NCBI GenBank assembly: GCA_025201365.1
Contig: JAIXMF010000006.1
Span: 744,001 to 808,000 of the forward strand
Direction of reading: 5' to 3'
DNA: 64,000 bases
Origin: Syncephalis plumigaleata
Taxonomy: Eukaryota > Zoopagomycota > Zoopagomycetes > Zoopagales > Piptocephalidaceae
Below the pieces are notes generated by a model. That model searched no databases. It saw only the letters and a program-made list of their open reading frames with translations, and was not told where the DNA came from. The position numbers and the translations under genes are program-made. Shown here piece by piece: positions 1 through 64,000 of this stretch; positions within the stretch are counted from its first letter, which is position 1; every line of letters begins with the position of its first letter.

Positions 1-500
1 TCTGAGGGGCGAAGAAAGGCGGCCATGGATAATAGGAAGGCCGTTTTAATGTTGAGTTTGTGTAGGGAGAGGGTGTCATTGGGAAGGCGAATTGCGTTTA
101 GTGTAGGTGTGAGATCCACTGTACCTCGCTGAAATGCACGCGGTGTTGATGAGCGTTTGTAATTGCGTATTAGTTGAGTGAGGTGGTGATCGTGTTTGAT
201 GGTGTCAGGCGCTTCGTGTAAGTGAGTAACTGCCGCGCGGTAAAGAGCAATAGTGTTTGGTTTGTATCCCTGTGCTTTGGCCTCTGCTAGAAAATTGGCC
301 AGATCGACTGCTGAGAACTGAGTGATGTTGACATTGCGGTCGAAGGCCCATTTAATGAACAAAAGTTGAGCGCGTCTGTATGGAATACGCTTGCCGTTTG
401 TTGTCGTGTCTGATCTCATTAGGTCATTGATAGCGTGTTCCGAAAAACCTAGAGCTGCAAATTTGCGCTTTTGACCTTCCACACGGCTAGCTTCCAATTG
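1..500 (-). CDS. Tyrosine recombinase of the DIRS element (incomplete)
   Basis: A frame that overlaps the 3' end of the RT frame and leaves the window on the left. It reads KRKFAALGFSEHAINDLM, then a core-binding (SAM-like) helical domain with INGK/RIPYRRAQLLFIKW-like and AVDLANFLAE segments, and reaches AAFLRPS, where the first catalytic arginine of the recombinase fold is expected. DIRS elements use this enzyme to insert circular DNA copies. The remaining catalytic residues lie outside the window. Confidence 0.7.
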
Positions 501-3091
501 GGATTTGTCCACGGGTAAATGGCGAAAGGAGTAGTTAGGCGAGTTGTGATGTGAGGGTTGAGTATCATTGGTGGCTGGCAAGCTAGATCCTGTAGCATGG
601 GATACCATATCGCTGACGGCCAGAGCGGAGTGACAATGGTTGCTTGTTGGATCTGCTCGCGCTGGATCTTCTGTAGGCAGCGTTGTATTAGATTCCACGG
701 GGGATTGAGGTACGGATTCTGGAACTGTGTCCACGATATCGATAGCGCATCCGTCTCTATTGCTTCCGGATCCAGCTTCCATGATACATATCGGGGTAGT
801 AAGTTGGACGTCCTGTCCGCAAATAGATCGACGTCGTGTTTGCCCCATTGGCGCTGTATTGAGTTGAATATTTGCGGCTTGATTTGCCACAAATTCTTGC
901 GGTAAAAGTGACGTGACGCGTAATCGGCTTGCACGTTCTCCACTCCCGGTATGTGTTGGGCTTGGATTCTCAGTTCGCGGCGTAAACACATTTGCCATAT
1001 CGATGTGGCGAGTTGGCTGAGCTGACGGGATCGAGTGCCGCCTTGCTTGTTGATGTACGCCATGGCTGTTGTGTTGTCTGTTCGAATCTTGATCGTGCAG
1101 TGGTGTAAGGTGGGGAACGCCTTCAGCGTCAACTGTATTGCTTTGAGCTCGCGCCAGTTGATTGACTGATCGGCTTCGTTGTGCGGCCATAAGCCTTGTA
1201 CCGTTTTGTTCCGGTACACGCCGCCCCATCCCATATCGCTGGCGTCCACGTGTATGGTGTGTGTTGGAGCTGTCGTGATGAGGGACCGACCGTTCCATTT
1301 GCTGAGGTTGTCTTTCCACCACATCAGTTCCTGCGTGCAATCCTGCGGTAACAATTGCGGCTGATCCCATGCTGCTTTGCTGGTGACATGACTGTTCTTG
1401 AAGAACATGAGCGCTTGGGTGTATAGATTTGCCGGGAAGATTGCTAGCGTGGCTGCTTTGATCCGCATGGTGAGACTGTGAATCAAGCGTGGTGTATGCG
1501 ACGTTTTGGTGAGCACCGATTCGATCGACTTGCGTAAACTGCGTAATTTCTTGGAGGGGAGGCGAATCGTCATCGTGTCTGTCTCGATTTGGTAGCCCAG
1601 GTGATCGAGCTTTTGCGTAGGGGTAAGGTGTGACTTCGCCAGTTTCACAATCCAACCTAGAGACTTCAACAGATCGAGAACGAACCTCGTGTTGTTGTCC
1701 GCTTCCTCCTGTGACTTGGATATTATAATCCAGTCGTCTAGATATGCTGATACACGAATTTGATGTTGTCGTATCCATTTGAGGACTGGTTTGGTTAATC
1801 GAGTGAAAATCCATGGGACTACTGACAGTCCAAATGGTGTTGTTCGGAACTGGAATGTCTGTCCTTCCCATTGAAATCGGAGGTATTGACGTGACATTTT
1901 GTGAATGAGGATGTGAAGGAAGGCGTCTGAGATGTCGATTGATGTGAGATAGTCCCCTTGGCGAATTAATGATGTCACCTGCTGAATCGTTTCCATTTTG
2001 AACTTGGGTGGAGCGATGAAAGAATTCAAGGCTTTCAGATTGAACACTGGTCTGAAATCGCCCGTCTTCTTCGGGATGACGAACATTCTGCTGCAGAAAC
2101 CGGGTGTCGAAGGGGCTGGTTCGATGGCTCGCTTCAGCAACAGACTGCTGATTTCCTGTCTGAGGAGGTGACGTTGTTCGGCTGAAAAGGGTACGGTAGG
2201 GAAGGATCGAGTAGTGAGGGGAGGTGGTTTGGTGAAGTGTATGCGGAAACCGTCGCGTACAACCGAGTGCACCCACTTGCTGTCGGTCAAACGCGTCCAC
2301 GCCACATAAAACTTGTGTAGGCGGCCGCCTACTGGTTGTTCTGTGGGTGAGGGCCGTTGTTGTTGTTGTTGTTGCCGGCGTGATTTGGCCCTCGGCGGTT
2401 GTTGTAACCGTGGTGGTTGCCTCTCCTGCCCCGATTCTGGTTGTTGTGTTGCCGTTGAAAATGTTGTGACCCGCCATCTGCCTGTGGCGGGCCTGCACGA
2501 AAAAAAATTTGACTTGTGAGTCAATTTGCGAGGTTTGGCATCCGCGACTGCCTTTCTCTCAGCTGATTGTAATTGTATGGATTCCATAAATTTTGTCGGG
2601 CTCATGGTGTACTCTGCCTCGTGCTCGATCGGCGCTTTAAACGAGGGGTTGACCGCACGTGTCGCCAGATTGTTTCGGGCGTGATTAAGAGTTCCACAAA
2701 GATTCAGCTGTAATGTGCGTATATCGTTGATCATGGTCATTACCCGACCGATGTCATTTGTGGGTAGTATAGATGTTAGAGTGTGAGCTAAAACATCTAA
2801 CGGCCTGAATACCGCTGAAGCTGCGTACTGGGCGTTACGATAATTGGCGTCTTCCGCTCGTTGGGCTGCGGAAAACTGCTTCTGCGCAGGCTCCAGGGTA
2901 TGTGGTGGCTTGTAGGAAACGTCTTCTCTTGCAGGATAGCGTTCGAGTATACGCTTTCTGCTATCCTCCGGTAGAGTTTGCGTGAACAAACTTCTCTGAC
3001 GAAGAGACTCAACGAGCTCGTATAGTCGGTCACTCGGAATCCAATCGTACGTTGGGCGAATAGGTAAGTCGTGTAGTTCGTAATGTTCCAT
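449..3091 (-). CDS. DIRS-type reverse transcriptase / RNase H polyprotein
   Basis: An 880-residue open frame. The first roughly 200 residues are gag-like and unrecognised, followed by a Gln/Arg-rich linker. The RT fingers-palm region follows, with RPVFNLKALN, the SIDISDAFLHI motif and the catalytic YLDDWII. RNase H begins near IHVDASDMGWGGV, with RTDNTTAMAYI further on. The C-terminal part (DVDLFADRTS to YLNPPWNLI) resembles the methyltransferase-like domain of DIRS elements, where a PPW-type motif is usual. The product would copy element RNA in the cell. Treated as part of a mobile element, not a host gene. Confidence 0.85.
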   Translation of the reverse strand: MEHYELHDLPIRPTYDWIPSDRLYELVESLRQRSLFTQTLPEDSRKRILERYPAREDVSYKPPHTLEPAQKQFSAAQRAEDANYRNAQYAASAVFRPLDVLAHTLTSILPTNDIGRVMTMINDIRTLQLNLCGTLNHARNNLATRAVNPSFKAPIEHEAEYTMSPTKFMESIQLQSAERKAVADAKPRKLTHKSNFFSCRPATGRWRVTTFSTATQQPESGQERQPPRLQQPPRAKSRRQQQQQQRPSPTEQPVGGRLHKFYVAWTRLTDSKWVHSVVRDGFRIHFTKPPPLTTRSFPTVPFSAEQRHLLRQEISSLLLKRAIEPAPSTPGFCSRMFVIPKKTGDFRPVFNLKALNSFIAPPKFKMETIQQVTSLIRQGDYLTSIDISDAFLHILIHKMSRQYLRFQWEGQTFQFRTTPFGLSVVPWIFTRLTKPVLKWIRQHQIRVSAYLDDWIIISKSQEEADNNTRFVLDLLKSLGWIVKLAKSHLTPTQKLDHLGYQIETDTMTIRLPSKKLRSLRKSIESVLTKTSHTPRLIHSLTMRIKAATLAIFPANLYTQALMFFKNSHVTSKAAWDQPQLLPQDCTQELMWWKDNLSKWNGRSLITTAPTHTIHVDASDMGWGGVYRNKTVQGLWPHNEADQSINWRELKAIQLTLKAFPTLHHCTIKIRTDNTTAMAYINKQGGTRSRQLSQLATSIWQMCLRRELRIQAQHIPGVENVQADYASRHFYRKNLWQIKPQIFNSIQRQWGKHDVDLFADRTSNLLPRYVSWKLDPEAIETDALSISWTQFQNPYLNPPWNLIQRCLQKIQREQIQQATIVTPLWPSAIWYPMLQDLACQPPMILNPHITTRLTTPFAIYPWTNPNWKLAVWKVKSANLQL

Positions 3092-3250
3092 GCTTGCGAT
3101 GAATAGAGAAATAACGAGTATATATCAATAATAATAAGTATACTTTTGGAGCACTCGTTTCTGGTTTTGACCTGTAAACGAAAAGAAAATGATCAAGGAA
3201 CCAACATATACATGACAGATGTAGCTCCTATTTATAGGAGAAAAGATTTT

Positions 3251-3540
3251 AAAATTTTATTTTTTCGATTAAATAATAAAAGAAAATGATTACAGCATTT
3301 ATAGGCTCAATGTTATTGGAGTCTGATGGACTCCAGTGATTTTCTGGAGATATATTTATATATCGATAGAAAATTTTCTTTTTGCATCGTTTAGCAAATC
3401 TATTTATACCTCCGACCCAACTGCCACGTGCCTGCAGGGCAACCGCGTGCAGCTTACTTTTATCGCTTCGCTTCTCTGTACGCATCACCCACCGCTTCTT
3501 TGATCTTTTTCCCGTTTAATTCTCGTCCTACACTCTAATC
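3251..3540. other. 5' flank of the AGC1-type gene
   Basis: AT-rich sequence followed by a pyrimidine-rich stretch (about 3488-3538) directly before the start codon, like a fungal core promoter or leader. No gene is seen. Confidence 0.5.
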
Positions 3541-5853
3541 ATGTCAGCTTCTGCTAGTACGGCGACTTCAGAGGCCACCCTAGCCACGGCTAATCGGGCA
3601 GCTACCAGTGACACTGCTCCTAAAACCACACCTACTGCCACGCTAGGACTAGCAATGACTAGTCGTATGAGTGATGAGGAACTACAACGCTACCATGTTA
3701 TATTTCATCGTTATGCCACACCTCATACGGATGGCGAGCTGTATCTAGATGCCGACAGCTTCCTCGTTTGTATGGACCAACTGGTGGCGGGCGGTATTGG
3801 GGGACCACCGGTCGACGAAGCAGAAGCTGCGCAGGATATGATGGCCACGCGTCCAGTACGACTGAGCGAGGAGCATTGTCGTCTATTGTTCGACACGGCC
3901 GATCGACGACGACAGAATCGGGTTAGTCTAGACGATTTCATTGCATTCCAAAAGATTATCAGTCGTCCCGATGCCGAGTATCAGCTGGCCTATCGTGTAT
4001 TCGATCCTGAAGGTTCGGGTAGGATTAAGATGGAGCGTTTCCGCTACCTACTACGTAATGGTCTTCAAGCCGATTCGCCGCCATTCGATCCCGATTGCGA
4101 CTGGCTTCGACTATACGATCATGCCGGCGTGAAAGGCGATGGACGCGACTGGTGGACGTACGCGGAGTTCGCCCAATTATTACGCGGGTTGCCGGGTGAA
4201 CGGCTCCGCCAAGCGTTTCGTCACTACGACACGGCCGGCATCGGTTACATATCACCGGAGGCATTTCGTGACATGGTAGCCTCGTTGGCACGACATAGAT
4301 TATCGGCCTATGTGCTCAATAATATCACCGGATTGTGCTCGGATATAGAATTTGAACGGGAGTCGGGTATGGCGGATGAACCATTAGATGCATCTGGCGA
4401 ACCCAGTACCGTGCGTGGACGTGTCAATTATGCAACTATTCGCGCGTTTTACAACGTGGTGCGTCAACTCGACAGTATAGAATCGGTTATCCGTGTGGCA
4501 TCACGTCATAGTCACGACGGACGTATAGATAGAATGGATTTTGCAGAAGCTGCCGCTAAACTGGGTCGATCGGCCATGTTCTCCCCTCTTGAAGTGAACA
4601 TCATCTTTCATTTCGTTAAGCTCGAACATCCCGGCACCAATCGATTCCTACCGCGAGACTTTCGCCTATTGATCGATCCTGGATGGCGGGCACCTCCCCA
4701 GGACGAGGGTCAACTGGATGATGATAATAAAATACCCGATAAGAAAACAGCGAGTATAGCGGCTAATTTTGGTTTAGAGGCTGCACGTCAAGCTTATAGC
4801 TTTGTACTCGGTGCGATTGGTGGTGCTGTCGGTGCAACCGTCGTCTATCCGATTGATCTTGTCAAGACACGTATGCAGAATCAACGCTCTGCCGTGGTGG
4901 GCGAACTACGCTACCGAAATAGTATGGACTGCTTCCGTCAAGTCATCCGTAATGAGGGTGTGCTCGGTTTATACGGCGGTCTTGGCCCGCAACTCGTAGG
5001 CGTGGCACCGGAGAAAGCGATTAAACTAGTGATGAACGATTTCGTACGTAGCATGTTCAAGGATCCACGCACCGGTGAACTTAAGATATGGCATGAGATC
5101 GCGGCTGGTTGCGCGGCCGGTGGCAGTCAAGTCATCTTCACCAATCCATTGGAGATTGTCAAGATTCGCTTGCAAATCCAAGGTGAAATGGCCAAGGTAA
5201 CGAATGTACCAAAACGATCGGCCGTACACATTGTCAAGGAACTCGGCTTGCTAGGTCTGTACAAAGGTGCAGGTGCATGTCTACTACGTGACATTCCATT
5301 CTCGGGCATCTACTTTACCGCGTATGCTCATCTAAAGAAGGATCTATTCCACGAAGGACGTAACAACAAACGTTTGAGCATTTGGGAGTTGTTGTCGGCC
5401 GGTGCCATTGCCGGTATGCCTGCCGCCTACTTGACCACGCCGGCCGATGTTATTAAAACCCGCTTGCAAGTGGAGGCACGCCAGGGTCAAACGCAATACA
5501 CGGGCATTGCAGATGCTGCACGTAAGATTTATCGCGAAGAAGGATTCCGCGCTTTCTTCAAGGGTGGACCAGCACGTGTACTTCGTTCATCGCCTCAATT
5601 CGGTACGACATTGATGGTGTACGAGTTATTGCAGAACTGGCTACCATTCTCGCAAATTGAAAATACACTTGGTTGGGGTGCCGTTGGAGCAGAAGTGAAG
5701 CGTGAACGCGAGCGTACAAGTATCGAGAAGATTGCCGATGTTAACCTACGACGAACACGACGTGCACTTCGTCTTTTACAGGATCTTGACTTCCGCTTCG
5801 GCGTTTTATCACCTAGTGTGGCAAATGCCGCGGTGTCTGCTCACGTTAAATGA
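3541..5853 (+). CDS. AGC1: Calcium-regulated mitochondrial aspartate/glutamate carrier
   Basis: An uninterrupted 770-residue frame. The first ~390 residues hold several EF-hand-like units (for example DTADRRRQNRVSLDDF near residue 120 and DPEGSGRIKMERF near 160), as in animal aralar/citrin and fungal Agc1. The C-terminal half has three mitochondrial-carrier repeats with signatures PIDLVKTRMQ (residue ~437), PLEIVKIRLQ (~536) and PADVIKTRLQ (~634). The family exchanges matrix aspartate for cytosolic glutamate plus a proton at the inner membrane and feeds the malate-aspartate shuttle. About 65 residues follow the last carrier repeat, a rather long tail. No intron, unlike most neighbours. A (TTA)n run and AATAAA follow the stop. 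The transport specificity is inferred from domain order. Confidence 0.93.
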   Translation: MSASASTATSEATLATANRAATSDTAPKTTPTATLGLAMTSRMSDEELQRYHVIFHRYATPHTDGELYLDADSFLVCMDQLVAGGIGGPPVDEAEAAQDMMATRPVRLSEEHCRLLFDTADRRRQNRVSLDDFIAFQKIISRPDAEYQLAYRVFDPEGSGRIKMERFRYLLRNGLQADSPPFDPDCDWLRLYDHAGVKGDGRDWWTYAEFAQLLRGLPGERLRQAFRHYDTAGIGYISPEAFRDMVASLARHRLSAYVLNNITGLCSDIEFERESGMADEPLDASGEPSTVRGRVNYATIRAFYNVVRQLDSIESVIRVASRHSHDGRIDRMDFAEAAAKLGRSAMFSPLEVNIIFHFVKLEHPGTNRFLPRDFRLLIDPGWRAPPQDEGQLDDDNKIPDKKTASIAANFGLEAARQAYSFVLGAIGGAVGATVVYPIDLVKTRMQNQRSAVVGELRYRNSMDCFRQVIRNEGVLGLYGGLGPQLVGVAPEKAIKLVMNDFVRSMFKDPRTGELKIWHEIAAGCAAGGSQVIFTNPLEIVKIRLQIQGEMAKVTNVPKRSAVHIVKELGLLGLYKGAGACLLRDIPFSGIYFTAYAHLKKDLFHEGRNNKRLSIWELLSAGAIAGMPAAYLTTPADVIKTRLQVEARQGQTQYTGIADAARKIYREEGFRAFFKGGPARVLRSSPQFGTTLMVYELLQNWLPFSQIENTLGWGAVGAEVKRERERTSIEKIADVNLRRTRRALRLLQDLDFRFGVLSPSVANAAVSAHVK

Positions 5854-6318
5854 ACACTATCTTATTCACATTAATATTCTATTTCCCTTTTATTATTATT
5901 ATTATTATTATTACATCTACTATAAAGTAAAATAAACTACTCGGATACATTCATATCTATATTCTATTGAATACAACATCTTATAATGGAACAATATCGA
6001 GATTACATGACAATGGCCATCATCAGTGTCGTGATTGAAGTTGTACTGATTGAATTGGTATTACTCCAAGTATCATGTCATATTTGAGTGACGACAACCT
6101 TAAGCGAATCATCCAATCCATCCACGCCAACACACTTGATAGTATACATCGCACACTCTACACACAACACAATACACGCACGTATTCATTTCTCTGCCGC
6201 CGTTTTATCCGCTTTATTATTACTTACTTATTGGCACGATCTAGCTAGCCAGCCAGAGTATAAACCACCTTTGCCCGTTTAACAATTGTCACCTTGTTAT
6301 TTTATTAGTACATTTACC
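5854..6318. other. Intergenic region between AGC1-type and ERV25 genes
   Basis: Contains a (TTA)n stretch and an AATAAA just after the AGC1-type stop, then AT-rich sequence and a TTTATTA-rich leader before the next ATG. No supported gene. Confidence 0.5.
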
Positions 6319-7319
6319 ATGCTGGGCAGCATTGCAGCGCGTGTCTTTATCACACTTACTTGTCTGGCAGTATTTGCCAATGCCTTAAAGTTTAACATGG
6401 CCGCAGTGCCATACGCGGCAGGCAAAAAGAAATGCTTTACCCAATGGGTTCCTCAGAATACACTGGTCATGTTGAATGTTAACGCATCTCCTGGAGCACA
6501 TATGCGTGTTGATGTTGAGGTAGGTGGATCATCTCATCTTTCATCTTGATTGCTCGTTTTCAAGTCAGATTAGCGATAGTTTCTGTCATTATTATCGATA
6601 TCGATATTGCTCACTATGCTATCTGCTCGAGTCAAATATACGTGTGTGTGTATAGAAATAGCTAAAATAACATTATAATCTGTTTATCTTACAGGTATCC
6701 GATCTTACCGAGAGCCGCAACGAATATGCACGCAAAAAGGATATCACCGAAACTAAAATCGCGTTTACTACACATGAATTCTCCGATATATCAGTCTGTA
6801 TTATGAATCATCTTGCTCAAGGTAATAGCGATAGCAGTAGTGGACATGTTTAGTGAATGACGTGCTAATATTCTATTTACATATGTGCACTTTAATTGTG
6901 CATGTTCGCATAAACACTAGGTTATACGCAGGGACCCGAGTTCTTCCGTCGTATTGAAATGCATTTGGACGTTGGCGCAGATGCAATTGACTATGACACC
7001 ATTGCTAAACGCGAGAAATTGAAACCAATGGAAGTTGAATTGCGACGACTAGAGAAGATGGTCGAGGAGATTGTCGATGACATTGAGTATCTTAAGCGAC
7101 GTGAAGCCAAGATGCGCGACACTAATGGTACGTTCATTTGCACAATTACCCGGTAGATATATAACAGTTTACTTACTTGTACATCATTCTATTTGTGTAG
7201 AATCTACCAATGAGCGCGTTCAATGGTTCAACATTCTGTCTATCATTGCGCTTATCGGTCTTGGTCTATGGCAACTCGTGTATCTACGCCAGTTCTTCCA
7301 TTCAAAGAAACTTATCTAA
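6319..7319 (+). CDS. ERV25: p24 family cargo receptor, delta class (Erv25/TMED10)
   Basis: Four exons: 6319-6519, 6695-6821, 6921-7127 and 7201-7319, with GT donors and AG acceptors visible. A signal peptide (about residues 1-25, hydrophobic, ending near FANALKF) leads into a GOLD domain with two cysteines (KKKCFTQW and SVCIMN). A heptad-like coiled coil follows ([20 protein letters not shown]), then one membrane span and the tail [12 protein letters not shown]. The tail carries FF (COPII export) and KK (COPI retrieval) signals exactly as in delta-class p24 proteins. The protein cycles between ER and Golgi as part of a p24 heteromer and sorts cargo such as GPI-anchored proteins. The start is the first in-frame ATG before the signal peptide. 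Confidence 0.95.
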
Positions 7320-7856
7320 GGGTAAATATTAAGCGAGAATGTTTGGTATTAGCCTTTAAACGGAATTTTCATATCCAGCGAATAAAAGAGCTGTACGGCG
7401 TATTGTTTCTATTCATATCACATAATATGTTCTTTGAAATAAGGATTATACATCCGATGCTGCTTGTGGTTTAAGCCATTCAAGTAAAAACGTATTATGG
7501 CGTACCATTCATTCTATAAGTCGTATAGGGCAATAGACATTGTCATCTTATAGTCGATTCCAATAGAATGATGATGACTTATTAGGAATGGGAATGATGC
7601 CATTGTAATTGTTATTCCTGTTCAGTATTCATTGATTTGAACCATTGATTTATCGTTTGGCTGCTTACAAATGCAATGATAATGCGTGATCACAAACATG
7701 AATGTCTATACTCGTGTATTCACTTAATATCATTGCTCATACAAAACATCAAAGCAATGAAGAAATAGAAGATGATACTATTGTGTTTATACATTCTTGA
7801 ATGAGTAAGCTAGTGTATATCATAGGGTATTCAAAGAATTACGATAATTATAATGA

Positions 7857-8028
7857 TCAAAATAGGGCATATTTATTCAATAAATGATTGAATGGACTTG
7901 TAGATATACTTGTGGTTGTTGTACCAAGTAATAATGACTTGAATGACATGGACACTAAAGGGTCTTGCACCAATACATTCTTGACTTGAATACCTATAAT
8001 ATCTACTTGATGATGTCCTTGTCTTGTT
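7857..8028 (-). other. Gene A terminal exon (coding or 3' UTR)
   Basis: Begins after the acceptor ATGATTACAG. Skipping its first base, it is open for 56 codons (TRQGHHQVDIIGIQ ... LLNKYALF) to a TGA shared with gene B. Against arm 2, the ten substitutions I count fall at codon positions 1/2/3 as 4/1/5 and the only indel is one codon, which suggests coding constraint. However, the frame starting at its first base is also open for 47 codons. How it is joined to the codon series is unresolved. Confidence 0.5.
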
Positions 8029-8087
8029 CTGTAATCATAATGGATTAGTATGGGTATGATCATTGTGGATTATCACCTCACCATTCC

Positions 8088-11000
8088 TCAAGATGTCTTA
8101 ACAATTGACGTGTATTCCATTACAATTAATGCGGTATTTGTTATCGTCATACTGCCAACTTACAAGCTATCATACAATCATACGCATATCGTATCGTACA
8201 TTGATTGTAATCAGTGTATAGCCTATGATAATCGGAAAGATAACTTACAATCTGATGTATGTCAGCATACGTGGATAACATCCCCCATTGCAATGAGTAA
8301 TGCATATACATTGATTGACATGCCCACTTACTTCCTATTATTATTATTATTACAATCCACATGAATTGAGTATCACATTATCATTGAGTGATCATACACG
8401 GTCATCGGAAATACCAGCTTACTTGCTATTCGATATGATTGTATCGGATTGCATATCGCACATCGATTAGTCGTACATCATGCATCGTGACTATGCCTTC
8501 TTTCGACTTACATCCTGTGTTGTGCCATTGTGAATGAGCCATGTTACATGTTGCTATCAATGAATCATCCATCGTAGTCGAGATGATAGCTTACTTTCTA
8601 TTGCCCATCATTGTATATTAGTCAAGTCGTATTGCATTTAGCATAGCATAGCTTGTCATCAATCCATTGACTTGCCTCCTGTTGTATGTGATTATGCATG
8701 GATTGCATGTCGTATTGCCATTAGCACACGACATATCACGATCGAATCACTGGCTTGCCTTCTGTTAATCCGGTAATACGTGAATCGTATGCCACATATC
8801 GTCATTAGCATGCCATACATAAAATGAAAAATACTATCCTACTTTCTTCTATCATACATGATCGTACATAAATTATACGACACGATACAGTTAGTTCACC
8901 GTATACCTTAATTGCTATATTAGCTTACTCGCTGTCATGTATCATCATAGGAAGACCATATGTTAATTGCAGTTGGTTCACCATATGGTAACAATCATTC
9001 TATTAACCTACTATCTGTCATTCATGAACACATGCGAATTGCATGTCACATCGCAATTAGTCCATCGTATGAGGTAAGCACTACGCCAACTCACCAGCTG
9101 CCATGCATAATCATACAAAATTCGTGGCATTATAATTAGCTTATCGCACGCTGCGACAAATATGTTTGTTTACCAGCTGTCATTCGTGATCATTCATGAG
9201 TTGTATGCCAATTTATAGTTAGTTCACCGCATGTTAAATCGTGTACGTTAACTTACTTCCTGTCACATATAATCATATAGGAATCATATTCCGCTCTACA
9301 ATTAATTCGTCGTATGCTGTACTCATTATGTTAATTTACCATCTGACATTAATAAAAAATGCATCAAGCATATGGCCGAGTTACAATTAGTTTGTCGTGT
9401 GCTATGATCGATGCGTTAACTTACTTCCTGTCGTGTGTAATCATGCGGGAATTATATTTCGATTTACAATCAGTTCATTGCCTGGTGCAATCACTATGCT
9501 AACTCACTTTCTGTAGTGAGTAATTATACGGGAATTGTATGATGTACCATGATCAGCTCATTGTATGCTATGGTCAACGTGCTAACTCACTTTCTATCGT
9601 TCATAACCATATGCGAATTGTATGTCATATTGCAATTATTATCTTGTGTACTACAATCAAAATACTAGCTTACCGACTGATGCGCATAATCACATAGGAA
9701 TTGTATGACATAGCACTATTAGTGTATCGCTTGCAGTACCCATTATATTACATTACCACCTGATATACATAATCATATAGAGAGTTTATGTCAATTACAA
9801 TCAGTTCATTGCACGTCATAGTTGTATATTGACTTACAGTCTATCATGCATAAGCATAGATTGACGATGTTTTACACAATAATTAGTTTATCATATGTTG
9901 TGGCCACTCTGCTAACTCACTCTCTATCATTCGTAATCATACGGAAATTATATGCCGCAATACAATTAGCGCATCACTCATTGTCATCATAACACTAGCT
10001 TACTCTTCGCTGTACGCATTCGCATGCAGATCACATGTAACACTCCTATTAGTGCACTGTCTATTGTCGTTATAATGCTGGTTTACCTTCTGTTGTACGT
10101 GATAGTATGTGGATTGATTGTATTCCACACTCCAATTAATGTCTCGTATGCTTCAATCGAAATGATAACTTACGGCCTAGTGTATTCCATAGTCATAGGT
10201 GAGCTACATTTTGGGATTGTAGTCCATGTGTCAACTTACACTCTATGTTGTGTGATCACCATACACACACGTATATGAATTGTATGTTCATTATGATTAT
10301 TGTGATTATTATTAGAATGCTAGCTTACATCTTTCTGCATGTGTTGTCACAAGTCAATCATGCATCATGCTACAATCAGCATATCGTATTCTATAGTCAT
10401 CATAATGACTTGCCTCCTATTATTTGTAATAATAAATAAATAAATAGATACTATGATTAGTATGCCGTATACTGACACTAGAATGACAACCTACAATCTA
10501 TGTCGTGTAATCATCCATCATGAACCATGTTCATCATTTCGATTAACACATCACATATCACGATAGGAATGTCTAGTTACCCTCTGTTACATGGAAGCAT
10601 ACATGAATCATCAATCAATTTGTAATTAACCGATCGCACATTGCAATAATCATTACTTACATACTATTACTCGTAATTATATGTGAATTGTATGCCATAG
10701 GGTAATGAGTACATCGACTAGTAAGACTGGAATGTCAACTTCTTACAATCTATTATGCATATATATATATGTGTGATGCATTGCTATTAACACTTTATGC
10801 ATTAGTATGGAAATGTCCACTTACATACTAGTGCAATCATATGCAAAGAGAATGATGGTTGTTGTTGTTGTTAGTAGTACATTATACGATGATGCTAGAT
10901 TAACAACTTACATCCTGTTACAGGTCATCGTACACGTATCATGACATGTCAACTTGTAATGAGCACATCGTATGCTATGATCGAAATGATCACCTACATG

Positions 11001-11702
11001 CTGTCATGTGTGTGTGTGTGTGGAATGACAAGTGAAGTAATTGTGCCATTGCAATTAGCATGACGTATACTGCAATCAGAATACCGCCCACTTACAATCT
11101 ATTACGCGTCATCATCGGTGAATCGAATGCCACATTCCAACGAGTGCTCGCTTACCCACTAATGCATGCAATCATACGTGAATCAAATGGCTCATTACAA
11201 TGATACTAGTAGCTTACGTGTTCCTATGCATGATAATCATACGGGAATCGATTGCCACATTCCAATGAGCGTATGGCATTGGATCATCGTGATTCACAAC
11301 TCACCTCCTATCATACGAGTATTGCAATTAGTACGTTGTATGTTTATTTAGACAGAATATCAACTTACGTCTGCTTCTATAATAGTGACATATGATTTTG
11401 ATTTACATTCCAGTCAACACAACGTATGTCATGCTCACTCGTTGTTTAACTCACCAGCTATGATTGACAGCATCATATGTGGCATCATCATCAGTATCGC
11501 AATCAATGTCATACAATATAGACTTACCATCTATTGATTGTCATTAGAAAGACCATTAGATAGTAGTATTACGATTAGTATGTTGACTAGTATCGATGAT
11601 GATGATGATGATAGAAATACCAGGGGAATTTGATGATATGGATGTTGTAGCATTGACTATAGGCTGGCTGTTATTGTTATTGTTATCAGCAGATGATTCC
11701 AT
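8088..11702 (-). CDS. Gene A: protein encoded by ~42 mostly single-codon exons
   Basis: Transcribed leftward from a TATAAATA box. A first coding exon (11621-11714) starts at the ATG at 11702 with MESSADNNNNN and ends one base into a codon. The next micro-exons ATG, CTG and a 2-nt AC (or 8-nt AAGCAGAC) restore phase 0. From there nearly every exon is exactly 3 nt, bounded by YAG and GTRAGY (three GC donors), with introns close to 80 nt. Joined, they read EEHWIHDYIYRIE, KDSAKRRR, TVSKKEMELL, IRKKKEKDQEIL with no stop; the other two phases meet stops. The 3' end is uncertain: an in-frame TGA (8088-8090) ends the reading if a further exon begins after TTAAG at 8097. Otherwise splicing continues to the terminal exon at 8028. 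I recognise no family; the sequence is acidic/Asn-rich, then basic and helical. No protein or transcript evidence is available here. Confidence 0.7.
8164..9923 (-). other. Gene A micro-exons 21-42 (half that differs from gene B)
   Basis: In transcription order with lowest plus-strand coordinate: AGA 9921, ACT 9838, GTG 9757, TCG 9674, AAA 9591, AAA 9508, GAA 9425, ATG 9340, GAA 9257, CTG 9174, CTG 9095, ATA 9012, CGA 8929, AAGAAA 8843, AAG 8759 (GC donor), GAG 8676 (GC donor), AAA 8595, GAT 8512, CAA 8423, GAA 8332, ATT 8249, CTT 8164. Successive starts are 83 nt apart in most steps (80-nt intron plus one codon). Codons are Lys/Glu-rich, giving a basic, helix-prone stretch. Confidence 0.8.
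8167..11527 (-). repeat. Tandem family of ~80-nt introns (arm 1)
   Basis: All introns of gene A look like copies of one sequence. Each opens with GTAAGTTAGCAT-like sequence, has a GCATACGATGA-like block and a CTAAT branch-type motif near the middle, then ATTCACGTATGATTATG and ends in ATGACAG/GATAG/CATCAG. The family is not seen in introns of the other genes in the window. Unit length is strikingly constant at 83 nt between about 8759 and 10087. Confidence 0.85.
10004..11530 (-). other. Gene A micro-exons 1-20 (half conserved with gene B)
   Basis: Exon (coding-strand sequence) and lowest plus-strand coordinate, in transcription order: ATG 11528, CTG 11455, AAGCAGAC 11369 (or only AC 11369-11370), GAG 11305, GAACAC 11218, TGG 11156, ATT 11096, CAT 10998, GAT 10912, TAT 10825, ATT 10747, TAT 10661, AGG 10581, ATT 10495, GAG 10414 (followed by a GC donor), AAAGAT 10329, AGT 10240, GCC 10174, AAG 10087, CGAAGA 10004. 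From TGG onward only two bases of 51 differ from gene B (CAT/CAA and CGAAGA/CGAATA). Confidence 0.8.
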
Positions 11703-11847
11703 GTTGATATTGTCCTAATGGAAGAGCAAGAGAAACAAACAAACAAACAAACAAACAAACAAACGAAATGGAGTAATGAGTATGGAATAGAATAAAAAGA
11801 GTAGACACACCTGATGATGATGATAAGATGAATCGATTAGCATTGTT

Positions 11848-11855
11848 TATTTATA
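11848..11855 (-). promoter_or_regulatory. TATA box of gene A
   Basis: TATAAATA on the minus strand, conserved in arm 2. An ATG follows five bases after the box (possible small upstream exon ending CATCATCAG before a GTGTGT donor), but the spacing favours transcription starting just after it and translation from the ATG at 11702. The first intron has a (TTTG)n pyrimidine-rich tract (11735-11766 region). Confidence 0.55.
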
Positions 11856-12645
11856 GGTGGAATAGTTGTAATACAACAATGCCATACAGAATAGACAAAT
11901 CGATATCATCAAATATCCAATAGTTGCTTCTGAATGATGCTACCATGCATGAATGTCGCCTTTGTCCTAATGAACATCAAACAGGCTGCAATTGTGCCAT
12001 GTCAATCATATGGATATTGAACAGTAGATATGCAATCGAATTGCTTACATCTAGACACTTTTACCTAATCTACAATGACTACTACTAGTATCTATCAGTA
12101 TGACAGCACTATTCATTGATTGATTACAGGTGCTACATTTACTTGATACTAATCAAACAACGTAATATGCGCTGACTTGCCATTGTTAATGAATGATGTA
12201 GTGTAAACATGAATAGGCTAAGGTATCGAGTGTATGATTGCGTCATCAGTTCTAGTGAGATCAACAAGCAATATCCACGCATACAAATCATTCCTCTTAA
12301 CATGAATGTACAACGTATGAGCTATTACCATTTGGCCATACATACAACTAGTGAGTGACATGATCAATTGAGTATAGACATGCTAGTCAATACAGATCAT
12401 TCATTAATCTATTAGCAATGATAGACACGATATGAATATCACATATTTATTTGATACTGCTTAGTGTCCTATTAGTATGGAATTACTTCATATTCATACT
12501 GGATACAAGTAGTGTTTATTCGATGTTGAATGTTGTAAGCTGAAATTATTGTGTAAATATCGCTTGAATTGGAATAAATGGCATTAAATTTATTTTTTAT
12601 TTTTTTGTTTTTGAATCAGTAAATTCTATCCTTATTACTGCTTCA

Positions 12646-14154
12646 ATGACAAGTCATCATCAAAGTAGCGCGGACGACGCTGACCACGATACAGAGGCAC
12701 GTTCGCAATCGTCCAAACGTAAGCGTGATGCAGACAAACGAGCCAAATCGAATGCTGGCACGAGTAGCATGCGCAAGCGTGATTTCTGGTCTGGTTTAAC
12801 CCGATTCCTGGACGCATTCTTCAGGTTAGTTGCCACGAGCTATTTCCCTTCAGCTCTAGTAAGCGCGAATATCACTATCACAGGAAGGATGCGTATGGCT
12901 TTTTCCACGAACCTGTGGATACTACGTTGGTAACGGACTATCTTACGGTGATACGCGAACCAATGGACTTGACCACTATGCGGAACAAAGTGCAACAACA
13001 AGTGTATACGACTCTAGATGAATTTCGCGTAAGTACTACTTCATCTACTAGATACCAATCGTTGTAGTTGCGGTCCATCATACTCATTATACAATTAGAG
13101 TGATATCAAGTTGATATGCGATAATGCGCGTATCTACAATAAACCGGATACAATTTATTATCGCGAGGCCAGTCGATTGTGGGAGTATGCCGATCGCGTA
13201 CTTACTAAGAGCGGGTCGCATTTACACTTGCCCGGGAAGGAGGAGGAGTCCGAGCCGACAACACCACTTCCACAGGAATCATTCGAGTGGAATAGGAAAC
13301 AAGTAAATGAAGAAGAGGTTGATGTAGTTGGTATACTGGCCGATAGTCAACCAATCTCGAAAACGAATAGTGGCACGACAGTTACAACATCAGAGATAGC
13401 ACGTACATCCACGTCAAACGCGGAAAAGACATCATCTTATACCGCTATCAATTCGCCTCGTAAGTAGCGTTTATTGCATAGTACCAGTAATCAACTAGCT
13501 CACAATAATGATGTATGTTATTGCTATCATTATTGCTATCATTATCGTAGCACCAGCAAAGAAGCCTGCATATCATAATATACGTCGTCGTAAGTATGTG
13601 GATGCATCATTTCGTACATTGGCCGATGGCAGTTTTAAAGAGTGTAAGTGATTGTGAATAGCCAATTGCAATTCAACGTAAAGCTCATGATATAATGTGC
13701 CATTTATGATTGTCCTAGTTCAACAGGATCAATGGCTGGCCAGTCTGCCTGATTATGGCCAGTTGCCGACCATTAAGGTGACATCGAATGTCAATAAGAG
13801 CAATGAGATTATAGAGAAACAAGGTAGCTACTGCGTATATTATATTTATATTCATCAATAGTAAATATTAAAATTTACTTTCATGTAGCCGGTTTACTTG
13901 ATTATGGTCCATTTGCACGATTAACGCCCAAGAACCCGCCACCTACTGCTGATCGTGCCATGTATCTATTCTCTAGTTATGGCGACGAGATTGGAGAGGC
14001 ATACGCGCGCAGTCTTGAGGCATTCACCTGCGACATGGACGATGACGTTAAACTGATTGTACACGAGCGACTAAACCGATTGTCGGAAGGTGCACACGCG
14101 ATTGTGCATCAAGTGGTGAATATTGCCGCTGCACAACAAACAAAGCATAAATAA
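12646..14154 (+). CDS. Bromodomain protein of BRD7/BRD9 type
   Basis: Six exons (12646-12824, 12884-13028, 13099-13459, 13551-13643, 13719-13823, 13889-14154). After a Lys/Arg-rich N-terminus the bromodomain runs from FWSGLTRFLDAFF through HEPVDTTLVTDYL and IREPMDLTTM to CDNARIYNKPDTIYYREA. It includes the Asn in the YN motif that binds acetyl-lysine. The C-terminal region, with DYGPFARLTPKNPP and later YARSLEAFT, looks like the domain that follows the bromodomain in BRD7/9. Those proteins sit in SWI/SNF-type chromatin remodellers; the complex here is inferred. It begins only 70 nt inside the inner edge of repeat arm 1. Confidence 0.82.
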
Positions 14155-14296
14155 TTAATTTAGAGAGAAGAGCTAGGGATATAGTTCATTTTGTAATAAA
14201 CCAAATAATTAGTAATAATACTATAGAAGCACTAGATAGATTTGGGAAGGGAATGAAACTGAATAGAGGAATGATAATAATAATAAAGTGATAGCG

Positions 14297-17200
14297 TTAA
14301 ATACGCGATGCAGTAGATGAAGCAATGGTGTGTGATTGCATCATATTTCCCGATTCGTAAGAAGCACGACGACTAGCGCTTAAGCTATGTGACATCGACT
14401 TGTACTCATTGGCCAGCGTGTTATGTAAGGCTTGACTGGCCAGTTCACCTCGTGGAATTTGTTTGGTTGGCGAGTCAACGGCAAACGGCAAAGGAATCTC
14501 ACGAATGGCACGGAAGTTACCGCAATTATTGACGTGCTAAAAGAGAGAATAACGTGGTAATATGTCATTAGAGACACTGGGACATCATAATGGCTCTCGT
14601 TTACGTATATCAGATACTTACCTCGTTCTCCATACGATAGAAATTCCATTGGAAACGACTAGTTTTACGCATTAATCAATGATCATGTTAGTATAAGATG
14701 ATGCTAAAGCTAATCGAGGGATACCGTTGACTTACCGTAGGATTTCTATTACAGCGAGTACAAAGGCAACAATGCGATGATCGTAGAAGATGCCCCATAA
14801 ACTGGGAGAGATATTTAGTAACCAAGCGGCACGTAGGAATAGATCCGATCCCATTGCAAAGTAGTAAGCCTAGCATTCATTGTGGTTAGTAATGTAATGC
14901 AATTGTTAGCGGTTGAAATTATTGACGATTTACCGATTTGTAAGGAAAGACGAGTTCATCTCGTAAAAATCGATTTTTACTATTAGGCTGGAAGAATCCC
15001 CAATCCATGTAAAGATCCCAGAAGGTAGCATAACCAGTCACTAATACCGATACGATCAACCATAGTATATTCCAAATAGGCGACTCTATTAGTAAGATAA
15101 AGGAAAAGTTGGTTAACATTAATTACTACTACTAGGATATGTATTAATTATATAATACTTGCGTGTGATGCGATAAGCAGCCGCTAGAAATGCTACAGAG
15201 ATTGTGCCCGAGTATTTGAGTGCATTGGCAAGATGAGGCCATGCTGCTTTGGAATCATGATAACGACGAATGCATTGCATTAGACGCCAGAATGGTGGTA
15301 ACACGGCAATGAATGGGGTCAACCAACTACGCTGATAATCACAATGAGCACCTGTGTAAAGACAAACAAACATATTAATATATTTGTAGATAAGTAGATA
15401 AGCAAAAATGCTACACATGACCTACCAAGTTCGTCCCAATTGGTAGCGTAGGTGCATGCCGTCAACTGTAGCATGGTGAATAGATAGATGAGACTACAAA
15501 GTTCATCAGCAATGAAAAAGTCCCGGAATTGAACATTGAATAAACCACTGAAAATGATACGTGTCTAATCGAGCAATGATGATTAGTACGAGAGTGCGCA
15601 TACATACACATATAGAGATAGTAGGATGTTTACTTACTGCAACGATGATAGACCAGCGTCGAGCAGAGTGATAAAGTACTTTAAATGGCAGAAACAATAG
15701 TGTCAAAATAATAAGAATAAATATAGCAGGGAAATATCGTGCCGGCAGAACGTTAGGCCAGGGATCGGTCATGGCAAACGCAAGACAATAGGCGAATATA
15801 ACAAAAAATACACCAGGAAACTAGTAGTAATAGAGTAAGTAATTATGGAATAGTGAAATATACAATATATGCGCGTGTGCGTGTGTTATGATAGTTTACC
15901 TCTAGAAATTGATAAAAGTGCAAGTGATCACGGGGATCCACCTCAAATATAAACTTGTAATTGACGTGATAACGTGTCCAAGCTCGTACGTTAACGGCAA
16001 ATAGTAGCATGAAAAGTACAGGTAAGAAGAAACTACTAAAAATTTGTAATAGACGAGAATCTAACGAGTCTCTTTCTGCTCCATGATTCAATACTGTATC
16101 GAGTAATAGGTAATGTCAATGATACACGTTAGCCATGATGATCAATGATTATAGTAAGTCAACGCTATTTACCTGAATGAAGTGCATAAAGAAGGGCTGG
16201 AATACCCAGTCCTAGATATAAACCAAAACGAAACGTTGGTGCTCGGAATGACTATATACATATACACATATCAACATTAATTAGCTATTTCTAATGTATT
16301 TACAACCTGCGATATTATACTTGCGTGTGTTTCTTCTGTAGGTAGTCTAAGTAATTGCATAGCTCGTCGTCGTGATCCATCCTCGAAATATTTAGTGAAT
16401 AGTTCCTATTGTATAATAGGATGTATTAACTAATCTATTGATACAATGCCAATGAAAACGAGTCATTTACCTCGGCTCTTCCCTGGGTCGTTTGAAGATT
16501 GACCGGCTGATTGAATTTGTAGTCTTCCATCTTCTTCAGGTACAGTTCCTTACACTCATTACCAGTCATCTGGAATAGTGTAGATTCGAATAAATACACA
16601 TATTGGCCAGTTAGCGAACCTAGTGGTGCAATACTAATCACTACTGCTCTACACATGATCACTAGTTTACCTTGTCAAACTTTTTAAGAATCTTGACGAA
16701 TCCAGTTTGATTCAATGCCTAACATATGGATTAGTAAATGCATTAATGGCCGTTGCATCTACTTACTCGATAGTTCTGTAAAAGTCTGATATTACGATAA
16801 AATTCAAGTAACGCTTTACGAATACGTCGTTTAGCAGCTTTTGCCTGATTCTCAATGCGATGCTCCTCCGATAATGAAGCGGTAATGGCCTCACGCTCAG
16901 TATTAATGGAGGGTGTAGGCGAGGGTGATGGATGCCATGCATTCCCCAATTGACGTAGATAGCCAACATTAGCAGTTTGTAAACGAGTGATTATGCCATT
17001 GGATGTCGATGCTCTCATTTCATCTGTTAAGGAAACGGTCAATGGAATAACACCACTTTCCATGTTACGCGGAGAGGGTGCAGCTATACAAATGTAATCA
17101 CATACACACATACATATCATAGATGTTAGCATTATTGTCGTATAATCAAATACAAACGAATGATTCATGCATGCTTACCCGTAAGAGAAATGGGTAGATT

Positions 17201-18287
17201 AGCCGATGTTATTTGTTTATTCTCGTAGGCCACCACCATTTCACATTGTTTCTGTAGTAATTCTAATCGTTCCACAAGTTTGACCTCATTTTCTTAATTA
17301 ATTAATTACCATCATTGTTAGTATACTGTAGTGAAATGCAATGATAATAGTTGATCACATCTATTAATGTCTTACCCTTATAGAATTGCTCTACCATTTC
17401 AAGTTCAGCATTAAGCATATCGAAGAAATCAATCTCCTCTTGTGTGCATCCCAGTAGGATCATTGATAATGCACGTTCCGCTTCTATTGACACATCACAA
17501 ATGATCAGCCAATGTGTATTCAGTATTGAAATGACCTACCTTCTGGTGTCATTTTACTAATGGGTGCAATCTCATCCTTGCTATTTGATGGCTGTCTCGA
17601 GTGTGATTTATCCTCATTGACTTGATCTAATGGTGCTAATGGCCAGCCGAAACTAGTCGATACACGACGTAGCATCCTCATACCGGATTGAGTGCTGAAA
17701 TTACGAAAATGTTTACGCCGTGCCGCCATTGGCACAGGAGTCATGACTTCCTTTGCAGCTGCTATTGCCACTACTGACGACGATGCTGATGCTGATGCTA
17801 CTGATGCTGAAGGCAACAAAGGTTGACGAGACACCGATGGATTATCCTGTGTCATGGAAGGTGTACCAAAGGCAACCGCCTTGCTTGGTGGCACATTAGA
17901 ATGGACGGGTGCGACATCCGTCTCCTTTGGTGGTTGTGCAGAATTCTGACTTGATGTCGAGGTTAAATCATTAACATCGTTAGTGTGGGGATCACGCGGT
18001 AAAGAAGAGGTATTATGCTCGTTGAGGGTGCCATAATGACGATCTATCCGGCCGACATCCAGTGAAGTGCGCTGCTGATCCCTCTGACTGAATCGTTTGA
18101 CCGATACACCAACAACAGACGACGACGACGACGGTTCTTGTTGCTGTTCTTGCAGTTGTGGTTGTTGCGAGGCTGACACTTTCGCTTGGTGTGCTCGTTT
18201 AATGGCCTTTTTTAAGCCTTTATAGTCGATATACTTTTTCCTCCATTCGGGTACGGACTCTGCGTGCAGATATTTCGCAAACTTCAT
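14297..18287 (-). CDS. SYG1: SPX-EXS phosphate transporter/sensor (SYG1/XPR1 family)
   Basis: Many small exons on the minus strand. The start gives MKFAKYLHAESVPEWRKKY followed by DYKGLKKAIKRA, the N-terminal helices of an SPX domain that bind inositol pyrophosphates. The SPX domain is split by a long Ser/Gln-rich insert (about residues 40-240). Later exons supply its remaining helices (AKRRIRKALLEFYRNIRLLQNY, LNQTGFVKILKKFDK, NECKELYLKKM). Several membrane spans then lead to an EXS domain (AVLPPFWRLMQCIRRYHDS, ALKYSGTISVAFL, ATFWDLYMDWGFF). The C-tail is Ser-rich. The family exports phosphate or senses it at plasma or endosomal membranes. The gene is divergent from FIG4 across an 810-bp gap. 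Confidence 0.92.
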
Positions 18288-19100
18288 ACTGTTAAGAGCA
18301 GATTACAGTGTGAATGTGTGTGTGTGTATGTCGGCGATAATAACGCTAATACAGGACAGTAAGGTAAATACGGGTTCTAATGGTGAAGAGGAAAGAGAAT
18401 TGTTACTGACATTCACTGGACTGTCAATAGCTGCAGCTTTTTGTACTGCAGGCAGATGAATAAGGCCACTTCAAATATACAGAGTAAGAATAATCCACCA
18501 ATAACAGGGCTGTATGATTGACAGCATCAGTAGAGCCCAGGCGACATGTGTATATCCAAACTAAAGCAGGTATACTCCCGTGTTCACTATGTCGCCTATT
18601 GATATACTGCCGAACTATACAAACGTCAATCCGTCAAGCACTTTAACGGGAAAAGATCGGATAATGCTAATAGACTAATGAAGTCGGTGTTTTACGTTAA
18701 AACTGATATTGTAAGGAGCACTATTTATATTATAAATAAGATAAGAGGTGCAAATTGGATGGAAATAGCCTGTACAAGCGGATAAACAAATTACCAGGCC
18801 TATCTTTATTACTATTATTATCATTATTATGTGAGAAATATACCATTAGCTTATGTAGAAATTGTCAACAGTATTACTACTGCGCTACAAGTGTTACCCC
18901 ATTCATCATTGACAATGACCAACGTCACAATATCACTCGTGTAAGTCACGTGTACTATTTGTCGTTTCTTTATTCTCTCTTTCTTCTTATTTGTACAAAA
19001 ACAGCGCATACAAGACGCTAAAACGACGTCATCTCCTCCTTGTATTCTTTCTTCAACTAACAAGCTAGAGAAAATATCCTTGTTGCCAATATTGCCAACC
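18288..19100. other. Divergent promoter region between SYG1 and FIG4
   Basis: About 0.8 kb with (GT)n near 18310 and a pyrimidine-rich stretch near 18960-19060 ahead of FIG4. Short open frames here have no protein-like composition and are not called. Confidence 0.5.
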
Positions 19101-22100
19101 ATGTCTACACCCACACTCAGTAACGAGTCAGCTGGCTTGTCAAATACCACAAATGGTAGTGGATCTCGTTCTACGACAGACGCAGGAGGACCTTCACTGA
19201 CACGTACCCATACATCACCACTTGAGGAACGACCATCTCGAGTCATTCCTCCACCACAGTCATTACCGGCACGTTGTATAGCGAATACCGTGCCAACGCG
19301 AGACCGGGTTATTCTATCAAAGTTCTCACTCTATGAGACGAAAGCTGTAAGTAACACGTAATAGTAGCAGTAGGAGAAGTAGTAGTAGTAGTGATTTATG
19401 ATGTTATAATACAGCGTTATTATATCGTGGGATGTGACGAGGCCGAGTCGCACTTTCGTGTATTGAAACTCGATCGTACACTAGTATACATGGGTAAGGG
19501 CGCGGCAACTCATGCTAATACTACGACATCGACCAATGCTGCCGCCACCGCTGCCACCGCTGCCACTCCATCTATTCCTAATTCTACGGCTTCTACCATA
19601 GTGAATATGGTACTGCCTAATAGTGGTATGCCTAGCAATTCAGCTCGTACAGTGTATCACATGGAATCAGGTGGGGCACCAGTTGGTACTGCATCAATGT
19701 CATCGAGTGCATCTATCGCTTCCTCTAGCACATTAGTGGATACACGAACAAGTTATACCGGCAATGCAACGATGATATCGAATGGTGTCAATGCTCCCTA
19801 TCAGACTACGAACATGGTAGCGAATGCAGCAAAGGCAACAACAACAACAACTGTACCAGCATCCCATTCCACTGATCAACCCGATTATGACTCGTCATCC
19901 AGCTCATCAGAGTATACTCAAGGCTACAATCGTTCTACCATGGAGGAACCACCGGTAGTCGAGGTGGCCGCAGTCTATTCACGGGAAGAGTGTGAAAATC
20001 TACTTGCAACCATTCGTGTGGGTAATAAAGCAAGCGGTGGCATGCATAAAATAATGGACTTTTACGGCGTGATTGGTAAGTGAATGATAACGGGGCTTTT
20101 GGCTTGGTTAATCTAATTACACGATGTATATCGATACGATTAGGATTTGTTCGTTTTACCGAGGGCTACTACATGGTGCTCATTACTCGTCGACGTCCTG
20201 TGGCCACACTAGGAGGTCATTTTATATATCATATTGAAGATACCGCCCTCTTGAGTATTCGTGGAGTATCGAAACTAGAACGGAAAACCGAAGAGAGTCG
20301 GTAAGCGTCATTGATGATAGATTGTAGATTGTAGATGATATAGATGATGTGATGTAATTATTAATTGTATTTTAGTTATGTGAGCATTTTCCAGAGTGTC
20401 GATTTGAATCAAAACTTTTACTTTTCCTACGCGTACGATTTAACGAATACACTGCAGCGTAATATGTCGCGTGATCCAATGGAGCCACCACGTTATAACT
20501 CTATGTTCATGTGGAACCATTATCTGGTGGCGTCGGCATTCCCGGGACTTGTTTCTGACTGGGTACTACCGGTAGTTCATGGATTCGTAGATCAACGATG
20601 TAGGCTATTGAATAGGATTAACTGTAGGGTTATGCTAGCTAATATCACTACTATTGCTACTGAACTATGATAGGTTTGGAAATGCTCGGACATGATTTGT
20701 ATCTAACATTGGTGGCTCGTCGATCCCGACACTTTGCCGGTACACGCTTCCTTAAGCGAGGTGCCAACGATCGAGGTTATGTCGCGAATGACGTTGAAAC
20801 GGAGCAGATCGTGCATGACACTCGTTTCACCTCGATGCATCAACCGGCTCGTATAGCCAATGGCAATCCTGGTTATACGGCTTACGTGCAGCATCGAGGT
20901 AGTATCCCATTGAATTGGTCGCAGGACACATCGAATATGGCGCGTAAACCTCCTATTCATCGTAAGTATACGCCTATTTCCAAAGTATCTGTTTAACACT
21001 ATAGTAATGATATCTAGTTAATGTGGTGGATCCGTATTATAGTGCTGCTGCTCGACATTTCGATAATATGTTCGCACGTTATGGCACACCTATTATTGTG
21101 CTTAACTTGGTAAAGGTAAGCAATATCATTACATAACTGCTGATGCTATGCTAATATCATTGTCTTTGACGTAGAAACGAGAGAAAACACGTCGTGAAGT
21201 CATTTTGTTAGATGAATTTACCGAGGCTGTCAATTATCTTAATCAATTTCTACCAAAAGGTAAAATTCAATATATTGCCTGGGATATGTCACGCGCATTT
21301 AAAAGGTATTGTTTAGACGGGTAGTAGTAGAGCATCACATATATCATTAATACTTATGTATGTATATACATACACATACAGCGAGAAAGAAGATGTCATT
21401 AGTATGTTAGAGAAAATAGGAGAAGATGCACTAAAGGAAACGGGATTCTTTCATAGTGGACGTGAACCACATATCAACAAGATTCGACGGGAGATCTATG
21501 GGTATGTGTACACACACTTGACTGATAATAGAGAGGAAGACTACTCACTAGCTGAATCATTTACAGCACCGGTGAACCATTGCATGGAACAGATGCCCCG
21601 AATCAATTGCAACATGGTGTAGTACGCACGAATTGCATCGATTGCATAGATCGAACAAATGCAGCTCAGTTTGTTATAGGTAAATGTGCATTTGCTCATC
21701 AGGTAAGCATTAACTAAGCTAGCAATGAATGGGAATACATATTAACTTGCTGTATTTTCATTATAAATGCTACAAATACTATACCAGTTGTATGCATTGG
21801 GTATTGTTGAAAATCCTACGGTAGAATTCGATTCTGATGCAGTGGATGCACTCACCGAACTGTATCATGATCATGGCAATACAATCGCATTGCAGTATGG
21901 CGGTTCCAATCTAGTGAATACCACGCAAACTTATCGTAAAATGAATCCATGGTCCAACCAATCTCGTGACATGCTAGAAGCAATTAAACGATACTATAGC
22001 AATTCGTTTGTGGGTAAGTTACATGTTCAGACATGCATCTAGAATGAGCATATGACTAGTTTATTTACATTGTGCATTACATTATACTACTGTGTAAAAT

Positions 22101-22981
22101 AGATGCGGAGAAACAGGGCGCGATTAATCTATTCCTTGGTAACTACATACCACATCATGGCGGTCCACCTTTATGGGAATTACTATCAGATCATCATTTG
22201 CATAATATGGATCCACGAATACGTAGACCTCGTCACAGGTAGTGTATTAATGCCTAGTACAATAGGAGACATCATGCTAATGCGTACCATTCCTGCACTA
22301 GTTACATTCATTGGTATTCGGATAAACACATGAAAGAACAACCGAAATATAAAGAGCCACCAAAAATGGATACACAGCCGACGGAACTATCCATAGCCAC
22401 GCCATTTATTAACATTAATGAAGAGGACTTGGCAGACGATGTCTATAGAAGATACTGGCTTGAATTCTATCCGGCTTACGACTTGGTTTCATTGACAAAA
22501 CTATTTACGTATAATATGAAGAATACACACGAGTAAGTGATAATGATAATAATAAGAGTTTCATTGTTTACACTTGTATCAACATTCATTGACATGCTCT
22601 AGTAGAAAGGAAACGGACGAGTACTCGAGTCCATTCAAGGCAAGAATCAATGATGGTTCGAATTCAACAACAGTTGGGTAAGTAGCAAATTGAGGAAATA
22701 ATGAAGAAATATGACATTGACTATACTCGTATTGACTCATCGAATGAATAGACTGAATATTGGTGGATTTAAACGCTGGCTAACCCTAAGTAATAAAAAT
22801 ACTAAACCAATCCAGTCGTCATCAGAAGTAGAATCATTATCTGGTGGTGCAGTGGAATCCACCGAGCCTACTAGTCCCGAACCGAAACCATTACCACCAG
22901 TATCCACGATGGAAGGTATGGTGGCACGCCTACTACAACCTCAAGTGTCCGAGCAAGAGGAACATGAATATGGCCGGTACG

Positions 22982-23018
<37 letters not shown>

Positions 23019-23566
23019 CTAATTGTCTCATGATGTATTAATCGATTACACATTGATCTAGTTACGTTGACCAATTCCGCACGACATCCATGCTACTTAA
23101 ACCGGTGCCACATAATGGATCTATCCAGGATCCAACTATTCTCAAACATCCCGAGTATCGTACGTATGCCAATTATGTAGGACGCACCTATACACGTCCA
23201 CATGAATTGCGAACAAGTCATAATGACGAACAAATCTACAACACTTATGTTAAATTACCACACGAGTTAATGGAACATGGATTTGATACGGAACGTGAAG
23301 AGAGTCAAAGTGCTCGTCAACGGCGAGAAGCCTATCAACGATGGCTAAAAACGGGTAAATTCCGAGGTAAACATCCACTGGCTAAATCATTAGCTACCAC
23401 GAATAAATCAGTATCAGTGCAACATTCTGATGGAACAACAACAACATCAGTATCAGCATCAGCATCAGCATCAACAGTATCAACAGCTATAGCCACGCCA
23501 AATGATATGACATCAACATCATCCGATTATGGTTCACAAGCAGTAACATTCTCTTCTATTCAATAA
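19101..23566 (+). CDS. FIG4: SAC-domain phosphoinositide 5-phosphatase Fig4
   Basis: About a dozen exons. It matches the FIG4 pattern: [11 protein letters not shown] / [20 protein letters not shown], a low-complexity Ser/Thr/Ala insert (about 19500-19930), [30 protein letters not shown] with [11 protein letters not shown]. The catalytic loop [16 protein letters not shown] (near 21627-21675) has an intact CX5R. The long C-terminal region ends with a Gln/Ser/Thr-rich tail. Fig4 acts with the Fab1 kinase and Vac14 on vacuolar membranes to control PI(3,5)P2. The chosen ATG is the first in frame before the Ser/Thr-rich N-terminus. A second SAC phosphatase (SAC1) lies about 22 kb away. Confidence 0.9.
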
Positions 23567-23635
23567 TCCACTTCATTTCCCTCTCTATTTCATTATAGTC
23601 ACACTACTATTAGTGGCATTGTATAATCCAGTTTA

Positions 23636-24481
23636 TTAAGATGCAGCTGCTTTAGCTCCTTCTGCCGCCGCTTGTTGTTGCGCCGTCAATTTCATTTGCA
23701 TCACATTGACCACACCTAATGATGATGATGATAGTTATATGTTAATACTCATTAGTCAATTATTACTAATTACTCATAGAAGCACAACTTACTGCGCAGA
23801 TTGCTTTGTTTCGTATCAATTGTCTCCTCCAACTTCTCCATGTTACTACGTAAAAAGTCAACTTTACTCTTATAGAACTTTGTCGCATCCTCCGGTGACT
23901 ATATAAACAATCAGATATAGATTAGTCATTATTTAACATCACGCATCGTTGTATTATCATTCAATTTGTACACTTGCCTTTTCAACGAAATAGCCTGTGC
24001 CCACATCTACAATCAACTTTTCCACGCTAGTCAATTCAGCGGGTACATACATGTATATTAGTGCGGTCAAGGTATAACTAAATTAATATTCAGATTCAGT
24101 AATAAAGGATATCGATGAAGTGAGTGGAGCAAGAATTGTACGGCCTATATTCAGCACGTTAGCATAGGCAGATGAATATACACGTATAATGAATAGAGAC
24201 TATTACCTTCATTCTCCGGTGTTATCTCTTTGATAGCATCTATACAGTCGGAAAAGGTGGACTGAATACGCTTTAATGAGACGAAAGAACCATTAAAATG
24301 TGATAGTTCCTATATATATCCATATGCCTATGTTAATTGAAACAGCTACTACAGTTACTACAGCAATAATAGTTACATCTTCCAGTTGTTGTTTAACTGA
24401 TTGTAGTTGTTGTAAATCAAGATCCTGTAGTTGAACAGTGGATCCACCTGAAGAAGCAGCAGCACTAGACGATGATGCCAT
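23636..24481 (-). CDS. GIM5: Prefoldin subunit 5
   Basis: Minus-strand gene with several short introns. An Ala/Ser-rich start leads to LQDLDLQQLQSVKQQLEDV, then LSHFNGSFVSLKRIQSTF, ITPENEG, LTALIYMYVPAELTSVEKLIVDVGTGYFVEK, DATKFYKSKVDFL and a C-terminal MKLTAQQQAAAEG. This coiled-coil / beta-hairpin / coiled-coil order and the VDVGTGYFVEK hairpin are typical of alpha-type prefoldin 5. It forms part of the hexamer that hands unfolded actin and tubulin to the CCT chaperonin. It is convergent with FIG4 (70 bp apart) and divergent from PRP46. Confidence 0.92.
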
Positions 24482-24627
24482 GACGTCAACTAAAGAAATA
24501 CTGATAAAACCGAGAAAGAGTGACGAACGGGTGAAAGTGAGTGAGTGAGTGAGTGGAAAAGGTCAGTTAACTAACTAGCTAATCCATTGGAAAAATCCTG
24601 CGTTGATTGTATCTTTTCTTCTTCATA

Positions 24628-26550
24628 ATGGTTTCCTCAACTGATCACAATATGGAGGTGACAGCGGCAGTGCCAGATCCCGATCTAATCATACGACGCT
24701 CCCTTCAACAAACTAATAAGCTATTTCATAATGAATCTATACTCTCGTTAGATGCCAATGATAGGTAAATAGTAGGATAGAGTAGTAGTAACTGACTATT
24801 CCAATACTTACACGTTATTTATAGTCAACGAGTAAAGTTGACTAGCAAGATTCTTGATGAGTATGCTCAAGTGCAGGAATTACCACAAGTTATTGCAAAG
24901 AAACAGGGCAGTACTGCACCAGCATCTACTGCAAAACGAGTAAAGGTAGATGCAACGGCAGAACAAGCAGTATCACAAATAACCATGCTAGGTAAATTAT
25001 ATAGAAGCGATATACCATGATGATTTACTTACTAGTTCTATACATATTTATATACTATTTGATTAGAGGATTATGATACTATTGAAAAGGATGGTATTCA
25101 ACAAACGATTGATGGATTAGCCGTTACAAAGAAGAGGTAAATAATGAGCATAACTTGAAATGAATTAGAATGTAATAATAATGTCAATACTATTACTATT
25201 GGTTAGTACTAGATCTAGTAGTAACAATAATAATGCTTTGGTTATTCGTGGTCGTGATCCAATGTCATCTCAGTTTGGCAGTGAAGGAAGTGGCGACTCT
25301 ATGATAATGCGACAGCCTATTCTTAAAGCAGTACGACCAGCATGGCATCCACCATGGAAGTTGATGCGAGTAAGTTTTACGATATAACAATGTGTACACA
25401 TGAATAATAACAGGCAATTGTAACTATGCTCTAGGTTATATCTGGTCATTTGGGTTGGGTACGCTGTCTAGCAGTTGAACCGGGTAACAAATGGTTTGCC
25501 AGTGGTGCTGGTGATCGAACAATCAAGGTATACACGTAGTATAATTATTGCTGTCGTTGTTGTTGCTATTTGCCAACGAGTATTAACTATTAGACATTAT
25601 TGATAGATATGGGATCTTGCATCGGGTACACTTAAGCTCTCGCTTACTGGACATATCTCATCGGTGCGTGGACTAGCCGTCTCCAATCGACATCCTTATT
25701 TGTTCAGTGCAGGTGAAGACAAGATGGTCAAGTGTTGGGATCTCGAGTATAACAAGGTGATACGTCATTATCATGGTCATCTTAGCGGTGTCTACTCGCT
25801 TGCCGTTCATCCCACACTTGATGTCCTCGTATCAGCAGGTCGTGATGCGGTAGCACGCGTAAGTAGTCATTTTTGAACATGATATCATTATTTAGTGTTC
25901 TAATATATGTATATATATATATATAAATATATATGAATACTGAATAGGTATGGGATATGCGTACTAAACAATCGATTCATGTGTTAACTGGCCATACTAA
26001 CACGGTGGCATCGGTACGTACGCAAGCGGTTGATCCACAAATTATCACGGGTTCCATGGACTCTACAATTCGTTTATGGGATTTGGCAGCCGGTAAGACG
26101 ATGTCCATATTGACACATCATAAGAAATCTGTACGTGCCCTTGAGTTACATCCGCGTGAATTCACCTTTGCCAGTGGAAGTGCGGACAACATTAAGCAAT
26201 GGAAGTTCCCCGATGGTAAATTCTTACAGAATTTCGAGGGACATAACGCGATCGTGAACACGCTATCCGTCAACGAAGATGGTGTCATGTTCTCGGGAGC
26301 GGATAATGGCACGATGCGATTCTGGGACTGGAACACCGGTCATTGCTTCCAATCGAGTGATGCCATCGTGCAGCCTGGTTCGCTAGAGAGCGAGGCAGGC
26401 ATATTCACCTCGACCTTTGATCAATCGGGTCTTCGTCTTATCACAGGCGAGGCGGATAAAACGATTAAAGTATGGAAAGAGGATGAAACGGCCACGGAAG
26501 AAACACATCCACTTGATTGGACACCTACATTGGCACGAAAACGCTATTAG
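24628..26550 (+). CDS. PRP46: WD40 splicing factor Prp46/PLRG1
   Basis: Begins [17 protein letters not shown], followed by an N-terminal region spread over small exons. The C-terminal half is a seven-bladed WD40 propeller beginning near [20 protein letters not shown], with [48 protein letters not shown] and [17 protein letters not shown]. The final repeat reads [16 protein letters not shown], followed by the family-typical tail ending [12 protein letters not shown]1/PLRG1/Prp46 is a core member of the NineTeen-associated spliceosome complex. Relevant because the inverted repeat holds genes that place an extreme load on splicing; no functional link is shown. Confidence 0.95.
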
Positions 26551-28633
26551 AGAGTGAAAGAGATATATAGGCATTTTATTGTTCTTGTTGTTGTTGCTGT
26601 TGTTGTTTTCCATTTTTTAATAATAAACTCATTCATGTAGTTGTTTATACAATAGAAGAATGATATAGCTATTATAATTATTGGATGTACCGCAATGTAC
26701 TCGAGTGTCATGTGATTAGTCAAGACAACAATAAGCTAAGCATTTCCACCATGTGGTGCACAAAGAATAATGGCCATAAGGTAGGCTGACACATGGATAT
26801 TGGCTCTATTGACGTGAATAGAAGTAAGAGAGAAAGGGAGAGAGAGAGAGAGAAGCAAGCACATGGTATTAAGCCAACAATCAGAACAATACACACATTC
26901 GACGACTTTAGAAGGTGCCATGCTTTCTTGACTACACAAATGCACCTAGAAATAATACTAGTGAATAAAACAGTAATGGCACATATGTACATGGCCATGT
27001 GTGTGTGTGTATTCTCTTGTTCTCTATAATATGACGATGAGAGATCACGCTGCCATACGAGTGATACACGCGTTCACGCATGTGAAGGTACACGCGTCAT
27101 ATCAATATCGATATGCTTGTAATTTTAACAGCAATAGTATTAGTAGCAATAGTAGCAATTATCTTTAACTTACTATTCTGCTATTATGTTTAACGTATAC
27201 ACATTGATAATAGCTAGTTATCTAGTACATCATATAAAGGATATTCAGCCATTCTCTACAATTTATACGAATGTGGAAGTGCGGAGACAATAGCATGGAA
27301 GCCTCGTGTCTAAATTCAAGCATTCATCCATCCACACAAGACACACGCACCACATCATCCATACAGTCATTGCCAGCACTACATGCACACACACACACAC
27401 ACAGCCATCATCATCATCATCATCGTTATCATCATTATCACCCGCATTCACGCGCACACTTCAAATAGCTGGCGTTCAACCTTCACACTTCCTCTGTCTT
27501 TCTTCTTCTCATTTACTCATTTCGCTTGTTTCCTTCTATTTACTTTCATCTACTGTTACATTTGCTCTCGTATTGAGACTAGCAAGGTGAGTGGTCTAGG
27601 TGTATGCTGGATAGGTGTGTTTGCAATAGTGGCTATCACCATTGCTACAGTGTTGAAACGGCGATATCAAGATGTCCATCTGCCTAATAGAACTATAAGC
27701 AATGACGCGACTGTTACCTACCTCTATTATCATACTATGCAAATGACGCATTATTAGACTATAGTCATGTATATCGTCGATATACTCTACTTAAATCTAA
27801 GAAGGATGATGATGATGGTAATAGTGATGTATATGTATATGACAATACGTTGTCGTAATCAGCTTATATGATTATATGCGTCTTGACGTGGTACTATTTA
27901 TTGTTAGCGCGACAAGATGAAAAAGCTATAAATGAAGTATGGCTTGTTTCTACGCTTGTCTACGTGAAAACATGCGCTTTTCCTATAGTTAGTCATATGG
28001 TAGATGATGTGTAGATGGCGTTGTATGTACAGGCATCATCCTACCCGTGCAATTATACAGCTATACAGTCTTTCGGAATAAGCTTATTTCTACAAATGAT
28101 GCTGTTGTCACGTGGTAAGAGGGTAGCCGGTTCTTGCCCTGGCTGTTAGCGTGCGCATAGTGACGAGATGAGAGGAAGGTGTTTGTTGTTCGGCATGTGT
28201 CAGCCAGTTGAGATTATCTATGTGATGACAACCATGTAATATGTATACATTGTGTATTATTTCATATATATATATATCCTCTTTCTATGTGATAACGATA
28301 GAAATATAATACACGGAGATATGAATGCATATTTCATGCAATTAGATGATAGGATTCTCTCGCTTTCTCTTCCTTCTCTCCTCGCTTCTTCTCTGTAAGC
28401 AATGCAATGGATGATAGCTCTTTTTTGACACGTGATTTGATTTACGTCATTTATTTCCTTGTTGTTTGTGTTGTGTTGTGTATACTCAGCAACACGGTTT
28501 AGTCATGTCACACATATATTGTATCAGGTCAAACGGTGAAAACATTGTAGCTAACCACTTCATTGATATTCATGCTTTTCTTTGTCTAGCTAGCCTACAC
28601 TACTAAATAGCCTTATCACCACTATTCATCACC
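26551..28633. other. 2.1-kb intergenic region upstream of the 14-3-3 gene
   Basis: Contains simple repeats: (GA)n at 26828-26852, (CA)n/(CAT)n at 27380-27425 and TA runs near 28265. A long pyrimidine-rich stretch (27465-27560) is followed by CTAGCAAG/GTGAGTGG near 27580. This could be a leader exon joined to the 14-3-3 start by a ~1-kb 5' UTR intron, but that is speculative. The His-rich open frames here are products of the simple repeats. Confidence 0.4.
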
Positions 28634-29734
28634 ATGTCTACTGTAAGTAATAAGGTTTATATCGTAAAAGTAAACAATCATGAACTAATTAGTTACCAAT
28701 CAATGATGCACACATGCATATAGGATTGCGAATCCAATGTCTATATGGCAAAGTTGGCCGAACAGGCTGAACGCTATGATGGTAAGTGTGTACATAACAC
28801 GATGTAATATAATAACAATGATAATAACAATGATAATAGAGATGGTTGAGCACATGAAAAAGGTTGCCGAGCTCAAGGACGAGCTAATGTCGAGGAACGT
28901 AACTTGCTCTCGGTCGCTTACAAGAACGTCATCGGTGCCCGTCGTGCTAGCTGGCGTATCATCTCCTCCATCGAACAAAAGGAGGAGTCAAAGGGTAATA
29001 CCGATCACGTTGCAATGATCAAGAAATACCGTACCACAGTCGAGAAGGAGCTCTCCAATGTATGCCACGACATCCTAAAGGTCCTCGATGACTATCTCAT
29101 CTCAAAGGATGACGGTATTGACTATGCAAAGAAGGGTGAATCCCAGGTATTCTTCTACAAGATGTACGTATAACTAGTTAGCTAGTTGTTTATTTATTTG
29201 AATTAACAAATATAATGCTATTGTCATTGTCGTCACTAACAGGAAGGGCGATTACTTCCGTTACTTGGCCGAATTCGAATCGGGTGATGAGCGCAAGAAG
29301 GCAGCAGATGCAGCAGCAGATGCCTATAAAGAAGCCACCGACATTGCTCAAACAAACCTTGCACCCACCCATCCAATTCGTCTCGGTTTGGCATTGAACA
29401 TTCAGTCTTTTTCTATGAAATTCTCAACTCGCCAGAAAAGGCTTGTCAGCTTGCCAAGCAGGCATTTGACGATGCTATCGCTGAACTCGACACTCTCTCG
29501 GAGGAATCGTACAAGGATAGCACGCTTATCATGCAACTGCTACGTGATAACTTGACCTTATGGACCTCTGATATGCAAGACGGTACGTATTAATGGATTG
29601 AAGCATGTGCATAATATATATATATATATAAGCATACTAAATTGATTGTCATTTATTTATCTATTCATTATTATATAGAACCTGCACAAGAAGAGTCCAA
29701 GAACGCAGATGAAGCCGGTGAAGCTGAATCTTAA
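28634..29734 (+). CDS. BMH1: 14-3-3 protein (with two one-base frame changes)
   Basis: Five exons starting [22 protein letters not shown]. Downstream are [93 protein letters not shown] and LTLWTSD, all highly conserved 14-3-3 segments that bind phosphoserine/threonine motifs. The frame changes twice by -1: after KDELK-like KDEL (near 28895) and after GLALN (near 29400). In both places one extra base in a short A or T run would restore the family sequence. Either the assembly has two deletions or this copy is damaged; the strong conservation on both sides favours assembly error. The C-terminus is Glu/Ala-rich, as usual. Confidence 0.9.
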
Positions 29735-29998
29735 ATGAAATAATGCATACAATGCATTCATAGTTTACTTTAACCATCTACAATTATTCATCCATTGTGT
29801 GTCTTACTAGTCTAGTGTTATAACGTGTCTATTCATTATTATATATATATTGTCTACATTGATGATCATACATGTTGTAATATGAGTAACAATGTAATCA
29901 CATATTACAAGGAACAATAACAGCACTTTATTTGTTTTATATTCATTCCTTCTTCTATTGCTATCATTACAAACTGCAAGGCAAGCCACATTTCCTGT

Positions 29999-31372
29999 AT
30001 GTCACTTTCTAATTCCAACACGACTACTGCAATAAACAATGATCACGAAACGAAGAGAAAGAAGACACCCTCGTATTTTACAGTTGGTGGTTTATCGGGT
30101 GTGATAACTTGCGTGCTATTACAACCACTTGACTTGTTGAAAACACGTCTACAACAACAACAACAACAGCCATTGCAACAGCAACAGCAACAGCAACAGT
30201 ATTTCCATCGAGGACGTATATGGCACGAGACACAGCGAGTTATTAGGCAGCACGGTGTTATTGGTTTATGGCGTGGAACGCTACCCACTTTAATACGGTA
30301 GATATAACATGATACGAATAGTTTCTACTATAGAATTGCTGAGGTTATCCCCCCATTTAAAAGTAACGTACCAGGACAAGCATGCTATTTCGCTATCATT
30401 GAGCAACTACGCGAACACTGGCAACATTACAAGAGATATGGTAATGGGCCATTGACACCGACTGAACATTTAGTGATAGGTGCCACGGCACGTATTCTTG
30501 CCGGTATGGCAGTCATGCCACTGACTGTGGCGAAAGCTCGTTTCGAGGTAATCATATATATATGTATAGATATATCTAGATAGTTGGTCATTGATGAATG
30601 GATCGATTAATCGTAAAAAGTAGAGCAGTAACTTTGCTTATCGTAATTTATGGCAAGCATTTCGTCATATGATCGGTCGTGAAGGTATACGTGGTAAGCA
30701 ATTATGATAGTAGAGTAATAGTAGCATTACACATTGATTAACAATAAGAATATAGGATTATTTCTAGGTTTTGGCGTGACAGCCATGCGTGATGCTCCCT
30801 ACGCCGGATTATTTCTTTACTTCTACGAGGGTAGTAAATCAGCATTGTTTAATCAAGGTAATACAAATATTATATGTATATATACAATTGATGCTGATAC
30901 AATGCTATATATATATATATATATATACATATTACTGCGTTGATTAGAACGAAACAATCTATCAATTACTGGTAATCATCTGCTTGCAGGTAAATAGAAT
31001 GACATGGCATGTGTGTACACAATAATAATAGTTAATGTGATAATACAGGAATGACTGCAGGATTATTGGCAACAACCATTACTCAACCGTTTGATTTGGT
31101 AAAAACGCGTGTTCAAGTGCAACCGCATATCTATCATAATGCATGGTCAGCCACTCGAATAATAATACAGGTAAATATCGTGCGAGTAATACCGAGTCAA
31201 CTATCTTGTATTCAATTATTATAATCATTAGCATGAAGGATGGCGTGGATTCTTTGATGGTCTCATTCTACGTATTTCCCGTAAAGCAGTCAGTTCGGCC
31301 TTGACTTGGACAGTCTACGAGGAAGTAATACGACGATGGCAGCTATGGCAATCAACAAGATCATCAACGTAG
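29999..31372 (+). CDS. HEM25: Mitochondrial glycine carrier Hem25 (SLC25A38)
   Basis: About seven exons. Three carrier repeats are visible: [23 protein letters not shown] followed by a poly-Gln stretch, then [20 protein letters not shown] / [36 protein letters not shown]; and [23 protein letters not shown] with [17 protein letters not shown]. The Hem25/SLC25A38 family imports glycine into mitochondria for 5-aminolevulinate synthesis. The [16 protein letters not shown] and [12 protein letters not shown] motifs favour this assignment over other carriers. The poly-Gln insert in the first matrix loop is unusual. Confidence 0.9.
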
Positions 31373-31447
31373 ACTAGGTGTATTTCTTTCCTATAACAAC
31401 ATTGAATAATGATAATAAATTTATTGTTTATTAATTAATTAATCTAA

Positions 31448-33923
31448 TTAGTCAACTCGATCATTACTCGAATCATGACCATTTAGCGATACATCTTTGG
31501 CTGACTCGAACTCTAGTATGTCCTCTTCCTAATCATTTATCCTGTGGTTAGTATTTTTCTATTTTGACATAGTATTCAACAACTTACATCTATTACTTGA
31601 AAGTGATTCATTTCATATTCTACCGCTTGATCCACGTCCACTCGCTTGGGAGATGGTGATAATGACTCGGATGTTGGTACAACGGCATATCGCTTTTGTA
31701 GCCAGCGATTAACTAGTTCGGCAATGCCTAGATAACGATCGAGTTTCCTTCTCCACAAGAAAAACTGCTAATGATGATGGCAAGTACAATGAACAATATA
31801 GTGACAAGTACACCGCCAGGGAATCTACGCGATACCGCTACTTCATCGACCGTTTCCACCGTGGCTGCAGTGACATTGGCAGCGATGGCCACATTAGCCA
31901 CCGTAAATGGATCAAGCGATTTCTGTGCAGTAGTAACATTAGATGATTGATGTCGTGTCTGCTGATGATTAATATTGGCGGATAACTCGGACGAGTTTAG
32001 CGTAACCACTGTGGCTTGATTTGCAAGTGTACTATTCGTATCGAGTGTCTTGTTTTGTACGCTATCACCATCGTTGGATTGCGTGTCATTCTTTACTGCT
32101 ATCGTAGTAATTGAGGTAGATTGTGCTGCTGCCATTGTCATTGTAGCCGATGACTTGTTTTGTGGCATTGAGGGTCGTGTATTAATCTCGGCAAATGCAT
32201 TCACAAGTGCAACCTCATGAATACTAGCATTGCTGTGATTGTCGCCTGATCCAAGCCATTCCCATCGAATTTGATGTTTATGCCCTGGTATTAAAGCAAT
32301 CTCATAGCCAATAATAGTTGTCTGATTGCTTACAAGTGACATACGTTCAACACCATCTAGTTTGGCACGTAGACCAGCATCGATAGGTGTATCGGAAGTT
32401 ACGTTAAAGGTGAATATTACCGCGGATACTTTACCGTATCCTAAACAACATGTCATTATTCGTATTGTTAATGAACAGGATGTGACTACTCTCATTGATA
32501 ACTTACCAGTGATGACACTTCAAACTCCAAAAATGAAGTCAAATTAGTATTTAACGATCCGATATGAGCACCTGCTTCAGTGACACGCCAACTATAAATG
32601 TTTACATGCACGATTGTATTATAAGAGAGAGAGAGTCATCAAGTAGTTCAACTATTAGTATTATCGATTATGTGATCTACTTACTTTTCACATTCATCAG
32701 GTGATACTGTACAATTCAGACTGTGTTTTGTCCGTGAATTACCATCACTGCCATTGTCATTGAAGCAATAGTCTGGTGCACAACCTGTACGCATAGACCA
32801 TTTGATATTTCTAAAGTCACGATAAATATTGTTATCGAATTCCCATGTATTACTCTTATGCGGTGTACACGTTGTGTTGACGGGAGATGGTATGGATAGT
32901 CGACGATCACAGTGTTGTCCGCGTACATCCGATTGATAGGTAATAATCGTTTGTTTACCATCTAAATTACACGATGAAGTGTAATTACGCATATTTATCG
33001 AGTTACAAGGACAGAGTAGTGTTCGCTCCGTTTTCCCCAGACTATTCGTGTCATTACAGCTAACTTGTGGTTTTTTCTGAAGTTGAAGCATACGAACATG
33101 TCGTTGTGCGCAGTGCTCCTCATAAGTGGCCATCATATCGGATAGCATGCATGTACGAAGTGGCGGGTTAGGCACAGCGGTGGAATTAACAGGTGCTACA
33201 CTTGAAGCATTTACTGGCTTTGCATCTTCCGCCTTGGTACCAACTGCCACGGCTATACAATCCTTACCATCACCAAATGCACTACCGTCTAGATTGGCAT
33301 CAATGACTGAACTATCAGCAAATGCACCACCTTTGGAACAAACATCAAATGCATGTTTTCTATAATCAAGTTACTAACCCTAAACATAATCATCGCAAGT
33401 GGCAACAGCAATCTACTTACCGAACACTAGTACAAACGGGTGCTAACTTGTCTCCAGCAGTTGGATCGCATTTTCGATAGTGTGTAAGGCAAAGTGTACG
33501 TCGGATCGACAGAAAGCAATCAGCGCCTGCGCTTCCCGCTCCCTCACGACTAATTTTATCCAGTAGATCTAGAAGTAAGCAATATAGGCATCATTGTTAG
33601 TACTAATGAATGGTGCGTTGCTTGTAATGCTTACCTTTAATGGTTTTATCCGTGGCTTTTGCATCGGTGACCGTGGTATTAAAGGTGATATCAGGGCATA
33701 ATGTAGACGATACTTTTAATGCTGCACATACAGATTCAGCTGCTATTATAAGGTTACAAGTTGCATTGTTGTTGTTGTTGTTGTTCGACAATAAGCATTT
33801 GATATGTAAAAGTTGCAAGTATTCTTATGTTATCCACCTACCTTCAGTTTGAAGAGTATAGAATGATGAGAGTACGATATATAGTGTAACCACTGCCAAA
33901 TTAGACGTAGCAGATATTGGCAT
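31448..33923 (-). CDS. Type I membrane glycoprotein with Frizzled-like cysteine-rich domain
   Basis: The start at 33923 (MPISATSNLAVVTLYIVLSS) gives a good signal peptide. Exons then supply ESVCAALKVSSTLCPDITF/NTTV, ADCFLSIRRTLCLTHYRKCDP, APVCTSVRKHAFDVC and a second Cys-rich region (CNDTNSLGKTERTLLCPCN, TGCAPDYCFND). The Cys spacing resembles a Frizzled CRD. A Thr/Ser/Asn-rich stalk with many N-glycosylation sequons follows. The single membrane span is GGVLVTILFIVLAIIISS, then basic WRRKLDRY and an acidic cytoplasmic tail ending NDRVD. One base seems missing in a T run at the end of the span (near 31770). Fungal proteins with such domains are known (Mid1-like). The function here is unknown; a surface sensor is a guess. 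Confidence 0.65.
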
Positions 33924-34254
33924 CTAGCTACCGTTGTGTAATGCAACATGGTCAAGTGTGTCGCGACTGCCTTTAGATAAGCATTCAGTGACGTGGTAGT
34001 GCGGTTTGTTGTATGAAGTTGATACAGTCAGTATAGTAGTGGAAACAAATAAGAAGAAGTGACAATGATGCAATAATATCTCTGGAATAAATGCAAAGAG
34101 AGAAAGAGAGCAAAGGGAACTGTATGCTATAGCGGTTTAAAATTCGCATATAAGAATAGAATAAAGGGAGAGGAGAGAGAAGAAAGCGACTTACTGATGC
34201 AAAGACGCAGATGGTTAAAATCAATAGGAGTGAGAAATCAATGTCATTGTTACC
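33924..34254. other. Gap between the Frizzled-like gene and repeat arm 2
   Basis: Purine-rich AG/GA stretches (34090-34190) on the plus strand; on the minus strand this is a pyrimidine-rich promoter-like tract. No gene seen. Confidence 0.45.
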
Positions 34255-34961
34255 ATTCAAGCGATATTTACACAATAATTTCAGCTTACAACATTCAACA
34301 TCGAATAAACACTACTTGTATCCAGTATGAATATGAAGTAATTCCATATTAATAGGCATTAACAGTATCAAATAAATATGTGATATTCATTAGGTGTCTA
34401 TCATTGCTAATAGATTAATGAATGATCTGTATTGATTAGCATGTCTATACTCAATTGATCATGTCACTCACTAGTTGTATGTATGTCAAAGGAACAGTCA
34501 TACGTTGTACATTCATGCTAAGAGGAATGATTTGTATGCGTGGATATTGCTTGTTGATCTCACTAGAACTGATGACGCAATCATACACTCGATACCCTCA
34601 TCTATTCATGTTTACACTACATCATCCATTAACAATGGCAAGTCAGCGTATATCTCATTGTTTAATTAGTATCAGTAAATGTAACATCTGTAATCAATCA
34701 ATGAATAGTGCTGTCATACTGATAGATACTAGTAGTAGTCATTGTGGATCAGGTAAAAGTGTCTAGATGTGATCAATTCGATTGCGTATCTACTGTTCAA
34801 TATCCATATGATTGACATGGCACAATTACTGCATGTTTGATGTTCATTAGGACAAAGGCGACATTCATGCATGGCAGCATCATTCAGAAGCAATTATTGG
34901 ATATGCGATGATATCGATTTGTCTATTCTGCAGGGCATTGTTGTATTACGACTATTCCACC

Positions 34962-34969
34962 TATAAATA
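34962..34969 (+). promoter_or_regulatory. TATA box of gene B
   Basis: TATAAATA in sequence shared with arm 1, followed by ATG at 34974, a short exon ending CATCATCAG (35008), a GTGTGT donor and a pyrimidine-rich intron to CATTAG at 35096. Confidence 0.55.
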
Positions 34970-35108
34970 AACAATGCTAATCGATTCATCTTACATCATC
35001 ATCATCAGGTGTGTCTACTCTTTTTATTCTATTCTATACTCATTACTCCATTTCGTTTGCTTGTTTGTTTGTTTGTTTCTCTTGCTCTTCCATTAGGACA
35101 ATATCAAC

Positions 35109-38100
35109 ATGGAATCATCTGCTGATAATAACATAATAGCCAACCTATAGTCAATGCTACAACATCCGTATCATCAAATTCCACTGGTATTTCTATTATC
35201 ATCATCATCATCGATACTAGTCAACATGCTAATCGTAATACTACTATCTAATGGTCTTTCTAATGACAATCAATAGATGGTAAGTCTATATCGTATGACA
35301 TTGATTGCGATGCTAATGATTATGCACATATGATGCTGTCAATCATAGTTGGTGAGTTAAACAACGAGTGAGCATGACATACATCGTGTTGACTGGAATG
35401 TAAATTAAAATCATATGTTACTATTATAGATCAGACGTAAGTTGATATTCTGTCTAAATAAACATACAACGTACTAATTGCAATACTCGTATGATAGGAG
35501 GTGAGTTGTGAATCACGATGATACTATGCCATACACTCATTGGAATGTGGCAATCGATTCCCGTATGATTATCATGCATAGGTCTGTAAGCTACTAGTAT
35601 CATTGCAATGCCATTTGATTCACGTATGATTGCATGCATTAGTGGGTAAGCGAGCACTCGTTGGAATGTGGCATTCGATTCACGATGATGACGCGTAATA
35701 GATTGTAAGAGGGCGGTATTCTGATTGCAGTATACGTCATACTAATTGCAATGGCACAATTGCTTCACTTGCATTCCACACACACACACACACACACACA
35801 TGACAGCAAGTAGGTGGTCATTTCGATCATAGCATACAATGTGCTCATTACAAGTTGACATGTCATGATACGTGTACGATGACCTGTAACAGGATGTAAG
35901 TTGTTAGTCTAGCATCATCGTATAATGTACTAATAACAACAACAACATCATCATTCTCTTCGCATATGATTGCACTAGTATGTAAGTGGACATTTCCATA
36001 CTAATGCATAAAGTGTTAATAGCAATGCATCACACACACTCATACATACATAATAGATTGTAAGAAGTTAGCATTCCAGTCATACTAGTCGATGTACTCA
36101 TTACCATATGGCATACAATTCACATATGATTACGAGTAATAGTATGTAAGTGATGATTATTGCAATGTGCGATCGGTTAATTACAAGCTGATTGATGATT
36201 CACCATGCATCCATGTAACAGAGGGTAACTAGACATTCCTATGGTGATATGTGTGATGTGTTAATCGAAATGAGGAACATGGATCATGATGGATGATTAC
36301 ACGGCATAGATTGTAGGTTGTCATTCTAGTGTCAATATACTGGCATGCTAATCATAGTACTTGTTTATTATTACGAATAATAGGAGGCAAGTCATTATGA
36401 TGACTATAGAATACGGTATGCTAATTGTAGCATGATACATGATTGACTTGTAACAACACATGCAGAAAGATGTAAGCTAGCATTCTAATAATAATCACAA
36501 TAATCATAATGCGACGTACAATTCATATACATATATATATATATATATATACGTGTGTATGTGTGTATGGTGATCACACAACATAGAGTGTAAGTTATCA
36601 CGTGGACTACAACCCTAAAATGTAGCTCACCTATGACTATGGAATACACTAGGCCGTAAGTTATTATTTCGATTGAAGCATACGAGACATTAATTGGAGT
36701 GTGGAATGCAATCAATCCACGTACTATTACGTACAACAGAAGGTAGGCTAGCATGTTAATGACAATAGACAGTGCACTAATAGGAATGTGGCACATGATC
36801 TGTATACGATTATGCACAGCGAATAGTAAGCTAGTACTATAATGACAATGAGTGATATGCTAATCGTGACGTGGCATGCAATCCATATGCATTTATGAAT
36901 GATAGGGAGTAAGTAAACATACAGATTTCACCATGCGATGAGCTAATTATATTGTGAAATACACGTATGATTATGAATGGCAGTGGGTAAGTTAGCATAA
37001 TGCCTACAGCATACGATGAGCTAATCGCAAATTGATATACATTTTACGTATGAATACACGTTACAGTTTGTAAGTTAGCATAGAGATTTCAGCATGTGAT
37101 ATGCTAATTATATTGCGAAACTCACGTATGATTACATGTAACAGAGGGTAAATTAATTGTGATTAGAGCATGCAATCAACTGATTATAATTTGGTGGTCA
37201 ATTCAATTATTGCTACATATAACAGAGAGTAGGTTTGCATAGCAATTGTAGCGTACGCTGGGCTAATCGTGAATTAATATATGACTCACTTACACTTATG
37301 CACATCAGGGGGTAAGGCATAATAGTGATTATAGCACACAATGAGCTAATCGCAAACTGGTATGAAATTACTTATGTATACGCACATCAGCTGGTAAGCA
37401 AAAATAGTGACCACATCATACAATGAACTAATTGTAAACTGCTATGCAATTTACTTATGAGTACATGTAACAGAGAGTAAGTTGGCATATGGATTACACC
37501 ATACGACAAACTAATGATAAGCTGGTATGCAATTCACTTATGATCGCATGTAACAGCAAGTAAGTCGGTATGGCAATTACACCATACGATGAACTAATGA
37601 TAGGCTGGTGTACAATTCACTTACGCTTATGCGCATCAGTGGGTGAGTCGAAATAGTGATTGCAACATACGATATACTAATTGTAAGCTTGTATACAATT
37701 CAATTATGATTACATATAACAGGAAGTAAGTCAAAGTAATGATTGCAGCCTACAATGAACTAATCGTAATGCCACGTCTTCTATATGATTATGAATGATA
37801 GGCCGTAAGCTAGCGCCATAATTGCAGCATACGATGCATTAATCGTAATGAATACGACCCATATGTGATTACAAATGATAGGAGGTAAGCTATTATTTGA
37901 TACCAATGCTGAATGAACTCATTGCAAAATGCCCTATGATTCACATATGCTTACATTTAATAGGAGGTAAGCTGGCAGGTTGGTTACAAGATGTGCCACG
38001 CTAATGGTAATGCCATTGAATGATTCACATAAAACTACAAATGTCAGAGGGTAAGCCAGCATTTCAGCTAATTTCCACAGCACATTAATTACATTGTGGT

Positions 38101-38618
38101 ATACTATTGACCGTGGATTGTGTATGAAAGGAAGTGAGTCATCATTCTGATTACAGTCTACGGTATGCTAATCGGAATGTGATATGTGCTTGTATCATTA
38201 TTATTATAGAAAGTAAGCAGACACCGAATGATAATGCATCACGCACTCATTACAATGGGATTACAATCCACGTATAATCATTTACAGAAAGAAGTAAGTT
38301 TTGTCGTTTGATGTGGTCAAGCATCTTGTGAAGCTAATCCACTGTTGTATGGCATAGTTGGAGGCTGAGAATCAACATGTAGGTTGATGTCACGATTACA
38401 ATCTACGGTATACTAATCAAAATATGACAAATGATTAACGTATGGCCACATGATAGCTTGTAAGTTGAAAGTGTCAGCTTATAGACATGAAGCATTAATC
38501 ATAGTGTGACATACAACTCCCGTATGATCATGGATACTAGGATGTAAGCTAGCATTTTTAACATTAATACATCGATCTAATTGCAATACGATGCTCATTA
38601 ATCAAATGATAGACTTAA
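35109..38618 (+). CDS. Gene B: diverged copy of the single-codon-exon gene
   Basis: Mirror copy of gene A, transcribed rightward. It keeps 42 micro-exons, TATA box, first-exon homology (35097-35186) and terminal exon. From exon 6 the joined codons read WIQDYIYRIE, KDSAKRIG, WFRRGLRQW, EAEEREKKE, LEAENQHLD, then ACT TAA (stop at 38616-38618 if the last small exon is used). Only this phase is open. The 5' part is doubtful: the first exon is 4 nt shorter than in gene A and meets a TAG in the frame of its ATG, and exon 5 is GTCT where gene A has GAACAC. Gene B may be a partly decayed copy, may start elsewhere, or may carry assembly indels. The C-terminal half resembles a coiled coil; no family recognised. 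Confidence 0.55.
35277..36825 (+). other. Gene B micro-exons 1-20 (conserved half)
   Basis: Exon and start: ATG 35277, TTG 35349, ATCAGAC 35430 (or only AC 35435), GAG 35498, GTCT 35582, TGG 35643, ATT 35702, CAA 35807, GAT 35893, TAT 35979, ATT 36057, TAT 36143, AGG 36222, ATT 36310, GAG 36384 (GC donor, as in gene A), AAAGAT 36466, AGT 36587, GCC 36653, AAG 36740, CGAATA 36820. Reading exon 3 as the 2-nt AC after CAG makes both copies agree and gives phase 0 in gene A. Confidence 0.75.
35280..38612 (+). repeat. Tandem family of ~80-nt introns (arm 2)
   Basis: Same intron family as arm 1. Typical members between 37070 and 37730 share GTAAGTTAGCAT, an ATTACACCATACGATGA block, CTAATGATAAGCTGG or CTAATCGCAAA, then CAATTCACTTATGATTAC and end TAACAG or CATCAG. 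Within the arm, neighbouring introns are clearly related but not identical, so the tandem amplification is old relative to the duplication that made the two arms. Confidence 0.85.
36906..38618 (+). other. Gene B micro-exons 21-42 (divergent half)
   Basis: Exon and start: GGA 36906, TGG 36984, TTT 37067, AGG 37145, AGA 37226, GGG 37309, CTG 37391, AGA 37474, CAA 37557, TGG 37640, GAA 37723, GCC 37802, GAG 37882, GAG 37964, AGG 38048, GAA 38131, AAA 38210, AAAGAA 38288, a 21-nt exon 38358-38378 encoding LEAENQH, CTT 38457, GAT 38541, and ACTTAAGCA 38613 (uncertain). Step size is 78-84 nt, with a run of 83s from 37391 to 37723. Confidence 0.8.
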
Positions 38619-38675
38619 GCAGTAAGTAACAATCCAAGTAATAATCATACCCATACTGATCCATTATGATTACAG

Positions 38676-38850
38676 GACAAGACAAGGACATCAGCAAGTA
38701 GATATTATAGGTATTCAAGTCAAGAATGTATTGGTGCAAGACCCTCATTTAGTGTCCATGCCATTCAAGTCATTATTCCTTGGTACAACAGCAACAAGTA
38801 TATCTACAAGATCATTTAATCATTTATTGAATAAATATGTCGTATTTTGA
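38676..38850 (+). other. Gene B terminal exon (coding or 3' UTR)
   Basis: Follows ATGATTACAG. In the frame that skips one base it reads TRQGHQQVDIIGIQ ... LLNKYVVF with a TGA at 38848-38850, colinear with gene A apart from one extra His codon. A 2-nt exon CA at 38620-38621 (acceptor TTAAG, donor GTAAGT) would join the codon series to this frame. The equivalent junction in gene A does not work equally well, so the C-terminus stays open. Confidence 0.45.
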
Positions 38851-39274
38851 TCATTATAATTATCGTAATTCTTTGAATACTCTATGATATACTCTAGCTT
38901 ACTCATTCAAGAATGTATAAACACAATAATATCATTTCTTACTTCTTCATTGCTTTGATGTTTTGTATGAGCAATGATATTAAGTGAATACACGAGTGTA
39001 GACATTCATGTTTGTGATCACGTATTATCATTGCATTTGTAAGCAACTTGATGGTAAATGAATGGTTCAAATCAATGAATACTGAACAGGAATAACAATT
39101 ACAATGGCATCATTCCTATTCCTAATAAGTCATCATCATTCTATTGGAATCGACTATAAGATGACAATGTCTATTGCCCTATACGATGTATAGAATGAAT
39201 GGTACGCCATAATACGTTTTTACTTGAATGGCTTAAACCACAAGCAGCATCGGATGTATAATCCTTATTTCACT

Positions 39275-39944
39275 CAAACTTCCGGTGCATGCCATAACAA
39301 TAATCAAGTTCCCATGATAATATAGATAGCGGCAATTTTCTCCTTTTTTTCACGTTTACACGCATTATGAAAGTGCCGTTTAGCTTGTACCCGCATTTAC
39401 GGAATAGCCATATTTGGAGGACATAACACATGGCATACAATTATGACACGAGGAGGTATAGAATAGGAAACTGCCCTAGTTAGAAAACCCCTTCAGAAGA
39501 ACGCTAGGCCAATTTCTTTATTCCTAAAATGTCAATCAATCCATTTAGAGATAAATTGCTGTATATAAATGGTAATTCCTTTTTAGTCCACTACAAATAC
39601 TAATATTCTGTAATGCCAAATATTAGTAGCAAGCAATACTTGTCCTACCGTTTATTTGTTGTATTGAGGCCTTAAGGTTCTCCCCATTTAAACGGTAGCT
39701 CCGTTAGTTTGGTATTCCGCATAAAGACGAATACATGTGTTTGTTGTTTCATCATCTACCCTCTCTCTCTTCTTCTGCTTATTCGCGTTATCCATTACGG
39801 TAGAATTGATTTATATCTGGCATGCAACAATGCGCGAATTCCCCAATGTCATTATTCAACTTTTAATCACTTTTTACGTTACTTTCTCCTCGTTACGACT
39901 GCAACGAACGTCGTATTTCTTTCCTTTCATAACAATCAATCACG
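39275..39944. other. Region between arm 2 and the small secreted protein
   Basis: Outside the repeat. No protein-like frame that I trust; a CT-rich leader (39760-39780 and 39840-39940) precedes the next ATG. Not recognised as any mobile element. Confidence 0.4.
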
Positions 39945-40776
39945 ATGACTGGCATTATCAGCAGATTGGTAATAGTAGGATCCCTATTAATGCTAGCATT
40001 ATTACAAATCATCCAAGAGCATGCACTTCAAAGTAATGCCATGCCAATGCCATTGTCTTTTAAATCATCGACATCATCCAAATCTAGCGGAGGGGGTACA
40101 AGCAAGTTTAAACTATTTGGATCATCATCCAGTAGCAGCAGTAGTGGTAGCAGCAGTAGTACTGGTAGTACTGTTGGTAGTAGTGGCGCCTTGGGCCTTT
40201 TAAATAAACTCACGTCAAAAACATCAAGTAAAACGACCAGCTCTACCGATAGTAAGACATCGAGTTCTTCCGATAAAAAGGATCAAGACACAAAACCTGA
40301 CGATAAAAAGGATCAAGATAAAAAGACCGATTTGAAACTTAGCGCTATTTCATTACCACCTGACAGTAGTAGTAAAGGAAGCTCGAAAGGTGGCACGGCC
40401 ATCAAAGGTATAGCCAAATTGTTTAAACCTTCTCACAAGGGCAGTTCAGAGTTGGTTAATTGTCATGATGCAATGAACTCGAAATACTCCAAGGATTCCG
40501 TGTCAATGGTCGGGAATAATCAGGAATTAAAGATAACCTCCAAATGGAGTGTTATAAACGATGGATGTCGAGCTGATGGTACACTCAATGGCACTAAAGT
40601 ATCCATAAAATGCAAGTCTGGCACTGCAATTACAAGTTTCCTGAGCATATTTAAAGGAGCGGTAAGTGACATGGCGTCGTATACTAGCATGATATTAGCA
40701 TGATATTAATAGTGACTTGTTTGTATAGGAAAAAGCATCGTTCGAACATAAAAAGTACAAATGCTCCGTGTCCTAA
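39945..40776 (+). CDS. Small secreted Ser/Lys-rich protein
   Basis: Two exons (39945-40661 approximately, and 40731-40776, with a GTAAGT donor and a TATAG acceptor). An N-terminal signal peptide (LVIVGSLLMLALLQIIQ) is followed by a long Ser/Gly/Thr-rich stretch and charged KKDQDTK/DDKKDQDKK repeats. A small C-terminal domain has four cysteines (VNCHDAMNSKY, DGCRADGTLNG, VSIKCKSG, YKCSVS). The last residues come from the second exon and complete the cysteine set, which supports the splice. Unknown function; the form is that of a secreted or wall-associated effector-like protein. Confidence 0.7.
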
Positions 40777-41008
40777 TGATCTCCTTGTTGTTCTCTCTTT
40801 CTCTTCACTCAACAAATAATTCATTTATTTATACTATACTTATAATAAACGTCTCCACTCATTAATGCCACATCTTCCCCTCCTTTACTGAGGATTAATT
40901 ATATCATTGAGCATGTTATTAACTAACTAGAAGCATGTCGCTTTTTCTTTCTTTTCTTTGGAAATAGATTTAATGGCAAATATATAATCAACTATTGCTC
41001 AAAACTAA

Positions 41009-44000
41009 CTAGGAAAGTGCTGCATCCAATAGCATTTCCTCCTGCTTAACGTGTAGCTTCTTTTTACCAGTGGCAACTGCACCGGTTGGACCTCGACCAG
41101 CATAGGAGACCTTGGCGTTCTTGTGGTGCTGTGTTTCCTGCATTGTAGTAATGATACGTGGCTCGACGTAGGTCCAAGGGCCAAAGTTCAACGGCTCCTC
41201 TTGACACCAGAATATCTCGGCATTAGGATAGTGGTCGAGATGCGGCCTGATCAACTCGTACGGGAATGGACTAATCTGCTCGATACGACTGATGGCGACA
41301 TCCTTGATACCACGTTGCTCGCGCGCCTGGATCAATTTATAGTAGACTTGACCAGAGCATAGGATATGACGACGGATCTTGTCATTGGCCACTAGATCGC
41401 CCTTTACGTTGTCCTCTGGGATGTAGCGTTGGAATATCGTTTCATCGGTCATTTCAGCCAGGGTGGAGCGTGCCAACGGATGACGTAGCAATGACTTGGA
41501 GGTGAAGACGACGAGCGGTTTACGGAAGTCGCGGAACAATTGACGACGCAATACGTGGAAATAGCTGGCGGGCGTACTAGGGTATACCACCTGCATGTTG
41601 CAATCTTGATGTTGACGGGCCAATTTCTCCGCGGTTGGATAATGGTAAGGATTGTCGTCGCACAGTTGGAGGAAACGTTCAATACGTCCACTGCTGTGTT
41701 CCGGGCCTTGACCGTCGTAACCGTGCGGTAGTAGCATAGTAAGACCGGTGCGTTGTAGCCATTTCTTCTCGCCGGAAGCGAGGAACTGATCGATGATACA
41801 TTGAGCATTATTGGCAAAGTCACCGAATTGTGCCTCCCACATGACAAGTGCATTCGGGCTGACCAACGAGTAGCCGTACTCGTAGCCGAGTGTACCGAAT
41901 TCCGATAACGACGAATTACAAATGGTGAACGGTGCCTGTTGCGGATCCAGCTTACTCAACGACACGTATTGCTGTTCGCTCTTTTGATCGTGTAGAACGG
42001 CGTGTCGCTGCGAGAACGTGCCACGCTCGACATCTTGTCCGCTGAGACGTACGTGTTTTCCCTCCATGAGTAAACTACCGAAGGCGAGTGCTTCAGCGGT
42101 TGGCCAGTCGATATTCGCACCTTCATCGATGGTCTTGCGACGTGTCTTTAGAATACGCGCTAGATTGGGATGCACGCTGAAATCGTTGGGATACGAGCTG
42201 ATAACGCGACCAATATGCTCGAGCATATCCCTCGGTGCACCGGTCGGGTAGACACGCGTAGTTTCGTTGGCTAATTCGCGTGGCGATTTGAAACCATTCC
42301 AAATGCTAGCCATCCATTCGCGTGGCGTTGGCTCGTAGTTCCTACTGGCGGCGTATGACTCTTCGAGCATCCTCCATACACGATCCTTCATTTCTTTGAT
42401 TTCCTCAGCGGTGAACGAGCCTTCATTCATTAGACGCTCCTCGTATAGTTGCAATGCCGGGCGTTGCTCCTTAATCTTGCGATACATGAGCGGTTGTGTA
42501 AAGCTCGGCTGATCCGTTTCGTTATGTCCTTGCTTACGATAGCAAACGATGTCGACGACAACATCCTTCTTGAACGTTTGACGCCATTCCGCCGCCAATT
42601 GACATACGAATACGACGGCCTCTACGTCATCACCATTTACGTGGAATACCGGTGCGTTGACCACCTTGGCCACATCGGTACAGTAGGGTGTGGAACGAGC
42701 GAAGCGTGGATCCGTGGTGAATCCGATCTGATTGTTGACGACGACGTGAATGGTACCGCCGGTCGTGTACGAGGGTAGATCGGACATGCCCAATGTCTCG
42801 TAGACAACACCTTGAGCGGCGAATGCTGCATCACCGTGCATCAGTACACCCATACTGTGAGTGCGCTCCGGTTCATCGCCCGCGTAGAATTGTAGTGCGC
42901 GTGTCTTGCCTAGAACGACCGGGTCGACCGCTTCCAAGTGGGATGGATTTGCTTCAAGCGACAAATGCACCCGTTTACCGCTGGGTGTTGGTCGATCGTA
43001 ATTCATACCGAGATGATACTTGACATCGCCGGAACCCTCCACTTCCGATGGATCTTGTAGACCGCTAAACTCGCAGAAGATAGACTCATTTGGCTTGCGA
43101 ACGACATTGCTAAGCACGTTGAGACGACCACGATGCGGCATACCCATAACAATGGAACGAATACCCAAGTCGACACTACGATCGATGAGTGCTTTCATGC
43201 CGGGAATAAGCGACTCGCAGCCTTCGAGACCGAATCGTTTTTCACTTGGATACTTGCCAGCTATAAAGCGTTCGAATGAATCGGACCAAATAAGTCGATC
43301 AAGAATCATACGCTTCTCCTCGATCGAGTAACGATAACGAGTGGGAATTTCGACACGCTGACGAATCCAGTTACACAGATTACGATCAGGAATATGACAA
43401 TATTCGATACCAATGGATCCACCTAATAGTATAAACAGCGATTATTATTAATATCATTATCATTACCAGTATACATGAATTTATCTTACTTACAGTAAAT
43501 TTCATTGAGATGATCGATAATCTCGCGTAATTTCATCGTGGATCGTTCATAGGTAATGAATCCTGGCAACATACCGGGACCTAGGGTGATTTCACGGTCT
43601 AGATCCTTGGAAGTGAATCCGTAATTCTCGATTTCGAGTTCTTGCGGGAATGATGAGTCCAAGTCAGCATCTAGAATGCCCAATGGATCGAGTTTAGCGA
43701 GATGATGACCCCGCATTTGATAGGCGCGCACCAACAGTTGCACCTTAAGATGATCGAAAATATCGTCTGACTGACTACCGGCAGATACAGAGGCTTGAGC
43801 ACCGACAACGGTACTGGCCGGTGTTACGACACTACCTGGAACAATGGTAGGCGGTGCTTGGTAGGCTTGACCGGGAGGAGCGCCACCGGCCACGTTCTTA
43901 AAGTAAGTTTGCCACGAGAGATGCACGGAGGTTGGATCATTTCGCCATGCTCGATACATTTCATCGACGTAATTAGCCGAGCTACCTTGTAGGAACGACT

Positions 44001-44154
44001 CGCTATTATTCGGTTGACTAGTAGTAGATGCGAGACGTCGAACGGCCGACGATAATCCAAAGGTAAGGGGACGAGCGGCAGCAGCCCGTAGTGAGGAGTA
44101 GGCTGCAGGACGCAGGGATCTACGCATAGATTGCTGAAGCAACGGCGACAGCAT
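41009..44154 (-). CDS. KGD1: 2-oxoglutarate dehydrogenase E1 component
   Basis: Two exons: 43494-44154 and 41009-43422 (the codon TGT is split by the intron). The mitochondrial presequence is Arg/Ser/Ala-rich, followed by [20 protein letters not shown], the E1 signature. The TPP-binding core includes [31 protein letters not shown] and [12 protein letters not shown]. The C-terminal transketolase-like region has [20 protein letters not shown] and [19 protein letters not shown]. About 1025 residues, normal for the family. It catalyses thiamine-dependent decarboxylation of 2-oxoglutarate in the TCA cycle, in complex with E2 and E3. The start is the first Met of a good presequence. Confidence 0.97.
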
Positions 44155-44548
44155 TGTGGATGATAAATGTGTAGTAGAAAACGAAGAAAAAGGAAGATAT
44201 ATTTGGTCGTATTGTCAAAGGTCGGGTGTTGCTCAGACGGGTGGCAGTTTTATACCACGAGTACAGTGGTGATATAGAAATATCGAGGTAGATGGCTATA
44301 TATGACGTACACGCGACTCTGACTGGTCTGGTGTATAATGGAGCGGATGTTTTTTATTTATTGTTATAATAATAGGTTCGACGGAATTGATCGGAAAAGA
44401 TGCAACGGTAAGATTTGCTCTTTTTTTCCTTTACTTTTTCATTTATAGTTCAGTCTATAGGCTAATTAATAATGCTACTATTGTTGCAAGAATAAATAGG
44501 AATGAAAAGAAGAGTGGTAAACTATTTTAATACTATTATATTCAGTTT
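44155..44548. other. Gap between KGD1 start and MAD2 stop
   Basis: Holds the KGD1 promoter region and the MAD2 3' end. A short ATG CAA CG/GTAAGA with a T-rich stretch and TATAG (44400-44450) looks intron-like on the plus strand, but I cannot extend it into a gene. Confidence 0.4.
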
Positions 44549-45679
44549 CTATTCATCCTGATCTAATCGATAGGAAACAAGTGCTTCAACCTTGTGTACA
44601 TTAGTAGAGAATGAACGTAACCGCACCTGATATGTTATGTATTAGTACGAGTATTAGTACGAGTAATAATATACTATAATTCATCTTACCTGTTCTTCAT
44701 TCTTTTGTATATAATGTGGATCAGTGTCATTCCATGTTGTTGGCACTTCTGCATCGTGGTCAGCGTAGACAAGAATATTAAATGTACCTATCCGAATTTC
44801 CCCGTATCAGTTGATATGACATCATACTACGTTTAGATGTGAATTATATAACTTACACTTCTCCTGGAGTATGGGAAGAAACGTAACACTAGCGGTGATT
44901 TGACGTATAATTGCTTGAATTTCTTTATTGATTTCTTTCTCTGTCTTGGTCGGTTTATCACTAGATGTATGGTCAATGCTTACTATTTACTGTTCTAACT
45001 TCATAGATGATACTAATAAATGACCTACCTTGTATTGGCTTCTTCCGGTGATTGAACCACTTGAATGTCAAACTGCCAGCGTTCCAGTACTTTACGTGTT
45101 TGTCGCGACATAATTGCCAGTACTAGTCGTTTAACCTTACCCTCCATCATCCATGCTAATAGAACGAGCGTTAACGAATACATACGATGGATTACATGTG
45201 GCATCACACACACACACACACATATGTACGTCTACATGCATGCATGTATGTATATTCGTCAAATACCTTCTAGTTGAGTGAGCACTTGTTTAAGATAGAT
45301 TTGTAGACTATCATCGGTCGATATCATCATATTGAGTCCGTATTTCTTTGCCATTTTAAAGTCTTCCGCTGGATAAAGTCCGCGTTGAAACAATATACTG
45401 GATACATTAGTATGTTAGTTAATTGGTTGATGTATTCTATTATTATTATTATTGACGCGTGGCAACAATATCACTAGGTAGACTTGCTCACCTATGAATA
45501 CTATACTCTAGAGAGAGAGAGAGAGAAAAGTGACAACAACAACATAGTCAGCATTGACACATGACTCTTGTACACGTGGTTATTCATTCACCATACGTTT
45601 GGCAATACTAACCGAAAAACTCTACTACAATGGCTGTCGAGCCCTTGAGCGTAATCTTGTGAGCCTGCGTAGTCGACAT
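44549..45679 (-). CDS. MAD2: Spindle checkpoint HORMA protein Mad2
   Basis: Several small exons. Reads MSTTQAHKITLKGSTAIVVE, FEYSIHSILFQRGLYPAEDF, KKYGLNMMISTDDSLQIYL, MMEGKVKRLVLAIMS, RKVLERWQFDIQVV, EIQAIIRQITASVTFLPIL, NILVYADHDAEVPTTW and RLRSFSTNVHKVEALVSY. This is the whole HORMA domain including the C-terminal safety belt that closes around Mad1 or Cdc20. Mad2 delays anaphase until kinetochores attach. The start ATG is adjacent to the divergent SAC1 gene (343 bp between start codons). Confidence 0.95.
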
Positions 45680-46021
45680 GTTGAATGAGATTGACACGTT
45701 ACCGCGTTGATAAGAAGATTCACAAGTATATGTTTAAAAAGAAACAATTAAAAAAGGGAAAATAACGAGGCAGTAACAAATAAATACGGATCGTTTCTAT
45801 TATCATTGCGCACTCACAATACACATACAAACCTATCCTGCTTTAATAAAGCGGCGTATACAGATACCCACCAGCTGACTCGTTAACACCACCTTCTTAT
45901 CTACTACACTTTGCGTTCTCACTTTCGCCGCTGTTTCTATTCTGTACCTCCCCTTCCTAGTCGTTCATCTAAGGCCGTGTTCAATAAACGGATACTCAAT
46001 CTATATCATTACTTGTTCATC
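45680..46021. other. Divergent promoter of MAD2 and SAC1
   Basis: CT-rich on the SAC1 side (45890-45960). No other feature recognised. Confidence 0.5.
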
Positions 46022-48911
46022 ATGGTCCATGAATCGCTTAAACTGTAGGTAGTCCCGCTAGACTGTTATTCGTCATCTCTCAGCTGTAACTCGTGCTATT
46101 CAGATATGTCTATCCAGACAACTTTGTGTTTGAACCGCTTAGCGTAGGAGCTTCCGGTTCTAAAGCAAAGAAAAACGCCACTAGCTTGATATTGCATCGC
46201 AGCTCTGGGGACGCTACTGCCGGAAGTAAGTTCAACAAGCAAATGATACATATATATATATGCACATATGTATATTAACTTTCGACTATTATCACTATCG
46301 TGTAATAGATACAAAGGACGCGTATCCAGGACGAGCAGAACGAGTGCTTACTTGTTATGGTATTCTAGGCACTATACGCTTAGTATCTGGTAAGCTATGA
46401 TTGCATATATATATATATATAGCAGATATGCAAGTTAACTAACTAACTAACGAATTGCTTAATGAATCAGGCAACTACTTGATTATTATTACGGATCGTC
46501 AATGGGTTGGATGTCTCGATGGACATGATATCTATACTATTACGGGCACGGAATTGCTTCGATACGCTCCTAGTATTGGACACTTGAATCCACGTCAGGT
46601 ACTAGCCAGTTGTTAGCATTACTACCCATGATAACTAGTCGCAAATGAACTAACAATAATGATGATCATGTATAGAAAGCAGATGAAGAGGCCTATCTAC
46701 GTCTACTTAAGAATGCACTCGACTTTCCCGGTTATTATTTCTCGTTTACCTACAATCTAACGCAATGTTTACAACGAGAATCCTCAATTCCCGTACGATC
46801 TGATCAACCATTATGGGAACGAGTAAGTTCGCTTATTATTATTATCGTTGTTGTTGTTGTAGAATCCCTAATCATGTTTTACGATTATGATGAAATAGAG
46901 CAACGATCGTTTCTTTTGGAATCGTCATTTGCAGCGTGATCTAATTGAATTGGCACAGCGTATTCCTGAAGTAAGTTCATAGGGAAGCAATAGAAATACT
47001 AAGCGTAACTAATACCATGTTCATTTAGGCAGGCAATTATATCATGCCCGTTATCTTTGGTTGTAAGTATTTGACTGTATATTATTATTATATTGTTCAA
47101 TGAGCAATATGCTAATACCGTATAGTTTTGGAGATTAGAGTCATCGAGATCAACAAGGCTTCATTCGATTTTGCCTTGATATCTCGGCGTAATCGACATC
47201 GAGTTGGTGAGTGGACATTCATTGTACGCTAATGATGTAGATGTTAACTTGCGATCTACTACTACCATCATCACAGGTACTCGATTCTTCCGTCGTGGTA
47301 TTGATGCTGATGGCAATGTTGCCAATCAAGTGGAAACCGAGCAGATAGTTGTACTTTACGACATGAGCAAGACCGAGACTCGTCGAAGGATGTCATTCGT
47401 GCAGACTCGTGGCTCGATTCCCGTTTACTGGGCTCAAGTTTGTACTCTCAAGTATACACCCAAATTGCATATCGACAAAGAGAAAGACTCGGTAAGTGAT
47501 GCCATTCTACGATATAGAATAAAAGAGCAATAATGCTTACCATTTTGTGTCGATTAGTTGTCAGCAGCTCGCAAGCATTTCGATGATCAAATAACGCAAT
47601 ATGGACCGCAAATCGTTGTCAATCTAGTAAATAAGCATGGTTACGAGAAACCAATGGGTGATGTGTTCCGATCGACCGTTGCCGAGTTGAACAACAGCAA
47701 TGTTCGTTATATTCACTTTGACTTCCACAAGGAATGCAGTCGTATGCGATGGGATCGTATTCGTTTACTATTGAATGATATTCAAAGTGACATGGAAAAT
47801 CAAGGGTAATTACGATGAACAAGTTGATGCTGTACACTATAGTTATTTAACTAATGACTTCATTGTGCTTGTTAATAGATACTTTGAACAAACCATTAGT
47901 ACGGATGGATCGGCCAACATTTTGAAACGACAAAAGTCGGTGGTACGCACCAATTGCATGGACTGTCTAGATCGTACCAATGTCGTGCAGTCTGCCATAG
48001 CACGAGATGTACTAGTGCGACAACTAGTGTCGGCTGGTGTGTTCAACACGAATGAAGTAGTGCAGAACTATCCAGTATTTGAAATAATCTTCCGAAATGG
48101 TAAGCTTAAGAAAACAATGAATTGCTCGTAACATATTATAGTAATGACTATTCTATATGATTAGTTTGGGCCGATAATGCCAATGCCATTAGTGTGGCCT
48201 ACTCTGGTACCGGTGCTCTTAAAACCGATTTTACCCGGTAAGTAACGAGGCACACACACACATATATATATATATACATAAATGTATTCATGACAATGAC
48301 AATATAGCACGGGTAAGCGTGGAAAGGCGGGTGCTATGCAGGATTTAAACAATTCTATCGTCCGCTACATTAAGAACAACTATCTGGATGGTGCTCGACA
48401 GGTAAAGTCTTTGACGTATTATATACATGACAATGTCATCTGACGTGCTTTTAGGATGCTTATGACATCCTACTCGGAGAATTCGAAGTGGATCCAAAAC
48501 AGTTCTCGCCTTTCCTAGTCAAAGTTACGGCTGTTGGACAAATGGTAATCTCTCTCTCTCTCTTTCTTCTTTTTGAAAATGATCACATTCATTCCATAGA
48601 ACAATTGCACCTAACATTGATGTGTAATATACAGGTGCCATGGGCCATGCTATGCTCGCTAGTGATGATATTCCTAGGATTTATGTTCTCAAGCGGAGAA
48701 GGCAAGTAGTCTAAATGGTTGATGTTTACTATTTGATTACTAACACATACATTACTCGATAGGTACATCATTCCTGTTCCTACTCTGGTGCACGCTTTGG
48801 TTCGGTCTTTTCGGTGCTTGTATTAGTTTGGCCGTCGAGAATTCCGATCAATTCGTTGACTGGCCTCGTCTCGTCGCCTATCCCTACCGAGTGGTATCGA
48901 AGAAAAAGTAA
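46022..48911 (+). CDS. SAC1: Phosphoinositide phosphatase Sac1
   Basis: More than ten exons, first one only [11 protein letters not shown] domain with [40 protein letters not shown]-like [32 protein letters not shown] and [10 protein letters not shown]. The catalytic [15 protein letters not shown] has an intact CX5[22 protein letters not shown]-like and [20 protein letters not shown] segments follow. Two C-terminal membrane spans ([17 protein letters not shown] and [20 protein letters not shown]) and a tail ending KKK mark it as the ER/Golgi Sac1 that removes 4-phosphate from PI4P. The intron after MENQG (near 47805) is needed to keep the frame. Confidence 0.95.
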
Positions 48912-49144
48912 TAATAATAATAATAAGTTAAATGATCATTCGGTTACGTGATTTGCATGCCGTAAGCTCGATTGCTATAAGCCATTCCGGATAATAAACC
49001 TGAATCATTCTTATTTACTGGTTCCGCAATTATAGAATATAATAAAGCGTCATTGTCTAGATTCTAATTGAAAACTGTGCTGCTGCTGTTACACCTTTAT
49101 TTATTGTAATGAAACGATATAAAGAAGGAAGGTAATCGTTTATC

Positions 49145-51088
49145 CTATCCAACACTTTTGGTGTCTTGTTCAATAGGAGAAACCGATATAGTCCTGAATC
49201 GCTTATCGGCCATGATGCCGTTTATGTCGGTTATCTTCTTCTTCTCTATGAGCGCGCTCAATTCTTGCATTGCTTTGAATTGCTTTTTCACTAGGGATTT
49301 CGCGGCAGGTGATGTAATTTGTTTGAGCGATGCGTCCCAATTTGCTTTGACTTCGTTACTATTTAGTACAACATCGATTAGGCTTCTTATGGTAAGCACA
49401 TCATTGTTATTAGGTTCTCTTGCTGCCTTCGCCTTCGCCTTCGCTTTTGCCTTCGATTTTGCCGTCGCTCTTGTTTTTGGCTTCCTGGCACCTGAAGAGT
49501 TGCTGGTATCGCTTGCGCTAGCCATACCACTAACGTCAATGGCTGCTCTTCCAAAGCCGGCGAATTTTATTGTAGGCACCCCCTTGTTCTTATAACTAAC
49601 GTAAATATCTATCGTGCATAGCATTAGTCTAATCCATGATAAATAGCAATAGCAACAATTAACTTACTGGCCATGTTAGCTTCGTTATAAATGATTCCTA
49701 CGCTATTGAAGAGTGATACGGCTGTACAGCAATATCAACGTTAGTATAAGCGTATAAGCGCCTAATATAAATGGCATACCTGTAATGACTTGGCTAATAA
49801 TGTTTGGCAAGGAACGGATTTTATGTGCAGTTATTTTGTTGTAGATGTAGGATTTGAATCGTACATACTCCTTGGATTGCTCATAAATAAAGCAGCCAAT
49901 CTTTTTGTCACTAGTTTGCGCACTGGCCATGACTTCTAGCATGATACTATCTAATAGCTCTCTCGTCAACGCTAGACCCTTCCTCTTTTCTTCGATATAT
50001 TTATGGATTTCTCTTTCGTTGTCGTAGTATCCCGGTTCCTTGTAGCATACGATCATGCATTTTGTACCCTTCCAATTCGTTGTTGTCCTATATCCCTCCC
50101 AGTCAATTCTGCTCTTTTTCCAACTGATCGGTGCTAAACCATGACGCTTAGGAAATTGGAGTAGAATATCATCCTTCTTATAAGTGGCGGTCATTCTCAA
50201 CTGAGGATACGATGCAAATGATTTTACGTTTTTCACTCGAGCTGGTTTACCCGAAATAGTGCTTGACGAACTGGGCGTTCCTACGCTGCTTGCAGGATTC
50301 CAGGAAGATGACGAGTCTGGATCCAATTGTTGAAGCCATTGTTGCAGCTGTTGATCTATCGAGATATCGCTTGAAATTGGCATAGGCATTATATCATTGC
50401 CTGGATTACCCCAAGGTGGTGACAGGTTTACACTTGTAAGCGGGGTCCATGGTTGCCACGATTGTCCCGCTGGATTCTGGTTCATATTCGACATTGACAT
50501 TGCTGCATTGCTTGTATGATCCCAAAGTGGTGATACCATGTTCATGTTTGGATGCTGAAGCCATTGTTGCTGTGGTTGCTGTTCCATCGGATGATGGTTT
50601 ACATTTGACATAGGCATTATAACGCTGCCAGCATGATTCCAAGATGGTGGTGGCATGTTCATGTTTGGATGCTGGAACCACGGCTGTTGTTGCTGTCCCA
50701 TTGGATGCTGGTTAAAACCTGTCATAGGCATCATAGCATTGTTTGGATGGGTCCACTGAAGTGGCATGTTCATGCTTGGGTCTTGGAACCAGGGCTGCTG
50801 CTGTTGTTGTTCCATTGGATGCTGGTTAAAACCTGTCATTGGCATCATAACATTGTTTGGATGGCTCCATTGAAGTGGCATGTTCATATTTGGATCTTGA
50901 AACCATTGTTGCTGCTGTGGCTGTTGCTGCTGTTGCTGCTGCTGTTGTTGCTGTTGCTGGTCCATCGGATTTTGGTTTGAACCTGCCACAGGTGTTTGAT
51001 TTGGCGGTAGGAACATGCCATGAACATGGTGGGAGAGCAGTAAGCTCGTACTAAATAGTAACTTGCATAAGGTTGGCGTATAATTCAT
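49145..51088 (-). CDS. Gln/Met/Pro-rich secretory repeat protein
   Basis: Signal peptide LCKLLFSTSLLLSHHVHG, then a poly-Gln run and about five imperfect repeats of 35-40 residues built on the motif WFQDPNMNMPLQW...MPMTGFNQHP. A charged domain follows (LQFPKRHGLAPISWKKSR, KCMIVCYKEPGYYDNEREI). A 54-nt intron (GTATGC...CTAAC...TACAG, about 49711-49764) and a second intron (near 49590-49673) join this to the downstream exon. That exon reads MASYKNKGVPTIKFAGFGR with an Ala/Lys run and a helical C-terminus ending KSVG. Without splicing the first frame would end in a hydrophobic tail, so the intron changes the predicted topology. No family recognised. Confidence 0.6.
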
Positions 51089-52388
51089 GTTAATGGTATG
51101 ATCCTGTTGAATTGCTTTTTATAGTAAATCTAAAGTAAACGTATACTGTAGAATGTATGTAGTGCTCCTTGTAATTATGGCTCTACTCCTAATGTATGAA
51201 TTGATAAATAATACGTAATACGCTCGATAGTCTTTGGGATACACCACGTCTAATAGCACTTGTGTTTACGATAAATTACCGAATGATCGCACTTAGAGTA
51301 GGAGGAAACACATAGGAATAATAATCGACGATAAGTTTCCGTTGACATGTTGACTGCAACTCATTTTATATAGTAGCACAACATCATTGTTCGCCACTCT
51401 CGTGCTATTTCATGTAATATCATGGTAAGCTATCCTAATATAACAATAAATAAACGTGACATCTTTCCTGTTGTACCGAGATTCAGATGTTTTCGTTAGG
51501 TGATATAGCGTGCAACAGACTTGACAACGTGAATCCATCCAGTATTAGTTCTGCACTTACTAGTATGAGCATTTTGAGATCACATATTAACAAGTGCCAT
51601 TTGAGAATGTTCAAGTCAATACCTATCATTACTATAAGTGGGCGTATACACGAGGAGCGATGATGATTCTCGTTCCCTTTTTTTCGTATTCCATGACGCT
51701 GTGACACATTGATGGTCGTTATAAAAAAGAATGATAGTGACCTTCCAAGGCAACACATTATAGCTGATATTCTTAAGATAGCGTTGAATTAGACTGTCTA
51801 TTTTGAATTAGGAAGCCATACCTTGTGAGACAAGTGGAATCTAACGGTATACTGCGTGGTATTACGTTACTTTTTCCATTTAAAACGTGTTCCGCTTTTG
51901 AAATATAGTAATATACACGCTTGTTGATATACAATTAGGAAGTTGGCACGCTAGCGTAGCACATGTTTACTTGTATTATTAGATATAATCGAAAGTGTTT
52001 CACCTGTTTCTACTATTCTACTTTCTTGATCAAAATATGTCATACCAATGAATCGCGTGAACATGATCGGACATGTAGGAGCAGATATTTGGAGGAGAGC
52101 GTAAAATTTGCTTTAGCAGATCAATACGTATTTGTTTTGGCAATCCTCAACTATACATATCAGTAATGTATACTGTCAAGTATTCATAGGCAGTTCTCCT
52201 ATCTATATTGCAGTAAAATAATAATGATACTAATGTTTATTGACTATTCACACAATTCCATATATATTAAATATGGCCGATAACGATGGCCGAATAGGTG
52301 TGTCCTATGGAGGAAGACTAAATATCAAGAAATGGATAAAAGGAAATCTAAAAATATAGGGCGATGGAATAAAAATAGCCGAAAGTAA
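51089..52388. other. 1.3-kb intergenic region
   Basis: AT-rich; short open frames on both strands have no recognisable composition or splice context. Nothing supported. Confidence 0.4.
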
Positions 52389-53261
52389 TTAAGCAGGCAT
52401 CTGACGACAGACACGACGAGTAAGAATCAATTCGTGCGATGCACTACCAATAGCATTACGACGACCACGACGACTAAGATAGACGATGGCAGCGGCAGTT
52501 ACCGGTGAACACTTTGCAGATGTTTGACTATTATTACTCGTGGCGGTGTAGAGGGATGACTTGCTCATCTTGTAGCTATAATATGAGGACGACAATGACG
52601 ACGACGACGACGACGAAGAAGTGGTCGTTGCTGTTTTCTTCTCCGCGTCAATGGATGATTCGTCATTTGATTCAATGGATGGCGGTAGGGTCATCATCAT
52701 GTTGTTGGTGGTGGTGATGGCGTTAGTTGGTGCCATAATACGAATAGGTGCCGCGTAAGGCTGATGTCGTCGACGAGAATAGGCATCTAGCATGTGAGCC
52801 GATGCTCGTCGTTGATAAACAATGGGTTCACTCGGCACCGATGGCATTTCATCGGGTTCGACGAGCGAGCATCTGCTCAATTGATCGGCCAACGCCCAAG
52901 CCGATATCGAGGAGCAGGAGCGTTTACGCATCGGGCGCTCCATAATCAACGTAGGCGTGAACGTCGTTGATGTCACCGGCTGAGGTAGCGCGGTTAATGA
53001 TGCAGCCGAAAAACTACGCATACGGTAGTCTGCCGCATCAGATGTAACAGATTCGTGAAAAGCGGTCATAAACGGTGAAGTTGGCGATTCAACCGCATCG
53101 GACAACTCGCTAAGATCAGTGTCGATGTTAAGCGAGGGTAGATCCGAGGGAAGACTCATGTCGTAACCGGTCATCAATGATGTGGATGATGTATCAATGG
53201 GATCAACTATCGTGGATGAGACGGCAGTGTGTTTGGATGAACTGGTAAGAGAGGAAGCCAT
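52389..53261 (-). CDS. Ser-rich, probably disordered hypothetical protein
   Basis: An uninterrupted 290-residue frame beginning MASSLTSSSKHTAVSS. It is rich in Ser/Thr/Pro with acidic patches (DTDLSELSDAVE), a basic motif RPMRKRSCSSISAWALADQL that looks like a phosphorylatable regulatory site, a poly-Ser run and a basic C-terminus (YLSRRGRRNAIGSASHEL). Unspliced, and its codon use resembles that of the neighbours. No domain recognised; a regulatory or signalling protein is a guess. Confidence 0.6.
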   Translation of the reverse strand: MASSLTSSSKHTAVSSTIVDPIDTSSTSLMTGYDMSLPSDLPSLNIDTDLSELSDAVESPTSPFMTAFHESVTSDAADYRMRSFSAASLTALPQPVTSTTFTPTLIMERPMRKRSCSSISAWALADQLSRCSLVEPDEMPSVPSEPIVYQRRASAHMLDAYSRRRHQPYAAPIRIMAPTNAITTTNNMMMTLPPSIESNDESSIDAEKKTATTTSSSSSSSSLSSSYYSYKMSKSSLYTATSNNSQTSAKCSPVTAAAIVYLSRRGRRNAIGSASHELILTRRVCRQMPA

Positions 53262-55549
53262 TGTGAAGTTGTTGCTGTACTAATAATACTGATACTGATA
53301 CTGATATTGATGTTATTGTAACGTTACGATAATAAGAATACTATCTTTCTTTTTGCTATTAAAGAATAACTAATAAATCCAATAGGAGAGTAACGGCGAC
53401 GACGACGACGATGATGATGATGATGGTGATAGGTGTGCTACTTGCGTAATACTGTAGATCAACAACGCACTGATAGATCAATAGCGGGTAACACAGCGAA
53501 TAGAGCGATGATGATAAACGAGAATGAAGACGACGTACGAGAGATATCGAGCGACTACAATGAATGTGTGAAGGTGGTACCAAGCGAGCGCGGAAGACAA
53601 ATAACGTAGCGTTAACAGGGTCGGTCACAAAGCGGAATTGTAATTTAAATATAATAGGAAATGCAAAGTGCTAAGAGCGGTGTCGAGAGTGAAAGTGGTA
53701 GTGGTAGTAATATAATAATAGAAGGTAAACGACGAAGACGAGGAGAAAAAGAGGATAGCAACAACGGCAGCAGTAACAAACGTTTATTCTAGTCGAAAGG
53801 AAGACGAGGTGTGCACACCAGCGACGATTGATTCATTTATATGATAACACAGGGCGTGGGACAAGGCCATGCGGAGAACATGGATCACAGTGGAAATAGC
53901 GTCACGGATCGAATGGGCCGACATGTATGGCTGCATTGCCACGATGGCATGAAATGGAATGGAACGATGGATGGCAGAGGGATAACGCAGATATGAAGTG
54001 GGTGAATGAGTGAGTGAGGGAAGGGGGAATGGACGATGAGGGTGAGGACGAGGATGAGGATGAGGAAATGGTGGAGCATGTGGTTAAGGCCAAGCAACCA
54101 TTAAAATGATTGGAAAAGAAATGTACACATGGTCTATACACGGTGTGAAGCAACCATGCGAACAAGGAGAGAGAGAGCGAGAACAAGAGCAAGTAAGAGA
54201 GTAAGAACACACACACACACACACACAAAAGAAGAAGGCCTCCAACCGAGTTACACATATCATCGCTAATACAACAACTGTTGTATCGATTCATTTACTG
54301 ACATGTAGATATTAAGCCTTTTTATTTTAAAACAAATGTTACATTGGAGGTGTGCCAGATTAGTGACAATGATATTAAACGAATATTCTATTGATTTGTA
54401 AATGGTTGGAAAAACACTGTATTTAATACATAGCAAAACATTACGCAAGTTGAATTTGCTAGCTGATCTACTATTACAACTGCTATTACTAGTCAGTATT
54501 GACAATCCATAGCCTAGAATGATATTCATCCAAATGAGTAATCTGACATGCACTTTGTTTCTCTAGTCCTCCTATGAAATGCAATGCAAGTGAAGTGACT
54601 AGTTGCAGCCATGTGACTTTGTCAATAACAAAGTGTGTATGTACATATGTACGTACGTACATACGTATGTGTGATGGTGGTTTTACCGCACAGTTAGTTA
54701 GTAAATGAGTTGGTTAATCCTTCTACACGATGCAAGTTGATGTTGCCTTGTAAATCATACCACATGACGACTACTACTACTACTATTTTTACTACTACTG
54801 CTACTACTACTAACACCATTGCAGAAGTAAGTAAAACCAAATCAACCGGTATGTCTAAGGCGACGTAGCAGCAATAGCAATGGCATTATTGAATGTCTTT
54901 ATTAACAAGTTATCTTGCTATCAATGTTGTCATGTTGACTATCATATTGCTTTGCTTTGCTATCTTGTTTCCGTTTTACTTTCCTGCTTAACCACTTGAT
55001 ATACTGGTATACACATCATTTCTCTCTCTCTCTCGCTTTCGTGACATGATTAGCCCCCGACAGTTCAATCACACGAGCTATTTAATCACGTGGCATGCTC
55101 ACCAAACATCACGACCTAATCCGGATGACTGAGGATTCTCATTAGCGAATGAGATGATGACGCACACCCATCCACCTTTGGTACACACCCTGGTCAGAAA
55201 ACAAATCATGAAGAAGAGAGAAAAGCAAACTCACCCAAGCAAATAATGCGAGGAGAGAGAGAGAGAGAGAGCGAAAGAAAAGAAGAGAAAGAAATCCTAA
55301 TGATGCTCCTAGACACACACGCACATACATACATTTACATTGTAGTCGTTCTCTCCCCGCACATCTGCCTATTGTCCCTTCCTCTATCATTTATCACTTT
55401 GTTTACGTGTTTTTTATAACACACAGGCACATACTACTTCTACTCTTTATTGTCTTTATTAGCGTGGTTACCACAAGTGGACCTATTCTTGCTACTCCAA
55501 GTCTCTCTCTCTCTCTACTCTACTCTGTTCAGTCTTACCTTTATTCATC
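53262..55549. other. 2.3-kb intergenic region upstream of the HMG-like gene
   Basis: Divergent promoter space between the Ser-rich ORF and the HMG-like gene. Holds (GAC)n/(GAT)n near 53397-53425, (CA)n near 54210, (ACT)n near 54770-54810, (CT)n near 55022 and (GA)n near 55255. No gene supported; open frames here follow the simple repeats. Confidence 0.45.
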
Positions 55550-56130
55550 ATGCCAAAGGAAAAGTCCGCTTCGAAATCCGGTGCTGTCGGTATGTTGTAG
55601 ACCACGCCTACGTGGCAATAACAACTTGCTAGATCTTGCATAGGCTAACGATCAATATTCCACTTTGATACTAGGTGGCAAACGTAAGATTAGCCCTTAC
55701 AATAAGTTCATGAAGGTAAGCTATATATCTGTGTATACTAGTTATTTGTTCCATCTCTAATCTGTATTCATAGGACCAACTCCCAAAGTATAAGGCTCGC
55801 AATCCAGACGCTACCCACAAGGTAAGAGTGATATTCTATTACTATACCATTGACATACTAATAAGCATAACTAATGGATATGTCATCTATAATGATGCAT
55901 TTGTATCTACATTACAATGATATTGTTTATTTGTTGCATTATATAGGATGCATTCAAACAAGTGGCTGCTCTAGTAAGTGTAAACACAGATATTTTCGCG
56001 TTTTCTCTCTTTCTCTCTCTAATCAATAATTATTTTCATCACTCACTCATTTTTACTTTTCCTTACAAAAAAATAGTGGAAAGACGCACCAGAGAACCCC
56101 AAGAATGCCAAGTCATCCACCAAAGCCTAA
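55550..56130 (+). CDS. Small HMG-box/YABBY-like protein
   Basis: Five short exons (55550-55590, 55675-55715, 55774 to about 55821, then two more). Joined, they give MPKEKSASKSGAVGGKRK, ISPYNKFMKDQLPKYKARNP, DATHKDAFKQVAALWKDA, PENPKNAKSSTKA. The KISPYNKFMK...HKDAFKQVAALWK core is the HMG-like fold shared by fungal/opisthokont YABBY-like proteins. It probably binds DNA in the nucleus. About 67 residues, typical of the fungal members. A CT-rich leader precedes the ATG, and an AATAAA follows at about 56195. Confidence 0.85.
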
Positions 56131-56335
56131 TGCCTCCCTTGACCATCTGGCTATTCTTCTCTTACATCCCCAGCAATATTACAATGGAGATTCAATAAAG
56201 CACATTTTTATTAATGTGATATTCATACGATCATCATATTATCCTTGTCATTATTGCTCCATGTTATACTAGTTATTTATTTATTTATTTATATCGCTCC
56301 TACAATAATAAAATATGCATGTGCAGTAATGCAGA

Positions 56336-59300
56336 CTAGTGAACTGTAGATCCTAGTGCATTTTGAATGGTGTGCACTGCATTTACTAATCGATTAATAC
56401 AATTATCGGCGAAAAAGTCTTCCTCTTTGTAGTTCGGCAGGCAACCGGTGGACGCGTAACGATTCTCTTCTAGTAAAGTCTTCCATAATAATGGCCATAT
56501 CTAGTGTGGATGGTTACATTGTTTCATCGTTAGTTATCGGACCAGATATACATCGAGTGCCTATGTCTCTTTCTCTTTCTCTCTTACCGTGGCACCATAG
56601 GATTCAAAGGTTGGCTTAGCAATGAGTGGTGTGGGCGTGTCGCGTCCATCGGTATCTGGATCGCAATACCATACTTGAGCGCGCGTTACCTCCAGTTGGA
56701 AACCATCGGTTGACTCATAGAGAATACGTGTTTTACGCGTAACTTGCTGAATGACAAGCATGTCGGTATTGCTGTACTCAAGCTGGCCACGTTTACTAGA
56801 TTACATCGTATTAATGTAGGATAACAACACGCGATATCCGATGACATCCACTTACTTGATACACATTCGATTGACGAGACGACCGAATTCCGAATCCTGC
56901 TTAATGGGACTATGCAACCAAGTGGTGGCCTCCAATCGCCAGTCAGCCTTGTCGTAGTAATCGCTATAATGGTCGTATAGCATAGTCGACACGTCACTAT
57001 TAGTAGCTATTCATTGTTGATGTCACATTATTCAACGCTTACTTGTTAGGATAAATAACGTTCAGATCTAGTTCTCGCCGCTCGCCAATCACCGCCTCCC
57101 ATCGATTGGGTCGACCCTCAGGTGTAAACCAGACGCGCATTTTCACATTGGGCCAAGCGGTCTTGGGATCACGACTCGCCGTGGCCGGTCGATGTTCGCA
57201 TCGGAACGTGTAGCTTACACTGCAGTCATCGTCTACCCGTCGATAGTTGGTCGGTAGTCGACTTGTGAATAATTCCATTTGACGACTTGATTTCGATAAA
57301 CTACAATGTTCATCATTAGTAGGATGTATATACAATCAATGGGTAGTCATCTTACTGGCGCGAGAAAAACATCAATGCCTTGTGCGTGACGAATATCTCC
57401 TTGAGTGCGGTACTGGAGTTCAAGTCTTGTAGTCTAGGCATGAGCTCGCTTACTAAACAGGTGCCAAGACTGTAAAAGATACATCATCATTATCATCATC
57501 GTCGTCGTCATCGATTACAATTAGTAAATGGTAATAATGTCTAGATATTTACATTGAAGTAATCAAATAGGTAACCCTACCATATACGCATTTTTGCGTT
57601 GCCATCGTGTAAGGCCACGTATTGAGTAAATTTCCGAATGTACCGCTTTAGATTGCTCTCTAGATTGGCTTGTAAACTATGGTGAATTGCATGTATCATT
57701 AATACCACATGAGATACAATAAATAGGTATAGTTACACACTCTACTATATGATGCTGATTGTGAAGATCACCAGAGAGAATACCACGCAGCATAGTGGGA
57801 TTTCTCATCCATGCTTCTTCTATGGGCAAGTCCCAGGAATATACTCTTGAGGTGCTGGTACGGTCGTAATCTCCATAGGTTTCTCCATCACGTCGAACAT
57901 ACGCTCTTGTAGTAGTTGCGGACGAATAAACGTCTAATGTAAATGATCATCACAGCGCGAGTAATTAGTCGTTGTAATCATATTGCCTACAACATTGCTA
58001 GCTTACCCGTTTCAATACGTGAATCGATAAACGCGACAACACTTCACATACTAAATCGTACGATTTAGCAGCTACCTTAATGATCTAATAATAATAATAA
58101 TAAATGAGTCGGCTATGCCATTCTATAGATTGACTCGTTTCGTAAACATTAGCTTACACGTTCTCTAGCCTCATGCTCAGTAAATATAATGCGACAACCT
58201 AATTCATGACGTAGATCATCGAGCGGTTTCCCGTTAGGACCCATTAATCGAGTGACCGGATAGTTCTCGTTGTGGGTAGCATAAATACACCACGGAATGG
58301 GAGAGGTGCATCTGTTAATTCACGCAACTCCTTCATGGCGACAAGTCCGAATTTCTTTGCTTTTTCATCGCGTCGAATATCGGATTTTCGTACAATCACT
58401 CTACCGGCTGCTTCTTTTTTAAGCTTCTTTTCCCTTGCTATCCGATCCAAGTTCTAAATGAATATAACAATCAAATGTATAAGTAATCACCAGTATGCAA
58501 TAGTGTACTAGCACTTACATCGCATAGATAGTCGAATCGACGTTCTAGTGCACGCTTCGCTTCTTTAATAAGGGCATGTTCACCCCACATACATATTTCC
58601 TATACATATATATACATACATACAGGATAGATCATTATTAATAATATACTATATGATTTACATGCTCAACATGAGTCTTACATGTGTTGTCGAATCGTAT
58701 TTAAGATGAACGGTAGAATTATCACTCATACGCTTGAATACTCGCATCTCACGACCGAACAATCCTTCAACATCAATTGAATGTGGACACTATACGATTT
58801 ATATATATATATATATTAGCTACTTCATTATTATTATATGTTATATGTTATCATTTCATGTTCATTACTTACCGCTAATGCCACATCAGGTGGTGCATCA
58901 GAGGCTAAAAATAAGTTCTTGTCCTCCGGATCCCGCCAGTTTAAATCGTCATCATACTTGTCCTCATCAATGATACGTCGTTGATTTAGCGTACTTCCCG
59001 TGTAAGTTGACGAGGCACGACTTGGTATCGATTGACTATTATTATGCGAGTAGTTTGTGGCTATTCCACCTCTTCCACGTGTACTTGGTAATTTCGCTCG
59101 TCTCTTGCATAGCTCGTCACTGATGACGTGGAACGCGGAGGAGAATAGCCAGCACGACTACCGCTATACGAATAAGACGACTCGTCGTCACTATCCACCA
59201 TAGAGGATGCAGAAGCCATGGAGGGTCTTCCCCCACCATAATGATTGTGACTACTACTACTACCACTACTACCAATAGTAGCATGCACTGATCGAACGGG

Positions 59301-59435
59301 CGGTGGTGCGTAAGCACCTGAAGTAGCTTTTGCAATAGGTTGCGATACACCGCCTAACATCCAGTTTTCACCGTTTAGATCGTCGTCATCATCGAGGATC
59401 AGCCGGTTTTTACTTAAATTCTTGAACATAGCCAT
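56336..59435 (-). CDS. Large KH-domain-like protein of unknown function
   Basis: About a dozen exons. Starts MAMFKNLSKNRLIL, acidic, then a Ser/Gly-rich region. The frame changes by -1 near 59090 before IATNYSHNNSQSIPSRASS, consistent with one base missing in an A run. Further on: DVEGLFGREMRVFKRMSDNS, WGEHALIKEAKRALERRFDYL and GPNGKPLDDLRHELGCRIIF. The last two look like halves of KH-type RNA-binding units (the GxxG is seen as GPNGKP). The C-terminal half has SYTFRCEHRPATAS, MRVWFTPEGRPNRWEAVIGE and RTRILYESTDGFQLEVTRAQ, and a final exon ending LGSTVH. It resembles uncharacterised fungal proteins. RNA binding is inferred, not shown. Confidence 0.6.
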
Positions 59436-59625
59436 AGTGTAGTAATTGAATAAGAAAAGGAGTAAGCACAAACAAAGGACAATAAAGAACAATAAAGTAG
59501 TTGTAAAAAGAAAGTCAAATATGGTAAAGTGATATCAACTCAATAAAATTACATCATCTAGCTCTTGCTTACTTATTATTTATTATTGAATTATTGAATT
59601 ATAATGACAAGTAATCACATCTTAA

Positions 59626-62348
59626 TTAATCGGTAAGGAATGTTAGCTTCATTACACTATTATCTCTTACTCCTTGTCCATTGGGATGAGTACCATGTAC
59701 TGGATTATAGTTTGGATTAGGTGGATGTATAGAAGTACCTGGTTGTTGTGGATGAGGTGGAGGTATAGACGATGAAGATGGTGCATTTGGTATGGTATTG
59801 GGTGGTATAGCACCATGAGATCCATGCCATGTACTCATCGTATTATACTGAGAGTGTGGATGTGGATGTGGATGTGCAGGTGCTGGATGACCATGAGGTG
59901 TGTGTGTATGTATATGTCCATGATGAGTAGCAGGTGTAGGTGCAGTAGCGGGAGTGGGAGTAGTTGTAGTAACCGCTGCTGTATGATGTGTATATTCTGT
60001 ACCAGGTACTATAATATTTGTAGGAGAGTATGTCCACCATATGGATGTGATGAATGATGTGGATGTGGTGTTGCTGTGGTTGATGATGATAGAATAGATG
60101 TTGAATAGTGATATGGTTCATGAGTAGGAGGTATAGATGCAGTATGAGACGGTGTCATTATCTGATGAGGATGATGAGGATGAGGGTGAGTGTGATGAGT
60201 ATGATGAGTATGATGATGTGGAGGTGGCGGTGGTGGTGGTGGAGCATAATAATTAGGTGGATGTGGGTGTGCATATACATTCATGGCATATGGATTGGAT
60301 GTATACATGTCGGTCTCTTCATTCATGTCATCTTCTTCATGTCTCAATGAATGTGGATGATGTGAATGATGATGTGGATGAGATTCCATATACGATGAAG
60401 GCTGTTCTAATGCATGTCGTGATGTTGTTGCTGTAGTAGTAGTAGTAGATGTAGATGGAGGAGATAATGGTGGATGTGATGGAGGAGGGGATAATGCTAG
60501 TGATTCATGTTCCTCGTCTTCTTCTACTTCAACCTCTTCATCTTCTTCTACGTCATCTTCTTCATCTTCCTCTTCATCTTCCTCTTCATCTTCACCAATG
60601 TCTATAGGTGCATCACTACGCTCATCGTTTAATCTGTTAGATTGATGAATACCATCCTTCTCTGACCATTGTTGCATAATGTATCGTGCACATTTGTTGG
60701 CTCCTGGCAATTCCTATAATGATGATGATTATTTAGTTAGTAAGCTATTACTGCATACATGATTGTACACTACTATTGACATACTTGTACTGCTTTCATC
60801 ACACCCCAATCGGATAATCCGTAGAGTTGTGGGCCACTTGCATGTGTCTTGGCACTGAATCCTTGTTGTAGAATACGATCAATAATCTTCTTCCAGGCTC
60901 CACTTGCTGAATTGGCTACGAATGGTTCCTCAGATAAATCATCGGCAGTTACTTGAAACTGAATAGTATAGTATTAATGTATATGCACATACATATATCA
61001 ATAGAAATGTAAATGACTTACCACAGGTGAAAGACCACCATCGAGGATTTCACTCGTGTATCTAACACGCGTTCGTGGATCTTTAACGCTAAGATACATG
61101 CGTGTACTACGATAACCCGCAGGGAATATATATCGTTGCGTGTGTACATTCTCGATCCCATACAATAGCGCCTAATAGTGTTGATTAGCAAATAGTTATA
61201 TCTCTATATCTCTATATCTATATCTATATTATTACCTAAATCTTCAATAGTAACGGCATCTACACCACGTCCCACAGTAACAGGCAGTATAATCTGACCA
61301 TGTACATCAATAGGTAATGACTGTACCGCTTGAGCATCTCGACGATCACGCCATTTCTATAGGGTAATGTTAGCTTATAAGAATGTCATGTCTCCTATCG
61401 TGTATACTCGATAACGTACGCGTGCTCTTCGTCGTCTCTTTGGTTTCTCTTCTAGTGAATCGGCCAACATGCTAGACTCATCCATATGCACATGACCATT
61501 GCTGGTATGATTGGTGATGCCTGCTAACAAAGCAGTACCACCACCACTACTGCCACTACTATCATGCATGTCACCCTTGTTCTCACCAGTAATTTTTTGG
61601 TTCGTTTGCATTGTATCCACCATCTATTAGTAGAGTAACATTGTTATTAATTATTATTATTGAGGATATCATCTAGAGAACCAACCTGCTTGACAAAATA
61701 CGAAAGTCGTCGTCGTTTTACGTGTACCCTTAGAAATGACGTGTCCTTCTCGGGACAAAACTCCTTACGAATATCTAATAACAATGAATGTTAAGCATGA
61801 CTTGCAAGATGATTAGCGTGTCATTCAACTTACATTCAAACCGATTTGGTGTTATTATTGGTTCGTTAGTGTCAGCTTCAGTAAGTTTCAATGCTTCTAT
61901 AATATCAATGTGTTCTTCATTGTTCTCCTTGGATGTGGTATCAGAGGATAATTCTGCTTCATCGGATGAACTAGTGCACCAAGTAAGAGATATGTATATA
62001 CATACACTCATAGATCATTTACCTTTCATTAGATAGTGGATACAGTTGAATATCCATCATTAGGTCTAATATATGACTATATGCAATAAAGGGGGATTAG
62101 TTACCGATCTACCATTAAATACTAATGGGCAACTATATTACTTTTTCTCCTTCTCCAGTTCACGGAACTGCGCATGTGCAGCGTTCACCTCATTCTGTAT
62201 GTTATCTCGTCTCTAATATGGCATGGATATAGGACGATTATTCAACAGCGTGAGTATGACAGTCATCTAGGCCTGATCCAACACTTACACTGGCTAGAGC
62301 ATAGAAACGATTCCGTAGACGATAGTATTTTTCTTTGTAAGTACGCAT
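59626..62348 (-). CDS. FYRN/FYRC-domain nuclear protein (TBRG1-like)
   Basis: Starts MRTYKEKYYRLRNRFYAL, followed by a coiled coil (NEVNAAHAQFRELEKEKK), an acidic segment and basic KPKRRRRARVRY. The FYRN part is IENVHTQRYIFPAGYRSTRM/YLSVKDPRTR. The FYRC part is DLSEEPFVANSASGAWKKII, GFSAKTHASGPQLYGLSDW and ELPGANKCARYIMQQW. These domains occur together in chromatin proteins (TBRG1, MLL, JmjC proteins); without other domains, TBRG1 is the closest type. The tail is a long Asp/Glu run then His/Pro-rich. Two single-base frame changes in this tail (near 60040 and 59905) leave it readable in three consecutive frames, pointing to assembly indels in low-complexity sequence. Confidence 0.75.
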
Positions 62349-62728
62349 GACAAGAGTGGTTACAAGTGAATCTCCAACGGGAATAATCAGTAAGAAAAGA
62401 AAGAAAAAGGAGAGTAAATAGAAGCAAGCGTAGTGGAGAATATACATAGATATATATATGTCTATCAATCAATCTATCTATCTATCTACACTAATCTTGT
62501 ACAGGCTATATTATGATCATAATATTACTACTACTGCTACCATGAAATCTAAACCAGTATACACAAATAGCTTGCATTATACAGCACACACATCATAGAG
62601 ACGATACAGCAATTATTCTTTTCGTTTATTATTATTATTATACGCCATTATTGACGCGTTTCTCGTTCATCATTATACTTGGTATGCATTATGTTGATTG
62701 CTTTGTTTTCTGTTTTACGAGAAACTAT

Positions 62729-63241
62729 CTACTGCGTTGATGTTTTTGGCACAGGTGCCTTGTAGCTATAGTTCCAACCGGTGGTGGCGGGTGTATTGGT
62801 GGGAGCGCGCATTTGACGTGGAAATACTAGACCATGCTCAAAGTTCGTGGCACCTCGATACAAGTACATACTCGTTCGCTTGAGTTCGTCGTGTGCCTCC
62901 GCCATACGTTGTCGTTGTCGTTCTAACGCGCGATGTTGCTGTGACAAGTAGCGCTCTTGTTCCTGTAGCCATGCACGTTCAATAATCTCCTTGCGCGCCA
63001 CTTCCTCGGGCGTAGTAGTTTGCTGGCGAGCCGGTGTCTCAAAGAGCATTTGCTTCAGTTGTTGATTCCGTTGATCACCGCCTAGCGACGCTTCAATACC
63101 TTTCTTTGCCTTGGAAGCAGCTAATGCGGCAGCAGCGGCAGCAGCAGCAGCATTCTTCTTGATCGCGTAACCGCGACGAGGTACACCCAGTAGCGCAGTG
63201 GGACGACGTGCTACTGTTGACAGAATGCGCGACCGGATCAT
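62729..63241 (-). CDS. Mitochondrial large-subunit ribosomal protein mL40-like
   Basis: Single exon, 170 residues. Arg-rich presequence (MIRSRILSTVARRPTALLGV), an Ala run, then a charged helical region (EVARKEIIERAWLQEQERYL, ALERQRQRMAEAHDELKR) and the tail LVFPRQMRAPTNTPATTGWN/YSYKAP. Arg presequence, ERAW helix and the P-T-x-T-P...GWNY ending fit fungal mL40 (yeast Mrpl28). Assignment from memory of the family, so moderate confidence. Confidence 0.65.
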   Translation of the reverse strand: MIRSRILSTVARRPTALLGVPRRGYAIKKNAAAAAAAAALAASKAKKGIEASLGGDQRNQQLKQMLFETPARQQTTTPEEVARKEIIERAWLQEQERYLSQQHRALERQRQRMAEAHDELKRTSMYLYRGATNFEHGLVFPRQMRAPTNTPATTGWNYSYKAPVPKTSTQ

Positions 63242-63376
63242 ACTAGCAATAAATATAGATAAACCAGAGAAAGGATAGTGAAAGTGTAATTTTAGACGAT
63301 AAAAAGAAAAAAGATCATTTAAACGTTTACATTTTCTATTGTTTACTAACTCAATGATTTATTAATAATGATTTAG

Positions 63377-63972
63377 CTATCGTTGATACAGAATATCATA
63401 GTGACCTGGACGATACAGTAGTATTACGGTATTCGGTTGACCGGCATCGGATGTTGACTCGGATTCTCTTCCGTCAAATGTGTGCACACTTACACGACTA
63501 TCATTAGCGGTGGAGTTGTCCAGATACACAACTTGCACTCTAGTTTGTAATGCTTTCGTAAGTGCGATAATGTGTATCTCCTCGGATTCACGTCCGAATG
63601 CCTCTACATTATGCGCGCAGTATTGCTCCATCGTTTGTCCAAATTCAATAAATGGCAAATAGTCGTCGGCATGCTTACGCAGATAAGCCGATGCAACCAT
63701 ACGAAAATGAACGACAACCGCATTACTGATGGAGCCTTGTTCTTCGAGCGTGCGTTTTAGAAGAGCAGTAACGGCATCTTGCTTGGTTGCGTATTCCGTC
63801 TTTACAATCTGATCGAATAACTCGAGGGTGGTATCGTAGAAGTCTTCCATGGCTATCCATTCGAATCCAGCATCCAAGAGTAATTGTTTCGAGGCAACCA
63901 ATGCATCACGCGTCGCCTGCTTAATAGTATTGTCACCTAGTAAAGCATTCTCAAACCATGCAAATGCAAATG
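63377..63972 (-). CDS. Otubain-type (OTU) deubiquitinase, 3' part
   Basis: Last exon of a gene continuing beyond the right edge; its acceptor is at 63973-63974. The reading starts AFAWFENALLGDN and includes LVASKQLLLDAGFEWIAMED, FYDTTLELFDQI, VVHFRMVASAYLRKHADDYL, MEQYCAHNVEAFGRESEEIH, LTKALQTRVQVVYLD and RPGHYDILYQR. The last holds the catalytic His of peptidase C65 otubains. The catalytic Cys should lie in the upstream exon outside the window. Otubains cleave ubiquitin chains, preferentially K48-linked in OTUB1. A 135-bp gap separates it from the mL40-like gene. Confidence 0.88.
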
Positions 63973-64000
63973 CTATTATATACAATAGTTGTCAATATGG

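Follow-up and report, generated by a model that had tools for sequence, protein, structure and literature searches.

Two arrays of micro-exons in the window

The 64,000-nt stretch of DNA analysed here (the window) derives from the mycoparasite fungus Syncephalis plumigaleata (assembly GCA_025201365.1, contig JAIXMF010000006.1, positions 744,001-808,000 of the forward strand). It carries two long arrays of micro-exons, one belonging to the W1 gene (minus strand, 11855..7872) and the other, W2, lying on the plus strand (Table 1). A sequence-only reading had described the first as a recurring YAG-NNN-GTRAGY series that delimits some 40 exons, mostly of 3 nt. This series is indeed present, and our chain parser resolves the W1 array (11530..8164) into 42 micro-exons, comprising 36 of 3 nt, four of 6 nt, one of 8 nt and one of 25 nt, separated by introns that in 33 of 43 cases measure 76-88 nt. 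The 25-nt call is probably a GTG exon with the weak donor GTAATG.

Table 1. Features of the W1 and W2 genes, with positions counted from the first nucleotide of the window
Feature	Position	Strand	Basis
Candidate TATA box of W1, TATAAATA	11848..11855	-	sequence
First coding exon of W1, MESSADNNNNNSQPIVNATTSISSNSP plus 1 nt	11621..11702	-	parse; start of public model P0123 (tblastn)
W1 array, 42 micro-exons	8164..11530	-	parser
8-nt exon AAGCAGAC, sets phase 0	11369..11376	-	parse; public models P0121 and P0122 read DAEAD; intronless L063 has GCAGCC
6-nt exon AAAGAT (KD); AAGAAG (KK) in an intronless relative	10329..10334	-	parse
Candidate 15-nt last internal exon ACATCTTGAGGAATG, precedes the final exon	8082..8096	-	AAG/GTGAGG flanks in W1
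Last (3′) exon of W1 (AACAAGACAAGG...), running to AATAAA (7877-7872)	7872..8028	-	sequence
First coding exon of W2, 4 nt shorter than that of W1	35109..35186	+	sequence
W2 array, 42 micro-exons (35 of 3 nt)	35277..38621	+	parser
Last (3′) exon of W2, running to AATAAA (38830)	38676..38835	+	sequence

The parser allows a flat exon-length range of 1-30 nt and uses splice-site matrices trained on 177 sites of the micro-exon family taken at 3-nt spacing, and therefore it is the scores, rather than a length prior, that favour the arrays. Tighter limits (15-nt exons, a strict acceptor matrix) miss the 6-nt and 21-nt exons. The best unanchored chains score 663 and 661 for the W1 and W2 arrays, versus 11 and 13 for their reverse complements. 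Nothing similar emerges from the control scans, as evident by chains of at most 29 in 22 scans of the window (11 segments of 3.6 kb on both strands) and by the fact that just one of the 21 internal exons in these chains is 3 nt long. All 74 matches to an intron profile (E<=0.01) in the 64-kb window fall inside the two arrays; only the absence of matches elsewhere is informative, because the profile was built partly from these arrays. Rfam and tRNA searches of the window returned no matches, and Pfam yielded no family above its cut-off for four proteins, joined or intronless.

Proteins of the window branch start MESSADNNNNN, and a signal-peptide-like segment is absent from this branch. The 7 nt of W2 at the third exon prompted an alternative 2-nt reading of that exon (AC), and the 8-nt reading was preferred on the evidence of L063, an intronless relative, and of public models. 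The 15-nt exon ACATCTTGAGGAATG was called by the parser in copy L014 and not in W1, where the same letters stand between AAG and GTGAGG and may form an exon ahead of the final one. The 3′ exon part has at least 150 scored matches in the genome in a joined-protein search. The W1 parse gives no clean product (57 residues, ending at the doubtful 25-nt exon), its tail ends unlike that of L063, and the public model P0123 runs through parts of four introns. In W2, the shorter first exon puts the gene out of frame, and exons of 7 nt and 4 nt break the frame of the array, which also includes a 21-nt exon (TTGGAGGCTGAGAATCAACAT). Read in the phase of its 3-nt exons, the W2 array ends in an exon, ACTTAAGCA, that contains a stop. 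The frame of W2 is truly shifted, and this is not an artefact of the parser.

Anatomy and conservation of the family

The sequence-only reading was confined to W1; the second array, the family, its signal-peptide-like branch and its intronless copies all lie beyond it. Thirteen longer copies have 679 exons in all, of which 554 measure 3 nt and 646 are multiples of three; when L033, whose parse contains junk, is left aside, these counts become 488 and 563 of 587. Exons of 18-27 nt occur in the late array part of some copies. The ~80-nt introns carry a GTAAGY donor, a YAG acceptor and a branch-point-like CTRAY motif that most often lies 43 nt before the intron end, and the intron units share one consensus (similarity 0.521, versus 0.455 after shuffling). 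A conserved intron hairpin was sought and rejected, given a stem length of 4.96 versus 4.93 in shuffled sequences.

The earlier proposal that only one phase is open holds across the family: the joined codons of the 26 aligned loci contain no stops in 1042 in-phase codons, versus 43 and 130 of 1015 in the two shifted phases. The accompanying claim that each exon is a whole codon stands for most exons after the phase-setting 8-nt exon, past which the introns fall mostly between whole codons. It fails toward the 3′ end of some long copies, where another 8-nt exon, AATAAAGG, shifts the phase and the downstream 3-nt exons are therefore split codons.

Splice sites are conserved far beyond the introns that they bound. 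Assessed over 20 units in the 26 loci, diversity is 0.012 at GT/AG and 0.026 at donor positions +3 to +6, compared to 0.073 in introns, and none of 1593 shifts of the annotation gave a diversity as low as that of the splice sites. Micro-exon diversity (0.169) exceeds that of the introns. This excess resides mainly in later exons, and both classes of site change faster than introns (pS 0.218 and pN 0.160, versus 0.073). Positive selection on amino acids is unsupported, with pN not above pS. Growth of the arrays by recent tandem duplication of intron-plus-codon units is likewise unsupported, as neighbours are no more alike than units two or three apart, and the same codon does not occur in adjacent exons more often than expected (16 versus 13.8, with 598 of 2000 shuffles as high).

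Several copies look decayed. The first exon has the wrong length in four of the 26 loci (W2, L007, L012 and L036), L021 has lost a base at the start codon, and frame-breaking micro-exon lengths were called in L006, L007, L011, L021, W2 and L035. In the later parse, six of the 13 longer copies, W1 included, give no clean product. Part of this is parser artefact, exemplified by the GTAA, AA and GG exons in L032; in L039 the parser picked a TAA exon. The cleanly parsing copies, L004, L014 and L031 among them, would encode predicted proteins of 81-145 residues.

A related branch starts with MKFSAVLAIAVAVVALTSLVAVEA, which is signal-peptide-like as judged by eye. Its first exon has 105 matches at E<=1e-6, and micro-exons are present in all 11 loci that were read where the first exon meets an intron. 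The GenBank model P0121 can be matched to the L032 parse such that 88 of its 98 residues fall on 39 in-order exons, 27 of them single-codon, whereas the best of 300 shuffles reached 9. Before its last matched exon, P0121 omits 16 exons of this parse, including CAT, AGG, ATT and GAG, at places where L063 has codons.

Intronless relatives and competing explanations

Thirteen copies lack an array: L063 and, in the signal-peptide-like branch, 12 others (L036, L035 and L049-L058). L063 is a single 131-codon ORF that reads DAAAEQPWIQDYIVRVRKKSAK without interruption and is collinear with the joined micro-exons (W-I-Q-D-Y-I-V-R...), matching both the lead-in of 1+3+3+8 nt and the WIHDYIYR-type product that had been proposed for W1. 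It ends CATATTGAAGAGTG and then runs straight into the 3′ exon, beginning AACAAGACAAGG. The parts of six predicted proteins that follow the first exon align to L063 with scores of 88.5-166.5, versus maxima of 56-77 in 500 shuffles each, and L047, an array copy of the signal-peptide-like branch, agrees over seven joined micro-exons with intronless L051, L052 and L036 at 29 of 30 nt. Thus, as in processed copies, introns are absent and exons are joined exactly, at the nucleotide level for L036, L051 and L052 (relative to L047) and at the protein level for L063. Upstream, TATAAAT is found in all five array genes of the signal-peptide branch with 230 bp available, and it is absent from all three of the 13 intronless copies with as much upstream DNA, as expected if such copies leave their promoter behind. 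No clear poly(A) tail follows AATAAA in the intronless copies read, and some share their 3′ flank with array genes.

That the joined codons exist as one protein in intron-free relatives makes this extreme splicing probably real, and we consider it very likely that S. plumigaleata carries a large family of real genes whose coding sequence is spliced nearly codon by codon. In such genes, an intron of a single sequence family would follow almost every codon, and the spliceosome would remove some 43 introns (about 76 in L034), joining mostly single codons into a predicted mRNA that runs from the first exon through DAEADEEHWIHDYIYR... to the 3′ exon. With only 3 nt between an acceptor and the next donor, the two can scarcely be occupied simultaneously, and it is plausible that neighbouring introns are removed in sequence. 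Spliced mRNAs were probably at times copied back into the genome to give the intronless copies. In the signal-peptide-like branch, the segment resembling a signal peptide, which includes a dibasic site, would come from the first exon, and the codon string would supply a short peptide that in one case contains four cysteines. This branch may encode secreted effectors, which would be aimed at the fungal host.

The shared intron consensus, the repeat-like dispersal of the family and the frame damage in several copies might instead suggest a non-coding minisatellite of intron-like units, in which splice-like motifs persist by descent and the joined codons are meaningless. We regard this as extremely improbable, and in our view already refuted by L063, L036, L051 and L052, since the joined codon string recurs in intronless relatives, as one long ORF in L063; its stop-free reading in a single phase and the conservation of the splice sites also argue against it. 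It is somewhat less remote, and still quite unlikely, that transcripts exist from which splicing usually takes out the array in big blocks, with the first exon joined to the last or most micro-exons skipped, such that the codon string is rarely translated. Exons of 3 nt crowd neighbouring splice sites, skipping would be harmless because nearly all exons are frame-neutral, P0121 makes such omissions, and in L053 the string that links the first exon to the last is very short. However, this string is long in L063 and in most of the 12 other intronless copies, and donors and acceptors are conserved over the 20 units tested.

The direction of change might also be the reverse, with ancestral intronless genes and arrays that arose as one intron family burst into nearly every codon. 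The introns do form one family, similarity between adjacent units does not exceed that at a distance of a few units (0.551, 0.552, 0.552, 0.543), neighbours with the same codon are no more alike either, as independent insertions would give, and the 3′ flank shared beyond AATAAA, with no clear poly(A) tail, fits this order of events. We give it some weight and nonetheless judge it improbable, as the absence of TATAAAT is expected of mRNA-derived copies, and random insertion would hardly yield an exact 3-nt spacing.

If the codon-by-codon splicing favoured here does take place, a further and rather doubtful possibility is that codons act as their own genetic modules, making the family a codon-by-codon generator of protein diversity for a mycoparasite acting on its host. 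With almost every exon 3 nt long, codons could be skipped, gained, lost or exchanged without loss of frame, and diversity might come from combinatorial splicing, from exchange of units between copies, or from both.

Comparison with known systems

Tens of consecutive 3-nt exons, if real, push spliceosome fidelity to its limit, in that 40-odd introns must leave precisely for one short protein. Such a system would directly test intron definition and splicing order, would serve as an example of a gene becoming filled by a single intron family, and would be a warning that annotation of effector-like proteins in such fungi may be poor. With intronless copies present in the same genome, DNA is enough to check the claim. 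Searches of the open-licence literature, in which one paper names S. plumigaleata, listed neither the Syncephalis family nor any gene in which tens of 3-nt exons follow one another.

Schistosome and tapeworm micro-exon genes (MEGs) have many consecutive micro-exons divisible by three and a signal-peptide exon, and form a multigene family that is hard to annotate; their exons are mostly 15 bp (6-81 in the text, 3-81 in the abstract) and number 10-20, and their introns range over 0.1-5 kb (PMC10526429, PMC7653826). The Syncephalis family likewise comes from a parasite and shares the consecutive micro-exons divisible by three, the multigene organization and the difficult annotation; in one branch the first exon is signal-peptide-like as judged by eye. 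Unlike these MEGs, it is fungal, 3-nt exons dominate, and the introns, about 43-76 in number and ~80 nt long, form a single sequence family, such that neither introns of 0.1-5 kb nor a majority of 15-bp exons is found. No MEG occurred among the matches of two family searches, and the two are set apart here by description. A further mark of the schistosome genes is that transcripts show their micro-exons to be included alternatively. A structural definition of micro-exon genes asks for at least seven exons, at least half of them under 70 nt and divisible by three, with a run of at least four (PMC7653826). The W1 model, whose exons are predicted from DNA, has 40 such exons among 44 (36 of 3 nt and four of 6 nt, first and last counted), in long unbroken runs.

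Aphid bicycle and megacycle genes form a family of putative effectors whose many small internal exons share one phase, phase 2; one megacycle gene uses 118 exons for 2092 amino acids (PMC9168663). By description, these insect genes resemble the Syncephalis family as putative effectors with many small internal exons, whereas their exons are far longer than 3 nt. Their near-uniform phase 2 is not seen in Syncephalis arrays, where introns mostly lie between whole codons after the 8-nt exon and split codons after AATAAAGG in some long copies. Isolated ultra-small exons include those of 1 nt in APC11 of Arabidopsis and in CYP621A of Fusarium, and exons of 1-5 nt are spliced, with intronless homologues known or serving as proof (PMC12940212, PMC8831610). 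In these descriptions there are one or few per gene, versus tens in a row in the Syncephalis arrays. The RPS24 microexons are further isolated ultra-small exons. Finally, introners are many similar spliceosomal introns in one genome, inserted into many genes (PMC9860276). As described, they are spread over many genes, with target-site duplications or terminal inverted repeats as further marks, whereas within the 64-kb window the profile of the Syncephalis intron family has no match beyond the two arrays.

Micro-exon arrays and their reading phase

The sequence-only reading had described a gene of about 40 one-codon exons, separated by ~80-nt introns, in which YAG-NNN-GTRAGY recurs along the minus strand. 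This series is indeed present at W1, the gene carrying the micro-exon array, where a chain parser that weights all exon lengths from 1 to 30 nt equally finds 42 micro-exons (36 of 3 nt, four of 6 nt, one of 8 nt and one of 25 nt, the last probably being a 3-nt exon whose donor is weak). With splice-site matrices trained on 177 sites of the W1/W2 family, sampled at 3-nt spacing, W1 and the second array copy, W2, score 663 and 661, against 11 and 13 for their reverse complements and at most 29 for either strand of 11 segments, each 3.6 kb long, taken from elsewhere in the window. Because these controls score far below the arrays, the pattern is not a product of chance.

Array features and other features observed, by position in the window except where a contig is named
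Feature	Position	Strand	Remarks
W1 array	11530-8164	minus	
W2 array	35277-38621	plus	exon series matching W1
W2 first coding exon	35109-35186	plus	4 nt shorter than in W1
W2 4-nt micro-exon	near 35582	plus	GTCT
L038 array	G000:C35:478500-488400	minus	whole-codon reading LLNCKGGFQECRDF, then stop
Long ORF	449-3124	minus	891 codons stop to stop; by eye reverse transcriptase-like with an RNase H-like part
Serine-rich ORF	39933-40703	plus	adjoins W2 array; hydrophobic N-terminus; by eye, possibly a secreted protein
Mitochondrial carrier gene			within the window

Given its shortened first exon and the presence of a 7-nt micro-exon in addition to the 4-nt one, W2 is probably a decayed copy, although its splice sites have been retained.

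The joined micro-exons were also said to have a single open phase, and this holds across the loci parsed. In 27 parsed entries from 26 loci (L030 and L036 fall at the same place), the micro-exons that follow the phase-setting exon contain no stops in the predicted phase (1042 codons), and the two shifted phases have 43 and 130 stops among 1015 codons; the count spans exons with lengths that are multiples of three, apart from terminal TAAGCR exons, and is not a probability, since codons from related copies cannot be treated as independent. In six copies (L002, L031, L003, L004, L032 and W2), the final internal exon closes with TAA-GCR, which is a stop when read in frame with the 3-nt exons. The first exon has the wrong length in four loci (W2, L007, L012 and L036), and L021 has lost one base at its start codon. 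A later, broader parse predicts 81-145 residues from 7 of 13 copies and no clean product from W1, L005, L010, L032, L033 and W2, which is partly due to parser artefacts.

Family size and diversity at splice sites and codons

A DNA search of the 32.6-Mb assembly yielded at least 156 matches to the family. The proposed gene of single-codon exons has stronger support than reading the sequence alone could provide, and we regard the finding as real. Syncephalis is described as a mycoparasitic genus (PMC10386755), and the fungus studied here is predicted to have a gene family made mostly of single-codon exons.

We aligned 26 loci over the first 20 micro-exons, setting aside a near-identical partial copy (L019). 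Pairwise differences between these loci average 0.007 (GT), 0.018 (AG), 0.026 (donor positions +3 to +6), 0.061 (first coding exon), 0.073 (introns) and 0.169 (micro-exons); the average is higher solely in the upstream leader (0.274), of which there are unrelated versions. Shifting the annotation circularly 1593 times never gave a value as low as the 0.012 of GT and AG combined, and the micro-exon value exceeds every shifted one. Therefore, selection holds the splice sites while the codons change. The micro-exon excess is found in both synonymous (0.218) and non-synonymous (0.160) classes, and thus does not by itself demonstrate positive selection. Most of it comes from the final 6 of the 20 codons; for the first 14 (EEHWIHDYIYRIEK), pN is 0.081 and pS is 0.168. 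Within 16 of the 3-nt exons, per-position diversity is 0.08-0.13 at exon bases and 0.00-0.04 at the six bases after them. Some intron positions 25-33 nt in reach 0.13-0.19, so variable sites are not confined to exons. Certain codons among these first 20 units (e.g. AGT, ACG, GAT) differ between loci at several bases at once, with introns at ~7%.

Homology of the array copies L017 and L026 to W1 and W2 ends upstream of the CTCTTTTTATT leader, with different sequence beyond, and promoters look as if they had been swapped in some array copies such as these. P0125, a predicted protein on a metagenome contig of 3631 bases, resembles the 3′ exon with 63% identity across 36% of the query (E 0.019); from this likeness, the family may be present in a second organism.

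Intronless relatives and public gene models

L063, an intronless relative, was found by searching with the joined cDNA of L034 (334 nt). Among the best 40 of 191 candidates, which were scored, matches are confined to the first exon or to the 3′ exon, apart from one that spans positions 222-332 at 73% identity, which is L063. This locus is a single 131-codon ORF without introns, MRSLSNNTNISSRNMVKDASVSSTFPDAAAEQPWIQDYIVRVRKKSAK...LQAANQHLDLFGAAAFEKRQKDRSVRRRIMKFFHIEE, with the family 3′ exon directly after. The parts of six predicted proteins that follow the first exon align to it at 88.5-166.5, compared with shuffled maxima of 56-77 (500 shuffles each). It has residues where W1 has exons with donors GTAGGT, GTAACT and GCAAGT, where the 6-nt exon AAAGAT and the 21-nt exon would lie, and where exon AATAAAGG and the subsequent triplet exons, taken as split codons, would fall. 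L063 has the look expected of the predicted spliced message, seen in DNA.

Loci of a signal-peptide-like branch have the same 3′ exon and a different first exon, for example MKFSAVLAIAVAVVALTSLVAVEAKPTRMRRR, that leads into an array of the same kind. At least 150 matches to this exon were found, at least 105 of them at E<=1e-6. Micro-exons occur in 11 of 11 loci read where the signal-peptide-like exon meets an intron (L038-L042, L046-L048 and L060-L062), the last three being short and judged solely from motif counts of 2, 3 and 4. At 14 places the first and last exons seem to lie close together: 10 are intronless, three are the short arrays L060-L062 and one is uninformative. The 12 intronless copies read, L035 and L036 included, contain three near-duplicate pairs and several broken frames. 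When L047 is joined over CTG, TTG, TCGAAC, GCC, GTG, CTC and CAAATCCTC, 29 of 30 positions are identical to those in L051, L052 and L036. The joined product of L047, by eye, is RRAVVERRAPNPLPDSKASQQGQGHP, and that of L048 is the four-cysteine peptide PCIKISNRCCYENSDKPGTLFCDDR. Parts of L039, L046 and L047 were parsed wrongly, and the parser's choices in L039 and L047 were replaced by eye; the joined strings of L038 and L040 have an early stop in the first-exon phase.

GenBank already has models at array loci. For P0121 (BDF22DRAFT_655023), 88 of 98 residues fit 39 in-order exons of the L032 parse, 27 of them single-codon, with no more than 9 residues fitting in any of 300 shuffles; 16 other exons of this parse are omitted by the model. 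P0123 begins with W1's own first exon and contains EADEEHWIDYIY, and also reads into parts of four introns.

Splicing, origin and relation to known systems

A consensus, GTAAGTtAtCATtcTgATtacAatatAtGAtgtACTAATtacAATaTGacAtAcgATtCACgTATGaTTatgtATgAtAG, is common to 314 introns. CTRAY occurs in 222 of these, its A most commonly (106) 43 nt from the end. All 74 intron-profile matches in the window lie inside the arrays, on which the profile was partly trained. Transcription would probably start near the pyrimidine-rich leader. Intron definition is the usual mode for short fungal introns, and the introns would be recognised one by one in this manner. Because an acceptor and the next donor, 3 nt apart, can hardly both be occupied simultaneously, the inferred order is probably stepwise, with every removal making the exon longer.

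Array growth through recent tandem duplication is not supported by a similarity test of array units, in which neighbours were no more alike than others nearby. TATAAAT is present in five of five arrays and in none of three intronless copies, and the lack of this promoter motif suggests that the intronless copies are reverse-transcribed messages. The opposite direction, in which an intronless gene came first and introns were gained, is possible.

Single tiny exons have already been described (PMC12940212, PMC8831610), and searches of an open-licence library brought up no report of one-codon exons following one another by the tens. No MEGs or bicycle genes were among the matches of the family searches. 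These genes are similar in spirit to the S. plumigaleata arrays, and the W1 model, with its predicted exons, falls under the structural rule for micro-exon genes (PMC7653826). However, the arrays differ from both systems in the sizes of exons and introns, in phase and in the organism that carries them.
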